Virus record (IMG/VR): IMGVR_UViG_3300034073_001507
Location: 1-54,263 of that record
Origin: a virus
Direction: 5' to 3' (one strand)
DNA: 54,263 bases
Below, piece after piece: positions 1 through 54,263 of this stretch (its first letter is position 1; every line of letters begins with the position of its first letter). Position numbers and translations under genes: made by a program. A model generated the notes under the pieces. It did no database searches and was not told the origin of the DNA. It was given only the letters and a program-made list of their open reading frames with translations.

Positions 1-11
1 AGGTAGTCCAG

Positions 12-908
12 ATGCATACCAAACGTGCTCTGAACGTTACTGAATCTTTCGTGCCTGAAGCCAACCCTTGGTATGTTCCGTTCGGTTTCTATAATGATCT
101 CAAGAAGATCATCAAGTCGAAACAGTTTTGCCCAGTCTATATCACTGGCCTTTCAGGTAATGGCAAGACGATGATGGTTGAGCAGATCTGCGCCAACCTC
201 AAGCGTGAGTTTGTTCGTGTCAATATCACGAAGCGTACCGACGAGTCTGATCTCATTGGCACATATGAACTGATCGATGGCAATACCATTCGCCGCGAAG
301 GTCCAGTAATCACTGCAATGCGTCGTGGTGCAGTACTTCTCCTTGACGAAGTAGACTATGGTACTGAGGAGATCCTTTGCCTCAATGGTGTACTTGAGGG
401 CAAACCTTTCTTTGATAAGAAGACTGGCGAGATCATCCATGCAGCCAAAGGTTTCACTGTCATTGCGACTGCGAACACCAAGGGTAAAGGTTCAGACGAT
501 GGCCGATTCATTGGTGCAAATGTCCTCAACGAGGCATTCCTTGAGCGATTTGCATTTACCTGGGAACAAGAGTATCCCGAGCAGAAAGTCGAGCTCGAGA
601 TTGTTAACAAAGCATTCGAGTCCTTCGGTATCAATCAGCCAGAGTTCGCCAACAAACTGGTGACTTGGGCAACTGTAATCCGTAAAGCATTCAACGACGA
701 TGCAGTTGACGAAGTGATCTCGACTCGCCGCCTTGTTCATATCGTGAATGCATACAATATCTTTGGCTCTCGCAAGAAAGCAATTGAGATGTGCTTGAAC
801 CGTTATGATAGCGAAGTGAAAACCAGCTTCCTTGATCTTTATACCAAGATCGATGCTGAAGCTGAAGCTGTAGCTGTTGTGGAGAATTCAGAGACTCCAG
901 CCGAATAA
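12..908 (+). CDS. MoxR/CobS-like AAA+ ATPase
   Basis: 298-residue AAA+ ATPase of the MoxR/CobS type. A Walker A loop (GLSGNGKT, about residues 45-52), a Walker B (LLLDEVD, about 108-114) and a sensor-1 region (VIATANT) are all visible. Relatives in T4-like aquatic phages are often annotated as cobalt chelatase subunit CobS, but the fold only shows ATP-driven remodelling, and no CobT-like partner is encoded nearby. The last 15 residues are Ala/Glu/Val-rich and probably disordered. The start has only 11 bases of upstream sequence in the window, so an earlier start or upstream operon partner cannot be excluded. The family call is firm; the substrate is unknown. Confidence 0.9.
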   Translation: MHTKRALNVTESFVPEANPWYVPFGFYNDLKKIIKSKQFCPVYITGLSGNGKTMMVEQICANLKREFVRVNITKRTDESDLIGTYELIDGNTIRREGPVITAMRRGAVLLLDEVDYGTEEILCLNGVLEGKPFFDKKTGEIIHAAKGFTVIATANTKGKGSDDGRFIGANVLNEAFLERFAFTWEQEYPEQKVELEIVNKAFESFGINQPEFANKLVTWATVIRKAFNDDAVDEVISTRRLVHIVNAYNIFGSRKKAIEMCLNRYDSEVKTSFLDLYTKIDAEAEAVAVVENSETPAE

Positions 909-912
909 AGAT

Positions 913-941
913 TTTACTTTTCAATTGAACTGGAGTATAAT
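913..941 (+). promoter_or_regulatory. Putative sigma70-type promoter
   Basis: A perfect TATAAT at 936-941 lies 17 nt downstream of a weak -35 element, TTTACT (913-918). It sits in the gap between the ATPase gene and the small HTH gene at 999. The good -10, ideal spacing and intergenic position support a host-polymerase promoter; the -35 is poor. Confidence 0.55.
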
Positions 942-944
942 GAA

Positions 945-970
945 TACATGGTCGGGTAAACTGGCCATGT
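945..970 (+). other. 5' leader hairpin
   Basis: An imperfect inverted repeat, ACATGGTCGG (945-954) against CTGGCCATGT (961-970), starts where the transcript from the TATAAT at 936 should begin. It could be a 5' stabilising stem or a control element for the gene at 999. Seen in sequence; the role is inferred. Confidence 0.4.
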
Positions 971-998
971 TTGTTTCCTAACCAACTGAGGTGATTGT

Positions 999-1286
999 AT
1001 GATGAGTGCTCGTTCTTCTTTTCTGAACTACCTTTCCCGTGGCGAACAAGTTACGACCAAGCAGGCTCGTACCATGTTCAAAGTCAGCAATGTTTCTGAT
1101 CTTGTCTATCGCCTTCGCAACGAAGGTGTTCCGATTTACACCAATCGGGTGACGACTTCGCGTGGTGAAGAGACCTTTGCATACCGCATTGGCACTCCTA
1201 GCCAGAGCTTCGTCCGTAATATGCAGAGTCGTCACATCGCTCGGGCTCGCCGTGCGCTCTATGCTGATGCTCTAATCAGCCAGTAA
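999..1286 (+). CDS. Small winged-helix/HTH protein
   Basis: 95-residue basic protein. Residues about 10-55 read as a helix-turn-helix or winged helix: helices around LNYLSRGEQVTTKQARTMF and VSDLVYRLRNEG followed by a beta-wing (VPIYTNRV...FAYRIG). The C-terminus is Arg/Ala-rich. The start is preceded by GAGGTGA, and a second ATG follows immediately (1002). The gene forms its own unit: promoter at 936 upstream and a strong intrinsic terminator 18 nt after the stop. Its GC content is higher than that of neighbouring late genes. A small DNA-binding regulator or nucleoid-type protein is likely; the target is unknown. Confidence 0.75.
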   Translation: MMSARSSFLNYLSRGEQVTTKQARTMFKVSNVSDLVYRLRNEGVPIYTNRVTTSRGEETFAYRIGTPSQSFVRNMQSRHIARARRALYADALISQ

Positions 1287-1303
1287 TATTGGCTGTTGAT
1301 TCT

Positions 1304-1326
1304 GGGGGACGTAAGTCCCCCTTTTT
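1304..1326 (+). terminator. Intrinsic terminator
   Basis: A perfect 7-bp stem GGGGGAC (1304-1310) / GTCCCCC (1315-1321) with GTAA loop is followed by TTTTT (1322-1326). It ends the transcription unit of the HTH gene and isolates the following modification operon. Confidence 0.92.
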
Positions 1327-1328
1327 AT

Positions 1329-1357
1329 TTGCTTCATATGCAAGTTGCATATATAAT
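1329..1357 (+). promoter_or_regulatory. Putative promoter of the DNA-modification operon
   Basis: TATAAT at 1352-1357 with TTGCTT at 1329-1334 (17-nt spacer) lies directly after the terminator and 30 nt before the dioxygenase start. The terminator-promoter arrangement indicates an independent, probably early or middle, operon from 1387 onward. Confidence 0.6.
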
Positions 1358-1386
1358 ACTAATACCACCCTCCCAGAGTTTTTGTT

Positions 1387-2736
1387 ATGAGTGTGAATGT
1401 AATCGTCGCTAAAACTAAATATGATTGCGAGCATCTTCTCGGTCAATTTGTTGACGAATCACATTATGATATTTTGATTGAAGAAGATACTGATTGTTAC
1501 AAGATTCCTCCTTGTGATGCTGTAACAAAAGCAACTTGTGAAACTGAGTGTGAAGATTGCCCTTCGGGCGCTAACGAAGCGACAATCGCATTTAAATTCC
1601 GAAAGAATTTTTTTACTAACAAGGAACAGAAGCAAGCATATCTAGGGTTGCGCGATGCAGCTGCACCTTCGCAAAATCGAGGGTTGGCCGCTGGACCCAA
1701 AGGCGAGAAATGTCTTAATCGCGATTGGGTCAATGAGTTCCAACTTCAGGTGCTTGATCTTTTTGCCAAAATACCTGAATCAACTATTGAATTTGATATT
1801 GCTGATGAAGTTGCCTTGCTTCGTGAGAAGTTTTCTAACACTGAATCACCAAGAGGATTAGTTTGGTTATCTGCAAAAATTAAGAAAGACGAATTTGTAT
1901 TTGAGAATTGGTTGGAGTCTGTTCTAAAGATGAGCCCTGCTGATAGAAAGGCATCGGCTCTAAATGTAGAAAAGAAATATATCTCAGATACGACCTATGC
2001 CAACCAAGTCTTTTCAGGAATTGCTGGCTGGTTCGATCGATACCCGAGGATTCCATATGGACGAGCAACAGCCTATACGCAAAACAACTTCGACAAATTC
2101 AAGATGGCATTTCCATTCCTTCAGTCGCTCAACCGAGGATTTCGAGAATTACTTCCATTACGTTGGCAAGCCCAAAGATCTGCAGCAGATCGTATTGATG
2201 CATCGTTCCTTGTTCCAGGGACTGTTTTCACAACGATCACAGTAAATAAAAATTTCCAAACTGCATGCCATCGAGACGCTGGTGATTTTTCTGATGGCCT
2301 AAGTAATCTTCTTGTACTATCGAACGATGGCAAGTATACTGGCGGCTATTTAGTTTTTCCTGAGTATCGTATTGCTGTTAATGTTAGGCCAGGTGATTTG
2401 CTACTGGTAAACAACCATGAAATTATTCATGGCAACACTCCGATTGTTGCTGAAGAAGGATCAGAACGCATCAGCCTTGTTTGTTATTTTCGTGAGAAGA
2501 TGCTTGAACTTGGCAGCAAAGAATATGAAGATATCCGTTTCCAGTATGTAGAAGCTCGACGCAAGAACAAAGAACATCCACTATGGCGCCCACTTTGGAA
2601 TGGCGTATCTGAGAATATGTGGAATCAGCAAGAGTGGTATGATTTTCTTCGTGATACTGGCGGCGAAGAAATGTTGAATAAGTATCACCCACAAGAAAAA
2701 GAAAAAATTTCTACGCTTGAAGATCTATTTGAATAA
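1387..2736 (+). CDS. TET/JBP-like 2OG-Fe(II) dioxygenase
   Basis: 449-residue protein with the catalytic core in the C-terminal half: H295-R-D297, distal H348 (EIIHGN) and R361 for 2-oxoglutarate, embedded in the double-stranded beta-helix pattern of phage TET/JBP enzymes (TGGYLVFPEY, VRPGDLLLVNNHE). Family members hydroxylate the 5-methyl group of a pyrimidine in DNA. An N-terminal Cys-rich patch (about residues 37-58) may bind metal. The next gene is a TET-associated-type glycosyltransferase, which supports a hypermodification pathway. The C-terminus, EKISTLEDLFE (439-449), nearly duplicates the DNA polymerase tail and may bind the sliding clamp. No cytosine methyltransferase is seen in the window, so the base (5mC or T) is unresolved. 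Confidence 0.85.
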   Translation: MSVNVIVAKTKYDCEHLLGQFVDESHYDILIEEDTDCYKIPPCDAVTKATCETECEDCPSGANEATIAFKFRKNFFTNKEQKQAYLGLRDAAAPSQNRGLAAGPKGEKCLNRDWVNEFQLQVLDLFAKIPESTIEFDIADEVALLREKFSNTESPRGLVWLSAKIKKDEFVFENWLESVLKMSPADRKASALNVEKKYISDTTYANQVFSGIAGWFDRYPRIPYGRATAYTQNNFDKFKMAFPFLQSLNRGFRELLPLRWQAQRSAADRIDASFLVPGTVFTTITVNKNFQTACHRDAGDFSDGLSNLLVLSNDGKYTGGYLVFPEYRIAVNVRPGDLLLVNNHEIIHGNTPIVAEEGSERISLVCYFREKMLELGSKEYEDIRFQYVEARRKNKEHPLWRPLWNGVSENMWNQQEWYDFLRDTGGEEMLNKYHPQEKEKISTLEDLFE

Positions 2737-2747
2737 TAGAGGTTACT

Positions 2748-3548
2748 ATGGATTATAGAATAGCAATTCCTAGCTATCGTAGAGCATCAGGAGTTCGTGA
2801 AAAAACTCTTGCTGTGTTGAGTAAGCATAACATTGATCCTGAGAGGGTAACAGTTTTTGTTGCTAATGAACAAGAGTATGATGACTATGCCAAAGAACTA
2901 AAAAATACTCCATATAAAAATATTGTTGTTGGAGAAATTACTCTACAAGCTCAACGTAGAGTGATCCAAAAGTATTATCCAGTAGGAACAAACTTAGTTT
3001 GTTTTGATGATGATGTATATGATGTCTTACGCAAGGTTGATGATAAAACTGTAGTTCCAGTGGAGAACCTTGAGGAACAAGTTATCTTTCGCGGATTCAA
3101 CGAATGTATAAAGCATAATGCATATCTATTTGGTGTATATGCAGTCAACAATCCTATGTTTATGAAAAACAGAGTTTCAGTAGGATTGTATTTTTGCGTT
3201 GGTGCTTTATGGGGAGTCATTAATAGACACGACTCAGATCTAGTTTGTACTATTGACGAGAAGGAAGATTACCAAAGAACATTGCAACATTATTTGAAAG
3301 ATGGTGCAGTTATTCGATTGGATGATGTTACAATTAAGACTAAATACTATAACGAGCCAGGTGGAATGCAAGGCACTGATGCTCGTAAGGAAGAGAATAT
3401 AACCAAAAACGCTAAGTTGTTAGCGGAACAGTATCCTGATCTTTGTACCATGTATATCCGTGAGTCTAAGAACAGAGCTGAACTCAGATTGCGCGATACT
3501 AGACCAAAAGTTGAAGTTGGTGCAACTCTAGAAGATTTTTTTGGTTGA
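2748..3548 (+). CDS. TET-associated-type DNA glycosyltransferase
   Basis: 266-residue GT-A-fold protein resembling the phage TET-associated glycosyltransferase (TAGT) family: N-terminal YRIAIPSYRRA, and an acidic nucleotide-sugar/metal motif FDDDVYD (D87-D89). Family members transfer sugar to 5-hydroxymethylpyrimidine in DNA. It lies 11 nt after the dioxygenase gene, with RBS-like GAGGT. The last eight residues, ATLEDFFG (259-266), match the polymerase C-terminal tail (TLEDFFG). That is unexpected for a sugar transferase and suggests clamp docking. The sugar donor cannot be read from sequence. Confidence 0.8.
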   Translation: MDYRIAIPSYRRASGVREKTLAVLSKHNIDPERVTVFVANEQEYDDYAKELKNTPYKNIVVGEITLQAQRRVIQKYYPVGTNLVCFDDDVYDVLRKVDDKTVVPVENLEEQVIFRGFNECIKHNAYLFGVYAVNNPMFMKNRVSVGLYFCVGALWGVINRHDSDLVCTIDEKEDYQRTLQHYLKDGAVIRLDDVTIKTKYYNEPGGMQGTDARKEENITKNAKLLAEQYPDLCTMYIRESKNRAELRLRDTRPKVEVGATLEDFFG

Positions 3549-3583
3549 TATATGTACTTTATTTTTACTTGGAGTGACTAATT

Positions 3584-4381
3584 ATGAATCTAGAAATTTC
3601 CCTCGACGATTTGCGTAAACATAAACTCTTTGTTGCCACTCCGATGTATGGTGGACAATGTTTTGGTATGTATTGCAAATCAGCACTAGACCTTCAGGGT
3701 TTGTGTTCTAATTATGGAATCGAAGTTCGATTTTCATTCATCTTTAATGAGTCGCTAATCACTCGGGCTCGAAACTATCTGGTAGATGAATTTCTGCGTT
3801 CTGGGTTTACGCACATGTTGTTCATTGACTCAGATATTCACTTTGATCCGCGTGATGTTATTGCACTTCTAGCACTTGATCGCGACATCATCGGCGGACC
3901 ATATCCCAAGAAGTCAATCAAGTGGTCTTCAGTCAAGCAAGCAATTCTTAATAATCCAAACATCGAGCCAGGTGAGCTTGACAAAGTAACTGGTGATTAC
4001 GTGTTCAACCCAGTTCCAGGCACTGATAAATTCTCAGTTGCCGAGCCAGTAGAAGTTCTTGAGATTGGTACTGGTTACATGATGATCAAGCGCCATGTGT
4101 TTGAGAAGTTTGAGGCTGCGTATCCAGAGCTTCGATATAAGCCTGATCACGTTGGCCAAGATAACTTTGATGGTTCGCGGTATATCCATGCATACTTTGA
4201 TACTGTAATTGATCATGGTAAGTCAGATCGATACCTATCAGAAGATTATATGTTCTGTCAGTGGTGGCGTAACATTGGTGGTCAGATCTGGCTCTGTCCT
4301 TGGATGAAGACTCACCATATTGGAACCTATGCATTTAATGGAGATCTACAAGCAGTAGCGGGGCATATTGGTTCTCTCTAA
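3584..4381 (+). CDS. GT-A glycosyltransferase
   Basis: 265-residue protein with a GT-A pattern: FVATPMYGG at residues 16-24, an RARNYLVDEFL helix and the DSD metal motif in LFIDSDIHFDP (D82, D84), then GGPYPKK and a C-terminal HH. Such proteins are common in T4-like aquatic phages. Its place directly after the dioxygenase and first glycosyltransferase suggests that it extends or alternates the sugar on modified DNA. A role in other glycan synthesis remains possible. It lacks the TLED[FL]F tail, ending in GHIGSL. The RBS is GGAG 8-11 nt before ATG. Confidence 0.75.
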   Translation: MNLEISLDDLRKHKLFVATPMYGGQCFGMYCKSALDLQGLCSNYGIEVRFSFIFNESLITRARNYLVDEFLRSGFTHMLFIDSDIHFDPRDVIALLALDRDIIGGPYPKKSIKWSSVKQAILNNPNIEPGELDKVTGDYVFNPVPGTDKFSVAEPVEVLEIGTGYMMIKRHVFEKFEAAYPELRYKPDHVGQDNFDGSRYIHAYFDTVIDHGKSDRYLSEDYMFCQWWRNIGGQIWLCPWMKTHHIGTYAFNGDLQAVAGHIGSL

Positions 4382-4395
4382 CAGGAGATTATATT

Positions 4396-5040
4396 ATGAT
4401 TATTGGTCTTGTTGGATTAATTGGTTCGGGAAAGGGCACTGTCGCAGACATCCTTAGTGGCAACTATAACTTTCGGAAAGAAAGTTTTGCGGCTGGTGTA
4501 AAGGATGCTGCGGCAGTGATCTTCGGATGGAACCGCGAGATGCTTGAGGGTGAAACCAAAGAATCTCGAGAGTGGCGCGAAAAGCCTGACGCTTGGTGGA
4601 GTGAGAAGTTTGGCTACTCTTTCACTCCGCGCCAAGCATTACAATGGATTGGTACTGAGGCTGGTCGTGATATTTTCCATCCAGACTTGTGGATTCTCTC
4701 ATTGATGAAACGAGTCAATCCAGAAGAGAACTATGTCATTGCTGATGTGCGCTTTCCTAATGAAATGGTAAGAATAAAAGAGTTGGGCGGATTCATCGTC
4801 TGGGTTTCCAGAGGAGATTCACCTGAATGGTTTGATGTTGCCAGAAAGCAAAATGCATCAGTTGTAATGGCTGAAAAATATCCAGAAGTTCATCCTAGTG
4901 AATATTCTTGGGTACAATTTATGGATTTAGTTGACTTTACAATAAAAAACGATTATACTTTAGATGTGCTTAAAGACGATGTCTTTGAAATGTATGAATC
5001 CTTCAATTATGAACTTGACCACAAAGTGAGGCTATCATGA
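4396..5040 (+). CDS. 1: Deoxynucleoside monophosphate kinase (T4 gp1-like)
   Basis: 214-residue P-loop kinase resembling T4 gene 1 product. The P-loop GLIGSGKGT is at residues 7-15; R/W-rich lid and substrate region (WREKPDAWW, TPRQALQWIGTEAGRD) and VIADVRFPNE follow. T4 gp1 phosphorylates dTMP, dGMP and hydroxymethyl-dCMP. Here it would return dNMPs, possibly including modified ones, to the triphosphate pool. AGGAG precedes the start, and the stop overlaps the clamp start (ATGA), so it is translationally coupled to gene 45. Confidence 0.85.
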   Translation: MIIGLVGLIGSGKGTVADILSGNYNFRKESFAAGVKDAAAVIFGWNREMLEGETKESREWREKPDAWWSEKFGYSFTPRQALQWIGTEAGRDIFHPDLWILSLMKRVNPEENYVIADVRFPNEMVRIKELGGFIVWVSRGDSPEWFDVARKQNASVVMAEKYPEVHPSEYSWVQFMDLVDFTIKNDYTLDVLKDDVFEMYESFNYELDHKVRLS

Positions 5041-5714
5041 AACTAAGTGCTAACACTCTTGAGATTCTCAAGAACTTCTCCACAATCAATCAGGGCATCA
5101 GCGTAAAGGCTGGTTCTTCAGTTGGTACTGTGTCTAATATCAAGACTGTTCTTGGTATGGCAACGGTCGAGGAGAAATTCCCAAAAGACTTTGCCATCTA
5201 TGATCTAAACAAGTTTCTTGCCAAGCATTCATTGTATGGTGATTGTGAGCTAGATTTCCAAGAAGATCGAGTTGTATTTGTATCAAGCGATAAGAAGCGT
5301 TCTGATTACATTCGCTATTGTTCGCCAACGTTGATTACAACTATTCCTGCTACTAAATCTCTTGCCGTTGATCATCCTGACTATTCATTCGAACTAACGC
5401 AGAAAGATCTTGACTGGCAACGTAAGAGCGCAGGAATTTCTGGTTCACCAAACTTTGTATTCAGAAGTGATGGTAAGAAAATTCAGTTTGTATCAACTGA
5501 TATTAAAGATGACTCCTCTGACGTTTCTAGCACAACTATTGGTGATGGAGACGGTGCTACTTTTGAAATTGTGATGAAGGTAGAATACTTCAAGATGCTT
5601 GATGGCGACTATCAAATTGATATTGCTAAGAAAGGTCTTGCTAAGTTCACTAATAAGAACAAGAAAGTTGTTTATTACATTGCTATTGAATCTTTGCAAT
5701 CCACTTTTGGTTGA
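5037..5714 (+). CDS. 45: Sliding clamp (gp45)
   Basis: 225-residue sliding clamp. The N-terminus MKLSANTLEILKNFSTINQG and the AIYDLNKFL segment closely match T4 gp45, and the length (T4: 228) agrees. As a trimer it tethers the polymerase and, in T4, activates late transcription through gp33 and gp55. It sits downstream of the dioxygenase/glycosyltransferase/kinase genes with no terminator between, so clamp and modification enzymes are probably co-transcribed. This matters because two of those enzymes carry a clamp-binding-like tail. Confidence 0.93.
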   Translation: MKLSANTLEILKNFSTINQGISVKAGSSVGTVSNIKTVLGMATVEEKFPKDFAIYDLNKFLAKHSLYGDCELDFQEDRVVFVSSDKKRSDYIRYCSPTLITTIPATKSLAVDHPDYSFELTQKDLDWQRKSAGISGSPNFVFRSDGKKIQFVSTDIKDDSSDVSSTTIGDGDGATFEIVMKVEYFKMLDGDYQIDIAKKGLAKFTNKNKKVVYYIAIESLQSTFG

Positions 5715-5722
5715 GGTGAAAT

Positions 5723-5974
5723 ATGATTCGCACATTTAGCCCGAAAGAAAAGGCTGACATCAAGAACTGCTTGCAGGAGATCTCAAACTCTTATACTCGC
5801 ATTGAGGCAGAGCGCGATAATATCAAAGCTATTCTTGATCGAATGGAAGAAGAGTTTGAGATGCCAAAGAAGCTTTCGCGCAAACTTGCCCGAGTTTACC
5901 ATAAGCGCAATATTGCCGAAGAAACTGCAGCAATGCAAGAACTGCAGGAAACATATGAAGATGTAGTTGGCTAA
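5723..5974 (+). CDS. dsbA: DsbA-like dsDNA-binding protein
   Basis: 83-residue charged, helical protein. The middle segment (about 30-65, with DRMEEEFEMPKKL and LARVYHKRN) matches the pattern I remember for T4 DsbA, a small double-stranded DNA-binding protein linked to late transcription: an internal helix, then a YHK-N motif and an acidic C-terminus. It lies 9 nt after the clamp gene with GAGGTGA as RBS. Similarity is judged by eye; an unrelated small helical protein is the alternative. Confidence 0.6.
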   Translation: MIRTFSPKEKADIKNCLQEISNSYTRIEAERDNIKAILDRMEEEFEMPKKLSRKLARVYHKRNIAEETAAMQELQETYEDVVG

Positions 5975-5977
5975 ATA
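5970..5977 (+). promoter_or_regulatory. Possible degenerate late promoter
   Basis: GCTAAATA matches 6 of 8 positions of the T4 late motif TATAAATA. If used, transcription would start near 5983, at the GGGG of the hairpin at 5980-6049. It overlaps the stop codon of the upstream gene, so chance is plausible. Confidence 0.3.
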
Positions 5978-5979
5978 CT

Positions 5980-6049
5980 ATGGGGATGTGTCGCAAGGCA
6001 TCGGTAAGAACCAGACTGCTCGCCGAGGAATTCACCCTCCCATCCCCAT
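5980..6049 (+). other. Structured leader with 9-bp inverted repeat
   Basis: Perfect arms ATGGGGATG (5980-5988) and CATCCCCAT (6041-6049) enclose a GC-rich 52-nt segment containing CGAGG...CCTCC (6023-6027 / 6036-6040), which could form an inner stem. A 34-codon open frame also starts at 5980 and ends at 6084, but it has no ribosome-binding site. A tRNA was considered and rejected because there is no D-arm or anticodon stem. It is probably an RNA element ahead of the GIY-YIG and clamp-loader genes. Confidence 0.4.
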
Positions 6050-6073
6050 CTCTCACTATACTATGGATATATT

Positions 6074-6730
6074 ATGAATATTAATTTGTGCGGTGAACCA
6101 ATCCTAAAGTATAATATGCAAGACTTGCTCCTGAGTTTGAGTTGGGAGTTTCTCTCGAACGACTCAAACTTAATGTCGTTGCCAAATATAAGAAGAGAAG
6201 ATGGTAGTGTAAATAGTGAATATTTGAGATCTACTTTTAATATTCATGCAGAACAGTTTGGGTTTAAAACTGCCAATCGCCCTGGCATTTATATCTTAAT
6301 GAATACCAATGGCATTGAAATTCCAAAATGGATTTATGTTGGATCTTCTCGAGAAATTTCTGATAGAATTGCTAGAAATTGTAGAGATCTGGTTGGTATC
6401 AGAGATGAACATCAAAAACTGGGGCATTATAATCATATCAGATTATATCAAGAACTATTCGGTTTAAATTTTCAACACCTAAAAGTTTCTGCTTATCTAT
6501 TTCCAGATTGGATGACTAAGAGTTTTGAACAGATTGAACGAATTCAACCAGGAAGTTTCGAAGAAGTATTGAGGAAGACTGAAAACCATATAATCAAAAT
6601 GCTAAGAAGGCAATATGGTAATTCCGTCGTTAATCTGAAAAATGCAACCACTAATGTACAGGAGAAAAAGAACAGAGAAGACGTGAAGAACGCAATCAAT
6701 ATACTTGAACTTTTTGATGATGTGGGGTGA
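6074..6730 (+). CDS. GIY-YIG nuclease-domain protein
   Basis: 218-residue protein with a GIY-YIG core: PGIYIL (about residues 70-75) and WIYVGSSREISDRI (about 87-100). The downstream acidic residue around 159-161 (FEEVL) and the late E/N residues fit a catalytic domain of about 110 residues. It separates the clamp block from gene 44, where T4 has no such gene, and is more AT-rich than its neighbours. Free-standing homing endonucleases of T4-like phages (Seg family) show this setting. A cellular-type nuclease role is also possible. There is no clear RBS. Confidence 0.7.
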   Translation: MNINLCGEPILKYNMQDLLLSLSWEFLSNDSNLMSLPNIRREDGSVNSEYLRSTFNIHAEQFGFKTANRPGIYILMNTNGIEIPKWIYVGSSREISDRIARNCRDLVGIRDEHQKLGHYNHIRLYQELFGLNFQHLKVSAYLFPDWMTKSFEQIERIQPGSFEEVLRKTENHIIKMLRRQYGNSVVNLKNATTNVQEKKNREDVKNAINILELFDDVG

Positions 6731-6735
6731 TATAT

Positions 6736-7668
6736 ATGAGCGAATCGCTATGGGTCGAGAAGTATCGACCAAAGACTGTTGAAGATTGCATTCTGCCTGA
6801 AAACCTAAAAAACACTTTTCAAAAATACGTCGATCGAAAAGATATTCCAAACCTTCTTCTCTGCGGCACAGCAGGCGTAGGTAAGACTACAATTGCCAAA
6901 GCACTCTGCGAGGAAGTTGGTTGTGATTATCTGATGATCAATGGTTCGGACGAGTCTGGTATTGACACGTTCCGAATGAAGATCAAAAGCTATGCGTCAA
7001 CAATGTCATTTGGTGGTGGTAAGAAAGTTATCATCATTGACGAAGCTGACTACCTGAATCCAAACTCAACTCAGCCAGCTATGCGTAGCGCGATGGAAGA
7101 GTTTGCTCATAACTGCACGTTCATTATGACTTGCAATTATAAGAATCGAATCATCGAACCTCTGCATTCTCGCTGTGCTGTTGTTGAGTTTAAACTGCGC
7201 AAGGATGATAAGCCAGCAATGGCCAAGCAGTTTATGAAGAGAGCGATGGAAATTCTCAAGCAAGAGAGCGTTCCGTTTGAAGTGCCTGTTCTGGCTGAAG
7301 TTATCAAAAAGTATTTCCCAGACTATCGTCGAGTTCTTAATGAGCTTCAGCGGTATTCTGCAACAGGAAAGATCGACGTTGGTATTCTTTCTCATGTGGC
7401 TGATCTTTCAATTGCTGAGTTGGTTTCTGCGCTGAAAGAAAAAAACTTTGGTGGAGTGCGCAAGTGGGCTGCAGAAAATGGAGACGATCCAACTGTGGTA
7501 TTCCGCAAGCTCTATGATAACATGTATGATATTCTTGACCACGATAGCATTGCTCCTCTGGTTTTGATTCTGGCCAAGTATCAATATCAGGCTGCGTTTG
7601 TTGCCGATCAAGAACTAAACATGGTTGCCTGTTTGACTGAAATCATGGTTGAATGTGGATTCTCATAA
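6736..7668 (+). CDS. 44: Clamp loader large subunit (gp44)
   Basis: 310-residue AAA+ clamp loader ATPase: EKYRPKTVEDCILP at the N-terminus, Walker A GTAGVGKTT (44-52), Walker B IIIDEADYL, and the SRC arginine-finger motif (LHSRCAVVEF). In T4, four gp44 and one gp62 load the clamp. ATG 6736 is preferred over an in-frame GTG at 6727 because MSESLWVEKYRP is the expected N-terminus. The stop overlaps the gp62 start (TAATG), preserving the T4 order 45-44-62-regA apart from two inserted genes. Confidence 0.95.
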   Translation: MSESLWVEKYRPKTVEDCILPENLKNTFQKYVDRKDIPNLLLCGTAGVGKTTIAKALCEEVGCDYLMINGSDESGIDTFRMKIKSYASTMSFGGGKKVIIIDEADYLNPNSTQPAMRSAMEEFAHNCTFIMTCNYKNRIIEPLHSRCAVVEFKLRKDDKPAMAKQFMKRAMEILKQESVPFEVPVLAEVIKKYFPDYRRVLNELQRYSATGKIDVGILSHVADLSIAELVSALKEKNFGGVRKWAAENGDDPTVVFRKLYDNMYDILDHDSIAPLVLILAKYQYQAAFVADQELNMVACLTEIMVECGFS

Positions 7669-8048
7669 TGGCCGACCTCTTTAAAGAAATCATACCGAGC
7701 ATTCTGCAAAAGAAGGAAAACGTTCTTCTGACCGAACAGGATGAGAAGTCCTATCCTAAGTTCATGGTCGGGCGAGCCTTGTCTAACTATCAAGATACAG
7801 TTCTGGTTGCAAATGAACTCAATCTGTATCCAAACCTAGACAATAAACTCCACTATGATTTTTGCCTAAATATCATTAAGCCTTTTAAACGTCCATTTGC
7901 TAAATGGCACAAGAAGGTCGAAGCCGCTGATTTGCAGGTTGTTAAAGAATACTATGGCTACTCCGATGCCAAGGCACTTGAAGCTCTCAGTATTCTTAGC
8001 GATGAAGATATTAGCGAGTTGAAGAAAAAAACATATAAAGGTGGTTAA
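7668..8048 (+). CDS. 62: Clamp loader small subunit (gp62)
   Basis: 126-residue protein in the gp62 position, immediately after gene 44 and before regA. Sequence features fit the family: N-terminal amphipathic region MADLFKEIIPSILQKKENV and central KPFKRPFAKWHKK. It is shorter than T4 gp62 (187), as is usual in distant relatives. Start ATG 7668 overlaps the gp44 stop, implying translational coupling. Assignment relies on synteny plus weak similarity. Confidence 0.85.
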   Translation: MADLFKEIIPSILQKKENVLLTEQDEKSYPKFMVGRALSNYQDTVLVANELNLYPNLDNKLHYDFCLNIIKPFKRPFAKWHKKVEAADLQVVKEYYGYSDAKALEALSILSDEDISELKKKTYKGG

Positions 8049-8049
8049 C

Positions 8050-8454
8050 ATGGGCATCGAAAATCTTGTCGAAGTGCAACTAGAAGAAAGAAATGACTTT
8101 CTGAAAGTTCGCGAAACGCTAACCAGAATTGGTGTAGCTGCAAAGAACCAAAACGTTCTTTATCAATCTTGCCACATCCTCCACAAACAAGGCAAATACT
8201 ATATCGTGCACTTCAAAGAGCTGTTCGCTCTTGATGGTAAACCTGCCAGCATCAGCGAAAACGATATTGCTCGCCGCAATACGATTACCAATCTAATCGC
8301 TGAGTGGGGATTGGTGAAGATTGTTGATAAGAGTAAGACTGCTGATCCTATTGTTCCGATGGGGCAGATTAAAGTGTTGGCTCACAAAGATAAGAATGAT
8401 TGGACTTTAGTATCAAAATATAATATTGGTAAGAAGAAAAAAGTCGAATCTTGA
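8050..8454 (+). CDS. regA: RegA translational repressor
   Basis: 134-residue protein very close to T4 RegA: DFLKVRETLTRIG, VLYQSCHILHKQGKYYIVHF and a WGLVKIV segment are almost the same as in T4. RegA binds initiation regions of early phage mRNAs and shuts off their translation, including clamp-loader and polymerase messages. ATG 8050 follows AAGGTGG, while an upstream in-frame GTG (8041) overlaps that SD-like sequence. The C-terminal KKKK tail is extra relative to T4. Confidence 0.95.
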   Translation: MGIENLVEVQLEERNDFLKVRETLTRIGVAAKNQNVLYQSCHILHKQGKYYIVHFKELFALDGKPASISENDIARRNTITNLIAEWGLVKIVDKSKTADPIVPMGQIKVLAHKDKNDWTLVSKYNIGKKKKVES

Positions 8455-8462
8455 TATAAATA
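8455..8462 (+). promoter_or_regulatory. T4-type late promoter (hsp20)
   Basis: Exact TATAAATA directly after the regA stop and 57 nt before the Hsp20 start. T4 late promoters need only this -10 motif, recognised by gp55. Predicted start at G8468. Confidence 0.8.
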
Positions 8463-8490
8463 ATATCGGATGCCTTCGGGGTCCATATTA
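8461..8490 (+). other. Hairpin with UUCG loop overlapping late promoter
   Basis: TAATAT (8461-8466) pairs with ATATTA (8485-8490), GGA (8468-8470) with TCC (8482-8484), and CC with GG closing a TTCG loop (8475-8478). A late transcript from 8468 would carry only the inner part at its 5' end, while read-through RNA would carry the whole stem. Confidence 0.5.
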
Positions 8491-8518
8491 ATTAACTTGC
8501 TTATTTAAGGAGTTCCAA

Positions 8519-8983
8519 ATGACGAACAGAGCCGCATCACTTTTCAATTACGACCGTTTCTTTGCAAGCACACTAGGCTATGACAGCCTAATTGATCACC
8601 TACATCGAGCTGCTGAAACAGCCCAAGTCCAAACATCTTCTTATCCTCCTGTGAACATCATTCGTGATGAAGAAGATGAAAACAAGTATATCATTGAGCT
8701 TGCAGTATCAGGATTCCGCAAGGAAGAAATTGAAATCAAAGTTGAGAAGAACTCACTAAAGGTCTTTGGGAAAAAAGAAGAGAATGAGAAGCGCCGATAC
8801 CTAATGCAAGGTATTGCTGCTCGATCATTTACTCGATCGTTTATCCTAGCCGATAGTGTGGTGGTGCATGGTGCTGAATTGGAAGATGGCGTCCTCTCAA
8901 TTCAACTTGAGAACGTTATCCCAGAGCAGCACAAGCCACGAGTGATCCCAATCCAAACGCCAAAGTTACTATCACGTGAATAA
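8519..8983 (+). CDS. hsp20: Hsp20 small heat-shock protein
   Basis: 154-residue alpha-crystallin-domain chaperone: YPPVNIIRDEEDENKYIIELAV start of the domain (about residue 42), SGFRKEEIEIKVEKNSLKVFG beta strands, and the terminal GVLSIQL motif. Hsp20 genes are frequent in T4-like cyanophages and relatives. They probably protect phage proteins from aggregation, perhaps in head or tail assembly. AAGGAG lies 7 nt before the start. Expression should be late, from the TATAAATA at 8455. Confidence 0.93.
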   Translation: MTNRAASLFNYDRFFASTLGYDSLIDHLHRAAETAQVQTSSYPPVNIIRDEEDENKYIIELAVSGFRKEEIEIKVEKNSLKVFGKKEENEKRRYLMQGIAARSFTRSFILADSVVVHGAELEDGVLSIQLENVIPEQHKPRVIPIQTPKLLSRE

Positions 8984-9521
8984 TCGATTTGTCGATTTTT
9001 ATTTTGATGTAGCCAGGAGAGTTGCAAAACTCTCAAGAGCCAGAAGGCTCCAGGTAGGTGCGGTGATTGTAAAAGATCACCGCATCCTATCTTATGGTTT
9101 CAACGGCACTCCTTCTGGGTTTGACAACGACTGCGAAACTCTGATACCTGCAGGAACTGAGGTAGATCTGGATTCCAGGAGTTATATTGAATGGCCTGAA
9201 ACATTAGTTACCAAACCAGAAGTCATTCATGCTGAGATGAACGCAATCTTAAAGGTATCAAGAAGTCACGATTCAACAGAAGGAGCCACAATGTTTCTAA
9301 CTCACTCTCCATGCATTGAGTGCGCTAAGGCAATCCTGCAAAGTGGAATTGATGCAGTATACTATGATCTTGACTATCGGAAGAACGATGGGATATCCTT
9401 ACTGCTCAAGGGGGGTCTTACTGTAATTTCAAATGAAAGGTGGTTAAATGATCGAAGAGCAAGAACTGATCAATCCCAAACTGAAACGTCAACGGAGATT
9501 TCAACAAAAAATACGCAGTAA
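8976..9521 (+). CDS. dCMP deaminase
   Basis: 181-residue zinc deaminase. It starts at GTG 8976 inside the end of hsp20. Zinc ligands and catalytic Glu: H85-A-E87 and SPC113-IEC116; FNGTPSG is the substrate loop of dCMP deaminases. It makes dUMP for the ThyX encoded at 41939. The C-terminal 25 residues are Gln/Thr-rich and overlap the next gene out of frame by 74 nt, so the tail may be non-essential. Confidence 0.9.
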   Translation: MNNRFVDFYFDVARRVAKLSRARRLQVGAVIVKDHRILSYGFNGTPSGFDNDCETLIPAGTEVDLDSRSYIEWPETLVTKPEVIHAEMNAILKVSRSHDSTEGATMFLTHSPCIECAKAILQSGIDAVYYDLDYRKNDGISLLLKGGLTVISNERWLNDRRARTDQSQTETSTEISTKNTQ

Positions 9522-9744
9522 AAATAAGTGGAAAAAAGTTGCTAACAGACTATCGAATGAGTTACAATTAAGTGAGAGATATGACTGGATAAGAAAGGCT
9601 ACTGGTATGATGACTAATCATGGTAAACTTTGTTCTTGTCATATGTGTGGTAATCCAAGAAAATTCTTTAACGAAAAGACTATCCAAGAACAAAGGTCTG
9701 ATGTAAAATACAGAGAACGGTATGGTGAAGAAAATATATCTTGA
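9448..9744 (+). CDS. Small CxxC-type zinc-ribbon-like protein
   Basis: 98-residue basic protein with CSCHMCGNPRK near residues 62-72. This Cys/His cluster followed by GNPRK occurs in a group of short uncharacterised bacterial and phage proteins and may bind zinc. The start overlaps the deaminase gene by 74 nt, with AAAGGTGG as RBS. The function is unknown. Confidence 0.6.
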   Translation: MIEEQELINPKLKRQRRFQQKIRSKNKWKKVANRLSNELQLSERYDWIRKATGMMTNHGKLCSCHMCGNPRKFFNEKTIQEQRSDVKYRERYGEENIS

Positions 9745-10207
9745 TATGGATGGTGTGATAGCTGACTTTGATAAACGTTTCATTGAGTTGCATGGTGTTC
9801 CTCCAGGGCAAGTTCAAGGAACGTTTACAAAGTCAGAGTTCTGGGAAATGTTTGTTAAGGGCCGCCACTTTGAAACTCTAGAGTGGTTCCATGAAGGCAA
9901 AGAACTGTATCAGTTTCTCAGTTCTTTCAGAATTCCAATAGAGATTCTTTCATCAAGCGGCGGCGAACTTTTCTATGATGAAATCACTGAACATAAAACT
10001 AGCTGGCTTCGAAACAATAACATCCATATACCAGTTAACATTGTTCCTGGTAAAAGATACAAAAAAGACTTTGCCCATGAACATCATCTTTTAATTGACG
10101 ACACATATAGAAACGTAATAGAATTTGAAGAAGCTGGCGGAAAGGCAATCCTTCATCAAAATCTGAAAGATACTATGGAGCAAGTGTATGAAAGCCTATA
10201 TCGGTAG
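9722..10207 (+). CDS. HAD-family 5'(3')-deoxyribonucleotidase-like protein
   Basis: 161-residue HAD hydrolase. Motif I is YLDMDGVIADFD (residues 6-17), where both aspartates of DxD are present. Motif II is ILSSSGG, and motif III/IV is the Lys region with LLIDDTYRNV. The size and the DMDGV(I/L)ADFD signature match 5'(3')-deoxyribonucleotidases, which dephosphorylate dNMPs. It may balance or recycle nucleotides with the adjacent dCMP deaminase. It overlaps genes on both sides by about 20 nt. Confidence 0.8.
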   Translation: MVKKIYLDMDGVIADFDKRFIELHGVPPGQVQGTFTKSEFWEMFVKGRHFETLEWFHEGKELYQFLSSFRIPIEILSSSGGELFYDEITEHKTSWLRNNNIHIPVNIVPGKRYKKDFAHEHHLLIDDTYRNVIEFEEAGGKAILHQNLKDTMEQVYESLYR

Positions 10208-10730
10208 TTATCCTAAGAATCCTGACAAGGAACGCAAGATCAGAGTTCGCATTGATAAGTGGGATACTTGGTCAATGGATTCTACATTGGCATTTATCAT
10301 CTATCCGATGCTCAAGCAGTTGAAAGCTACAACACACGGCGCACCTAGTGATATGCCTGCTTTCCGACAAACCTCAGACTCTATTCAGTTAGCATTTCCT
10401 TTTTATGCTGAAGAAGATGCTACGGCATGGGATGCTGGTCATCAGCAGTGGATGGATACTCTCGACAAAATGATCTGGTCATTCTCCCAGCTTGTTGAAA
10501 ACAACGGCGATTGGGAAGACCAGTTTCACTCGGGCGAGCATGATGTCATTCATGTTCCTGTCGACAAAAATGGCAACGAAGTGCCAGAGAAGGATGCTGA
10601 GTTGTTTGAGTTGAAGCGTGGCCCAAAAGACACTCATGTTTTTGATTATGAAGGATATCTGAAACATCGCGAGAGAATGCAAGAAGGATTTGATTTGTTC
10701 GGCAAATACTATTCCAATCTTTGGGACTAA
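10188..10730 (+). CDS. Conserved T4-like phage protein, unknown function
   Basis: 180-residue acidic, Trp- and His-rich protein with VRIDKWDTWSMDSTLA near the N-terminus and a C-terminal FDLFGKYYSNLWD. Similar proteins occur in many aquatic T4-like phages. I recognise no enzymatic motif, signal or membrane segment. It overlaps the preceding nucleotidase gene by 20 nt. Confidence 0.7.
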   Translation: MKAYIGSYPKNPDKERKIRVRIDKWDTWSMDSTLAFIIYPMLKQLKATTHGAPSDMPAFRQTSDSIQLAFPFYAEEDATAWDAGHQQWMDTLDKMIWSFSQLVENNGDWEDQFHSGEHDVIHVPVDKNGNEVPEKDAELFELKRGPKDTHVFDYEGYLKHRERMQEGFDLFGKYYSNLWD

Positions 10731-10742
10731 AGAGGAATTAAA

Positions 10743-11039
10743 ATGATTAAGACGGCACTGTTGCATGGTATTCAAGCACTAGTCATTCAAGCAATTGTTT
10801 TTGTAATAACTAAAGATCTTGCTCTTGGGGCAGCTCTTGCAATTGGACTTTTTTATGGACGAGAAAATGCACAAGCGCAATACAAGTATGCTAATGGTCG
10901 ATCAATCAAAGATCTAAAACCAAAAGAGTGGCAACTTAATCCACTGAAATGGAATAAAGACGGATTGCTCGATTTTATTGTTCCTTCTATTGTTGTTATT
11001 GTAACAACCATTATTGGATTGCAGTTCGACTTTCACTGA
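10743..11039 (+). CDS. Small membrane protein
   Basis: 98 residues with a hydrophobic segment at about 10-36 and another at about 80-96, separated by a polar loop with YKYANGRSIKDLKPKEW. This predicts a two-pass inner-membrane protein with both ends on the same side. RBS AGAGGAA lies before ATG. Function unknown; it is followed directly by a tRNA gene. Confidence 0.6.
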   Translation: MIKTALLHGIQALVIQAIVFVITKDLALGAALAIGLFYGRENAQAQYKYANGRSIKDLKPKEWQLNPLKWNKDGLLDFIVPSIVVIVTTIIGLQFDFH

Positions 11040-11044
11040 TCATT

Positions 11045-11121
11045 GGGACTTTAGCTCAGTTGGTTAGAGCACCCGACTCATAATCGGATGGTCGTTGGTT
11101 CAAGCCCAACAAGTCCCACCA
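11045..11121 (+). tRNA. tRNA with CAT anticodon (Met or Ile2)
   Basis: 77 nt, with encoded CCA. Acceptor GGGACTT/AAGTCCC, D-stem GCTC/GAGC, anticodon loop CTCATAA (anticodon 11079-11081) and T-stem GTTGG/CCAAC are all intact. Only the C-A pair at the top of the anticodon stem is a mismatch. The variable and T-arm sequence is closer to bacterial tRNA-Ile2 (CAT, read as ATA after lysidine modification) than to elongator Met, so decoding of ATA is possible. Confidence 0.95.
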
Positions 11122-11125
11122 TTCA

Positions 11126-11362
11126 TAAGTCATTGATTTTATTAGAATTTCTGTTTTGAGTGTGGTTTGCTAAGTTGTTGATTTTATTAGAGTTTTTCGA
11201 GAGAGGGTTCTGGTGCGGGGACTACTGCGCTCTGACGGTCTACTGGCAAAGGTTTGCTGCTAAGTCATTGATTTACTGTGAAAAAACTTCTTATGAATCA
11301 GTAACTTAGCTCAGATGTTGCTGGCTAGCCCTTTTTGTAAGTCTTTGATTTCATTACGTTTT
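11126..11362 (+). repeat. Four degenerate 25-nt direct repeats
   Basis: Copies start at 11126, 11171, 11261 and 11338. Each begins with TAAGT, followed by (C/T)(A/T/G)TTGATTT and a T-rich tail. Spacings are 45, 90 and 77 nt. A shortened inverted copy, CAGTAACTTAG, is at 11299-11309. The 312-nt gap between the tRNA and the gene at 11434 contains no other gene. Roles to consider are an origin or protein-binding array, a promoter enhancer, or a recombination-derived tract. Confidence 0.7.
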
Positions 11363-11390
11363 TTGTTATATTTTTTTCTGCTGATACCAG

Positions 11391-11396
11391 TATAAT
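11391..11396 (+). promoter_or_regulatory. Putative -10 element
   Basis: TATAAT at 11391-11396, 38 nt before the ATG of the gene at 11434, in a context (CAGTATAATGG) like that of the promoter at 936. No good -35 is present, so activation by the upstream repeat array is conceivable. Confidence 0.5.
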
Positions 11397-11433
11397 GGAA
11401 ACTGTAAGGTGATTGAAACAAAGGTGAAATGAA

Positions 11434-11757
11434 ATGGCTCGTGTGAAAGTTAGCAAGGTTCCCGTCGGCGAGCGGGTGAGTGATGTGACCCGTATCCTCC
11501 GCGAGAGCGGGAGCGAGAAATTTCCATACAGCAGAGAGGCATTTGCGTATGCGTGTGGGTATCTGGAGTCTACGCTCAAGCGTGCTCTTGAGATGCTGCC
11601 TCCTGGCAAGCGTGAGAAGTTTCTGGCCGACCTCGAGAAGCAGGTCCGCCCGAAGACCAAGAAGGTCAAGAATCTCATGACTGGTAAGGAAGTTGAGATC
11701 CCGTACGACACTCCGCGTTGTGCAGATCCCAGCACTGAACTCTACTGGAGCATGTAA
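11434..11757 (+). CDS. Small basic protein, unknown function
   Basis: 107 residues, Lys/Arg/Glu-rich, mostly helical by appearance, with a central helix FAYACGYLESTLKRALEML and a C-terminal PYDTPRCADPSTELYWSM. No recognised domain. GC-rich codon use sets it apart from the AT-rich glycan genes downstream. It is the first gene after the repeat tract and a putative promoter, so early expression is likely. RBS AAAGGTGAA. Confidence 0.6.
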   Translation: MARVKVSKVPVGERVSDVTRILRESGSEKFPYSREAFAYACGYLESTLKRALEMLPPGKREKFLADLEKQVRPKTKKVKNLMTGKEVEIPYDTPRCADPSTELYWSM

Positions 11758-11758
11758 G

Positions 11759-11962
11759 ATGAACTGGAATCTTGAAGGTCTGACTATCACGGGAACGTAT
11801 CTCGAAACGTTTCCTATCGTCGGTAAGGTTGAGCTGTCACGCGTCAAGTATGGTGGCGGAGTTTCTCACCATATCGTGCTCGATCAACCGATTGAAGTAT
11901 TCGGCGACATGCGCGACCGAGTGATCCTTGACCACCGCGATGTTACCAGCGTGAAGTCATGA
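11759..11962 (+). CDS. Short beta-rich protein, unknown function
   Basis: 67 residues starting at ATG 11759, one base after the previous stop. Alternating hydrophobic strands (LTITGTYL, GKVELSRVKYG, HHIVLDQPIEVFG) suggest a small beta-barrel. It overlaps the RmlC start by 4 nt (ATGA). No function recognised. Confidence 0.55.
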   Translation: MNWNLEGLTITGTYLETFPIVGKVELSRVKYGGGVSHHIVLDQPIEVFGDMRDRVILDHRDVTSVKS

Positions 11963-12498
11963 ACTTCCTTGACACAAATGGCGTCAAAGATCTAGTGCTG
12001 CTGGAGCCCAAGGTCTTTGGCGACGACCGAGGATATTTCTTTGAGTCTTGGAATCGTGAGCTGTTTGCCGCTGTAGGCATCAGTAAAGTATTTGTACAAG
12101 ATAATCAAAGTCGATCTCAGCGCGGAGTTCTCCGTGGTCTACACTATCAGACTCGATACACCCAAGGCAAACTGGTTCGAGTAATCAGCGGCGAAGTGTT
12201 TGATGTGGCTGTAGACTTACGCAAGAACTCAAGCAGCTATGGTAAGTGGTTTGCCACAATATTGTCAGAACATAACAAACGCATATTCTGGATACCGCCA
12301 GGATTTGCCCATGGATTCTTGGTGCTGAGTGAAACAGCTGATCTAGTTTACAAATGTACCAGGAAGTACAGCCCAAAGCATAATGTATGTATACGCTGGG
12401 ATGATCCAGATCTAAACATACAATGGCCAATGCAACCTAATAGTCTGTCAGCCAAAGACTCTGCTGGAATTCTATTCAAGGACGCACCTAAATTCTAG
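11959..12498 (+). CDS. rfbC: dTDP-4-dehydrorhamnose 3,5-epimerase-like (RmlC)
   Basis: 179-residue cupin epimerase: FGDDRGYFFESW, QDNQSRSQRGVLRGLHYQ (catalytic His region), GKLVRVISGEVFDVAVDLR, FWIPPGFAHGFLVLSE and YKCTRKYSP are all family hallmarks. The enzyme epimerises 4-keto-6-deoxy sugars at C3 and C5. No RmlA, RmlB or RmlD is in the window. With Gmd and the C-methyltransferases nearby it may act on a GDP-bound 4-keto sugar or use host dTDP intermediates. Confidence 0.92.
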   Translation: MNFLDTNGVKDLVLLEPKVFGDDRGYFFESWNRELFAAVGISKVFVQDNQSRSQRGVLRGLHYQTRYTQGKLVRVISGEVFDVAVDLRKNSSSYGKWFATILSEHNKRIFWIPPGFAHGFLVLSETADLVYKCTRKYSPKHNVCIRWDDPDLNIQWPMQPNSLSAKDSAGILFKDAPKF

Positions 12499-12506
12499 GA
12501 GATTCT

Positions 12507-12713
12507 ATGATTCAGTACATTGATCCGTTTGACCTATATAAAAAAGAAGTCATGAAAATTCTACAAATCGATGCGCTGAGTGCTGTGGATTCAAGTTTGT
12601 TATTTGCCTGCTACAAAAACAACTTCACACCTCAAGTCGCAGCGGAAGAGCTAGAAAGTTTCTGGTATTCTCCGATCGAAGAAGATTATAATTTTCATGG
12701 AAATTATGATTAA
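12507..12713 (+). CDS. Short acidic protein, unknown function
   Basis: 68 residues with RBS AGGAGA and ATG 12507, ending 2 nt before tRNA-Arg. The sequence is acidic and aromatic (C-terminal DYNFHGNYD). It has no motif I recognise. Codon use resembles its neighbours. Confidence 0.5.
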   Translation: MIQYIDPFDLYKKEVMKILQIDALSAVDSSLLFACYKNNFTPQVAAEELESFWYSPIEEDYNFHGNYD

Positions 12714-12715
12714 TT

Positions 12716-12792
12716 GCACTCGTAGCTCAGTAGGATAGAGCAGTAGCCTTCTAAGCTATTGGTCAGAGGTTCGAATCCTCTCGGGTGCGCCA
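12716..12792 (+). tRNA. tRNA-Arg(TCT)
   Basis: 77 nt, with encoded CCA. Acceptor GCACTCG pairs with CGGGTGC, allowing one G-T pair; D-stem GCTC/GAGC, anticodon stem GTAGC/GCTAT with loop CTTCTAA (anticodon TCT at 12750-12752), T-arm AGAGG/CCTCT. It decodes AGA/AGG, codons used often in this AT-rich genome. Confidence 0.96.
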
Positions 12793-12805
12793 ATATGGAG
12801 GTGTG

Positions 12806-13429
12806 ATGTTCAATATACTACCAATATACAACCCTGGAGTTCTGGAAAGCAGAATTCCCAATCACATCTTTGAAAGATTAAAATCTGATTGCCTTTCTGG
12901 TGTTGCTAAGAAAGATACATACAATCACAATCTAATTTCATACATTCGAGAAGAATATCAATACGATCACCATAGCGATCTAGAACTAAGCAATTTTCTT
13001 TTAGAGATGTATCGATCCTGGCGCAATACATTTTCAGTAGATCCAGACCACGAGTTAAGAGATAATCAGTATCCAGTAATCAATGACATTTGGATCAACT
13101 ACCAAAAGAAAGGTGAGTACAATCCAAACCACATTCATGGTGGGAAAGCATCTTTTGTTATTTGGGTTAATATTCCATATGATATTGATGAAGAACTGAA
13201 GGTAGATTTTCATGAGAAACCGCAAACTCCAAGAGTTGCAGCATTTGAACTCACATATTCAACTCACACTATGGGCTTGAGCTCCCATCTAATTTGGGTA
13301 AACAAAAGAGACGAAGGGAGAATAATTATGTTTCCTGCTAATATGACTCATTGTGTCTATCCATTTTTCACTTCAGATGAAACTAGAATTTCTGTAGCTG
13401 GAAACATGAACATTGTAACAGGAGAATAG
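12806..13429 (+). CDS. 2OG-Fe(II) oxygenase-like protein
   Basis: 207 residues. The pattern of phage 2OG-Fe(II) oxygenases of the PF13759 type is visible: WINYQKKGEYNPNHIHGG (metal His region), SFVIWVNIPYD, then GRIIMFPANMTHCVYPF (distal His) and TRISVAGN. Substrates for this group are unknown. ATG 12806 is chosen over an in-frame start inside the tRNA because GGAGGTG stands just upstream. It is directly followed by a glycosyltransferase gene. Confidence 0.75.
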   Translation: MFNILPIYNPGVLESRIPNHIFERLKSDCLSGVAKKDTYNHNLISYIREEYQYDHHSDLELSNFLLEMYRSWRNTFSVDPDHELRDNQYPVINDIWINYQKKGEYNPNHIHGGKASFVIWVNIPYDIDEELKVDFHEKPQTPRVAAFELTYSTHTMGLSSHLIWVNKRDEGRIIMFPANMTHCVYPFFTSDETRISVAGNMNIVTGE

Positions 13430-13431
13430 CT

Positions 13432-14094
13432 GTGCAAAAATTCCATGTTGTTTGTCCATTAGCGAGGTTTGATAATGTACCAAAACTTTATAATGCATTA
13501 AAGGGGCACAATGTTTTTTGGCATATTGTGACTGATGACGATAATCCGAAATCCCATGAGTTCGTACCACCACAAGAAGATTGGATTAAACACCATATTT
13601 GTCATAACGATAGGGAACTATTTTGGGATAGGTCTAATACATCTCTCAATTGGTTCCTAGATAATTATCCTTTAGAACCAGAAGATATGTATTGTTTTTT
13701 GAATGATGATGATGCATACGAGCCAGATTTTTTTGACAAACTGCGAAATGTGATATATAATTTCCCATATGAAATTAATGTTATCATCACTTCAATGAAA
13801 CGAGGCGATGAGATTCCAGAAAGCGTGAAAGGAACCAACCGCCATCACCACACAAATACTTTGATTGCCCATCCAATTTTTATGCAGCCGATGAAGGTTG
13901 GGCTTGAACAAATTTTAGTCAAGGGTAAGGTTCTTGATCTAGGATTTAGATTCCCAAGGTATGATTGTGGCGATGGTATGTTGATTACAGCAATAACACA
14001 ACAAGTACATACCATGTATTTACCAGAAGTTTATGTTTGGTTCAATTATTTCGAACCAGGGAGATGGAGGAACATCGATGTCTTCGAAAAATGA
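13432..14094 (+). CDS. GT-A glycosyltransferase
   Basis: 220-residue protein starting at GTG 13432, with AGGAG 7-11 nt upstream. GT-A features: FHVVCPLARFDNV at the N-terminus, the DDD motif in YCFLNDDDAYEPDFF (about residues 86-94), and a late HT/Trp region. It lies among sugar-nucleotide genes. The acceptor is unknown. Confidence 0.7.
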   Translation: MQKFHVVCPLARFDNVPKLYNALKGHNVFWHIVTDDDNPKSHEFVPPQEDWIKHHICHNDRELFWDRSNTSLNWFLDNYPLEPEDMYCFLNDDDAYEPDFFDKLRNVIYNFPYEINVIITSMKRGDEIPESVKGTNRHHHTNTLIAHPIFMQPMKVGLEQILVKGKVLDLGFRFPRYDCGDGMLITAITQQVHTMYLPEVYVWFNYFEPGRWRNIDVFEK

Positions 14095-14197
14095 TATAAC
14101 AGGAGATCTTATTAAAACCAAACCCTCTAGCCAAAAATATAGGGAAAACTGGGAAAAAATATTTGGCAATAAAAAGCCTAAGAAGGTAAAAAAATGA
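14078..14197 (+). CDS. Short conserved phage protein (39 aa)
   Basis: 39 codons, MSSKNDITGDLIKTKPSSQK at the N-terminus and WEKIFGNKKPKKVKK at the C-terminus. The pattern ITGD-x-I-x-TKPSS plus W-x-x-I-F-G-x-K occurs as a tiny stand-alone protein in many T4-like phages. GGAGG lies 7 nt before ATG. It overlaps the ends of both neighbouring genes, filling the gap between them. Function unknown. Confidence 0.75.
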   Translation: MSSKNDITGDLIKTKPSSQKYRENWEKIFGNKKPKKVKK

Positions 14198-15198
14198 AAA
14201 CAGCATTAATCACAGGCATCACTGGACAAGACGGAAGCTATTTGGCTGAACTCCTATTAGAAAAGGGCTATTCGGTACATGGTATTATCAGAAGAAGTTC
14301 TGATTCAAACCATAAACACATAGCAAAAATTAAAAACAAAATAACTCTACATCAGGCTGATCTATCCGATAGTATTTGTTTGGCAGCAGTTATTGCTTTG
14401 GTTCGCCCGCATGAGATCTATAATCTAGCAGCTCAGAGTCATGTCAAGATCAGTTTTGAGGCGCCACAACATACAACTGATATTAATGCATTGGGGCCAC
14501 TTCGTATTCTTGAGGCAATTCGAGCGTTAAATCTTAACACTAAATTCTACCAAGCAAGCACTAGTGAAATGTTTGGTATGGTACAAACAGCCCCTCAAAA
14601 CGAAGAAACAGTTTTTCGACCAGCCAGCCCATATGGTGCTGCTAAACTCTATGCACATTGGTTAGTGATTAACTACAGGTTGGGGTATAATATATTCGCT
14701 TGTAATGGTATCCTTTATAATCATGAGTCGCCGCGCCGAGGCGAATTGTTTGTGACGCGCAAGATAACCAAAGGATTTGTTGATATTGCTATGGGTAAAA
14801 TTAAACCAATTGAACTTGGTAATCTTGATAGCCTTAGAGATTGGGGTCATGCTAAAGATTATGTGAGGGCAATGTGGCTGATGCTACAGCAAGACAAGCC
14901 AGATGATTATGTTATTGCAACAGGAACACAAGCCAGCGTCAGAGATTTCTGCAACTACTCTGCAGAATATTTTGATATCCAACTTGAGTGGGAAGGGTCT
15001 GGCGTTGATGAATTCGCAAGAAATAAAAAGACTGGTGACATTCTTGTTAAAGTAAATACAGATTTTTATCGTCCAGTCGATGTCGTTAATTTACTAGGAG
15101 ATGCTTCGAAGGCAAGAAAGGTTCTAAAGTGGCAACCTAAATATTCTTTGAAGGATCTTGTATCTGACATGTGTAAATCTGATTTAGACAATATTTGA
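14194..15198 (+). CDS. gmd: GDP-mannose 4,6-dehydratase
   Basis: 334-residue extended SDR enzyme: GITGQDGSYLAELLLEKGY (NAD(P)-binding Gly motif, residues 8-26), IIRRSS, NLAAQSHVKISFEAP, STSEMFG, SPYGAAKLYAHW (Y-x-x-x-K catalytic pair) and NHESPRRGE, all diagnostic of Gmd. It converts GDP-mannose to GDP-4-keto-6-deoxymannose. No GMER or perosamine synthase is visible, so the keto sugar probably feeds the C-methyltransferases that follow. Confidence 0.96.
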   Translation: MKTALITGITGQDGSYLAELLLEKGYSVHGIIRRSSDSNHKHIAKIKNKITLHQADLSDSICLAAVIALVRPHEIYNLAAQSHVKISFEAPQHTTDINALGPLRILEAIRALNLNTKFYQASTSEMFGMVQTAPQNEETVFRPASPYGAAKLYAHWLVINYRLGYNIFACNGILYNHESPRRGELFVTRKITKGFVDIAMGKIKPIELGNLDSLRDWGHAKDYVRAMWLMLQQDKPDDYVIATGTQASVRDFCNYSAEYFDIQLEWEGSGVDEFARNKKTGDILVKVNTDFYRPVDVVNLLGDASKARKVLKWQPKYSLKDLVSDMCKSDLDNI

Positions 15199-15207
15199 GG
15201 AGTTTTT

Positions 15208-16428
15208 ATGAAAAAAGTTCTTGAGCTTGGAGATCATTTTGTTAGCGACTTTGTTAAACCTGGATCTGATTATAGGGCTGGAAAATATAGTCTAGATCTA
15301 TATCTTGATGATGAAATTGGAGCGGCTAGGCTAGCTCAAACGGTTCCACTTGATAAGATGTATGGCCAATATTGGTATCGTTCTGGTATTAACGCTAGCA
15401 TGACCAAACAACTCAATGAGATCGTCGACGAAATTACTAGTAGAATTAAAGTGAACTCTAATGATGTTTGGGTTGATATTGCATGTAATGATGGGACAAT
15501 GTTTAAGTTCATTCCCCAAAATGTTATCAAAATTGGTATCGATCCTGCCGATGATTCCTATGTCGCAGAAAGCAGCAAATTTGCAAATAAAGTCATTCAG
15601 GATTTCTTTTCTAGAGATGCTTATAATAAAACTGGATTTGGTCATAAGCAAGCTAAAGTAGTAACTTGTATTGCTATGTTCTATGATCTAGAAGAGCCAA
15701 GGCAATTCATCAGGGATGTATATGATATTCTAGAAGATGATGGTGTGTTTGTTATGCAGATGAGCTATACTCCGCTGATGCTTAAACAACTTGCATTTGA
15801 CAATATTTGTCATGAACACGTATACTATTATGGTTTAAAGAGTATTAAGAAACTGTTTGAAAGTGAAGGGTTTATTGTTCGTGATTGCAGTTTGAATGAT
15901 ACTAATGGTGGTAGCTTTAGAGTATATTTCCAAAAAGACGTTAGTGATAAAACATCCTTTGGCACCGCCCCACTTCGAGATGTCTGCGATTTCAGAGTGG
16001 ATTCAATCCTAGCTCTTGAAGAAAAAGAGTGGGATATTTCTGATCCTAAGCACTGGGCAGCTTTCGGTGATAATATCTGGGAACTAAAAGAACAGGTGAT
16101 GGATTTCCTTCAAACAGCAAAGAAAGAAGGCAAGAAAGTTTATGGTTATGGTGCAAGCACGAAAGGCAACACTCTTCTGCAACTTTTTGGGATTACTCCA
16201 GATCTTCTAACTGCTATTGCCGAACGTAGTCCATATAAGTTTGGCTTGACCACAGTTGGAACAAATATTCCGATTGTTAGCGAAGAAGAAATGCGCGCAG
16301 CCAAACCAGATTATCTTCTAGTTCTTCCTTGGCATTTCATCGATGAGTTCGTCAAGAGAGAACAAGAATTTGTTAAAGCTGGCGGTAAGCTGGTAGTTCC
16401 TTGTCCGAAATTTCAAATTATTGGATAA
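15208..16428 (+). CDS. Sugar C-methyltransferase lacking the zinc knuckle
   Basis: 406 residues with the architecture of NDP-hexose C-methyltransferases (TylCIII type). SAM domain: VWVDIACNDGTMFKFI (about 89-104). The C-terminal sugar-binding domain contains KVYGYGASTKGNTLLQ (about 310-325) and LLVLPWHFIDEF. The N-terminal region aligns with the family from its LELG segment on, but the four zinc-binding cysteines of CxxC...CxxC are absent, unlike the paralogue at 18042. Likely substrate: the 4-keto-6-deoxy sugar made by Gmd. Confidence 0.85.
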   Translation: MKKVLELGDHFVSDFVKPGSDYRAGKYSLDLYLDDEIGAARLAQTVPLDKMYGQYWYRSGINASMTKQLNEIVDEITSRIKVNSNDVWVDIACNDGTMFKFIPQNVIKIGIDPADDSYVAESSKFANKVIQDFFSRDAYNKTGFGHKQAKVVTCIAMFYDLEEPRQFIRDVYDILEDDGVFVMQMSYTPLMLKQLAFDNICHEHVYYYGLKSIKKLFESEGFIVRDCSLNDTNGGSFRVYFQKDVSDKTSFGTAPLRDVCDFRVDSILALEEKEWDISDPKHWAAFGDNIWELKEQVMDFLQTAKKEGKKVYGYGASTKGNTLLQLFGITPDLLTAIAERSPYKFGLTTVGTNIPIVSEEEMRAAKPDYLLVLPWHFIDEFVKREQEFVKAGGKLVVPCPKFQIIG

Positions 16429-16431
16429 TAT

Positions 16432-17082
16432 ATGAATAACCTAAAATTTCCTTTTAGGGGACATGAGTTAATAGAGGCTGGTTGCGGCCAAGCAGGGCAA
16501 GATTTATTTGTTCTTGGTATTCTTGATGGTAAAACTAATGGAACCTACCTTGAAATTGGAGCTGGCCCTGCTGTTGAGACAAGCAACAGTTATGTTCTAG
16601 AGAAATACTATGGGTGGAGAGGAGCCAGCGTAGAGATTAGCCGAGGCTGGTATGATGAGCATAAAAGGTTCGGTAGAAAACACCACATCGAACTGCAAGA
16701 TGCTAGAACAATGGATTACCCTGGATTACTTCTACGAGCTGGAATAACTGTTACTGACATTGATTATGCCAGTGTAGATTGCGAACCTCCAAGCGTCACT
16801 TTTGATGTGCTAACGAAATTACCATTTGACACTCATCGATTTGCTGTCTTGACTTTCGAGCATGATTGTTATGCTTGGGGCGATGATATCAAAATAAGAA
16901 GTAGAGAGTTTATGGAAAGTAAAGGGTATGAATTGATAGTCTCCAATATCAGCCCTATGCAAGAATTGGGTGATTTTGAAGATTGGTATGTACATCCAGA
17001 TCTAGTATCAAGAGAAGTTATCGATAGGTTCAAGGCCGCCGACAAATCTATTAAATTGTGGAACAAATATCTATTGCTGTGA
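16432..17082 (+). CDS. FkbM-like SAM methyltransferase
   Basis: 216 residues. GQDLFVLGILDGKTNGTYLEIGAG (SAM motif I region, about 22-45), SYVLEKYYGWRGASVE and DIDYASVDCEP fit the FkbM/Methyltransf_21 family, which O-methylates sugars and glycans. It lies 3 nt after the C-methyltransferase gene, in the same orientation and probably in the same operon. The final target (a phage or host glycan) is unknown. Confidence 0.75.
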   Translation: MNNLKFPFRGHELIEAGCGQAGQDLFVLGILDGKTNGTYLEIGAGPAVETSNSYVLEKYYGWRGASVEISRGWYDEHKRFGRKHHIELQDARTMDYPGLLLRAGITVTDIDYASVDCEPPSVTFDVLTKLPFDTHRFAVLTFEHDCYAWGDDIKIRSREFMESKGYELIVSNISPMQELGDFEDWYVHPDLVSREVIDRFKAADKSIKLWNKYLLL

Positions 17083-17092
17083 AGGGTTCATT

Positions 17093-18028
17093 ATGAAAAA
17101 TATCGCAATTGTTCAGGGGCATAAAAAGCAGTGTGGCGTTTATCAATACGGACTTTCAACATATAAGATTCTAGAAAAAAGTAAAAAATATAACTATCTT
17201 TTTGCCCCTGTCAATGGGATTGACGAATTTATCCAGTGGGTTAATATACATAGACCAGATGCAATAATATTCAATTATGATAGCTCTTTGCTAAATTGGT
17301 TTAGCGATCATTTAGCAAATCATTTGCCTTGTGTTAAATTTTTAACGATTGGCCATGAACCAACATTTCTACCAAACTTCCAATCGGCAGCTGCTAATTT
17401 TTTAATATCACCAAATATTAAACCATTTAATGATAAGTGCGTTAATATACCAAGGCCTGTAGTTGAGATTGATGATATTAAATATAGCCCGCCAAATGGT
17501 CCAATTAAAATTGGAAATTTTGGGTTTGGATGGTATACTAAGGAATATGCCAAGATCATAAATCATGTAAATAATCAATTTAAGGATGAGCATGTTATAT
17601 TAAATTTTAATATTGGCCTTGGTGATTATGTTGATATAACTGGAACTGCTGCTAGGAAGCTAGCTGATGAATGCAGAAGCGTTGCCAATCCAAACATAGA
17701 ATTAAACATATACCACGATTTTCTTGATATAGAGCATCTTATTTTGTTCTTGAATAAAAATGATATCAATATCTTCTATTATGCGCAGAACAATAATGAT
17801 GGTCTGGTCAGCAGCAGTACTGATTATGCACTGGCGGCAAAGAAACCTATAGCAGTGAATAGCTCTTCAATGTTTAAGCACATTCTAAGCGATAGAATTG
17901 ATATTGATAAAACTCCAATCAAAGATATAATCGGCTACGGCCTTGAACCTATATCAGCATATCAACAAATATGCACAGAAGATAACTTCAGAAAATGCTA
18001 TGAGGATGTCATCTCTAAGTTTCTATAA
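17093..18028 (+). CDS. GT-B-like glycosyltransferase
   Basis: 311 residues. Homologous along its length to the C-terminal part of the protein encoded at 45717: shared CGVY-YG near the N-terminus, IKIG-FGFG-W-K, VNQQF-like helix, NFNI, ADECRSVANPN / AEKCRQLANPN, and SS-DFAL-A-KP. The two-lobed layout and a late ...YALAAKKPIAVNSS segment suggest a GT-B fold. The RBS is GAAGGG. It is very AT-rich. The substrate is unknown. Confidence 0.65.
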   Translation: MKNIAIVQGHKKQCGVYQYGLSTYKILEKSKKYNYLFAPVNGIDEFIQWVNIHRPDAIIFNYDSSLLNWFSDHLANHLPCVKFLTIGHEPTFLPNFQSAAANFLISPNIKPFNDKCVNIPRPVVEIDDIKYSPPNGPIKIGNFGFGWYTKEYAKIINHVNNQFKDEHVILNFNIGLGDYVDITGTAARKLADECRSVANPNIELNIYHDFLDIEHLILFLNKNDINIFYYAQNNNDGLVSSSTDYALAAKKPIAVNSSSMFKHILSDRIDIDKTPIKDIIGYGLEPISAYQQICTEDNFRKCYEDVISKFL

Positions 18029-18041
18029 ATGAGGGTTTAGT

Positions 18042-19208
18042 ATGTCTTCTTATGAATTTATGACAAAGTGTTTAGCTTGCAATGGAACAAATCTGAAGTT
18101 ATTCTGCGATCTTGGCGTACAACCGTTAGCGAATAACCTAAAGAAATCAAAGGAAGAAAAGGAAGAGTTGTTTCCTCTAGCAACAAACGTTTGTTTGGAT
18201 TGTTGGCACAGTCAACTGACTATTGCAGTTGATCGCGATATGCTATACAAAAACTATCTGTATGTTAGCGGTACAACAAATACTCTTGTGCAAGAATTTG
18301 ATAAGGTCGCTTCTATTATTGATAAAGAAAATAAATGCGAATCTAAAAAAGTATTGGATATTGCATGTAATGATGGATCGTTCCTTAAAGCATTCAAGAA
18401 ATATAATTGGGAAGTTGCTGGTATAGATCCTGCTCAAAATATAGTCGAGATGACTGATAAAGAGCTTAATATACTTTGCGATTACTTCCCATCAAATAAT
18501 ATCAAAGATAAGTTCGCAGCTATAACTTGCTTCAATGTTGTTGCCCATATTCCAAATCCTATTGAGTTTGTTAAGAGCTGCGGCAATATTCTTGAAGATG
18601 AAGGAACTTTGTATATACAAACTTCTCAGAAAAATATGGTAACCAATGGTGAGTTTGATACAATATATCATGAGCACCATTCATTCTTCACTATCAATTC
18701 AATGCAAAAGTTATGCGAAAATGCAGGGCTTTGGTTGCATGATGTTGAGTACAGGCCAGTTCATGGGATTAGTTATTTGTTCAAGATTAAGAAATATCCT
18801 CCAACAAATAATGCAGTAGAAAATAAAAAAGCTGAAGAATCTTTGTTATATAAAGAGCATACATATGATCTGTTTAGGATTAGAGTAGAAAACAATAAAA
18901 AATCCTTGCTAGAGAAGATAACAAAATCTAATAAAAAAGTTGTTGGATATGGAGTTGCAGCCAAAGGTGTTGTTCGAACAAACTACTTTGGCCTACATCA
19001 TGACTATATTGTTGATGAGAATCCACTAAAGATCGGTATGGTCATTGGTGGGGTTAACATACCAATTGTTTCTCAATCTTATTTGGCGCAAGATAATGAA
19101 GACCTTTTGATTGTGGTTTATGCTTGGAATTTTATTGATGAAATCGCCAATAAGATTAAACGACTCAGACCAAACTGTAATGATGAAATAGTATCAGCTA
19201 ATTTATGA
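18042..19208 (+). CDS. Sugar C-methyltransferase (zinc-knuckle type)
   Basis: 388 residues with all three modules of the TylCIII-type family: N-terminal zinc knuckle (CLACNGTNL and CLDCWHSQL), central SAM domain (VLDIACNDGSFLKAF, GIDPAQNI), and C-terminal module with KVVGYGVAAKGVVRTNYFG and VYAWNFIDEI. It is a second copy of the activity encoded at 15208 but retains the metal site. Predicted to add a methyl to carbon (C3 in studied members) of a 4-keto-deoxy sugar. Confidence 0.9.
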   Translation: MSSYEFMTKCLACNGTNLKLFCDLGVQPLANNLKKSKEEKEELFPLATNVCLDCWHSQLTIAVDRDMLYKNYLYVSGTTNTLVQEFDKVASIIDKENKCESKKVLDIACNDGSFLKAFKKYNWEVAGIDPAQNIVEMTDKELNILCDYFPSNNIKDKFAAITCFNVVAHIPNPIEFVKSCGNILEDEGTLYIQTSQKNMVTNGEFDTIYHEHHSFFTINSMQKLCENAGLWLHDVEYRPVHGISYLFKIKKYPPTNNAVENKKAEESLLYKEHTYDLFRIRVENNKKSLLEKITKSNKKVVGYGVAAKGVVRTNYFGLHHDYIVDENPLKIGMVIGGVNIPIVSQSYLAQDNEDLLIVVYAWNFIDEIANKIKRLRPNCNDEIVSANL

Positions 19209-19216
19209 GGTGATTT

Positions 19217-19405
19217 ATGAAACCCAGAATGTACAAAATTATTGAACGCTGTGTTGATGAGGGCGTGGCTTATGGTTGGAATCGTGCGCACAAACACGTA
19301 GACAACCCAACTCCCGAGCAGATCAAAGAACAGATTGCATATTATGTGATGAATGAGATCAGCGAGTGGTTTGATTTCTCAAACGGAGATTTCATGAATG
19401 AGTAG
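19217..19405 (+). CDS. Short protein, unknown function
   Basis: 62 residues, charged, with AHKHVDNPTPEQIKEQIAYY in the middle. Short proteins with this pattern occur in T4-like phages. GAGGTGA precedes ATG. It overlaps the next small gene by 8 nt. Confidence 0.55.
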   Translation: MKPRMYKIIERCVDEGVAYGWNRAHKHVDNPTPEQIKEQIAYYVMNEISEWFDFSNGDFMNE

Positions 19406-19571
19406 CTGGGGTGATCCAATCTACCGAAATATGAAGACCAAACGAACGCTAGATCGTAATAATGGTACGTTTTATGAAAAAGTACCGAAAAAACATAGCA
19501 TCAAATCATTGATTTTGATCGTAATATGCGTTATAATACCGTTTACATACTATTTGAGTATCTATAGATGA
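19398..19571 (+). CDS. Small single-pass membrane protein (57 aa)
   Basis: 57 residues (ATG 19398, stop 19569-19571): a basic N-terminal part containing RTLDRNNGTFYEK and one hydrophobic C-terminal segment (about residues 38-54, SLILIVICVIIPFTYYL). It overlaps the genes on both sides, which supports translation. No function recognised. Confidence 0.5.
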   Translation: MSSWGDPIYRNMKTKRTLDRNNGTFYEKVPKKHSIKSLILIVICVIIPFTYYLSIYR

Positions 19572-19744
19572 GGAAGTATGGAGCCTGGTTAGCATTAGCA
19601 CTGTTAGTATCAATTGCCTTTATTTGGGATGTGTTCTTTTTTATTATTAAGCACTTCTATAATCTTTGTGCATATATCGACAAAGCTCTAGAAGAGCCAC
19701 TTGAAAAACTTGGGAAATGGTATGCTGATATACGTGAACAATAG
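19568..19744 (+). CDS. Small membrane protein (58 aa)
   Basis: 58 residues (ATG 19568, stop 19742-19744). The N-terminal hydrophobic segment (about 6-28) is followed by an amphipathic, charged tail with YIDKALEEPLEKLGKWY. It overlaps the preceding stop (ATGA) and the start of the next gene. Possibly a membrane-acting accessory protein; the function is unknown. Confidence 0.5.
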   Translation: MRKYGAWLALALLVSIAFIWDVFFFIIKHFYNLCAYIDKALEEPLEKLGKWYADIREQ

Positions 19745-20069
19745 TTTCAAACCACGCAAGAAGCGCAAGCCGAAAGCTGGACCTGTTGCTGTTAAACTTA
19801 GCCGTCGTGAACTCGAAGCACTTTCAACTGCTAAGATTCCATCATACAATACTGGTAAAGTACAGTATGCTTCGATCAGCGTCGATCGAGTTGGTGGCGG
19901 CGCTCATCGCAAGAGCATGACTGATCCGATGTTCCTTGCTGGCGAGAAAGAAGAAACTCGTAACGAGATCATTGCTAAGTCTAAGCGTGTAGCTGTAGCC
20001 TACAACAAAGGTGCCTATCAATACATTTCTTCAGCCGAAGATGCAAAATATGTTGGGAGGAAAATATGA
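19722..20069 (+). CDS. Basic conserved phage protein, unknown function
   Basis: 115 residues from ATG 19722. It has a Lys/Arg-rich N-terminus (SFKPRKKRKPKAGP), then VKLSRRELEALSTAKIPSY and a C-terminal AYNKGAYQYISSAED. Charge suggests nucleic-acid contact. Conserved small proteins with an FKPRKKRK start are common in T4-like aquatic phages. Codon use is GC-richer than in adjacent glycan genes. Confidence 0.6.
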   Translation: MLIYVNNSFKPRKKRKPKAGPVAVKLSRRELEALSTAKIPSYNTGKVQYASISVDRVGGGAHRKSMTDPMFLAGEKEETRNEIIAKSKRVAVAYNKGAYQYISSAEDAKYVGRKI

Positions 20070-20275
20070 TGAGCTTCTATGAACTTGAAGAAAAGATTAT
20101 GGCAGCATGGAACGTTGTCGACGACATCAAGCTGCTGGGCCGCAATATTATGGATGGGCCTACCATGACCGAAGATGATATTACCAATGTTCTCATTGGA
20201 CTTGAGACTATATACAATATGCGTTTTAATGAATTGTTCAAGACTTATGAGAAGCTGTTGAAAGAGGATGTATGA
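20066..20275 (+). CDS. Short conserved T4-like phage protein
   Basis: 69 residues with FYELEEKIMAAWNVVDDIK and a late MRFNELFKTYEKLLKE. This short acidic helical protein is recurrent in aquatic T4-like phages and has no known function. GGGAGG is 5 nt before ATG 20066, with a second in-frame ATG at 20069. The stop overlaps the next gene. Confidence 0.7.
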   Translation: MMSFYELEEKIMAAWNVVDDIKLLGRNIMDGPTMTEDDITNVLIGLETIYNMRFNELFKTYEKLLKEDV

Positions 20276-21024
20276 AATTAGTTTCGATTATTACGCCAAC
20301 AACTGGCAATCCAATACTTCTAAAAAATATCCAGTCGGTCAGAAATCAAACTTATAAGAACATACAACATCTTATTGTTATTGATGGTGCTGAACGTCAA
20401 CCAGCTGTATTGAGTGCGTTCAGTTCAGTTAAATTTCCAGTATCAAATCCACTCAAAGAAACAGTTGTGGCACTTCCATACTCTGTCGGCAAAGACAGGT
20501 GGAATGGCCATCGAATGTACGCTGCCATGACATATCTCTGCGAAGGAGAATATGTCATGTTTCTTGATGAAGACAACTTTCTTGAGCCAGATCATGTCGA
20601 ATCTTGCATGAAAGTTATTGAGTCTGGAAAAGATTGGACTTTCAGTTACCGAAAGATTGTCGATAAAGAAGGTAAGTTTATTTGTAATGATGATTGCGAA
20701 AGCCTTGGCAACTGGCCTTCAGTATTAGATCAAACAGATTATTTTATTGATGTTAATTGCTACTTCCTACCTAAAATTCTAGCAGTATATGTTTCTCCGA
20801 TTTGGTATCGAAAAGCTAGAGAACCTGGTGTGCCTGAAGTAGACCGAGTCTTGTGTCCGAATCTGAAACAAATGGCATCAAATCATGACTCAACATATAA
20901 TTACTCAGTAAATTATACAGTTGGTAACAGTGAACTTTCTGTTACTGCTAATTTCTTTCAGCAAGGAAATGCAGAAATGCTTCGGCGATATAATGGCTCA
21001 CTGCCTTGGAAAAGGGGAAAATAA
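20272..21024 (+). CDS. Family 2 glycosyltransferase
   Basis: 250 residues with a clear GT2/GT-A start, LVSIITPTTGNPILLKNIQS, QTYKNIQHLIVIDGAE, and a metal motif FLDEDNFLEPDH (about residues 98-109). Nucleotide-sugar inverting transferase; the donor and acceptor are unknown. It overlaps the preceding gene (ATGA) and is followed 1 nt later by another sugar-transferase-like gene. Confidence 0.85.
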   Translation: MKLVSIITPTTGNPILLKNIQSVRNQTYKNIQHLIVIDGAERQPAVLSAFSSVKFPVSNPLKETVVALPYSVGKDRWNGHRMYAAMTYLCEGEYVMFLDEDNFLEPDHVESCMKVIESGKDWTFSYRKIVDKEGKFICNDDCESLGNWPSVLDQTDYFIDVNCYFLPKILAVYVSPIWYRKAREPGVPEVDRVLCPNLKQMASNHDSTYNYSVNYTVGNSELSVTANFFQQGNAEMLRRYNGSLPWKRGK

Positions 21025-21025
21025 T

Positions 21026-21742
21026 ATGAACGCATGCATTGTATCGTTTTTTATGGAAAACATCAACCCAAAGACTTTAGGATTGCAGAGATCTGTTGTT
21101 GAAAAGTTTAATAAAAGCAAACATCAATACTATATGTTTAAAATTGATGTTCCGCATGCAGTCGGTATTGATTATTTCTGGGCTATGAATGGCGTTAAGA
21201 CTAAACTATTTGAAGAGTCTAAAGTAGAACAACAGATAGATCATGACGTTGTTCTTTTCCTAGATATTGATTGTATTCCGCTATGCGAAGATGCAATAGA
21301 CTTTTATCTTGATCAAGCGATGAACGGTAAGATTGTTGGTAACATTCAAAGAACTAATCATCTAGAAAATGGTCAACATGTTTTTGCTGCGCCATCAGCT
21401 TGCGCTATTTCTCGAGAAACATTCAAAAAAATAGGTGCGCCGCCAGCAATGGAAACTGCCCGTTCTGATGTTGCTGAAGAATGGACTTGGGAAGCTGAAA
21501 AGATTGGCATTCCAGTAGAACTTTATATGCCACTTCGATTTGATCGTGCGCCACATAAGTACGATTGGGAGAAAAATAAAGATCCATTTTGGGAGCTAGC
21601 TGATGGTATGCCAGTCTATGGATTGGGTACTACATTTGGTGATAAATATGGTAAGGAATTGTTTTGGCATTCCTATCAAATATTTCATCCAGGGCAGCAA
21701 GAACATTTTTGGGCTAAATGCGAAAGCATTCTGGTCAGTTAA
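21026..21742 (+). CDS. Glycosyltransferase-like protein
   Basis: 238 residues from ATG 21026, preceded by AAGGGGAA. DVVLFLDIDCIPLCEDAI (D-x-D, about residues 75-79) and a following VGNIQRTNH segment indicate a GT-A fold; the C-terminal half is His/Trp-rich. It lies directly after a GT2 gene and before the initiator-like tRNA. Substrate unknown. Confidence 0.65.
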   Translation: MNACIVSFFMENINPKTLGLQRSVVEKFNKSKHQYYMFKIDVPHAVGIDYFWAMNGVKTKLFEESKVEQQIDHDVVLFLDIDCIPLCEDAIDFYLDQAMNGKIVGNIQRTNHLENGQHVFAAPSACAISRETFKKIGAPPAMETARSDVAEEWTWEAEKIGIPVELYMPLRFDRAPHKYDWEKNKDPFWELADGMPVYGLGTTFGDKYGKELFWHSYQIFHPGQQEHFWAKCESILVS

Positions 21743-21747
21743 GTTAT

Positions 21748-21822
21748 CGCGGGGTGGCGCAGTGGTAGCGCGACGGACTCATAATCCGTAGGTCGGAGGT
21801 TCAAATCCTCCCCCCGCAACCA
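21748..21822 (+). tRNA. Initiator-like tRNA-Met (CAT)
   Basis: 75 nt, with encoded CCA. Acceptor strand CGCGGGG faces CCCCGCA, leaving the C1-A72 mismatch that marks bacterial initiator tRNA. T8-G9 and T-loop TTCAAAT also match tRNA-fMet. The anticodon loop is CTCATAA (anticodon 21780-21782) in stem ACGGA/TCCGT, so two of the three initiator G-C pairs are kept. D-stem GCGC/GCGC lacks the usual initiator A11-T24 pair. Confidence 0.93.
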
Positions 21823-21838
21823 ATTTTTATGGTGCATC

Positions 21839-22027
21839 ATGAATTCTCTCAGTGAATTGAAAGAAGCCTTTGAATCAAACAAAATAAAAATAAAAGAATT
21901 CATCTCCTGGGCATTAATATGCAAAAATGGAGATGTTTGGACACTTGTTCTTGGTCAATACTATAAGAACAAAGAACCGATGAGTAAAAAGCAAATTAAT
22001 GAATACATTAAAAGGAAAGGAAAATGA
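21839..22027 (+). CDS. Short Lys-rich protein, unknown function
   Basis: 62 residues, Lys/Ile-rich, with WALICKNGDVWTLVLGQYYK in the centre. No motif recognised. It lies between the tRNA and a conserved gene and overlaps the next start (ATGA). Confidence 0.5.
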   Translation: MNSLSELKEAFESNKIKIKEFISWALICKNGDVWTLVLGQYYKNKEPMSKKQINEYIKRKGK

Positions 22028-22317
22028 TTAAAGTATTAAAGATGGTTTCTGGCGAAGAACTCTTGGCTGAAGTCTTGCAAGAATTGCCAACAAGCATTCG
22101 TGTTAAAAACCCAATCGTGATTATGATGCAGAGGACGCCTAACAATGAGGTTGGTATGGGATTTCTTCCCTATCTTCCCTATTGCGAGAGCCGCGAGTTT
22201 GAATTCAAAACTGAACATGTAATTGTTGCAAAAGAAGTTGACAATGAGCTGAAGAACCAGTATAATAAAATCTTCGGCGGCATTATCACTCCTAGCAAGA
22301 AACTGTTGATTACATGA
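22024..22317 (+). CDS. Sm-like small conserved phage protein
   Basis: 97 residues: MIKVLKMVSGEELLAEVLQE, VKNPIVIMMQ, then a beta-rich middle and IVAKEVDNELKNQYNKIFGG. A GEE-L...V-NP pattern followed by short strands resembles an Sm/LSm-type barrel seen in small T4-like phage proteins. RNA binding is possible but unproven. It precedes the polymerase gene and overlaps its start (ATGA), so the two are coupled. Confidence 0.6.
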   Translation: MIKVLKMVSGEELLAEVLQELPTSIRVKNPIVIMMQRTPNNEVGMGFLPYLPYCESREFEFKTEHVIVAKEVDNELKNQYNKIFGGIITPSKKLLIT

Positions 22318-24845
22318 GTTCATTCTATACTAATGTTGCGCTCCAAGGAAAAAACATACTCTATCGAGGCGTCGAAAACGGCAAGCGTATCGCTCGTAAG
22401 ATAGAGTATTTTCCAACTTTCTACGTCCCTTCTAAAAACAAGTCTGAATACAAAACGCTCCATGGGCAATCTGTGGAGCCTATTCAGCCTGGCACTATAC
22501 CAGATTGCCGCGAGTTTCTTGAGAAATACAAGGATGTTGAAACTTTCCCAATCTATGGCAATAATCGTTATGAGTATGCATTTATCTCAGACGAGTTCCC
22601 TGATGATGTGATGTGGGATATTGACAATATTCGGATTGTCTATCTTGACATCGAGGTTACATCAGAAAATGGATTCCCAGACCCAAGAACTGCTGATCAA
22701 CCCGTCATCGCAGTCACGATGAAGGTCAAAGATAAAATTATCTCAATGGGTATTGGCAGTTTTAAAACTGACCGCGAAGATGTGAAGTATATCAAATGCG
22801 ATGATGAGATAACATTGCTGCGTAAGTTCATTGAAGAATGGACAATAATCTGGCCTGATGTAATTAGTGGTTGGAACGTAGGCTTCTTTGATATTCCATA
22901 TCTTGTTAATCGAATCAAGTCAGTGTTTGGTGAAGACGAAGCGCGAAAGCTGTCACCTTGGAAACGCATTCATGAGCGCAAAGCAGTCATCATGAATCGT
23001 GAGCAGTTCACATACGACATCATTGGCATTGCCACTCTTGATTATCTTGATCTTTACAAGAAGTATTCATACACACCACAAGAGTCATATCGACTTGATC
23101 ATGTAGCCAACTATGAAATAGGCGAGAAGAAACTAGATTACTCTGAGCATGAAACTCTTCATCAGTTGTATCTCAAAGACTTCCAAAAGTTTCTTGAGTA
23201 TAACATCAAAGACGTTGAGCTTGTTGAACGTCTGAATGACAAGGGTCGATTGATTGAACTTGCATTGACTCTGGCATACGATAACAAAGTTAATATTGAC
23301 GATGTGTTCACTCAGGTTCGAATGTGGGATACTATCATCTACAACCACCTAAAGAAAAATAAGATCGTTATTCCACAGATGAAGAATGGCGAGAAGTTTG
23401 CAGCATATGAAGGCGCATATGTTAAAGATCCACAAGTTGGTATGCACGATTGGGTTGTTTCATTTGACTTGAACTCGCTGTATCCTCACCTAATTATGCA
23501 GTATAACATTTCAATGGAAACATTGATTGAGCCAGATAATTACAGCCAAGAAATGTATAAGGTTGGTAAGCCTGGGGTTGAGAATCTACTCAATCAAAAG
23601 ACGAATTTAGATTTCCTCAAGCAACAAAATGCCACGATGACTCCCAACGGCCAGTTCTTTCGAACAGACAAACGTGGCCTGCTCTGCGAAATTATGTCAG
23701 ACATGTATGTTGATCGATCAAAGTACAAGAAGATGGCCAACGATGCCAAAAAGAAACTTGAGAAAGCCAAAGGTGATCCTAACCAAGAAGAATATCTTGA
23801 GAAAGAAATATCAAGATATAATAATCTACAGCTGGCCAAGAAAGTATCACTGAACTCAGCTTATGGTGCGCTAGGTAACAAATACTTTCGCTTCTTTGAT
23901 ATTCGAATCGCCGAAGCAATCACTCTTTCTGGCCAGCTTTCGATTCGCTGGATTGAAAATAAAATGAATGAGTGGCTCAATGATTTGCTCAAGACTAAGG
24001 GTGAGGATTATGTGATTGCATCAGATACAGATTCAATCTATCTACATCTTGGTCCACTTGTTAAGAAAGTTGGAATGCAAAAGAAACCTACTATCGATAT
24101 TGTTCGTTGGCTAGACAAAGCCTGTGAAGATAAAGTGCAAAAAACAATTGATGATTTCTATGGGCAACTTGCCGAATATGTTAATGCTTATGATCAGAAG
24201 ATGATTATGAAGCGAGAAGCTATTGCAGACAAAGCAATCTGGACTGCCAAGAAGCGATACATCCTCAATGTCTGGAACAACGAGGGTGTTGAATACAAAG
24301 AGCCAAAGTTGAAGATCATGGGCCTCGAAGCTGTTAAGTCTTCGACACCATCAGCCTGCCGAGTAAAGATTAAAGAAGCACTAAAGGTTATCATGGAGAA
24401 AACTGAAGATGACATGATTGAGTATATTGCGAAGTTCCGCGAGGAATTCCGAACACTCAAGATTGATCAGATCTCCTTTCCTCGCAGCGTGAACGGCCTT
24501 ACGAAATATCGCGATAAAGTTAACATGTTTAAATCAGCAACACCAATTCATGTTAAGGGCTCAATCATCTATAATGATCAACTGAAGAAACATGGACTGA
24601 CTAAAAGATATGAAGCAATCAAAGAGGGCGAAAAGATCAAGTTCTGTTATCTCAAGCAACCAAATCCATTCATGAATAATACCATTGCATTCATAAGCAT
24701 TGTGCCGCCAGAATTTGGTATTGATAAATACATTGACTATGATACGCAATTCGAGAAGTCATTCATTGAACCTCTCAAAATTGTTCTAGACTGCATTAAC
24801 TGGAAAACAGAAAAGATATCAACCCTCGAAGACTTCTTTGGATGA
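22314..24845 (+). CDS. 43: DNA polymerase (gp43, family B)
   Basis: 843-residue T4-type replicative polymerase. Exonuclease motifs: YLDIEVTSENGFPDP, SGWNVGFFDIPYL, YNIKDVELV. Polymerase motifs: A FDLNSLYPHLIMQYN, B KKVSLNSAYGALGN and C IASDTDSIY. It ends in EKISTLEDFFG (833-843), the position of the T4 tail that binds the sliding clamp; the same tail recurs on the dioxygenase and glycosyltransferase encoded at 1387 and 2748. T4 gp43 is 898 residues. Unlike T4, it is separated from regA by about 14 kb. Confidence 0.97.
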   Translation: MSSFYTNVALQGKNILYRGVENGKRIARKIEYFPTFYVPSKNKSEYKTLHGQSVEPIQPGTIPDCREFLEKYKDVETFPIYGNNRYEYAFISDEFPDDVMWDIDNIRIVYLDIEVTSENGFPDPRTADQPVIAVTMKVKDKIISMGIGSFKTDREDVKYIKCDDEITLLRKFIEEWTIIWPDVISGWNVGFFDIPYLVNRIKSVFGEDEARKLSPWKRIHERKAVIMNREQFTYDIIGIATLDYLDLYKKYSYTPQESYRLDHVANYEIGEKKLDYSEHETLHQLYLKDFQKFLEYNIKDVELVERLNDKGRLIELALTLAYDNKVNIDDVFTQVRMWDTIIYNHLKKNKIVIPQMKNGEKFAAYEGAYVKDPQVGMHDWVVSFDLNSLYPHLIMQYNISMETLIEPDNYSQEMYKVGKPGVENLLNQKTNLDFLKQQNATMTPNGQFFRTDKRGLLCEIMSDMYVDRSKYKKMANDAKKKLEKAKGDPNQEEYLEKEISRYNNLQLAKKVSLNSAYGALGNKYFRFFDIRIAEAITLSGQLSIRWIENKMNEWLNDLLKTKGEDYVIASDTDSIYLHLGPLVKKVGMQKKPTIDIVRWLDKACEDKVQKTIDDFYGQLAEYVNAYDQKMIMKREAIADKAIWTAKKRYILNVWNNEGVEYKEPKLKIMGLEAVKSSTPSACRVKIKEALKVIMEKTEDDMIEYIAKFREEFRTLKIDQISFPRSVNGLTKYRDKVNMFKSATPIHVKGSIIYNDQLKKHGLTKRYEAIKEGEKIKFCYLKQPNPFMNNTIAFISIVPPEFGIDKYIDYDTQFEKSFIEPLKIVLDCINWKTEKISTLEDFFG

Positions 24846-25735
24846 TAACAGCCCTAGCATTCCTATCAGGATTTCTATTATCAATCGCTGCTGCTTACTA
24901 TTCAATCATTGGACTTATAGCGATATTCCCAGGAGCAACGTTTGCTGTTGCTGCCATGGGATCAACACTTGAGTTTGCCAAACTTGTAGCTGTATCTTGG
25001 CTATACAGAAACTGGGATATTGCACCCAGATTCCTCAAGTCATATCTGATGATTGCCATCTTGCTATTGATGTTCATTACATCGATGGGCGTGTTTGGGT
25101 TTCTATCTAGAGCGCATCTTGAACACTCACTAACTTCTGGTGCTGATGTTGATTATCAAATACAAACGTTGACTCAGAAGATCGAAGCCAAACAAAGATT
25201 GATTGCTTCAATTGACAAACAGATACTTGCCCTAGATGAAACCTATGCTCGTTATGTTGAACTCGGCAGCTTAACAAAAGGTCTTGAGCAAAAAGGCAAT
25301 ATTGATAAGCAGCGAAATGAACTTGAAGATAGACGTCAGTCTGTTGAAACTGAGGTATTGGCACTCAGAGAAAACGTCAACAAACTTAATGTTACTGTGA
25401 AAAAACAAGAAGTCGAAGTAGGCCCACTAAAATATATTGCGGAGTTAATCTATGAAGACGGAGCACAAGATCATTTTGACAAAGCTGTGCGCTTTGTCAT
25501 CATTTTGCTTATTGTTGTATTTGATCCACTTGCTGTGATGCTTTTGATAGCAGGAAACGTATCGTTAGCAGATAAACCAAAAGAAATAGTTGTTATTGCT
25601 CCTAAAAGGAAGTATAATAGAAAGAAACCTGAACCAGAGGCATTTGATATTGGAAAAGAAATGAAACAAGAGACTGAGTTTGGAGTTAAGAAATTTTGGC
25701 ATCAAATCGTAAAAGAGGGTGATCGTAATGAGTAA
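24842..25735 (+). CDS. Polytopic membrane protein with coiled coil
   Basis: 297 residues. Hydrophobic segments at about 3-25, 29-55 and 68-92, then a long charged coiled coil (about 100-195, with IQTLTQKIEAKQRLIASIDK), another membrane segment at about 213-237, and a basic cytoplasmic-looking tail (KRKYNRKKPEP). It starts inside the polymerase stop (ATGA) and overlaps uvsX, so it is embedded in the replication operon. It could anchor replication factors to the membrane or sense envelope state. No homologous function is known to me. Confidence 0.75.
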   Translation: MITALAFLSGFLLSIAAAYYSIIGLIAIFPGATFAVAAMGSTLEFAKLVAVSWLYRNWDIAPRFLKSYLMIAILLLMFITSMGVFGFLSRAHLEHSLTSGADVDYQIQTLTQKIEAKQRLIASIDKQILALDETYARYVELGSLTKGLEQKGNIDKQRNELEDRRQSVETEVLALRENVNKLNVTVKKQEVEVGPLKYIAELIYEDGAQDHFDKAVRFVIILLIVVFDPLAVMLLIAGNVSLADKPKEIVVIAPKRKYNRKKPEPEAFDIGKEMKQETEFGVKKFWHQIVKEGDRNE

Positions 25736-26765
25736 TCTATTTAAATCTTTGTTGAAAGAAGCTGGTAACGAATTTGCCAGCGCTGTTGAAGAAGGTACTG
25801 ATGCAGATGTGAGTGGCTATGTCGACACTGGCAGCTATTCATTGAATGCATTGCTATCAGGATCAATCCATGGTGGGATGCCTAACAACAAAGTAACTGC
25901 ACTTGCTGGTGAACCTTCGACTGGTAAAACTTTTTATGCATTGAACATCGCCAAACAATTCCTCAATGATAATCCAGAAGGTGGTGTGTTCTACTTTGAG
26001 TCAGAGTCTGCTATTACCAAACAGATGATGGAAGATCGTGGTATTGATACTGCTCGAATCTTCTTGTTGCCAGTAACAACTATTCAAGAGTTTCGTACTC
26101 AGGCAGTTCGTATCCTTGACAAATATCTGGAAGAAAAAGAATCTGATCGTAAGCCCATCATGATGGTGCTTGATTCACTTGGTATGCTGTCGACCCAAAA
26201 AGAAGTTAATGATATTGCCGACGGCAAAGATACTCGCGATATGACTCGGGCGCAACTAGTTCGTGGCGCATTCCGAGTTCTTACGCTGAAACTTGGTCGA
26301 GCCAAAGTTCCAATGATCATCACAAACCATGTGTATGATGTTGTTGGTTCCTATATCCCAACCAAAAAGATGGGTGGTGGCGACGGTCTTACCTATGCTG
26401 CTTCGACGATTATCTTCCTCAGCAAGAAAAAAGAAAAGCAAGGTGATGCACATGTTGGTAACATTATTACCGCCAAGCTAAACAAGTCTCGAATGACGAT
26501 TGAGAACAAGAAAGTAGAAACGCTGCTATACTTCGATCGCGGCCTTGATAAACACTATGGCCTTCTTGATTTTGCCGAAGCTGCTGGTCTGGTCAAGAAA
26601 GTTGCAAACAAGTATGAGTTCCCTGATGGAACTAAAGCGTTTGAAAATGCAATCATCAAGAACCCAACTAAGTATTTCTCTGATGATATGCTAACAAAAA
26701 TCGATGACTACTGCCAGAAGGAATTTCTATATGGTCAAGTTAATGCTCAAGTATCTGAAGAATAA
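25728..26765 (+). CDS. uvsX: UvsX RecA-like recombinase
   Basis: 345 residues from ATG 25728 (GAGGGTGA upstream). Walker A GEPSTGKTF (61-69), Walker B MMVLDSLGML, IITNHVYD (L2-side motif) and the N-terminal GYVDTGSYSLNALLSGSIHGG are typical of T4 UvsX. It drives strand exchange in recombination-dependent replication and repair. Located just upstream of helicase gene 41. Confidence 0.96.
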   Translation: MSNLFKSLLKEAGNEFASAVEEGTDADVSGYVDTGSYSLNALLSGSIHGGMPNNKVTALAGEPSTGKTFYALNIAKQFLNDNPEGGVFYFESESAITKQMMEDRGIDTARIFLLPVTTIQEFRTQAVRILDKYLEEKESDRKPIMMVLDSLGMLSTQKEVNDIADGKDTRDMTRAQLVRGAFRVLTLKLGRAKVPMIITNHVYDVVGSYIPTKKMGGGDGLTYAASTIIFLSKKKEKQGDAHVGNIITAKLNKSRMTIENKKVETLLYFDRGLDKHYGLLDFAEAAGLVKKVANKYEFPDGTKAFENAIIKNPTKYFSDDMLTKIDDYCQKEFLYGQVNAQVSEE

Positions 26766-27288
26766 GAAAGCAACCTTTGATTTTTGGTTAGCTAAAAAGA
26801 CAATCAATCTTGATGAGCTGATCGAGGTTGTTGATTCTGACCAGCTTGGCATCAAAATCAAAAAAGGTAGATATGCTGGCGTTGTTTTCTCATATGATGA
26901 TATTAAAGTCAGAGAAGAAGAAGGGGCTGGCGGACTCCTTGATTTTCAGACAGTGATTGTTTCGGCACCAAGTCATCTCAAGAAAGACTTCATTAACGAA
27001 AAATCATTTGTCTCAATGGTCAACGATATACTAAGATTATTGCTGATTGAGTCGATCAAAATAGCGGAGAAGAAAAGTGAACAAAGAGGAACTATTGATC
27101 CTGACGAATCTGTTGAAGAACGAGAAGTACATGAGGAAAGTGCTTCCATTTCTGAAGAGCGAGTACCTGCGAGAAAGCGCAGAAAGAAAACTGTTCAAGG
27201 AGATACAGAACTACATTCAGAAGTACAACAACCCACCAAGCGTCGAAGCTCTAAGTCTAACGCTCCAAAACGTACAAAACCTGACTGA
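26731..27288 (+). CDS. Conserved uvsX-41 intergenic protein with overprinted basic tail
   Basis: 185 residues from ATG 26731 (AGAAGGAA upstream), overlapping the end of uvsX. Residues 1-116 look like an ordered domain (GIKIKKGRYAGVVFSYDDIKV, LLDFQTVIVSAPSHLKKDF). The last about 70 residues, read out of frame over the first 212 nt of gene 41, form a Glu- then Lys/Arg-rich tail (PARKRRKKTVQ). A protein of unknown role occupies this place in related phages. The tail may bind nucleic acid or may simply result from loss of an earlier stop. Confidence 0.6.
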   Translation: MVKLMLKYLKNKKATFDFWLAKKTINLDELIEVVDSDQLGIKIKKGRYAGVVFSYDDIKVREEEGAGGLLDFQTVIVSAPSHLKKDFINEKSFVSMVNDILRLLLIESIKIAEKKSEQRGTIDPDESVEEREVHEESASISEERVPARKRRKKTVQGDTELHSEVQQPTKRRSSKSNAPKRTKPD

Positions 27289-28453
27289 ACCAGAGTATAG
27301 GGCGTGTAATGAAATTCTCGATAAAATCAATAACGTTGAAGCTAGCCGAGATCTTCAGTGGGCTATCGATCAGACTGAAGCGTTCTGTCAAGAACGGGCC
27401 ATATACAATGCAATCATGGATTCAATCAGCATTCTGGACGGGAAGGAGGGAGGGAGACCTAAAGGATCTATCCCTGGACTCCTTAGTGACGCACTCAGTG
27501 TATCTTTCGAGCCTAGTGTTGGCCACGATTATATTGATGATTACAGCGATCGCTATGATTTTTACCATCGTGTGGAGAGCAGGATTCCTTTTGATCTCGA
27601 TTATTTTAACAAAATTACACGTGGTGGACTCCCAAGAAAATCGCTAAACATTGCAGCTGCTGGTGTTGGTGTTGGTAAGTCTCTGTTCATGTGTCATTAT
27701 GCAGCTTCGGTGTTGAATCGAAACCACAACGTTCTGTATATCACACTTGAGCTCGCCGAAGAAAAAGTTGCTGAGCGTATTGACGCCAACCTTCTCAACG
27801 TAACCATCGACGATCTGATGAAGATGCCGAAGGATATGTATGTGAAGCGGATGGAAAAACTCAAGGAGCGAGTCAAAGGTAAACTGATCATCAAAGAATA
27901 TCCAACTGCATCAGCTAATGCCAATCACTTTAGGGCGTTGCTGCAGGAACTAAATCTAAAGAAGAATTTCAAGCCTGATGTTATTATCATCGATTATCTT
28001 AATATCTGTGCTTCTGCTCGGGTCAAGCCTGGATCTAACGTCAATACCTATGTGTATGTCAAAGCTATAGCTGAAGAACTGCGAGGGCTAGCGGTTGAGT
28101 TTGATGTTCCGATTCTGTCAGCCACTCAGGTAACTCGATCGGGATATACTTCCTCTGATCCTGGCCTTGAAGATACTGCCGAGTCATTTGGTCTTCCTGC
28201 AACTGCTGATATGATGTTTGCATTGGTATCAACCGAAGAGCTTGATAATCTAAATCAGATACTTGTTAAGCAGCTCAAGAACCGATATAACGATCCAACG
28301 CTAAATAAGAGGTTCACTGTCGGTATCGATCGGGCAAAGATGAAGTTATATGATCTCGAGCAGTCAGCCCAGAAAGATATAGCAGATTCAGGCCAAAAGA
28401 ACGAACCCATTGATATGGGCAAATACAGTAAGTTTAGAGGGTTGAAAGTGTAA
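27077..28453 (+). CDS. 41: Replicative DNA helicase (gp41)
   Basis: 458-residue DnaB-type helicase close to T4 gp41 (475). N-terminal domain matches T4 (VLPFLKSEYL, PSVEALSLTLQN). Walker A GVGVGKS (196-202), DVIIIDYLNICAS (Walker B), and SFGLPATADMMFALV follow. It unwinds the fork and stimulates primase gp61. Start GTG 27077 lies inside the preceding gene; the conserved N-terminus leaves no alternative start, so the out-of-frame overlap is real. Confidence 0.96.
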   Translation: MNKEELLILTNLLKNEKYMRKVLPFLKSEYLRESAERKLFKEIQNYIQKYNNPPSVEALSLTLQNVQNLTEPEYRACNEILDKINNVEASRDLQWAIDQTEAFCQERAIYNAIMDSISILDGKEGGRPKGSIPGLLSDALSVSFEPSVGHDYIDDYSDRYDFYHRVESRIPFDLDYFNKITRGGLPRKSLNIAAAGVGVGKSLFMCHYAASVLNRNHNVLYITLELAEEKVAERIDANLLNVTIDDLMKMPKDMYVKRMEKLKERVKGKLIIKEYPTASANANHFRALLQELNLKKNFKPDVIIIDYLNICASARVKPGSNVNTYVYVKAIAEELRGLAVEFDVPILSATQVTRSGYTSSDPGLEDTAESFGLPATADMMFALVSTEELDNLNQILVKQLKNRYNDPTLNKRFTVGIDRAKMKLYDLEQSAQKDIADSGQKNEPIDMGKYSKFRGLKV

Positions 28454-29418
28454 TGGTTAAACTAAAACCATCAGATTTACAATTAACAGGTAGATATAGA
28501 TCTATTTCTGATCATGAGAAGTTACTTAAATCAAAAATAAACAGTCTAACTAATAAATTAGTGAAATCGGTTTGTCTTGATATTCTAGATTCTCCGCCTG
28601 GCGCTAAGATTAATATTGTTGGCTTGAAGCAACCAGATATTAATGAGATAAAAAATTATTTTGCAGAAGTTGCTGCTCCGATATTGGTTAAAAATAATAA
28701 TCTAATCACAGGAATTTCAAAGACATCTAAAGTCTTTTATTCTGATTCCGATACTGAACGTTTATACGATTTCAAATTATTGCATAATAATAAAGAAATA
28801 TTAGTTTCTAATAAACAGCTTAAAGGCGGAACTAATACTCTGAAGCCTGGAGATGTTATAAGATTAGTCGATTCCGATTCAGATTTGACTAAGAAATGGA
28901 AAAAAACAAAATATTACAACATATTCAAAATATTGGATGATAATAACGTCATATCAGGTCCAATGAAAGCTATTTCTGAAGAATATCCAAACAAACATCC
29001 AATAAAAAAACTAGACTATACAAGAATCCTTGAGAAGATGGACAAAAATGAAGTTATGATCCAACCAAAAGAAATACCAGAACCTCTAATGAGATTAATA
29101 AAAGCAGATCCAATCGCATACGCCCACTATGTTAAAAATGGGGCGGCAGCAGGAACTATGTTAAACTTCTTGTTTGAAAAGTCTTTAGTTGAAGAATCTA
29201 AAAAAGACGGTAAGTATCATGAACTATTCGTAGATGTAACTTCTGGTAATGTTCAATTTTTTAAGTTTGATATTAGCAATAAAGGAATCCTGCAATATGG
29301 AATATCAGATCCAAAAGAATCAACAAAAAAAGCAATTTTGAGATCGAAGCAAGGAGTAGAAAGAAGAAGTTCCAGCAGCGGAAGATTGAAATTAGATAAA
29401 TTAGGATTTCAACCATAG
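28453..29418 (+). CDS. AT-rich insert, unknown function
   Basis: 321 residues, Lys/Asn/Ile-rich, starting in the stop of gene 41 (TAATG). Segments such as LYDFKLLHNNKEILVSNKQ have a D-x-K/E-x-x-x-K look that could belong to a PD-(D/E)xK nuclease, but I cannot confirm the motif. The third position is much AT-richer than in gene 41, which suggests separate acquisition. Confidence 0.55.
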   Translation: MVKLKPSDLQLTGRYRSISDHEKLLKSKINSLTNKLVKSVCLDILDSPPGAKINIVGLKQPDINEIKNYFAEVAAPILVKNNNLITGISKTSKVFYSDSDTERLYDFKLLHNNKEILVSNKQLKGGTNTLKPGDVIRLVDSDSDLTKKWKKTKYYNIFKILDDNNVISGPMKAISEEYPNKHPIKKLDYTRILEKMDKNEVMIQPKEIPEPLMRLIKADPIAYAHYVKNGAAAGTMLNFLFEKSLVEESKKDGKYHELFVDVTSGNVQFFKFDISNKGILQYGISDPKESTKKAILRSKQGVERRSSSSGRLKLDKLGFQP

Positions 29419-29425
29419 AGGTTTT

Positions 29426-30178
29426 ATGCTAAATCGTGATACGATTGATAAATTATTAGAAACAGAAATTTGTCATGAGCCTTTTGATCATTTGGTGATT
29501 GATGATTTCTTCGATCAAACGTATGCTGAACTTTTAACTACCGAATTCCCAGCATACGATAGTGAAGTTTGGTATACCTATGACAGTCCAATAGAAGTAA
29601 AGCGGACCTGTAATTCTTGGGATAGGTTTCCTCCTGCAACATATCGAGCATTCTGGGCTTTATGCTCTAGAGAGTTTAATAGCGTTCTCGAAAAACGATT
29701 CGATCTAACCCTTCGAGCTGACTATGGTCTCAACGGTGGCGGTTGGCATATGCATGGTAAAGGTGGGAAGCTGAATATCCATCAAGACTATAGCATCCAC
29801 CCAAAAATTCCATACGAACGCAAACTAAACATAATTATCCATCTATCGCAAAACTGGAAGCCAGAATGGGGCGGTGGTATTGAGTTCTGGTCGCACAATG
29901 AGGAAACGAATAAACCAAAAGAAATGGTTAAGAAGTATGATTTGAAGTTTAATCGAGCTGTGATATTCGATACTACCCAACACTCATGGCATGGTTTACC
30001 AGAACCTTTGAAGTGCCCCGAAGATCATTTTCGCAAGACTCTGGCTATCTATTATGTCCAGAGTCCATCTGAAACCGTTTGTGATCGATTCAGAGCTCTC
30101 TTTGTTCCTACTAAAGAACAAGAAAATGATGCATCAGTTCTTGATCTAATTGAGAAACGTAAATCAATCAAACGTTAA
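29426..30178 (+). CDS. 2OG-Fe(II) oxygenase (prolyl-hydroxylase type)
   Basis: 250 residues. Metal triad H119-x-D121 (LNIHQDYS) and the distal His of QHSWHGLP (H189), with R-K-TLAIYY as the 2-oxoglutarate-binding segment. The LNIIIHLSQNWKPEWGGGIEFW strand pair is typical of the P4H-like group. It may hydroxylate a protein or sugar. It ends just before a late promoter and begins with GAGGTTTT as RBS. Confidence 0.85.
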   Translation: MLNRDTIDKLLETEICHEPFDHLVIDDFFDQTYAELLTTEFPAYDSEVWYTYDSPIEVKRTCNSWDRFPPATYRAFWALCSREFNSVLEKRFDLTLRADYGLNGGGWHMHGKGGKLNIHQDYSIHPKIPYERKLNIIIHLSQNWKPEWGGGIEFWSHNEETNKPKEMVKKYDLKFNRAVIFDTTQHSWHGLPEPLKCPEDHFRKTLAIYYVQSPSETVCDRFRALFVPTKEQENDASVLDLIEKRKSIKR

Positions 30179-30183
30179 ACTTA

Positions 30184-30191
30184 TATAAATA
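30184..30191 (+). promoter_or_regulatory. T4-type late promoter (ligase-like gene)
   Basis: Exact TATAAATA 30 nt before the ATG at 30221. With T4 spacing the transcript starts at G30197. It drives the predicted virion-associated block that begins at 30221. Confidence 0.85.
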
Positions 30192-30215
30192 CCCTAGAAA
30201 TATATCCCATAGGGT
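30191..30215 (+). promoter_or_regulatory. Hairpin covering the ribosome-binding site
   Basis: ACCCTA (30191-30196) can pair with TAGGGT (30210-30215), which contains most of the SD-like AGGGTGG (30211-30217). The 5' arm ends exactly before the predicted late start at 30197, so only read-through RNA could form the stem. Confidence 0.6.
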
Positions 30216-30220
30216 GGATA

Positions 30221-31408
30221 ATGCTAGGATTTTTACAGTACATTTCCGAATCATTGGCTACTGAAAAGCTCAAACACCTTGAGCATGCCGAAGACCATGT
30301 AATTAATGCAGGCAAAGAAGGGTTTAGTCATGCGATTAAAACCCTCGAAGGCACACACAAAGCCCTCTCTGGTAAGAAGTCATCTGTTAAGATAACAACA
30401 AAATACGACGGAGCACCATCCATTGTATTTGGAACTAATCCAGCCAATGGCAAGTTCTTCGTCGCTTCCAAGTCTGCCTTTAACAAGAACCCCAAGCTAA
30501 ACTACACCAAAGCTGATATTGAAAAGAACCATGGCCATGCTCCTGGTCTAGTTAGCAAACTCTCCCAAGCTCTTGAGCATCTACCCAAGGTAACTCCAAA
30601 GGGTAAAGTGTATCAGGGCGATATGATGTATACCAAGGATGATGTTGAAGAGCGAGAAGGTAAATATCATTTCAAGCCCAACACCATAACCTATTCGACG
30701 CCCAAAGACTCAGCCGAAGGTAAGAAGATAAAGAACGCCAAGGTTGGTGTTGCAGTCCACACAGAGTATAAGGGCAAAGACCTAGAGAGCATGAAAGCCC
30801 AGTTTGCCCCTGGAACCTCAGCGTTTAAAGGCCATAAAGACGTCCATGTTATTGACGTTGCTATGGATAACAATCCAGAGTATGGCGATGAAGCTAAGTC
30901 AAAGTTTAAAGCGCATCTAGATCAGGCTAAGAAACTAAACCAAGGTCATGACTATTCTCACGTTACTCCTCATCTACCGCATGTTAAGACCTATATCAAT
31001 AGCCTTGTGACTTCTAACGAAAAGCCAAGTTATGAGGGATTCAAGGCACATGTGCAGTCGAAGATGTCAGCTGCTGAAGGTAAACTAAAGTCTGAGAAAG
31101 GTAAGGCCAAGGCAGCTGGCGAAACACAAAGCGCACTTAGCCATATCGCTGACAATAAAGAAAACTTCAATCGTACCTTTGCAATCCACCATCATATTCA
31201 ACAGGCCAAACAAGAACTGGTCAAGAGCTTATCGTCAGGCAAAGGCGATAAGTTCGAACACAGTATTGATGGTCGTCCAACTGGTCCAGAGGGCCATGTA
31301 GCAGTTCTAAATAATATGCCGACTAAGTTAGTTGATCGTTCTCCATCTGGATTCGCAGCAGCTAATAGAGTCGGTGGTGGTATCAAAGCAATCAGAGCAA
31401 ACCAATAA
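30221..31408 (+). CDS. Ligase-like protein (DUF6267 type) with capsid-targeting N-terminus
   Basis: 395 residues. KYDGAPSIVFG (K61-x-D-G64) resembles the K-x-D-G nucleotidylation motif of ATP/NAD ligases and capping enzymes. KFFVASK, VYQGDMMYT (133-134 GD) and VGVAVHTEY could be later motifs. It looks like the phage family DUF6267, of unknown function. The N-terminus MLGFLQYISE-S resembles the T4 capsid-targeting peptide MKTYQEFIAE-A, with I-x-E before the cut, suggesting packaging in the head. It is expressed from the late promoter at 30184. Its stop overlaps the next start (TAATG). Confidence 0.7.
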   Translation: MLGFLQYISESLATEKLKHLEHAEDHVINAGKEGFSHAIKTLEGTHKALSGKKSSVKITTKYDGAPSIVFGTNPANGKFFVASKSAFNKNPKLNYTKADIEKNHGHAPGLVSKLSQALEHLPKVTPKGKVYQGDMMYTKDDVEEREGKYHFKPNTITYSTPKDSAEGKKIKNAKVGVAVHTEYKGKDLESMKAQFAPGTSAFKGHKDVHVIDVAMDNNPEYGDEAKSKFKAHLDQAKKLNQGHDYSHVTPHLPHVKTYINSLVTSNEKPSYEGFKAHVQSKMSAAEGKLKSEKGKAKAAGETQSALSHIADNKENFNRTFAIHHHIQQAKQELVKSLSSGKGDKFEHSIDGRPTGPEGHVAVLNNMPTKLVDRSPSGFAAANRVGGGIKAIRANQ

Positions 31409-33372
31409 TGAGTAAAGCAACGTTCGCCTTTGGCAGGTTCAACCCACCAACAGAAAGTGGGCATGGCAAACTAGTTTCAGCTGTTCAGTCTCATGCAGAG
31501 AGTGAAGGCGGAAAGCACTATGTCTTTGCCTCTCATTCTCAGGATAAGAAAAAGAATCCGCTGAGTCACTCAGATAAAACTGGGGCAATGCGAAAGATGT
31601 TCAAGGGTGCCAATGTAGTCGGTGGCGAGCACAAGACTGTTATTGATGCAATGAAACACCTCGAGAAACAGGGTCACACGCATGTCACAATGATTGCAGG
31701 CTCAGATAGAGTTGAAGGGTTTAAGAAACTTCTCAATGATTACAACGGCAAAGAATACAAATTCAAAAAGATTCACGTTAAAAGCGCAGGACATCGCGAT
31801 CCTGATGCCGAAGGGGCTGAAGGGATGTCAGCTTCGAAGATGAGGGGACTCGTATCTTCAGGAAAGAGAGATGAGTTTATTAGCCACTATAGCGATAAAA
31901 AACTAGGAGCCGAGCTCCACGATAAGGTAAAAAAAGCCATGTCAGAAGAAATCGAAGCTAAAAGAGCCACCTTTATTGTTGGCGGTCCAGGCAGCGGAAA
32001 GGATTACGTTATCAATAATATCCTCAGTAAGTTTGATCTGAACGAGATTCAGATTGATCAGCTGCTCAAGTATCCAACTGAAATCTCCGAAGATAATATT
32101 CTAATTAACTGCGGAGCTGAGTTGGATAAGATCGAAACAGCCAAGGCTATTCTGGAAGGCTATGACTTCTCTCACATAGTTGTCACTGTAACCAATAAAG
32201 TCAGCCGCGAAAGAAATGCTCAGCGCGAGCGCCCACTCGAAGAGTCTGTTCGAATTCGTAAGTGGCTCGATAGCGAAAAGATTGTTGGAGTGCTTGAGAA
32301 TTCATTCAACTTCAAGAACACAATGAATCTCAACGAAGCCTCTCAGTTTGAGCTTCTGATGTTCCAAGAGCAGATTAAAAATACTCTGGAATTCATGATC
32401 GACAATGGGTATGTAATGGGCGAAGCCAAGAATCCAGTGGCTAAAAATTTATACAAATTCAACAAGCCAAAGATTGAAAAGGATAAGATGAAATATCGTC
32501 GTAATCCTAAGCATAAACAAAAGATGCAAGAAGTCAAAGAGCCAACGGGCGATCTGAAGAAAGCCTGTTGGAAAGGTTATACTGCAGTAGGGTTGAAAAA
32601 GAAAAATGGAAGAACTGTTCCAAACTGTGTTCCAGTTAAAGAAGCATACGAAGAAGGAACTGATGAAGCTAGGATTGCTTATGCTAATGCTACCCCTGGC
32701 CAGACTGTTGATACAACCCCCACCCTCAAAACGAAAAAAGACAAGACGAAACTCAACAAGCCGAAAACAGACTTGAACGCTCAGATTACTGGCCAAGAGT
32801 TTATGGCTCCTGGTAATCCTATGGTGCAGGAGAGATTAAGTTTTGGTAAGTATGTCCAGCTCAAGGAAGCTACCATTTCTGAGGCTATGGAATATCATCT
32901 CAATACCAAGACTCCAATTACTGAGAACGTATTCCGCCCAGGAAGCGATAAGTTCTTCGAGTTAATTCGCGAAGCCAAGGCTCTTTATGCTGAGCAGAAA
33001 TATAAGCCTGCTGATGAGTGGGAAGAAGATATGCTCAAGAGCGATGTTGGCGAGTTTGCTGAATATGAAGGTAAGCAAGTTCCACTTGACTATCCGCTGA
33101 ATGAAGAAGATTCTGATCCAACCAAAGGAAAGGGAATCGGTAAGCCATGGAGAGATGGCGAAGGCGGAGCTGTATATGTGAGAGATGGCGGAAAGATTCG
33201 CAAGATCAGCTTTAGCAAATCAGGTATGCAAAAGAAGTATAACAATCCAGAGGCTGTCAAGAGTTTCATTGCTCGCCATGGGTGTCTAAGCAATAATGAT
33301 AAAACCACAGCAGGATATTGGGCTTGTCGTTGGCCCAGATTCTTTAGTAAGTCTGGGCAGCTTTGGTGGTAA
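31408..33372 (+). CDS. Nucleotidylyltransferase-kinase fusion with virion-type C-terminus
   Basis: 654 residues. Domain 1 (1-180): a cytidylyltransferase-like core, GRFNPPTESGHGKLV (9-23) and SASKMR (142-147), as in NMN adenylyltransferases. Domain 2 (186-350): P-loop GGPGSGKD (193-200). The order resembles NadR. Then comes a CWKGYTAVGLKKKNGRTVP-NC motif seen in phage virion proteins, candidate prohead-protease sites (LNE-A, ISE-A), and a C-terminal GGAVYVRDGGK...GYWACRWPRF module. Late operon. Substrate unknown: NAD metabolism, polynucleotide repair or a purely structural role are alternatives. Confidence 0.7.
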   Translation: MSKATFAFGRFNPPTESGHGKLVSAVQSHAESEGGKHYVFASHSQDKKKNPLSHSDKTGAMRKMFKGANVVGGEHKTVIDAMKHLEKQGHTHVTMIAGSDRVEGFKKLLNDYNGKEYKFKKIHVKSAGHRDPDAEGAEGMSASKMRGLVSSGKRDEFISHYSDKKLGAELHDKVKKAMSEEIEAKRATFIVGGPGSGKDYVINNILSKFDLNEIQIDQLLKYPTEISEDNILINCGAELDKIETAKAILEGYDFSHIVVTVTNKVSRERNAQRERPLEESVRIRKWLDSEKIVGVLENSFNFKNTMNLNEASQFELLMFQEQIKNTLEFMIDNGYVMGEAKNPVAKNLYKFNKPKIEKDKMKYRRNPKHKQKMQEVKEPTGDLKKACWKGYTAVGLKKKNGRTVPNCVPVKEAYEEGTDEARIAYANATPGQTVDTTPTLKTKKDKTKLNKPKTDLNAQITGQEFMAPGNPMVQERLSFGKYVQLKEATISEAMEYHLNTKTPITENVFRPGSDKFFELIREAKALYAEQKYKPADEWEEDMLKSDVGEFAEYEGKQVPLDYPLNEEDSDPTKGKGIGKPWRDGEGGAVYVRDGGKIRKISFSKSGMQKKYNNPEAVKSFIARHGCLSNNDKTTAGYWACRWPRFFSKSGQLWW

Positions 33373-33374
33373 GT

Positions 33375-33647
33375 ATGTATCCATTTGTTGAGCAGAAAAT
33401 AAATAGTTATCAGAAGATTCGATCTTTCTCTGAATCCGTCAAGACAGAAGAACTGACTTGGCATAAAGACATGAAGGATAGAGTCGTCGAAGTTTTGGCT
33501 GGAGAAGGTTGGGAGTTTCAGCTTGATAACTGTTTACCTATACCATTGACTGCAGGTGATATGTTGCTAATCCCAGCCAATACATATCATCGAGTTAAAC
33601 GCGGATCAAATAAATTAGTAGTAAGGATAACAGAAACAGATGGCTGA
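33375..33647 (+). CDS. Cupin-like protein
   Basis: 90 residues from ATG 33375 (GGTGG upstream). The second half has cupin features: EVLAGEGWEFQLDN, PLTAGDMLLIPANTYHRV, where the PxxxxH motif closes the barrel. The usual HxH of motif 1 is absent, so metal binding is uncertain. An AATAAATA sequence at 33398-33405 is one mismatch from a late promoter but lies within the coding region. Confidence 0.65.
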   Translation: MYPFVEQKINSYQKIRSFSESVKTEELTWHKDMKDRVVEVLAGEGWEFQLDNCLPIPLTAGDMLLIPANTYHRVKRGSNKLVVRITETDG

Positions 33648-35406
33648 GAACACTAGAGCCTGGATGGCAGTACTGACAAAAGGGTCAGCTGCATTAAAGA
33701 AAAGATTGACTGATAAACACGGGCATAAGCCTGAGTTTCAGCGTCTGTTAAAAAGCACAGGTCAAGATAAAGAAACTTGGCATGTGATGTATCAAAGAAA
33801 GAAGGCAAAAGAAAAAGGCGAAGTTGCAACTGAAAGAAGGAAGCAAATGAGCCTTAAAGCCTATGGCGCCACCAAAGGTACTGGTGTTGGCGGTGAACAT
33901 GGAGGTGGATTTGATTTTGGTGGCGAAAAAGATAAAGCCACTGATGTTCTGGGTCGAAGGGGTGCTGGAGAGGTTAAAACACTGAGTGTTGCTGAATATC
34001 TCAAGCAAAAAGAAAAAGAAGAAAGAGAAGCTGCAGAAGCTAAGAGGAAAAGAGAAATGAAAGAACAAACTGGGGCTGGCGTAGGCTGGATGCTTCGTGC
34101 TGATCCAAAACTTGCTGCAAAAGTCAAGGCTAATATTGATAAAAAGAAGCAGATGGATAGCTTAATGAAGAAGTATGGCGGCAAGACTGGCGACGAAATC
34201 GCTAAGATGAAGAAAGAAGAAGCGTCACCAATGATCAAGCCACCGTCAAATATGTTTGATAATAAGAAAGATGCTTTTGCTCACGCTAAGAAGCATGGCG
34301 GAAAAGTATATCGCCGTGAATACACTAATCCAAGAAGCGGAATGAAGAGCACGACGTATAGTGTTAAAGAAGAAGTCGAGCAGATTGATGAACTTACTGG
34401 AATAAAAAATAATCCAGACGCCCGTTATGATTACATAGACACTGTAAAAAAGAAGCATTTACGACACGACTCTGATGAATGGGGTGATCGTGCTGGAAAA
34501 CCGCCGATAGGATTTAAAAGAATGAAAAGATACAGTAAAGCCGTTCGTGCACATAAATCTTATTTGGACCAAAGACGGTTGGCAAAATATTTAAACAAAG
34601 AAGAAGTCGAGCAGATGGATGAGATCTCGAAAAAAACTTTAGGGTCTTATGTTAAGAAAGCTGCTCCGCAATTAGCCACTTCCTTGATGACAGCTGCAAC
34701 TACCAAGGATATTGCTAATGCAGAATTCCACGGCAAAAGATATGCAAAAAGGCAAAAGGGTATAAACAAAGCTGTGGATAAACTTGCTAAAGAAGAAGTT
34801 GAACTAGAGGAAGCAGAGCAAATCGATGAAAGGGGCGATTACTGGCATCCAGATCCAGAACAAGATCGTAAGGTTGGTGGGCGTGGTCTTGCAATAATGG
34901 CACGTCAGAACAAAGCCAAACCGCCAGTAAAGAACGATAAACTTGATATGCTCAAGAAACTTGCAGCGGCTGGAAAGAAAATTGCAGCCAAGCCAGCTAT
35001 GGCCGAAGGGTTAGATAAAGTTGGCAAGGAAACTTCTGATATTGACAATGACAAAGATGTTGATAAGACTGACATGTATCTCCACAATCGTCGAGCTGCA
35101 GTCAAGAAAGCAATCATGAAAAAGAAATTGCAAGAAGCAAAAACTCCTGGCAATATTGTTGGCAGCTGGCTAATGGCTAGAGCTGAGAAAAAGTCAAAGC
35201 AAAAGAAGAAAGATGAGAAAAAGCCTGCACTAAAACCAATGAAAGAAGAGAAGGCCAAGAAGGTTGCCGATAAAGTTCTTGCGTCAAAGCGAGGCGTAAC
35301 CAATAAGATCGATCGAAAGCCTACTCTTGAAGTTGATCTGAAGGCGCATCCTTCACCTGCCCCTACTCATGATGACACAGACAATACTCCAAACGTACAG
35401 GTATAA
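33640..35406 (+). CDS. Lys-rich repeat protein, probably virion-associated
   Basis: 588 residues, extremely Lys/Glu/Ala-rich. Three copies of EEVEQIDE-like peptides lie at about 244-252, 321-329 and 391-397, one followed by ISKKTLGSYVKKA. DIDNDKDVDKTDMY (467-480) resembles an EF-hand or dockerin calcium loop. Such mosaics are typical of structural or head-internal proteins in aquatic T4-like phages. L-E-E-A near residue 390 is a possible prohead-protease site. No enzyme domain is recognised. It overlaps the cupin gene by 8 nt. Confidence 0.65.
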   Translation: MAENTRAWMAVLTKGSAALKKRLTDKHGHKPEFQRLLKSTGQDKETWHVMYQRKKAKEKGEVATERRKQMSLKAYGATKGTGVGGEHGGGFDFGGEKDKATDVLGRRGAGEVKTLSVAEYLKQKEKEEREAAEAKRKREMKEQTGAGVGWMLRADPKLAAKVKANIDKKKQMDSLMKKYGGKTGDEIAKMKKEEASPMIKPPSNMFDNKKDAFAHAKKHGGKVYRREYTNPRSGMKSTTYSVKEEVEQIDELTGIKNNPDARYDYIDTVKKKHLRHDSDEWGDRAGKPPIGFKRMKRYSKAVRAHKSYLDQRRLAKYLNKEEVEQMDEISKKTLGSYVKKAAPQLATSLMTAATTKDIANAEFHGKRYAKRQKGINKAVDKLAKEEVELEEAEQIDERGDYWHPDPEQDRKVGGRGLAIMARQNKAKPPVKNDKLDMLKKLAAAGKKIAAKPAMAEGLDKVGKETSDIDNDKDVDKTDMYLHNRRAAVKKAIMKKKLQEAKTPGNIVGSWLMARAEKKSKQKKKDEKKPALKPMKEEKAKKVADKVLASKRGVTNKIDRKPTLEVDLKAHPSPAPTHDDTDNTPNVQV

Positions 35407-35408
35407 CA

Positions 35409-35861
35409 ATGCTGAAGTTCAAAGAGTTTATTGCTGAACAGGAAGATATGGTAATTGATGATGTGCCTGAACAGGCGCTGATTCAAGTCGAGGCAATTAA
35501 TGCTGAGCTAGATCAAGTAACTGAAAAACCTTTTATTAACGCTCCAGTATTTGTTAATGCTGTTCGTAGTACACTTGAGCGGTTTGGTATTAAGTTGCCA
35601 CCTGGATACGAAATGCCACTCCTAGCTCTTGACGCTGAGTCAGCATATGCTCTAGGTGAATCTGGGTTATACCTGTATTTGGTCCATAGCACTGAAGAAG
35701 AAGGCGTCGAAGGTTATGCTCAGATTGTCAACAGAGCAGACCTTGACGATCTTATGTCAGCTGAAATGACAGCAATGGAACCGACAGAAGCAGAACCAAG
35801 GCGCTGGATTCCGCCAGCAAGAAGAGACGACGACAGCGGCAATGATGCCGAGTATGCCTAA
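35409..35861 (+). CDS. Putative head-internal protein with capsid-targeting N-terminus
   Basis: 150 acidic residues. The N-terminus MLKFKEFIAE-Q matches the T4 capsid-targeting peptide MKTYQEFIAE-A in pattern and in the I-A-E cleavage tripeptide. The remainder has no domain I recognise; the C-terminus is Asp/Arg-rich (RRDDDSGND). It lies in the late block directly after the Lys-rich protein. Confidence 0.6.
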   Translation: MLKFKEFIAEQEDMVIDDVPEQALIQVEAINAELDQVTEKPFINAPVFVNAVRSTLERFGIKLPPGYEMPLLALDAESAYALGESGLYLYLVHSTEEEGVEGYAQIVNRADLDDLMSAEMTAMEPTEAEPRRWIPPARRDDDSGNDAEYA

Positions 35862-35864
35862 TGC

Positions 35865-36251
35865 ATGTTTGTTAATTTAACTAATGACAACATATTAATC
35901 TATGCAGTAAAATCCTACGAAGGATTGAATTATTTGCATAGTGAGTTTCAGGAAGACTATAGATTATTTCAGTATACCAAAAGACTACTGCAAAGATACA
36001 GAACGACAGGAGAGATAAAACTAAATTTGATTTTGAATCACTTAAATATGATATACAATACATTTGGCGCGGAGGCAGGGACTCGTATCTTGTTCTTTAA
36101 GATCAATGAATTGGATTACAGTAGTCTTAAGACTTTCTTGATATATCTAAATTATATGCCGAGCATAGTTACTGGTATTAGAGGTGAAGATATAGTTTCT
36201 AGTGATATACCAGTTGATATGCATATAGCTAAGTTATTAAGAAATATTTAA
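35865..36251 (+). CDS. Conserved T4-like phage protein (DUF7207-like)
   Basis: 128 residues: MFVNLTNDNILIYAVKSYEG, FQYTKRLLQRYRTTGEIKLN, LILNHLNMIYNTFGAEAGTR, ILFFKINELDYSSLKTFLIYLNYMP. This order of segments is well conserved in aquatic T4-like phages, in my memory as DUF7207. Function unknown. ATG 35865 is used because the ATG at 35861 runs into a stop at once. Confidence 0.75.
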   Translation: MFVNLTNDNILIYAVKSYEGLNYLHSEFQEDYRLFQYTKRLLQRYRTTGEIKLNLILNHLNMIYNTFGAEAGTRILFFKINELDYSSLKTFLIYLNYMPSIVTGIRGEDIVSSDIPVDMHIAKLLRNI

Positions 36252-36280
36252 CTCAACAAACCACACAGTTATTATAACCG

Positions 36281-36604
36281 ATGCAAGAAAAAAAGACAAA
36301 TGAAAATGTAGTAAATTCAGCGGGTTCTGGCAATATTGCTGGACTTCCTCCTGACACGCCACCAGTAAGAAAGAGATCGAAGAAAAGCAGATTTGCTGGT
36401 AGAGCAATGTGGGTTGTTGATGAGGATACTTACTACAAAGCTCTGTTGGGCAAAAGAAAGTATGAACATTTCACCAAGTATCTTGATGGTTGCGATGTGG
36501 CTGAAGAGATCCGTGAGTATGCTAGAACAAACTGGGCAGAATCAATCATCCTTCAAAACGAAAAAACTGGCGCTATGGTTTATTTGAAATATGGCAGCAA
36601 GTAA
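36281..36604 (+). CDS. Conserved phage protein with VNSAGSGNIAG motif
   Basis: 107 residues. The N-terminal part has NSAGSGNIAGLPPDTPPVRKR, similar to an A/N-AxGxGxIAG-PP motif found in many aquatic phage proteins of unknown role; the second half is charged and helical (YYKALLGKRKYEHFTKYLDG). Likely a virion or assembly component by position. Confidence 0.6.
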   Translation: MQEKKTNENVVNSAGSGNIAGLPPDTPPVRKRSKKSRFAGRAMWVVDEDTYYKALLGKRKYEHFTKYLDGCDVAEEIREYARTNWAESIILQNEKTGAMVYLKYGSK

Positions 36605-36761
36605 GTACGTTTGGACTCCACTATTCTTAGTGTTTGCAATCTATGAATATTTCTATGGAAATTCTGGTTTCTGCGGCACAACACAAGTAACAGGCCAAAT
36701 GTGGTTTATGTGGTTAATGATGGCAATAGCAGCTTCGAGCAAGTATTATGAAAAATCTTGA
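36591..36761 (+). CDS. Small membrane protein (56 aa)
   Basis: 56 residues (ATG 36591, stop 36759-36761) with two hydrophobic stretches (about 7-20 and 36-49) around an NSGFCGTTQVTG loop. It overlaps genes on both sides. Possibly lysis- or envelope-related; not recognised. Confidence 0.5.
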   Translation: MAASKYVWTPLFLVFAIYEYFYGNSGFCGTTQVTGQMWFMWLMMAIAASSKYYEKS

Positions 36762-37464
36762 TGAGAAAAAGATGCTGGCAAGGATGGCTCGCAATATGGG
36801 CCAGCCAGATCTTAAACTCGAAGAATCAATTAGACTCGAAGAAGAATTAAACTCAAGACTATTCAAGAAGCCACAGATACAAATACTCAAAGAAGAAATT
36901 CCACCTGCACCACCAGCATTTGAACCACCAAAGAAAGCTGATATTGTACAGCAAACTGTCAATGCAATTTCTAGCCCTAAGTTTGCCAAGAACGAACTAC
37001 CAGATTTCCAAAAAGCAGAACTAGACGGAATACGAAAGCAAATTGCCGAACTTGTCCAGCGCATGGGTACGTTGTCTTGGGGAGGCGGCGGAACTGGTGT
37101 AGTTCGCATTAATGATACTGACGATTTCGATAGAACTTCTTATGGCGAAGGCAGAACCATGCGTTGGGTTGATGGCGCATTTCGCCTTACCGAACATACT
37201 ACAACCTATGTTACATCCAACAATTATATTGTACTTGAAGGCGACTGTTATGTTGGAGTAAACAATGCTTCATATACAACAATAACATTACCAACAACAG
37301 TAATAAACGGTAAGATGGTAATCATTAAAGATGAATCTGGATTTGCTCAATTAAATCCAATCAAGATTGTTGGTAACATAGACAACGATCCAGAAGGGGC
37401 AGAAATTCGAATCAACAACGGAGCAGTGCAGCTTCTATACAGAAATGGGTGGAGAATAGTATAA
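36748..37464 (+). CDS. Virion structural protein candidate
   Basis: 238 residues: a charged helical first part with a Pro-rich linker (PPAPPAFEPPKK, about 51-62), then GTLSWGGGGTGVVRI-ND, and a beta-rich C-terminal domain (NNYIVLEGDCYVGV, ITLPTTVINGKMVIIKDESG) of the kind found in phage tail-fibre and decoration proteins. The stop overlaps the start of the next structural gene. Confidence 0.7.
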   Translation: MKNLDEKKMLARMARNMGQPDLKLEESIRLEEELNSRLFKKPQIQILKEEIPPAPPAFEPPKKADIVQQTVNAISSPKFAKNELPDFQKAELDGIRKQIAELVQRMGTLSWGGGGTGVVRINDTDDFDRTSYGEGRTMRWVDGAFRLTEHTTTYVTSNNYIVLEGDCYVGVNNASYTTITLPTTVINGKMVIIKDESGFAQLNPIKIVGNIDNDPEGAEIRINNGAVQLLYRNGWRIV

Positions 37465-38699
37465 TGACATATTTACTGGATGATAGAATTAGATACGACG
37501 ATTCACCAAATCTAGATTCGTTTGGAAGGTTAAGAACTTCAACTCCATTAACCTTGTTTGATAGTTCACAAAGATTTTTTCCAGATAGAAATTTTGCTCA
37601 ATCAGTTTCTGGTAGCGGTACATCAATATACGATGCAAATTCAGCAACGTTGAATATTACTGTAGCTACCACAGGCGATAAAGTAATCCGAGAAACAAAT
37701 AAAGTATTTGCATACCAGCCTGGGAAAAGTTTGCTTGTTATGAGAACATTCCATTTTAGCAACTCTAGTAATATAATTCAAAGAATTGGATACTATAATA
37801 ATGATGATGGGGTATTTCTAGAAAAGAATGATGGAACAATTAATATTGTCAAAAGAAGTTCTGTATCAGGAACAATTCAAGAAGTTAGAGTTCCAAAAAC
37901 TTCTTGGAATGTTGATCGTCTAGATGGCGCAGCAAATACAACAAATCCAAGTGGAATCACCCTTAATCTAAACAATGTACAAATTTGGTTTATGGATTAT
38001 GAATGGCTTGGAGTTGGTACAGTTAGATGCGGATTTGTTATTGACGGAGAATTTCATGTGGTGCATAAATTTCATCATGCCAATAGAGATTCTTCTGCTA
38101 ATAATAACACAGCGTTACCGTATATGAAAACTGCATGTTTGCCATTAAGGTCTGAAATTGAAAGTATTGGTGGTGCAGGATCAATGACTTTAATTTGTAG
38201 TACTGTATTATCTGAGGGTGGATACGAATTGCGAGGTAGACCAAGAAGCGTTGGCCATGAGTTAGATGGCGGTAAAACTTTAAGCTCAACAAACACACTA
38301 TATCCTTTGGTATCAATTCGGTTAAAATCTAATAATATAAATGGTATTGTTACTCCAAAAACATTCCAGATTTTTTCTCTTACTGCTGGCAACTTTAAAT
38401 ACTTTATTATATCAGGAGAAACGATTGGTGGCACTTGGCAAAGTAGAGGAGATGATAGTATTGTTGAATATAATTTAACAGCAAGTTCTGTCAATGTTGG
38501 TAATACTATACATGAAGCTGGATATATTGCATCAACAAACCAAGTTGCTGGAGCGACAGGACAGGTTGATGTGCCATTTAAATATCAGCTAGAGCGAAAT
38601 CCATTTACTGGATTTTCCAGAGAATTTATTATTGCAATAACAACAACAACAAATAATCCAAACGTATGTTCCTCTATTAATTGGGAAGAGGTCACTTGA
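37464..38699 (+). CDS. Virion (fibre-like) structural protein
   Basis: 411 residues from ATG 37464. DSFGRLRTSTPLTLFDSSQ is a motif of conserved aquatic phage structural proteins; the rest is Thr/Asn/Ser-rich beta structure with few charges, as in fibre or receptor-binding domains. It is directly followed by the endolysin gene, with which it shares one base (stop TGA / start ATG). Confidence 0.75.
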   Translation: MTYLLDDRIRYDDSPNLDSFGRLRTSTPLTLFDSSQRFFPDRNFAQSVSGSGTSIYDANSATLNITVATTGDKVIRETNKVFAYQPGKSLLVMRTFHFSNSSNIIQRIGYYNNDDGVFLEKNDGTINIVKRSSVSGTIQEVRVPKTSWNVDRLDGAANTTNPSGITLNLNNVQIWFMDYEWLGVGTVRCGFVIDGEFHVVHKFHHANRDSSANNNTALPYMKTACLPLRSEIESIGGAGSMTLICSTVLSEGGYELRGRPRSVGHELDGGKTLSSTNTLYPLVSIRLKSNNINGIVTPKTFQIFSLTAGNFKYFIISGETIGGTWQSRGDDSIVEYNLTASSVNVGNTIHEAGYIASTNQVAGATGQVDVPFKYQLERNPFTGFSREFIIAITTTTNNPNVCSSINWEEVT

Positions 38700-39319
38700 T
38701 GCTAACCAAAGATAAACTCTACAAAATCGTACCTGCTGTTGAGATAGTAGTTGAGATTGATACCATTGTTAATGAAATAAATGCAGCATTTAAGGATGCT
38801 CCCAACGAGCGCAGAATGGCTATGTTTATTGCTCAATGCGCCCATGAGTCCACTGGATTTACTAGGAAGTTAGAAAATCTAAACTATAGCAAAGAGGCTT
38901 TGCTTTCTTTATTCGGTAAATATTTCGATAAAGATCCAGCTATAGCAGCGCAGTATCATCGCCAGCCAGAAAAAATAGCAAATAAGATATATGCTAGTCG
39001 AATGGGTAATGGGCCAACTGAATCTGGCGAAGGTTGGAAGTTCCGAGGTCGAGGCTATATTCAGCTCACTGGTAAAGAAAACTATACTAATTGCGGAAAG
39101 GGTCTTGGGGTCAATCTAATCGAAACCCCAGAGTATCTGGAAACTGTCGAAGGGGCAATTAAGTCAGCTATTTGGTTCTGGAATAGTCGAAATCTAAATA
39201 CACCATCAGATGAAGATGATGTAGTTACAGTTACTAAGAAGATAAACGGCGGCCGACATGGCCTCGAAGAGCGTACTGCTTACTATAACCGAGCCAAAGA
39301 AGTGCTAAAAACTAAATAG
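38699..39319 (+). CDS. GH19 endolysin (chitinase-type muramidase)
   Basis: 206 residues. FIAQCAHESTGF carries the first catalytic Glu (E50), NKIYASRMGNGP and GWKFRGRGYIQLTGKENY are family-19 hallmarks. Such enzymes act as peptidoglycan hydrolases in phage lysis. There is no signal peptide, so release depends on a holin, a candidate for which follows. Start ATG 38699 overlaps the previous stop. Confidence 0.92.
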   Translation: MLTKDKLYKIVPAVEIVVEIDTIVNEINAAFKDAPNERRMAMFIAQCAHESTGFTRKLENLNYSKEALLSLFGKYFDKDPAIAAQYHRQPEKIANKIYASRMGNGPTESGEGWKFRGRGYIQLTGKENYTNCGKGLGVNLIETPEYLETVEGAIKSAIWFWNSRNLNTPSDEDDVVTVTKKINGGRHGLEERTAYYNRAKEVLKTK

Positions 39320-39329
39320 ATAGGGCTTT

Positions 39330-39572
39330 ATGGAAACAATAAGAAAAATGTCCAATTTCGTCTCAGAAACACTCCATAGTCCAGAGGGTAATGCCTCCTC
39401 CAAGAGGTTTATTACGTTCCTCTGTGTCATCGTCTTTTGCGTCAGCTATCTCGGAGATTTATTCTGGGATTTAAACGTCGCCAAAGAAATGGTCGATGCC
39501 ATGCAGTATATCATCATGGCAGGTTTAACCAGCGTAGTTGCTGAGAAGTTCGCTGGCGGCAAACAACAATGA
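39330..39572 (+). CDS. Holin candidate
   Basis: 80 residues with two predicted transmembrane segments (about 27-46 and 55-75), a polar N-terminus containing SPEGNASSKRF and a short Lys-containing end (KFAGGKQQ). The size, topology and position between endolysin and Rz fit a class II holin. RBS TAGGG. Its coding end overlaps Rz by 4 nt. Confidence 0.75.
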   Translation: METIRKMSNFVSETLHSPEGNASSKRFITFLCVIVFCVSYLGDLFWDLNVAKEMVDAMQYIIMAGLTSVVAEKFAGGKQQ

Positions 39573-40093
39573 TTCCATTTGCTCTAGTCGGCAGATTGGT
39601 TAATTCTCCGCTAGTCAAAATCGGCGCTTTCGTTTTAGCTGCAGTTGGATTGTTTGGCTTTGGCTATTACAAAGGTGGTGAGCATACAACCGATAAATAT
39701 GAAGCCCAAATAGCCAAGGCTAGGGTTGAAGAAGAAAGAAGATATAATGAACTACTTGCTAAGAAAAACAAAGTCGATATTCAAGTTGTTACTGAGTATG
39801 TTGAAAAGGTAGTCGAAGTAACTAAGTGGAGAACGAAGAATGTTGAAGTTATCAAGTATGTTCCTGATACTGGGGTGCTCTCTTCTGGTTGGGTGCACGT
39901 CCACGACGCCAGCGCCAAAGCTGTACATGCCAACTCCACCTCCGCTGCTGATGCAACCCCCAGCGAGTTTACAGCCGCTGAAGCACTCGGAGGAGTTGTC
40001 GATAATTACGCTACCTGCAAAAAAACAACAGAGCAATTAATTGCTCTACAGAATTGGATTAGAGCCCAAGAGAACGCTATAAATGAGCGATGA
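39569..40093 (+). CDS. Rz: i-spanin (Rz-like)
   Basis: 174 residues with an N-terminal membrane anchor (about 14-33, VKIGAFVLAAVGLFGFGYY) and a periplasmic helix-rich region (about 45-95, coiled-coil-like). This is the inner-membrane spanin layout. The partner o-spanin lies entirely within this gene in another frame (39840-40040). Together they fuse inner and outer membranes at the last step of Gram-negative lysis, implying a Gram-negative host. Confidence 0.85.
   Translation: MIPFALVGRLVNSPLVKIGAFVLAAVGLFGFGYYKGGEHTTDKYEAQIAKARVEEERRYNELLAKKNKVDIQVVTEYVEKVVEVTKWRTKNVEVIKYVPDTGVLSSGWVHVHDASAKAVHANSTSAADATPSEFTAAEALGGVVDNYATCKKTTEQLIALQNWIRAQENAINER
39840..40040 (+). CDS. Rz1: o-spanin lipoprotein (Rz1-like), nested in Rz
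   Basis: 66 residues fully embedded in Rz in another reading frame. It has a hydrophobic signal (MFLILGCSLLVGC) with lipobox LVGC, cleavage before Cys19, then a short Pro-rich mature part (APKLYMPTPPPLLMQPP). This matches Rz1 outer-membrane lipoproteins. ATG 39858 (before MFLILG) is a possible alternative start. Confidence 0.85.
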   Translation: MLKLSSMFLILGCSLLVGCTSTTPAPKLYMPTPPPLLMQPPASLQPLKHSEELSIITLPAKKQQSN

Positions 40094-40466
40094 TTATCAA
40101 GAACGCAGAATGTACGACGCAAAGCTCACAAAGCTAGAAGTCGAATTGAGTGCAATGAAAGAGAAAATCTCTTTCTTTTCCGTCATCTACCAAAAGTTTG
40201 ATGACACACTCGACAAGGTTCAGAAGTTAATGGAAGATAGAAGAAACGAAACAAACCAAGATCTAAAGGATGTCTATAGCAAAATTACAGAAGTTGAAAC
40301 TAAGATTATGGAAGAAATGCATTTGCTCAGAGAAGATATGAAAAAACAACACGAAATCGAAAGAGCAAAGATAGCCGAACTGGATAAGTGGAGATGGATG
40401 GTCGTAGGGGCAGCTGCAATCGTCAGCTGGGTAATTTCCAAATTCTCAGGATTTTTTGGAGATTAA
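40083..40466 (+). CDS. Coiled-coil protein with C-terminal membrane anchor
   Basis: 127 residues: a long charged coiled coil (about 12-98) and a C-terminal hydrophobic segment (about 104-121, WMVVGAAAIVSWVISKF). The tail-anchored topology places the coil in the cytoplasm. It lies in the lysis block, overlapping Rz by 11 nt. A holin regulator or spanin accessory is a guess; the function is unknown. Confidence 0.65.
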   Translation: MSDDYQERRMYDAKLTKLEVELSAMKEKISFFSVIYQKFDDTLDKVQKLMEDRRNETNQDLKDVYSKITEVETKIMEEMHLLREDMKKQHEIERAKIAELDKWRWMVVGAAAIVSWVISKFSGFFGD

Positions 40467-40868
40467 ATGTTAACATTCAAACAGTATATTGCAGAGCAAA
40501 GAAAAGTCGATATTATAAATAGTTTTGTATCTTATGCTTGCGATACGCTAGAATTAGGTACTGCGCCAGAGATTAATCTGGTGAATGATAAGAAACTTGC
40601 AAAAGAACACAGAAGTTTTGGGTCATACTACGTTGGGCAAAATAAAATCAACGTCAACATAGCTGAAAGGCACGTTGCGGACATCCTCCGAACACTAGCC
40701 CACGAGATGGTCCACTGTAAGCAAGATCGAGATGGTAGACTTTTTGATGATTCAGGTAACACAGGAAGTGATATCGAAAACGAGGCTAACAGTCAGGCTG
40801 GCATCATGCTTCGTAACTTCGGCAGAACCAATCCATTCATCTTCGAAGAAGTTTTGTCTCAGCAGTAA
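40467..40868 (+). CDS. Zinc metallopeptidase with capsid-targeting N-terminus
   Basis: 133 residues. AHEMVHCKQ (H79-E80-x-x-H83) is an HExxH zinc site; IENEAN (E104/E106) offers a third ligand, as in SprT-like or similar small peptidases. The N-terminus MLTFKQYIAE-Q matches the T4 capsid-targeting peptide including the I-A-E cleavage tripeptide, which suggests a protease packaged in the head and injected. An exact TATAAATA lies at codons 16-19, just after the peptide. Confidence 0.75.
   Translation: MLTFKQYIAEQRKVDIINSFVSYACDTLELGTAPEINLVNDKKLAKEHRSFGSYYVGQNKINVNIAERHVADILRTLAHEMVHCKQDRDGRLFDDSGNTGSDIENEANSQAGIMLRNFGRTNPFIFEEVLSQQ
40514..40521 (+). promoter_or_regulatory. Internal TATAAATA (possible late promoter)
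   Basis: Exact late motif inside the metallopeptidase gene, right after the segment encoding the capsid-targeting peptide. A start near G40527 would give RNA for downstream genes. No suitable in-frame start codon follows closely, so a shortened peptidase is unlikely. Chance is possible. Confidence 0.35.
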
Positions 40869-40884
40869 AAATAGTATATACTAT
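40854..40884 (+). promoter_or_regulatory. Primase promoter with palindromic operator
   Basis: TTGTCT (40854-40859), a 17-nt spacer and TATACT (40877-40882) form a plausible sigma70 promoter. The -10 lies within a perfect 14-nt palindrome, ATAGTATATACTAT (40871-40884), which could bind a dimeric repressor. It is 28 nt before the primase start. Confidence 0.55.
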
Positions 40885-40911
40885 GTTGACTGATAATATT
40901 ATGGTGATTTT

Positions 40912-41937
40912 ATGTCTGTCTATATTGATAGAAAGTATCTTTCTACTATTAGTCATAAACTTGAAAGGTTTACTCAGAAGAACACGGATCTCTTCAACTT
41001 CAGATGTCCATTCTGCGGCGACTCGTCAAAGAACAAACTGAAAGCGCGTGGTTATATCTACCGCAAGAACAACGACTATTTCTATCGTTGTCACAACTGT
41101 TCAGTTAGCACTTCATTTTCAAATTTCCTCAAGCAAGTAGACCTCAGCTCACACAAACAATATGTGCTTGAGCGATATGCAGCTGGTGATAATGGCCACA
41201 GCAATTACAAGAAACCATCATTTGATGAACTGAAGGGCAATGCTTTTGCTAGGTTTGCAACTCAGAAATCTATTCCAAAAATTAATCTAAAAAACATCTC
41301 TGAACTTGAACCTGGACACTATGCCCGCGAATATATAATCAAGAGGGGAATCCCTGAAGGTCGGTGGAATGACATTTACTATACAGAGAACTTCAGGGAT
41401 TTTTTATTCCATGATTTCCCAGATCATGGAAAAGAAAATCTACCAGAAGATGACAGAATCATCCTAGTTTATAGGGATGAAGAGGGCAACATTACCAATA
41501 TTTCTGGGAGAGCATTAAGTGACACAAAACTCCGATACATCACAATCAAAGTCGTCGAAGGGAAAAAAATCTATGGCCTCGAAAGAACCGACAAAGAAAA
41601 AACAATCTACATCACCGAGGGGCAATTCGACAGCTATTTTTTGGATAATGCTGTTGCTTCTGGGGACAGTGGGTTATGTAATGTGGCAGATTACTTCGGC
41701 AGTAACGTCAACGTTGTTCTAGTTTATGATAATGAACCGAGGAATCGTGAGATCGTAAAAACATTAGCTAACTCGATTGAACTCGGGTATAATGTTGTGA
41801 TTTGGCCGAACGGAATTGTAGAGAAAGATATTAATGATATGGTGCTGGCTGGTATAGATGTGAAGAAGATAGTAGAACAAAGAACATACAGCGGCAGTCG
41901 AGCTATGATGGAATTCATAAATTGGAAGAGGTGTTGA
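40912..41937 (+). CDS. 61: DNA primase (gp61)
   Basis: 341-residue DnaG-type primase. Zinc ribbon C32-PFC35 and C60-HNC63; Toprim with YITEGQFDS (E236) and LVYDNEPRN (D273, E275). It works with helicase gp41 to make RNA primers. The gene has its own promoter/operator and is followed by thyX 1 nt later. GGTGAT serves as a weak RBS. Confidence 0.94.
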   Translation: MSVYIDRKYLSTISHKLERFTQKNTDLFNFRCPFCGDSSKNKLKARGYIYRKNNDYFYRCHNCSVSTSFSNFLKQVDLSSHKQYVLERYAAGDNGHSNYKKPSFDELKGNAFARFATQKSIPKINLKNISELEPGHYAREYIIKRGIPEGRWNDIYYTENFRDFLFHDFPDHGKENLPEDDRIILVYRDEEGNITNISGRALSDTKLRYITIKVVEGKKIYGLERTDKEKTIYITEGQFDSYFLDNAVASGDSGLCNVADYFGSNVNVVLVYDNEPRNREIVKTLANSIELGYNVVIWPNGIVEKDINDMVLAGIDVKKIVEQRTYSGSRAMMEFINWKRC

Positions 41938-41938
41938 T

Positions 41939-42607
41939 ATGAGCGTTAGATTGATTTGTTTCAGCCAAGCAACATCAAGTTTTTTTGATGAGACTGATAT
42001 TGGTACGATGGAAGAACTCACAGCATACTTTGCTCGTGTATCTAATCCATCAAACCAAACCAATACAATGACAGCACCAAAGTTGATTAACTATTTGATT
42101 AAGAACGCTCACTGGTCGCCGTTTGAAATGGTCCATGCTACGCTTGAGATCAATACGACCAGAGACATTGCTCGACAGATTCTTCGTCATCGCAGTTTTA
42201 GTTTTCAAGAGTTTTCTCAGCGTTATGCTGATCCAACTCAAATGCAAATGGTAAAGCGTGAGGCTAGACTACAGGATCCAGTTAATAGGCAGAACAGCAT
42301 CAAGACAGACAACTACAATCTTGAGCAAGAATGGAAAGCCTATCAGGATCAAGTGATTGAACAGGCAAAAATAGTTTATGATTGGGCTATTGAAAATGGT
42401 ATTGCCAAAGAGCAAGCAAGAGCAGTGCTTCCCGAAGGGTTGACTGCATCAAGACTCTATATGGCTGGTACACTTCGTTCATGGATTCACTATATACAAC
42501 TCCGTTCCAAGAACGGGACGCAACTTGAGCATGCTGAGATTGCAAAGCAATGTGCAGAAGTGTTAGTAAAACAATTTCCACTAATTAAAGAACTCGTAGA
42601 AGGATAA
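41939..42607 (+). CDS. thyX: Flavin-dependent thymidylate synthase
   Basis: 222 residues with the ThyX motif RHRSFSFQEFSQRY (83-96), fitting RHR-x7-S, and late LPEGLTASRLYMAGTLRSW. It converts dUMP to dTMP using methylene-tetrahydrofolate and FAD. It receives dUMP from the dCMP deaminase encoded at 8976. RBS AAGAGGTG. Confidence 0.96.
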   Translation: MSVRLICFSQATSSFFDETDIGTMEELTAYFARVSNPSNQTNTMTAPKLINYLIKNAHWSPFEMVHATLEINTTRDIARQILRHRSFSFQEFSQRYADPTQMQMVKREARLQDPVNRQNSIKTDNYNLEQEWKAYQDQVIEQAKIVYDWAIENGIAKEQARAVLPEGLTASRLYMAGTLRSWIHYIQLRSKNGTQLEHAEIAKQCAEVLVKQFPLIKELVEG

Positions 42608-42612
42608 GAACA

Positions 42613-44466
42613 ATGGATGTAACCCAGTCAATTCTCTCAGATATTGTTGTTTTCAATAAGTATGCCAAGTTTATTCCCGAGATCAATCGCCGAGAGACTT
42701 GGGAAGAACTGTGTGAGCGTAACATGGTTATGCACATGAAGAAGTACCCAAGTATCAAATCAGAAATTAAAAATGTGTATAAAGAATTTGTATACACCAA
42801 GAAAGTTCTTCCTTCAATGCGTTCAATGCAGTTCGCTGGTATGCCAATTGAACTTTCTAACTCACGCATCTTCAACTGTGCATATATGCCAATTGAACAT
42901 CCAGTTGCATTTGCTGAACTGATGTTCTTGCTTCTTGGTGGTACTGGAGTTGGCTATAGCGTACAGAAACATCACGTTGAGAAACTACCTGCAATTGTTG
43001 GGCCATCAGAGAAGCAGCGACGTTTTCTTGTTGGCGATTCCATCGAAGGCTGGGCTGATGCAATTAAAGTTCTAGTCAAAGCCTATACAACAGGTAAGTC
43101 TGACCCCGTATTTGATTTCCGAGACATTCGACCCAAGGGCGCTTTGCTTGTAACGAGCGGCGGTAAAGCTCCTGGTCCAGATCCGCTGCGTATCTGTATT
43201 GATCAGATTCGCCAGATTCTCAATGGCGCAATTGGCCGTAAGCTCAAGACAATTGAAGTTCACGATATCTGCTGCTTTATTGCTGACGCTGTTCTTGCAG
43301 GTGGCATTCGTCGAGCTGCAATGATTGCGGGTTTTAGCCTTGATGACTATGACATGCTTTCTTGCAAGTCAGGTGCATGGTGGGAGAATGCACCGCAGCG
43401 TGGTCGAGCCAACAACTCAGTTGTACTTCGTCGTGGTAAAGTAACCGAAGAAGAGTTCAAGCATATCTGGGATCTTGTTAAATTGTCAGGAGCAGGTGAG
43501 CCTGGATTCTTCTGGACCAACGATGAAGAACTGTTCACCAATCCATGCGCAGAGATTTCACTTCGCCCATATCAGTTCTGTAACCTGACCGAAGTTAATG
43601 TATCTGATGTTCATGATCAGGCAGATTTGAACGCAAGAGCAGCAGCAGGCGCATTTATTGGTACGCTTCAGGCAGGATACACCGACTTCCACTATCTTCG
43701 TAATGTCTGGAAAGAGACTACCGAAGAAGAAGCATTGATTGGCGTTGGCATGACGGGTATCGCATCTGGTGGTGTTATTAATCTGAATCTTGAAGAAGCA
43801 GCAAAAGTTGTAAAAAAAGCAAACAAAGAAATCGCTGATCAGATCGGCGTAAACTGCGCAGCGAGAACAACGACGATCAAACCATCAGGCACAACCTCTC
43901 TTGTAGTTGGATCATCTTCTGGTATTCACGCATGGCACAATGACTATTATATTCGACGCATGCGTGTTGGAAAGAACGAAGCGATGTACAACTATATAAA
44001 GAGTAACTTCCCAACTTTGATTGAAGATTGTGTATTCAAGCCTCACCTTGAGGCAGTGCTCTCGATTCCTCAGAGAGCGCCCGAAGGAGCCATCCTTCGT
44101 TCTGAGAGTGCTCTGCATTTGCTTGAGCGTGTTAAGAAATTTAATATGGAGTGGGTTCGCAATGGACATCGTACAGGCGCTAATTTCCACAACGTATCTT
44201 GCACCATTTCTCTTAGAGAAGATGAGTGGGGACCAGTTGGAGAATGGATGTGGGATAACAGGGATAACTACACGGGAATATCAGTTCTTCCATATGATGG
44301 CGGAACCTATGTCCAAGCCCCATTCGAAGACTGCACCCGTGAGACATTTGAGGAGATGGTAAAACATCTACATGATATTGATCTTTCTCAAGTCCATGAA
44401 TATGACGATAACACCGCGCTGACCGATCAGGCAGCTTGCGCAGGAGGAGCATGTGAAATCAAATAA
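42613..44466 (+). CDS. nrdJ: B12-dependent (class II) ribonucleotide reductase
   Basis: 617-residue monomeric class II reductase of the adenosylcobalamin RTPR type: SMRSMQFAG, IFNCAYMPIEHP (first active-site Cys), GGTGVGYSVQ, NPCAEISL (active-site C-x-E), TIKPSGTTSLVVG, and a C-terminal ACAGGAC redox pair. It makes deoxynucleotides without oxygen or a second subunit but needs host B12. No NrdA/NrdB are in the window. The gene follows thyX by 5 nt. Confidence 0.93.
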   Translation: MDVTQSILSDIVVFNKYAKFIPEINRRETWEELCERNMVMHMKKYPSIKSEIKNVYKEFVYTKKVLPSMRSMQFAGMPIELSNSRIFNCAYMPIEHPVAFAELMFLLLGGTGVGYSVQKHHVEKLPAIVGPSEKQRRFLVGDSIEGWADAIKVLVKAYTTGKSDPVFDFRDIRPKGALLVTSGGKAPGPDPLRICIDQIRQILNGAIGRKLKTIEVHDICCFIADAVLAGGIRRAAMIAGFSLDDYDMLSCKSGAWWENAPQRGRANNSVVLRRGKVTEEEFKHIWDLVKLSGAGEPGFFWTNDEELFTNPCAEISLRPYQFCNLTEVNVSDVHDQADLNARAAAGAFIGTLQAGYTDFHYLRNVWKETTEEEALIGVGMTGIASGGVINLNLEEAAKVVKKANKEIADQIGVNCAARTTTIKPSGTTSLVVGSSSGIHAWHNDYYIRRMRVGKNEAMYNYIKSNFPTLIEDCVFKPHLEAVLSIPQRAPEGAILRSESALHLLERVKKFNMEWVRNGHRTGANFHNVSCTISLREDEWGPVGEWMWDNRDNYTGISVLPYDGGTYVQAPFEDCTRETFEEMVKHLHDIDLSQVHEYDDNTALTDQAACAGGACEIK

Positions 44467-45712
44467 AGTGAAACTTCATAAGTTTAGTATTATTACACCA
44501 ACACACATTAAGAATTCTTTTCTTGATGATCTTTATGATAGTTTGGTTGAGCAAACTTATGAAAATTGGGAGTGGGTAATTTATCTTAATGGTGTTGGTT
44601 CACCTGATAAAGTTCCCCCGAGAATCAGGGAAGATTCTCGGGTATCTATCTACAAAAGTGGATTTGATAACAACTGCGTCGGATTCAATAAACACCAAGC
44701 ATTTAATCTTGGCGAAGGTGATATTCTTGTTGAAGTTGATCATGATGATATATTGATGCCTAATTGTCTTGAAGAACTAAATGAAGCATTCCAAGATAAA
44801 GATGTTGGATTTGCTTTTAGCGATTGTGCAGTATATCATATGACTGATGTGTTTTATCCATACAATTCCATATATGGATGGACATATAAAGAAGTTGATT
44901 GGAAAGGTAAAAAACTTATCGCAATGGATTCTTTCCAACCAACAAGCCATAGTATATCTTTCATTTGGTACGCCCCAGACCATGTTCGCGCATGGCGCAA
45001 GTCTGTCTATAGAGAAATTGGGGGCCATGATCCAAGATTAAGTATTTGTGATGATCATGAGCTAATGATTCGAACTTATCTTAAAACAAAAATGCATCAC
45101 ATACCAAAAGCATTGTATATCTATCGAATCACTGGTGACAATACTTGGCTTGAAAGAAATCAGCAAATACAAGATACTACTGTAGAACTGTTTCAAAAAC
45201 ATGCATGGGATCTTGCTTGCAAAGACGCAAGAGATCGCAACCTTTCGATCGTAGAAATTGGAGGCGGCATCAATCCAAGAGATGGATGTGATATTAATAT
45301 TGATTTAGAAGAAGGCAACGTTAAGGCTGATCTTAATGATGGTATACCACTTCCTGATAATTCAGTCGGTGTGTTAAACGCATCGCATATAATTGAGCAT
45401 CTTCACGATAAACATAAAATAATGTGTGAGATATATCGGGTTTTAGCTGATGGTGGTTGGGCTTTTATTGAAGTTCCTAGCACAGACGGTAGAGGAGCAT
45501 TCCAAGATCCAACTCATGTTAGTTACTGGAACCAAAATAGTTTCTGGTATTACACCAGAGCTGATAAAGCAATGTTCATTCGCAACAAAGATGTTAGATT
45601 CCAGTCGTTCAGGCTTGATACTATTTGGTGGGAAGATCAAATCGCCGTAACTAATGCATGGCTAGTTGCAGTCAAGTCTGACAAACGCAGGCCTCATCTA
45701 TTGAGTATCTAA
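44453..45712 (+). CDS. GT2-methyltransferase fusion
   Basis: 419 residues in two domains. Domain 1 (about 8-250) is a GT2 glycosyltransferase: FSIITPTHIKNSFLDDLYDS, EQTYENWEWVIYLNG, and VEVDHDDILMPN. Domain 2 (about 260-400) is a SAM methyltransferase: IVEIGGGINPRDGCDINID and LNASHIIEHLHDK, IYRVLADGGWAFIEVP. GTG 44453 follows AGGAGGAG and overlaps the nrdJ end. It may add and methylate the same sugar. Confidence 0.85.
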   Translation: MKSNKVKLHKFSIITPTHIKNSFLDDLYDSLVEQTYENWEWVIYLNGVGSPDKVPPRIREDSRVSIYKSGFDNNCVGFNKHQAFNLGEGDILVEVDHDDILMPNCLEELNEAFQDKDVGFAFSDCAVYHMTDVFYPYNSIYGWTYKEVDWKGKKLIAMDSFQPTSHSISFIWYAPDHVRAWRKSVYREIGGHDPRLSICDDHELMIRTYLKTKMHHIPKALYIYRITGDNTWLERNQQIQDTTVELFQKHAWDLACKDARDRNLSIVEIGGGINPRDGCDINIDLEEGNVKADLNDGIPLPDNSVGVLNASHIIEHLHDKHKIMCEIYRVLADGGWAFIEVPSTDGRGAFQDPTHVSYWNQNSFWYYTRADKAMFIRNKDVRFQSFRLDTIWWEDQIAVTNAWLVAVKSDKRRPHLLSI

Positions 45713-45716
45713 TGGC

Positions 45717-47393
45717 ATGAAAATTGCAATTTTCTACATGATAGGCCAATATGGCGGTGATGATAATTGGAATGCTTTGTACGATGAACAGATCAATTCA
45801 ATTAAAACAAGTGGGCTCTATGACAATATAGAATTTATTGATTTGTTTGTTAAAGGGCAATCTCCTGTTTCTTTGGATAAAATTTCCGATAAAGTAAATA
45901 ACATAACTTATCTTGGTGACTTAGAAGAGGATCGCCCAACAAATAGAAAATTGTATAGAGCCTATAATCAAATTATGCAGAGAATATGGGCTTTTTCTGC
46001 TGCGAATCCAGAATATAAGATATTGTTTTTTCACTCGCTAGGTGTTTCTAGGGATTCAGAGATAGGCAAAAGGTCTGCGCAATTCAGAATGTATTTCGAA
46101 AAAATTCTTATCCATAATTGGAAAGATTGTATCAATGCCCTTGAACATTATGATTGCGCTGGCGTTGAATATATCCCTCTAGCAACGTTCCGAGGTGGAG
46201 AAATTGAATTTCCTGCGCCACACTACCAAGGATTTTTTTGGTGGGCCAACGCCAATTATCTAAACAAACTTGATCCTACATACTTCAATCAAAACGTTCA
46301 ATGGCAACCATATTTGTGCGAATTATGGATAGGCTCTGGCAATCCAAAAGCATATAGTTTCTACAACACCTGGAGAAACAGATATTACGACGATTTGGGC
46401 GATGTTCCATATCAAGAAATTCTGGAAAAGTCCAGAAAGCATTTCTCTGAACTTAGCAAGAAGCGTAGGATTGCCTTTGTAATGAATTCTGCAAGTAAAT
46501 GTGGAGTGTATGAATATGGCAAATTAACTCTACAAAATCTACAAAAATCAAATAGGTATGAGTATGTTTTAATTGAGGCTTCCAGCGAAGAAGAATTCAT
46601 TTCAAAGTTTGATAGAGAATATGATGGGGTGATATGGAATTGTGGCCCATTTGGTTGGATGATGAATTGTTTATCCAAAATCAAACAAGAAGATATTCCA
46701 AATTTTGTCATAACTGGACATGGCTCAATTTATGAGTTTGCAAATATCAAGCAACATTTTGTTTGCGACCCAACTATAGAACAAGATGGAAAAATAGCAT
46801 TAGAAAGGCCTCTGGTAAAGTTCGAGAATCTGGACAATAACCCACCAGGAAATGTTATTAAAATTGGTAGCTTTGGATTTGGTGGGTGGAATAAAAATTT
46901 CACAGGCATAGTTGAAGCTGTAAATCAACAATTTTCTGAACCCGTAATGATAAATTTTAATATATCATATGCTGATTATTTCGAGTATAGTATTGAGCGA
47001 GGAACTTCTCATGTCATAGCAGAAAAATGTAGGCAATTAGCCAACCCTAACGTTATAATAAACATTAGCCATGACTATATGAATATTGAGGATACTGTTA
47101 GATTTTTAAACTCTAATGATATTAATTTGTTCTTATATCATGATGTTGGCCCAGGAATAAGTAGCTGCGTTGATTTTGCTTTAATGGCAGAAAAACCTTT
47201 GATGGTTAATAGAAGCAAAAGTTTTAATAATATAAATTGGAAAGAAGAATTGTTGTTTGATTGCAACACTATAAAAGAAGTTATAGAAAGGGGATTGGAA
47301 CCAACTAATGAGTTTAGATCTAAGTGGTCAACAGATAATATAATCAAAACTTTTGAAATAGAATTTGGCAAATATATTGGAGTTAATAGATGA
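45717..47393 (+). CDS. Two-domain glycosyltransferase
   Basis: 558 residues. The N-terminal domain (1-245, starting KIAIFYMIGQYGGDDNW, with LFFHSLGVSRDSEIG) is of a kind found in other polysaccharide proteins but unnamed. The C-terminal domain (about 248-558) is homologous to the whole protein encoded at 17093 (CGVYEYGKLT, IKIGSFGFGGWNKN, EKCRQLANPN) and looks GT-B-like. Thus one branch of the family is fused and the other stands alone. The end overlaps the next gene. Confidence 0.7.
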   Translation: MKIAIFYMIGQYGGDDNWNALYDEQINSIKTSGLYDNIEFIDLFVKGQSPVSLDKISDKVNNITYLGDLEEDRPTNRKLYRAYNQIMQRIWAFSAANPEYKILFFHSLGVSRDSEIGKRSAQFRMYFEKILIHNWKDCINALEHYDCAGVEYIPLATFRGGEIEFPAPHYQGFFWWANANYLNKLDPTYFNQNVQWQPYLCELWIGSGNPKAYSFYNTWRNRYYDDLGDVPYQEILEKSRKHFSELSKKRRIAFVMNSASKCGVYEYGKLTLQNLQKSNRYEYVLIEASSEEEFISKFDREYDGVIWNCGPFGWMMNCLSKIKQEDIPNFVITGHGSIYEFANIKQHFVCDPTIEQDGKIALERPLVKFENLDNNPPGNVIKIGSFGFGGWNKNFTGIVEAVNQQFSEPVMINFNISYADYFEYSIERGTSHVIAEKCRQLANPNVIINISHDYMNIEDTVRFLNSNDINLFLYHDVGPGISSCVDFALMAEKPLMVNRSKSFNNINWKEELLFDCNTIKEVIERGLEPTNEFRSKWSTDNIIKTFEIEFGKYIGVNR

Positions 47394-49117
47394 AAAAAAT
47401 ATGTATGATCACCATGTTTAAAAATGAAGCTCATAGCATAGGGAGAATGCTTGAATCTGTAGCTCCATATATTGACTATTGGGTCATTCAAGACAATGGC
47501 TCAACTGATGGTACGCCAGAAGTAGTTAAAGAATGGGCAATGAAATATAGAATAGATGGGCACCTTTATAAAGTAGAAGAAGGTTGGGTTGGGTTTGGTT
47601 GGAACAGAGATCATTTGTTACAAAGAGCCAAGAGTTTAAATCATGGTTGCAACTGGATCATGAAAATGGATTGCGATGAAGTCCTTGAAGTGGATCCTAG
47701 TTTCGATTGGTCTATTTTTGATGATACAAATATAACTGCATTTTCTGTTGCAGCATTAGGACCTGGTATTATTTACCAAAGAACTTGGATATGGAATGCT
47801 AAATTGAATTGGAAATTTCACCATGACCCAGCACATGAAACAATTTATTTAGATGATGGTGTAACAAATGAAAATTTCAGTATGCATTCGTTGCCTAAAG
47901 AATTTAGGATGAAAGCTGATGATTCAGTTAGGGGCGAAAGTTATGTATTGCCCACAAAATATGTTAGTGATGCTTTGGCTCTAGAAGAAAAATTGATTCG
48001 TGAGCAGAGTTTGTTTAAAGACTGGTATCATTTTTGGTATATTGGTAAGAGTTATGAGGATGCATTTAAATGCCAATCATTTCCTTTGGGGGAAAAGCAA
48101 CAAAGGCATTATGCCGAAAGGTCTATATTTTATTATAAGGAATGGGTAAATTTTCAACACGACTACGATAGAACAAATCAACCAAATAGGCTTTGTGAGA
48201 TGGGATACTATGCTATGAATAGCATTGGAAATTCTTATCGATTTCTTGGCCAAACAGAAAAGGCTATAGAATATTTCAAAAGAGCGGAACCTTTTTGTTC
48301 TCGTAGAAACGATCATCTAATTTGGTTAGCAGAAACGTATATGCATCTTGGTGATTTTGATGAGATGCTGAAATATACAACAGAGATAATGAAACCTGAA
48401 CGAACCATGCCATTTCCCGACTTTGTGTTTATTATCAGCACTGACATGTATCACGATACCAGTGAATATCCCAAAAACCTGCATAATGTTGCACTACAAA
48501 ACGCAACCAAAAAGGAAGAATCGATGAACTACTGCGAACTCAAAAATCAATTAACAGTTAACCCAAACAGAAAGAAAAGAATTTTTGTTGTTGATGATTT
48601 TTATGCTGATCCGATTGCGGTTCGGAATTTTGCTCTTGGGTCAGCATTTGAAGCAAACAATAACTGGTACAAAGGTAGTAGATCTATTGAGAAATATAGA
48701 CCAACTGAGATCAAAGAAGCATTTGAAAATATAATGGGCATTAAGATTCGCGAATGGGAATCGCACGGAATGAATGGCAGTTTCCAATATTGTACGCCTG
48801 AAGATCTGCTAGTCTATCATTATGATTCTCAGACTTGGGCTGGTATGATTTATTTGACGCCAAACGCACCATATGATTGTGGGACTTCTTTGTGGGCTAG
48901 CAGAATAACTAATGCTAGACATGTTGATCAAGATCCAGAGGATAGAAGTTTTGCTGGTGGATTCTACGATCAGACTAAATTCGAATTGGTTGATACTATT
49001 GGTAATGTGTTTAATCGATTAGTTCTTTTTGATGCAAGGTGCTTCCACTCGGCGTCTAAATACTTTGGTAAGACCATTGATGATTCCAGATTGTTCCATC
49101 TATTCTTTTTTGACTAA
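47390..49117 (+). CDS. GT2 - TPR - 2OG oxygenase-like fusion
   Basis: 575 residues in three parts. GT2 domain (about 1-240): ICMITMFKNEAHSIGRMLES, QDNGSTDGTPE, WIMKMDCDEVLE. TPR-like helices (about 262-340): YYAMNSIGNSYRFLGQTEKA, LIWLAETYMHLGD. C-terminal domain (about 395-575): FVVDDFYADPIAVRNFAL, VYHYDSQTWAGMIYLTPN (H-x-D) and FDARCFHSASK (distal His), resembling DUF6445-type 2OG oxygenases. Sugar transfer and hydroxylation could act on the same product. Confidence 0.8.
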   Translation: MKKICMITMFKNEAHSIGRMLESVAPYIDYWVIQDNGSTDGTPEVVKEWAMKYRIDGHLYKVEEGWVGFGWNRDHLLQRAKSLNHGCNWIMKMDCDEVLEVDPSFDWSIFDDTNITAFSVAALGPGIIYQRTWIWNAKLNWKFHHDPAHETIYLDDGVTNENFSMHSLPKEFRMKADDSVRGESYVLPTKYVSDALALEEKLIREQSLFKDWYHFWYIGKSYEDAFKCQSFPLGEKQQRHYAERSIFYYKEWVNFQHDYDRTNQPNRLCEMGYYAMNSIGNSYRFLGQTEKAIEYFKRAEPFCSRRNDHLIWLAETYMHLGDFDEMLKYTTEIMKPERTMPFPDFVFIISTDMYHDTSEYPKNLHNVALQNATKKEESMNYCELKNQLTVNPNRKKRIFVVDDFYADPIAVRNFALGSAFEANNNWYKGSRSIEKYRPTEIKEAFENIMGIKIREWESHGMNGSFQYCTPEDLLVYHYDSQTWAGMIYLTPNAPYDCGTSLWASRITNARHVDQDPEDRSFAGGFYDQTKFELVDTIGNVFNRLVLFDARCFHSASKYFGKTIDDSRLFHLFFFD

Positions 49118-49863
49118 TGCACTTTAGAAGTATATTCATATCAGACGTACACTTAGGGTCGAAAGATTGTAAGGCTCTTCATCTTTTAGATTTTCTCAAA
49201 AATAATACCTGTGACACATTGTATCTGATTGGTGATATAATTGATGGTTGGAAGATCCAACAGAATAGGTGGAGATGGGATCAGAACCATACCAATGTAG
49301 TTAGAAAGATCCTAAGCTATGCAAAGAAAGGAACCAAGGTAATCTATGTTGCTGGTAACCACGATGAGTTTCTCAGAACATTTATGCCCTATGAGTTTTC
49401 TTTTGGTAATATAGAAATAGCAAATCAGTATGAGCACATCGGAATAGATCAGAAAAGATATCTTGTAGTTCATGGTGATATGTTCGATGGAATCAACAGA
49501 ATCGTCCCTTGGGTTAGCTTTCTCGGCGATCGATCCTATGATTTTGTTTTAACGCTAAACTCAAAGTTCAATTGGCTCAGAAGAAAACTTGGATTTGGAT
49601 ACTGGTCGCTTTCCAGTTATCTTAAACATAAAGTGAAACAAGCAATAGCATTTATGTATAAGTTTGAGAATAATTTAACTTCTTATTGTAAAAAAAGAGG
49701 TTTTGATGGGGTTATCTGCGGTCACATCCATCATGCTGAAATTAAAGAAATAGATGGAATCATATACATGAATGATGGCGATTGGGTCGAATCGCTAACT
49801 GCTTTGGTAGAACATACAGATGGACAATGGCAGATAGTGACATGGGCAAACATAGAATCTTAG
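49117..49863 (+). CDS. COG2908 metallophosphoesterase (PlcP/LpxH-like)
   Basis: 248-residue calcineurin-like phosphoesterase: SDVHLG (9-14), LIGDIIDGW, VAGNHDEFLR, VVHGDMFD, and ICGHIHHAEI, which supply the binuclear metal ligands. The middle part (FLGDRSYDFVLTLNSKFNWLRRKLGFGYWSLS) fits the bacterial group that includes PlcP, a phospholipase C-type enzyme releasing diacylglycerol, rather than classical LpxH. It overlaps by 22 nt a GT4 gene like Agt, PlcP's usual neighbour. LpxH-type lipid A pyrophosphatase is the alternative. Confidence 0.8.
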   Translation: MHFRSIFISDVHLGSKDCKALHLLDFLKNNTCDTLYLIGDIIDGWKIQQNRWRWDQNHTNVVRKILSYAKKGTKVIYVAGNHDEFLRTFMPYEFSFGNIEIANQYEHIGIDQKRYLVVHGDMFDGINRIVPWVSFLGDRSYDFVLTLNSKFNWLRRKLGFGYWSLSSYLKHKVKQAIAFMYKFENNLTSYCKKRGFDGVICGHIHHAEIKEIDGIIYMNDGDWVESLTALVEHTDGQWQIVTWANIES

Positions 49864-50819
49864 TTGTTACTGACAATCTAAAGGATCAAATCAATGGAGT
49901 GGCTATCACTTTTAAGCACCTTGCTAAGGAAGCTGAACGCTCTGGGTATGAGATGCACTTTCTCGACCCTAGCGAATTCTTTCATTTTTCTTTTCCTGCC
50001 TACAAAGAGATCAAACTGGCTTTTCCGTTTAGAATCAGCCGAAAAATTGAATCAATACAACCCGATTATATTCACATTGCCACCGAAGGGCCAATTGGTC
50101 TAGCAGCTAAGTTATACTGTGATAGAAATAATCTATGGTATAATACATCATATCATACTAAATTTCCAGAATATATGAAGAGTTTGTATGGTATACCAAC
50201 AGATTACACATACAAATATCTTCGTTGGTTCCATAAGCATTCTGGGGTTGTTCTGACAACAACAAAATCAATGAAGTCTCTTCTGATCGAGAATAAATTT
50301 GATGGTAATATAGTAGAGTGGACTCGGGGAGTTGATATGTCCAATCTAACTGGACTTGAAAGAGCGCCAGATAACTCAGTGCTTTTTGTTGGAAGGGTTT
50401 CGAAGGAAAAGAACATAGAAGAATTATTGAAACTCCAAGACAAGTATAACATAGTTATTGTTGGCGATGGACCAGACAGGAAACATTTAGAACAAAAATA
50501 TAAAAAGGCAAAGTTTGTTGGATACAAAACAGGGAAAGAACTGTTCCAATATTATCTAAATGCATCTGTATTTTGTTTTCCGAGTAAGACGGATACTTTT
50601 GGTATTGTTATGGTAGAGGCGATGAGTGCAGGAACTCCTGTTGCTGCATTCCCAGTAGTCGGTCCAATCGATATTGTTGATTCTGGCATAAACGGAATTC
50701 TTGACGATAACCTAGAAACAGCTATTGATAGATGCTTTGAACTTGGTAGAATAAATACTAAGGAATGGTCTTGGGAAGCATGTTGGAATATCTTTCATCA
50801 AAATTTGATTGAGGTTTAA
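49842..50819 (+). CDS. GT4 glycosyltransferase (Agt-like)
   Basis: 325 residues from ATG 49842. GT-B fold: LVVTDNLKDQINGVAITFKH at the N-terminus, IHIATEGPIGLAAKLYC, NTSYHTKFPEY, WTRGVDMSNL and a donor-site TDTFGIVMVEAMSAGTPV. This matches the family that includes diacylglycerol glycosyltransferases such as Agt and SqdX. The gene order phosphoesterase-GT4 copies the bacterial plcP-agt operon that replaces phospholipids by glycolipids under phosphate stress. It could instead act on a phage-made glycan. Confidence 0.85.
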   Translation: MGKHRILVVTDNLKDQINGVAITFKHLAKEAERSGYEMHFLDPSEFFHFSFPAYKEIKLAFPFRISRKIESIQPDYIHIATEGPIGLAAKLYCDRNNLWYNTSYHTKFPEYMKSLYGIPTDYTYKYLRWFHKHSGVVLTTTKSMKSLLIENKFDGNIVEWTRGVDMSNLTGLERAPDNSVLFVGRVSKEKNIEELLKLQDKYNIVIVGDGPDRKHLEQKYKKAKFVGYKTGKELFQYYLNASVFCFPSKTDTFGIVMVEAMSAGTPVAAFPVVGPIDIVDSGINGILDDNLETAIDRCFELGRINTKEWSWEACWNIFHQNLIEV

Positions 50820-51143
50820 ATGAGCGGAGACTATGACTTTGGATTCTCTTTTGCTGATGCTGAAGAAGCAGCAACAACAGCAACCCAAACAACAACGCAG
50901 CCAGTCGCAACAACTGATGATCTGAAAGTTTTGCAGGATAAGATTGATGGTGTTCTGACACAGCAGTCTCAGTATATCGAAGCATTCTACAAAGCCAAAC
51001 TCAAAGAGGTAGAAGGTTTAATTCTGCCCCTGCTTTATAACCTTATGAAGAATCCTGATAAAGCCTACATCAAGTGGGAAAATCGAGTTCCTATCATTCA
51101 AGCTCAAATTGACAAGATAACATCGATCACTAGAGATGTATGA
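50820..51143 (+). CDS. Conserved T4-like phage protein
   Basis: 107 residues: acidic/aromatic start MSGDYDFGFSFADAEEA, Thr-rich linker, and a helical C-terminal part with LILPLLYNLMKNPDKAYIKW. The YNLMKNPDK-YIKW pattern is conserved in aquatic T4-like phages in proteins of unknown role. It starts 1 nt after the preceding gene and overlaps the next by 8 nt. Confidence 0.7.
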   Translation: MSGDYDFGFSFADAEEAATTATQTTTQPVATTDDLKVLQDKIDGVLTQQSQYIEAFYKAKLKEVEGLILPLLYNLMKNPDKAYIKWENRVPIIQAQIDKITSITRDV

Positions 51144-51555
51144 TAATCCTTGGTTGTATCAAGGCAAACCATTTACTTCTGAGATGATTGGAACAGCTCA
51201 GGGCTTTGTATATGAAATTACCAACCTTGAGACTGGGAAGAAATATATCGGCAAAAAGAACTTCATATCAGTCAGAAAGCTCCCGCCTCTCAAAGGTAAA
51301 ACCAAGCGCAGAAAAAAAGTTGACGAATCCGACTGGAAAGAGTATTATAGTTCTAGTGAGCAGGTTAAACTTCTTGTTGAAAAGAAAGGATCTAAGTTGT
51401 TTAAGAGAGAAATACTGAAGCTGTGTGAATCAAAGGGCTCAATGTCCTACTGGGAAGCAAAGCTACAGTTCGAGAAAGATGTGTTGTTGAGCGATGACTA
51501 TTATAATGAATTCATTGGCTGTAAAATACATGCCAAACATCTTAAGGAAAAATAA
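51136..51555 (+). CDS. GIY-YIG endonuclease-like protein (SegE-type)
   Basis: 139 residues. GFVYEITNLETGKKYIGKKNF (about 23-43) is a variant GIY-YIG core (VYE...KYIGKK); the following DWKEYYSS and YWEAKLQFEKD fit phage Seg-like nucleases. It could be a homing or DNA-processing nuclease. It sits among small conserved genes, overlapping both neighbours. Confidence 0.75.
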   Translation: MYDNPWLYQGKPFTSEMIGTAQGFVYEITNLETGKKYIGKKNFISVRKLPPLKGKTKRRKKVDESDWKEYYSSSEQVKLLVEKKGSKLFKREILKLCESKGSMSYWEAKLQFEKDVLLSDDYYNEFIGCKIHAKHLKEK

Positions 51556-51932
51556 TGACTGAAGAAGAGAAGCAAGCTGTTGCTGATTGCGATTTGATTA
51601 TTTGGTATCAATTGAACTTAGAGTATATGAACTCAAGATATGTTAAGTTAACTGATAAAAAGAAAAAAGATAGAAAAACTGATTTGGGGTATAAGTACAA
51701 TATTCTGCTGTTTAAAGAACAAGAAGAGCGAGATAAAGCGGAGTTGTTCTCGGCTATCATTGGCGACGAGATGGGGTATGTTGAGCGTATGGGTAAGTCA
51801 GGATATTCTGGCTTGATGTTTCGAGTAAACTCGCATAAAATAGATGATATAAAAACTGCATTGTTTGAGTTGTTGGAAATGTTTGGATTTAGTGATAAAC
51901 TAGTTCGTAAATATCTGAAAGAGGCAAAGTGA
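51555..51932 (+). CDS. Small protein, unknown function
   Basis: 125 residues, Lys/Glu-rich and helical, with LIIWYQLNLEYMNSRYVKLT near the N-terminus and KTALFELLEMFGFSDKLVRK at the end. No known domain recognised. One-base overlap with the preceding stop (TAATG). Confidence 0.55.
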   Translation: MTEEEKQAVADCDLIIWYQLNLEYMNSRYVKLTDKKKKDRKTDLGYKYNILLFKEQEERDKAELFSAIIGDEMGYVERMGKSGYSGLMFRVNSHKIDDIKTALFELLEMFGFSDKLVRKYLKEAK

Positions 51933-51933
51933 T

Positions 51934-52179
51934 ATGCTATTTACACGTGAAGATTTGATCAATCGTCTCCGCAACGGAGTTGTGTCTGTAACGTTTGAAA
52001 AGGTTGACGGTACAGTTCGAGTAATGAGTTGTACGCTACAGTCGCAGTACCTGCCTGAAGAATATCGAAACAAGGCTCCAATGCTCACCGAGGAGACTGG
52101 CAATTCCATTGCTGTCTGGGATCTTGGTGTCAATCAGTGGCGTTCATTTCGGGTTGGATCGGTGCGCGACGTTAAGTAA
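51934..52179 (+). CDS. SH3-like beta-barrel protein (DUF2693-type)
   Basis: 81 residues: LFTREDLINRLRNGVVSVTF, DGTVRVMSCTLQSQYLP, and VWDLGVNQWRSFRVGSV. This helix-plus-strands pattern is that of the small phage family DUF2693 (SH3-type barrel), whose function is not known. It is followed by an intergenic segment with a putative promoter. Confidence 0.8.
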   Translation: MLFTREDLINRLRNGVVSVTFEKVDGTVRVMSCTLQSQYLPEEYRNKAPMLTEETGNSIAVWDLGVNQWRSFRVGSVRDVK

Positions 52180-52226
52180 TTGATTTGTAACGAGTTTTTA
52201 TACTAGTTTTTCTAGAGATATCTTAG

Positions 52227-52232
52227 TACAAT
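52227..52232 (+). promoter_or_regulatory. Putative -10 element
   Basis: TACAAT (52227-52232) lies 28 nt before the ATG at 52260 in an 80-nt gap; TAGTTT at 52204-52209 is a poor -35 with 17-nt spacing. It resembles other early promoters in the window only in the -10. Confidence 0.4.
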
Positions 52233-52259
52233 GGTATCATGTTTCATCGAGAGTAAGAC

Positions 52260-53312
52260 ATGAAAGCGAAGACTCGCAATCGTATTATTTCCAAGAACAA
52301 GAGCGACGAGCCCACGTGGGATAGCACCAAGCCAGCCACTCGAGCGCAGATTGGTGCAGCGCTGACTTGGTATGGCGTAAACATGAAGCAGGAGGACGCA
52401 GCCAAGTATCTTGGCGCCAAGAACCCGAAGTGGGTTGAAGGTTTCGAGACTCTGGCATGGTCTAAGCGCATGGTATCTCGTGGGTGCGTTCTGCCTCATC
52501 CAGAGTGCGATACTGCGGCCAAGATGGAGCAGGAGTACAATAAAAAGATTGAAGAGCTCGCAGTTCCCGTTGCCAGCAAAAAAGTTGTCAACATCCAGGA
52601 GCTAGTCGAACAGAAAGCCCAACAGTTCATTGCTGATCTGGAGGGATTGGTCGATGAATATGGCATCACAGGCAACTATCAGAAGATGGACGCATACAAG
52701 TGGATGACCGATAACGGAGTGAAATCCGCTCATGTTCCATTCATCATCAATCACTTCAAGAAGGAAGCAGCCGAGCCTATGCTCGCGGCCGAAGGCAAGG
52801 ACGCCGATCTGGTCGAGGGATACTCCAGCTACACGAAGAAGCGTATGATGAATCTGCTTCGCTGTTATGGGGCTATTGTAGCGGACGCCAGCAAGTTCCT
52901 TGAGAACAAGAAGGTTGCCCGCAAACCTCGTAAGAAGAAGCCCATCTCAGCCGAGAAGAAAGTTTCGAAGATCAAGTACATGAAGGCTGATAACAAACTA
53001 AAGCTGCAGTCTGTCGATCCTATCAAGATCGTCGGTGCTTCCCAGCTCTGGGTCTATAACGTCAAGACTCGAAAACTCGGGGTCTATGTGGCCATGGATG
53101 CCTCAGGCCTATCGGTCAAAGGTTCCTCAATCGAGGGTTATGCTGCCAGCTCCTCAATATCCAAGACTCTTCGAAAGCCCGAAAAAGTTTTGCCTGACGT
53201 TGTCAATGGAGGTAAACTAGTTCTACGAAAGGTCATGGATGGGGTGAATTCCAAACCTTCCCTTCTTAATGGTAGGGTTAATGCGGATACAATCCTGCTA
53301 AGGGTTGTATAA
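52260..53312 (+). CDS. Conserved phage protein, unknown function (350 aa)
   Basis: 350 residues, Lys/Ala-rich, GC-rich codon use. N-terminal part with TKPATRAQIGAALTWYGVNM; middle helices (VNIQELVEQKAQQFIADLEG); a basic linker with KVARKPRKKKPISAEKK (about 220-236); C-terminal beta-rich domain (LWVYNVKTRKLGVYVAMDAS, VKGSSIEGY). The basic linker suggests DNA or RNA contact. Similar proteins are found in aquatic T4-like phages, but I know of no function. The leader and GC content resemble the 999 and 11434 genes. Confidence 0.7.
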   Translation: MKAKTRNRIISKNKSDEPTWDSTKPATRAQIGAALTWYGVNMKQEDAAKYLGAKNPKWVEGFETLAWSKRMVSRGCVLPHPECDTAAKMEQEYNKKIEELAVPVASKKVVNIQELVEQKAQQFIADLEGLVDEYGITGNYQKMDAYKWMTDNGVKSAHVPFIINHFKKEAAEPMLAAEGKDADLVEGYSSYTKKRMMNLLRCYGAIVADASKFLENKKVARKPRKKKPISAEKKVSKIKYMKADNKLKLQSVDPIKIVGASQLWVYNVKTRKLGVYVAMDASGLSVKGSSIEGYAASSSISKTLRKPEKVLPDVVNGGKLVLRKVMDGVNSKPSLLNGRVNADTILLRVV

Positions 53313-53315
53313 ATA
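53308..53315 (+). promoter_or_regulatory. T4-type late promoter (metallopeptidase)
   Basis: Exact TATAAATA overlapping the stop of the preceding gene. The predicted start, G53321, lies downstream of an in-frame TTG at 53318, so the true start codon must be ATG 53342. Confidence 0.85.
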
Positions 53316-53341
53316 GTTTGGATTCCTCGGGGGGTATTTCA

Positions 53342-53848
53342 ATGCTAAAATTCAGCGGAGAGAAACTTTCAAAAGAAGAGATGCTATACCTGAAACTTGC
53401 AGCCAGGTTTACTCTCGATAAGTACATCACCAAGTCAAAGCAACGAAAGATTGACGTTGATGTGATCCTTATCAAGGACAAAAAGGCAACATGGGGCGGT
53501 GAGTGTTGCTATCTTGGGGTTGAACAAGATCGAAAGAAGTTTGAGATCAGAATACAAAAGTCATTGGTCAAGAAGGCCAAGAAGATTGATACTCGAATGA
53601 AGGACATAGTGGCTACTCTTATTCACGAACTAATTCATGTCAAGCAGTATACCAACAATCAGCTGTTTGACTATGTAAATGGCTCAGTACGATATGAAGG
53701 TAAGATCTACAAAGACACAGATAACTTTATTGAATACTGGGACAGCCCATGGGAAGTTGAAGCCTATGGTCGGAGCGTTGGAACCTATGAACAGTTCAGG
53801 CGCATTTTAAAACTGAGAGAAAAAGAGGTAGCCAAACTAAACCTATGA
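53342..53848 (+). CDS. Zinc metallopeptidase (SprT-like)
   Basis: 168 residues from ATG 53342, with GGGG in the leader as RBS. TLIHELIHVKQ (H95-E96-x-x-H99) is an HExxH site and SPWEVEAYG (E138/E140) a third-ligand candidate. The order resembles SprT-like peptidases. It has MLKF at the start but no I-x-E cleavage tripeptide, so capsid targeting is not supported. It is the second HExxH gene in the window. Late expression is likely. Confidence 0.8.
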   Translation: MLKFSGEKLSKEEMLYLKLAARFTLDKYITKSKQRKIDVDVILIKDKKATWGGECCYLGVEQDRKKFEIRIQKSLVKKAKKIDTRMKDIVATLIHELIHVKQYTNNQLFDYVNGSVRYEGKIYKDTDNFIEYWDSPWEVEAYGRSVGTYEQFRRILKLREKEVAKLNL

Positions 53849-54024
53849 GTAAAAGCAGAAATTACCGCGACTATGATGATGATAAATTCGAACGTCGTGC
53901 CCGAAGAAACCTGAGAAACCAACAACAAACGAACCAAAGGGAATGGAAGTTTGATCCGCGCAAAGATTATAACCGAGAAGAGTGGGAAGAGCGAGAACAA
54001 CTAATCAGGAGAATTCAACAATGA
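53845..54024 (+). CDS. Small very charged protein (59 aa)
   Basis: 59 residues (ATG 53845, stop 54022-54024) dominated by Arg, Asp, Glu, Gln and Asn (FERRARRNLRNQQQ, NREEWEEREQLIRR). It overlaps both neighbouring genes by 4 nt (ATGA twice), which supports translation. Probably disordered or helical; function unknown. Confidence 0.6.
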   Translation: MSKSRNYRDYDDDKFERRARRNLRNQQQTNQREWKFDPRKDYNREEWEEREQLIRRIQQ

Positions 54025-54263
54025 CACCAATGCAAAAGAAAATCGCTGATCTTGAAGCTAGAGTCCGAGCACTCGAACTTCGTCTTGGCGAAAAACAATA
54101 TTCAAAGATCGACGATAATCCCCCAACCGTTGAGCATGCATTTGCTATCGTGCAAACATTGAATGCCGCCAAACAGCTGGCTACAATGAATTTGAAGAGC
54201 GCGGATCCGAAAGCCAGAGAGCTCAGTGGGGAGATTTTATCCTGGCTGGAAGCTATGGGTCGC
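54021..54263 (+). CDS. Partial CDS cut by window end
   Basis: 81 codons without stop to the window edge. Starts MTPMQKKIADLEARVRALEL, a short coiled coil, followed by PTVEHAFAIVQTLNAAKQL and AKARELSGEI-like helices. No function recognised from this fragment. It overlaps the previous stop (ATGA). Confidence 0.55.
   Translation, partial: MTPMQKKIADLEARVRALELRLGEKQYSKIDDNPPTVEHAFAIVQTLNAAKQLATMNLKSADPKARELSGEILSWLEAMGR

Follow-up and report, generated by a model that had tools for sequence, protein, structure and literature searches.

A phage-borne gene pair resembling the bacterial plcP-agt operon, a putative lipid-remodelling module of T4-like phages

Introduction

The closest described relative of the locus analyzed here is the bacterial plcP-agt operon, in which a GT4 glycosyltransferase gene lies directly downstream of plcP (PMC4796936), and which is known from SAR11 HTCC7211, Erythrobacter NAP1 and Methylosinus (PMC4796936, PMC8231724, PMC9239053). 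In GTcp, the Agt homologue of SAR11, residues have been mutated with the result that nearly all of the changes abolished or strongly lowered the activity, and changing Asp256 to Glu costs more than 90% of it (PMC8231724). The literature consulted here on lipid remodelling by plcP concerns bacterial genes (PMC4796936, PMC9804370, PMC9457565), and metagenomic plcP abundance serves to indicate phosphate stress in bacteria (PMC9457565). On the viral side, two surveys list lpxH as an auxiliary gene without comment (PMC9611531, PMC10653327).

Here we analyze a phosphoesterase gene and a GT4 gene that lie next to each other in a 54,263-base stretch of viral DNA (the whole of which is called the window). 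The window is a fragment of a T4-like phage genome with genes for gp43, clamp loader, sliding clamp, UvsX, a DnaB-like helicase and a primase.

Results

The phosphoesterase is encoded on the plus strand by an open reading frame of 248 codons with an ATG start (49117-49863), and the GT4 gene follows directly downstream on the same strand, ending with its stop codon at 50819. Read from the ATG at 49842 the GT4 has 325 residues and its frame overlaps that of the phosphoesterase by 22 nt (49842-49863), while an alternative in-frame ATG at 49827 would give 330 residues and an overlap of 37 nt. An earlier sequence-only reading of the window had described a phosphoesterase and a GT4 with a 22-nt overlap, and this holds to the base. 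The overlap probably reflects translational coupling, and most viral pairs share one, the commonest offset being -33 nt when counted from the longest ORF start. The phosphoesterase ATG also overlaps the stop codon of the gene upstream (TAATG at 49115-49119). Pfam assigned the first protein to Metallophos (1.2e-14) and the second to Glycos_transf_1 (9.5e-24) and Glyco_transf_4 (3.6e-15). Both genes are intact and, compared with two relatives, both are under purifying selection (pN 0.13-0.29 vs pS 0.69-0.81). An identical pair is found on a second contig (L004/L084).

By its Pfam match, motifs, tree position and predicted fold, the phosphoesterase is a PlcP-type metallophosphoesterase and thus a putative phospholipase C. 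Its calcineurin-type metal site is complete, the GNH motif included, and consists of SDVHLG (D10, H12), GDIID (D40), GNHDE (N81, H82), HGD (H119) and GHIH (H203, H205). The protein is 50-57% identical to proteobacterial copies and 48.5% identical to a copy from S. meliloti (L253). The S. meliloti copy adjoins genes for a LuxR protein and for an acyl-homoserine-lactone synthase, and we take it to be the characterised plcP, at the locus next to sinR/sinI. In a tree of 62 sequences with SH-aLRT supports, LpxH splits off from the phosphoesterase group at 100, and the viral phosphoesterases form a clade (support 99) beside the proteobacterial copies including that of S. meliloti; the phosphoesterases of Synechococcus phage S-SRM01 (L002) and of a gut phage (L003) are long branches of unsure placement. 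Three phosphoesterases from bacterial bins, one from a Methylotenera MAG (L161) and two others (L093 and L094), lie inside the viral clade, and they may stem from prophages, from phage contigs assigned to bacterial bins, or from gene transfer.

Motif and profile comparisons point in the same direction as the tree. The window phosphoesterase has GNHDE where all seven LpxH sequences have GNRDF, and this feature is general for its relatives, with GNHD(E/D) in 162 of 163 viral copies and GNHDx in 86 of 86 bacterial copies. The LpxH model TIGR01854 gives it 39.9 bits, far below the curated cut-off of 190.35. A true LpxH scored above the cut-off in each of the six bacterial genomes searched, and in three of them the same search also recovered, at 48-52 bits, a paralogue of the window type, so bacterial genomes can hold both genes. 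In the AlphaFold model (pLDDT 86.7) residues ~120-193 form a helical cap, and the closest folds in the PDB are LpxH enzymes, lipid-binding relatives at TM-scores of only about 0.55; searching the two proteins by sequence against solved structures added only LpxH and general GT-B enzymes. Based on the low score, the GNHDE motif, the split in the tree and the presence of both genes in bacterial genomes we reject LpxH as the identity of the gene and favour a PlcP-type enzyme outside LpxH.

The GT4 (49842-50819, plus strand) is assigned to the Agt/GTcp type by Pfam, tree and an AlphaFold model with a GT-B fold (pLDDT 94). When 14 of the mutated residues of GTcp were located from the motifs and the primer table of PMC8231724, all 14 were found in the window GT4. 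They include the catalytic His104 (codon at 50154-50156), Arg163 and Trp320 of the diacylglycerol (DAG) site (50325-50327 and 50772-50774) and the unusual catalytic Asp256 (50592-50594), a position occupied by Glu in all six outgroup GT4s. The donor motifs GRVAXEKN and FPSXTDTFG are also present, the former as GRVSKEKN with Ser for Ala. Among 80 viral GT4s, Glu occupies the Asp256 position in 17 and Lys the Arg163 position in 29, so the viral GT4 family is not uniform, and the chemistry may differ in some of its members.

In the GT4 tree, which included neither SqdX nor the characterised Agt sequences, the viral GT4s fall into a single clade (99/96). A split with support 100/99 sets off the outgroup, and the bacterial GT4s adjacent to plcP neighbour the viral clade, weakly held together (61/48). 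E. coli WaaG and WaaB were dropped as outgroups, being too distant (branch lengths 9-10). An assignment of the window GT4 to LPS or O-antigen synthesis found no support, since it groups apart from the other GT4s tried and carries Asp256 together with the DAG-site residues. The sequence-only reading had named placement within LpxH or within the O-antigen transferases as counting against its proposal; the phosphoesterase was found outside LpxH, and the GT4 joins the GT4s beside bacterial PlcP and not the other GT4s tried.

The two genes are also linked in other genomes. In 50 of the 80 bacterial loci nearest to the window phosphoesterase this GT4 is located directly downstream, and with the same gene order and the PlcP- and Agt-type placements this supports the likeness to the bacterial plcP-agt operon that had been proposed from the sequence alone. 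The linkage is tighter in viruses. The viral loci, which were picked by similarity and are not independent draws, number 166, and the phosphoesterase is followed by a GT4 in 85 of them, by an unrelated GT2-type transferase of ~237 residues instead in 54, and by a third partner type in one (L003). Counted from the other side, a phosphoesterase was located upstream of every viral GT4 with readable upstream DNA (77/77, of which 68 adjacent and 9 slightly further away) and of every such viral GT2 (78/78, all adjacent). Control anchors in the same loci gave a different picture, with a glycosyltransferase following in none of 60 cases for thy1, segE, primase and p50820 together and in 5 of 16 for RNR. 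Parsimony on a quick phosphoesterase tree counts 22 changes of partner type, and at least nine swaps are forced by well-supported branches of that tree. Were the phosphoesterase to make the acceptor that the glycosyltransferase uses, one would expect this pattern, in which the former stays and the latter is exchanged.

The alternative partner, located at 6895-7611 in L031 and present in 53 other viral loci, is GT2/GT21-like with a weak similarity to GT21, and it was found in none of the 80 bacterial phosphoesterase loci examined. In five loci (L192, L195, L196, L198 and L199) a protein of ~202 residues without any Pfam match lies directly behind the phosphoesterase, with no glycosyltransferase there. 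One locus (L235) has two phosphoesterase copies (1868-2752 and 7995-8735) of unequal similarity to that of the window (1e-131 and 5e-92).

The T4 major capsid gene gp23 is present in 9 of 20 related records of 116 to 367 kb, showing that the carriers are T4-like phages, some of jumbo size. PhoH was found in 8 of 21 related records, many of which are fragments. Three loci (L190, L191 and L221) have the gene order primase-phosphoesterase-GT4-thy1-RNR. In the isolate Pelagibacter phage Mosig EXVC030M the phosphoesterase gene has no GT4 beside it; its neighbour, in divergent orientation, is a gene with a binding-protein domain that is annotated as part of a phosphate transporter.

In the window itself the pair is preceded by glycan-type genes (44453-49117), consisting of a GT2-methyltransferase fusion (44453-45712), a 558-residue protein between glycan genes with no match in Pfam, NCBIfam or PHROG (45717-47393), and, immediately upstream of the pair, a GT2-TPR fusion with a DUF6445-like (phrog_1644) C-terminus (47390-49117). 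The pair recurs elsewhere without these neighbours, and the GT2-methyltransferase is found in only four other phosphoesterase loci (L206, L239, L248 and L249). Further away the window has a sugar cluster (14194-19208) with a GDP-mannose 4,6-dehydratase-type enzyme and two deoxysugar-type C-methyltransferases, and a chitinase-class GH19 glycoside hydrolase (38681-39319), possibly a lysis or tail enzyme.

The sequence-only reading had also named a search for PHO-box-like sites. A pattern search of the window gave none near 49117, and the four weak matches in the window as a whole are fewer than the 10 expected by chance. We do not claim PhoB control or membership of the Pho regulon.

Discussion

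Family membership, catalytic residues, purifying selection and linkage all argue for the two genes forming one unit, a phage-borne plcP-agt operon for the conversion of phospholipid through diacylglycerol to glycolipid, and we regard this as likely, with the enzymatic activity itself deduced from sequence. The pair is presumably expressed during infection. The PlcP-type phospholipase C would then cut phosphatidylglycerol (PG) and phosphatidylethanolamine (PE) of the host to diacylglycerol and the phosphorylated head group, and the GT4 would transfer sugar from a host UDP-sugar to the diacylglycerol, giving monoglycosyl- or glucuronosyl-diacylglycerol. As a result, part of the phospholipid of the host membrane would be replaced by glycolipid in the course of infection, and the phosphate freed with the head groups could feed phage DNA synthesis. 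Points that weigh against this view are the missing PHO box, PhoH in no more than 8 of 21 related records, the glycan-type genes upstream in the window, the departures at Asp256 and Arg163 in some viral GT4s, and the Mosig gene, which stands without a GT4.

As to the purpose of such a conversion, we give phosphate supply about an even chance, and the remainder goes to altered membrane properties or the exclusion of superinfecting phages. Indirect hints toward a role in phosphate or DNA metabolism are the phosphate-binding-protein gene beside the phosphoesterase in Mosig and the cluster with primase, thy1 and RNR in three relatives, while the lack of PHO-box matches beyond chance in the window and the further cleavage that the released phosphorylated head group would require speak against phosphate supply. 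The same chemistry could instead serve the membrane itself, through its charge or curvature, the setting of receptors, the timing of lysis or the exclusion of other phages. This is compatible with the chemistry of a phage-borne plcP-agt operon, and judged on purpose alone we find it somewhat less than evenly probable. It agrees with the missing PHO box, with the glycan-rich neighbourhood in the window and with the argument made in a review that phage receptors may change when lipids are renovated (PMC9804370); the position of the gene in Mosig and the DNA-precursor cluster in some relatives speak against it without being decisive.

A role among the glycan genes of the phage was the alternative put forward in the sequence-only reading. 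In that case the GT4 would add sugar to LPS, O-antigen or another glycan carrier, the phosphoesterase would hydrolyse a nucleotide-lipid or sugar-phosphate, and the host surface would be altered, for instance against superinfection. The three genes upstream of the pair fit this, and glycosyltransferases of pelagimyophages have been interpreted as O-chain modifiers (PMC7029224). However, the Agt-type Asp256 and the DAG-site residues, the position of the GT4 apart from the other GT4s tried, the occurrence of the pair without glycan neighbours and its place next to primase, thy1 or RNR in other loci all disfavour it, and we consider it unlikely. Least probable is the current database label, an LpxH-like UDP-2,3-diacylglucosamine hydrolase that would supply or divert lipid A precursors, since the annotation of the Mosig and S-SRM01 copies, the lpxH entries in the viral gene lists, the weak profile match and the nearest solved fold are outweighed by the score far under the cut-off, the motif, the tree and a partner that is a glycosyltransferase and no Lpx gene.

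Returning to the phage-borne plcP-agt operon, the related phage contigs that carry the module number in the hundreds, and where the records are annotated, its first gene is labelled ‘LpxH’. With somewhat more reserve than for the pair itself, we think it probable that T4-like phages, those of jumbo size included, commonly encode a membrane lipid-remodelling module that is complete in itself, made up of a PlcP from the viral clade in almost obligate pairing with either an Agt-type GT4 or the virus-typical GT2/GT21-like enzyme, the two having been interchanged repeatedly. In infected cells the virus would thereby direct the exchange of phospholipid for glycolipid, and this module would contribute part of what is read as plcP in the environment and as lpxH in viruses.

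Phages with genes for taking up phosphate are well documented. A viral route that draws phosphate from the host's own membrane and rebuilds the lipid with sugar is undescribed in the literature that we searched, and so is a viral plcP-agt pair, most subscription journals lying outside that search. The sequence-only reading, which knew of no described viral copy, was thus right for this literature, but this phage is only one of many viruses that carry the pair. The enzymes and the operon are known, and what appears to be new is the carrier, the scale and the second, virus-typical partner, with priority not proven. Through such a module, infection would be linked to membrane chemistry in aquatic bacteria, and the occurrence of viral genes under the name lpxH would be explained. 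Viral copies as similar as these could also be counted within the plcP signal that is used to read phosphate stress from metagenomes (PMC9457565).

Among the known systems, LpxH (TIGR01854) shares the fold superfamily and the metal site with the window phosphoesterase, but forms a separate clade with GNRDF instead of GNHDE, and the score against its model is far too low. The phosphoesterases annotated as ‘UDP-2,3-diacylglucosamine hydrolase’ in Mosig EXVC030M (50% identity) and Synechococcus phage S-SRM01 (36%) are phage homologues that differ from the window gene in lacking an adjacent GT4 and in being annotated as LpxH-type; the Mosig genome paper does not discuss the gene. The bacterial plcP genes with other glycosyltransferases (context types 3 and 5, PMC4796936) resemble the viruses in that one PlcP has alternative downstream partners, whereas the viral alternative is the ~237-residue GT2/GT21-like protein not seen beside the bacterial phosphoesterases. 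GTcp of SAR11 HTCC7211 (WP_008545403.1), an Agt-type DAG glycosyltransferase, has the 14 checked residues and the motifs GRVxxEKN and FPSKTDTFG in common with the window GT4, itself a putative enzyme, while some viral relatives depart from it in having Glu for Asp256 and Lys for Arg163. Finally, the phage copies differ from the bacterial plcP-agt operon in forming separate viral clades, in having no PHO box that we could find and in often lying by phage replication or nucleotide genes, but they share with it both protein families, the gene order, the immediate adjacency and the catalytic residues of the glycosyltransferase.
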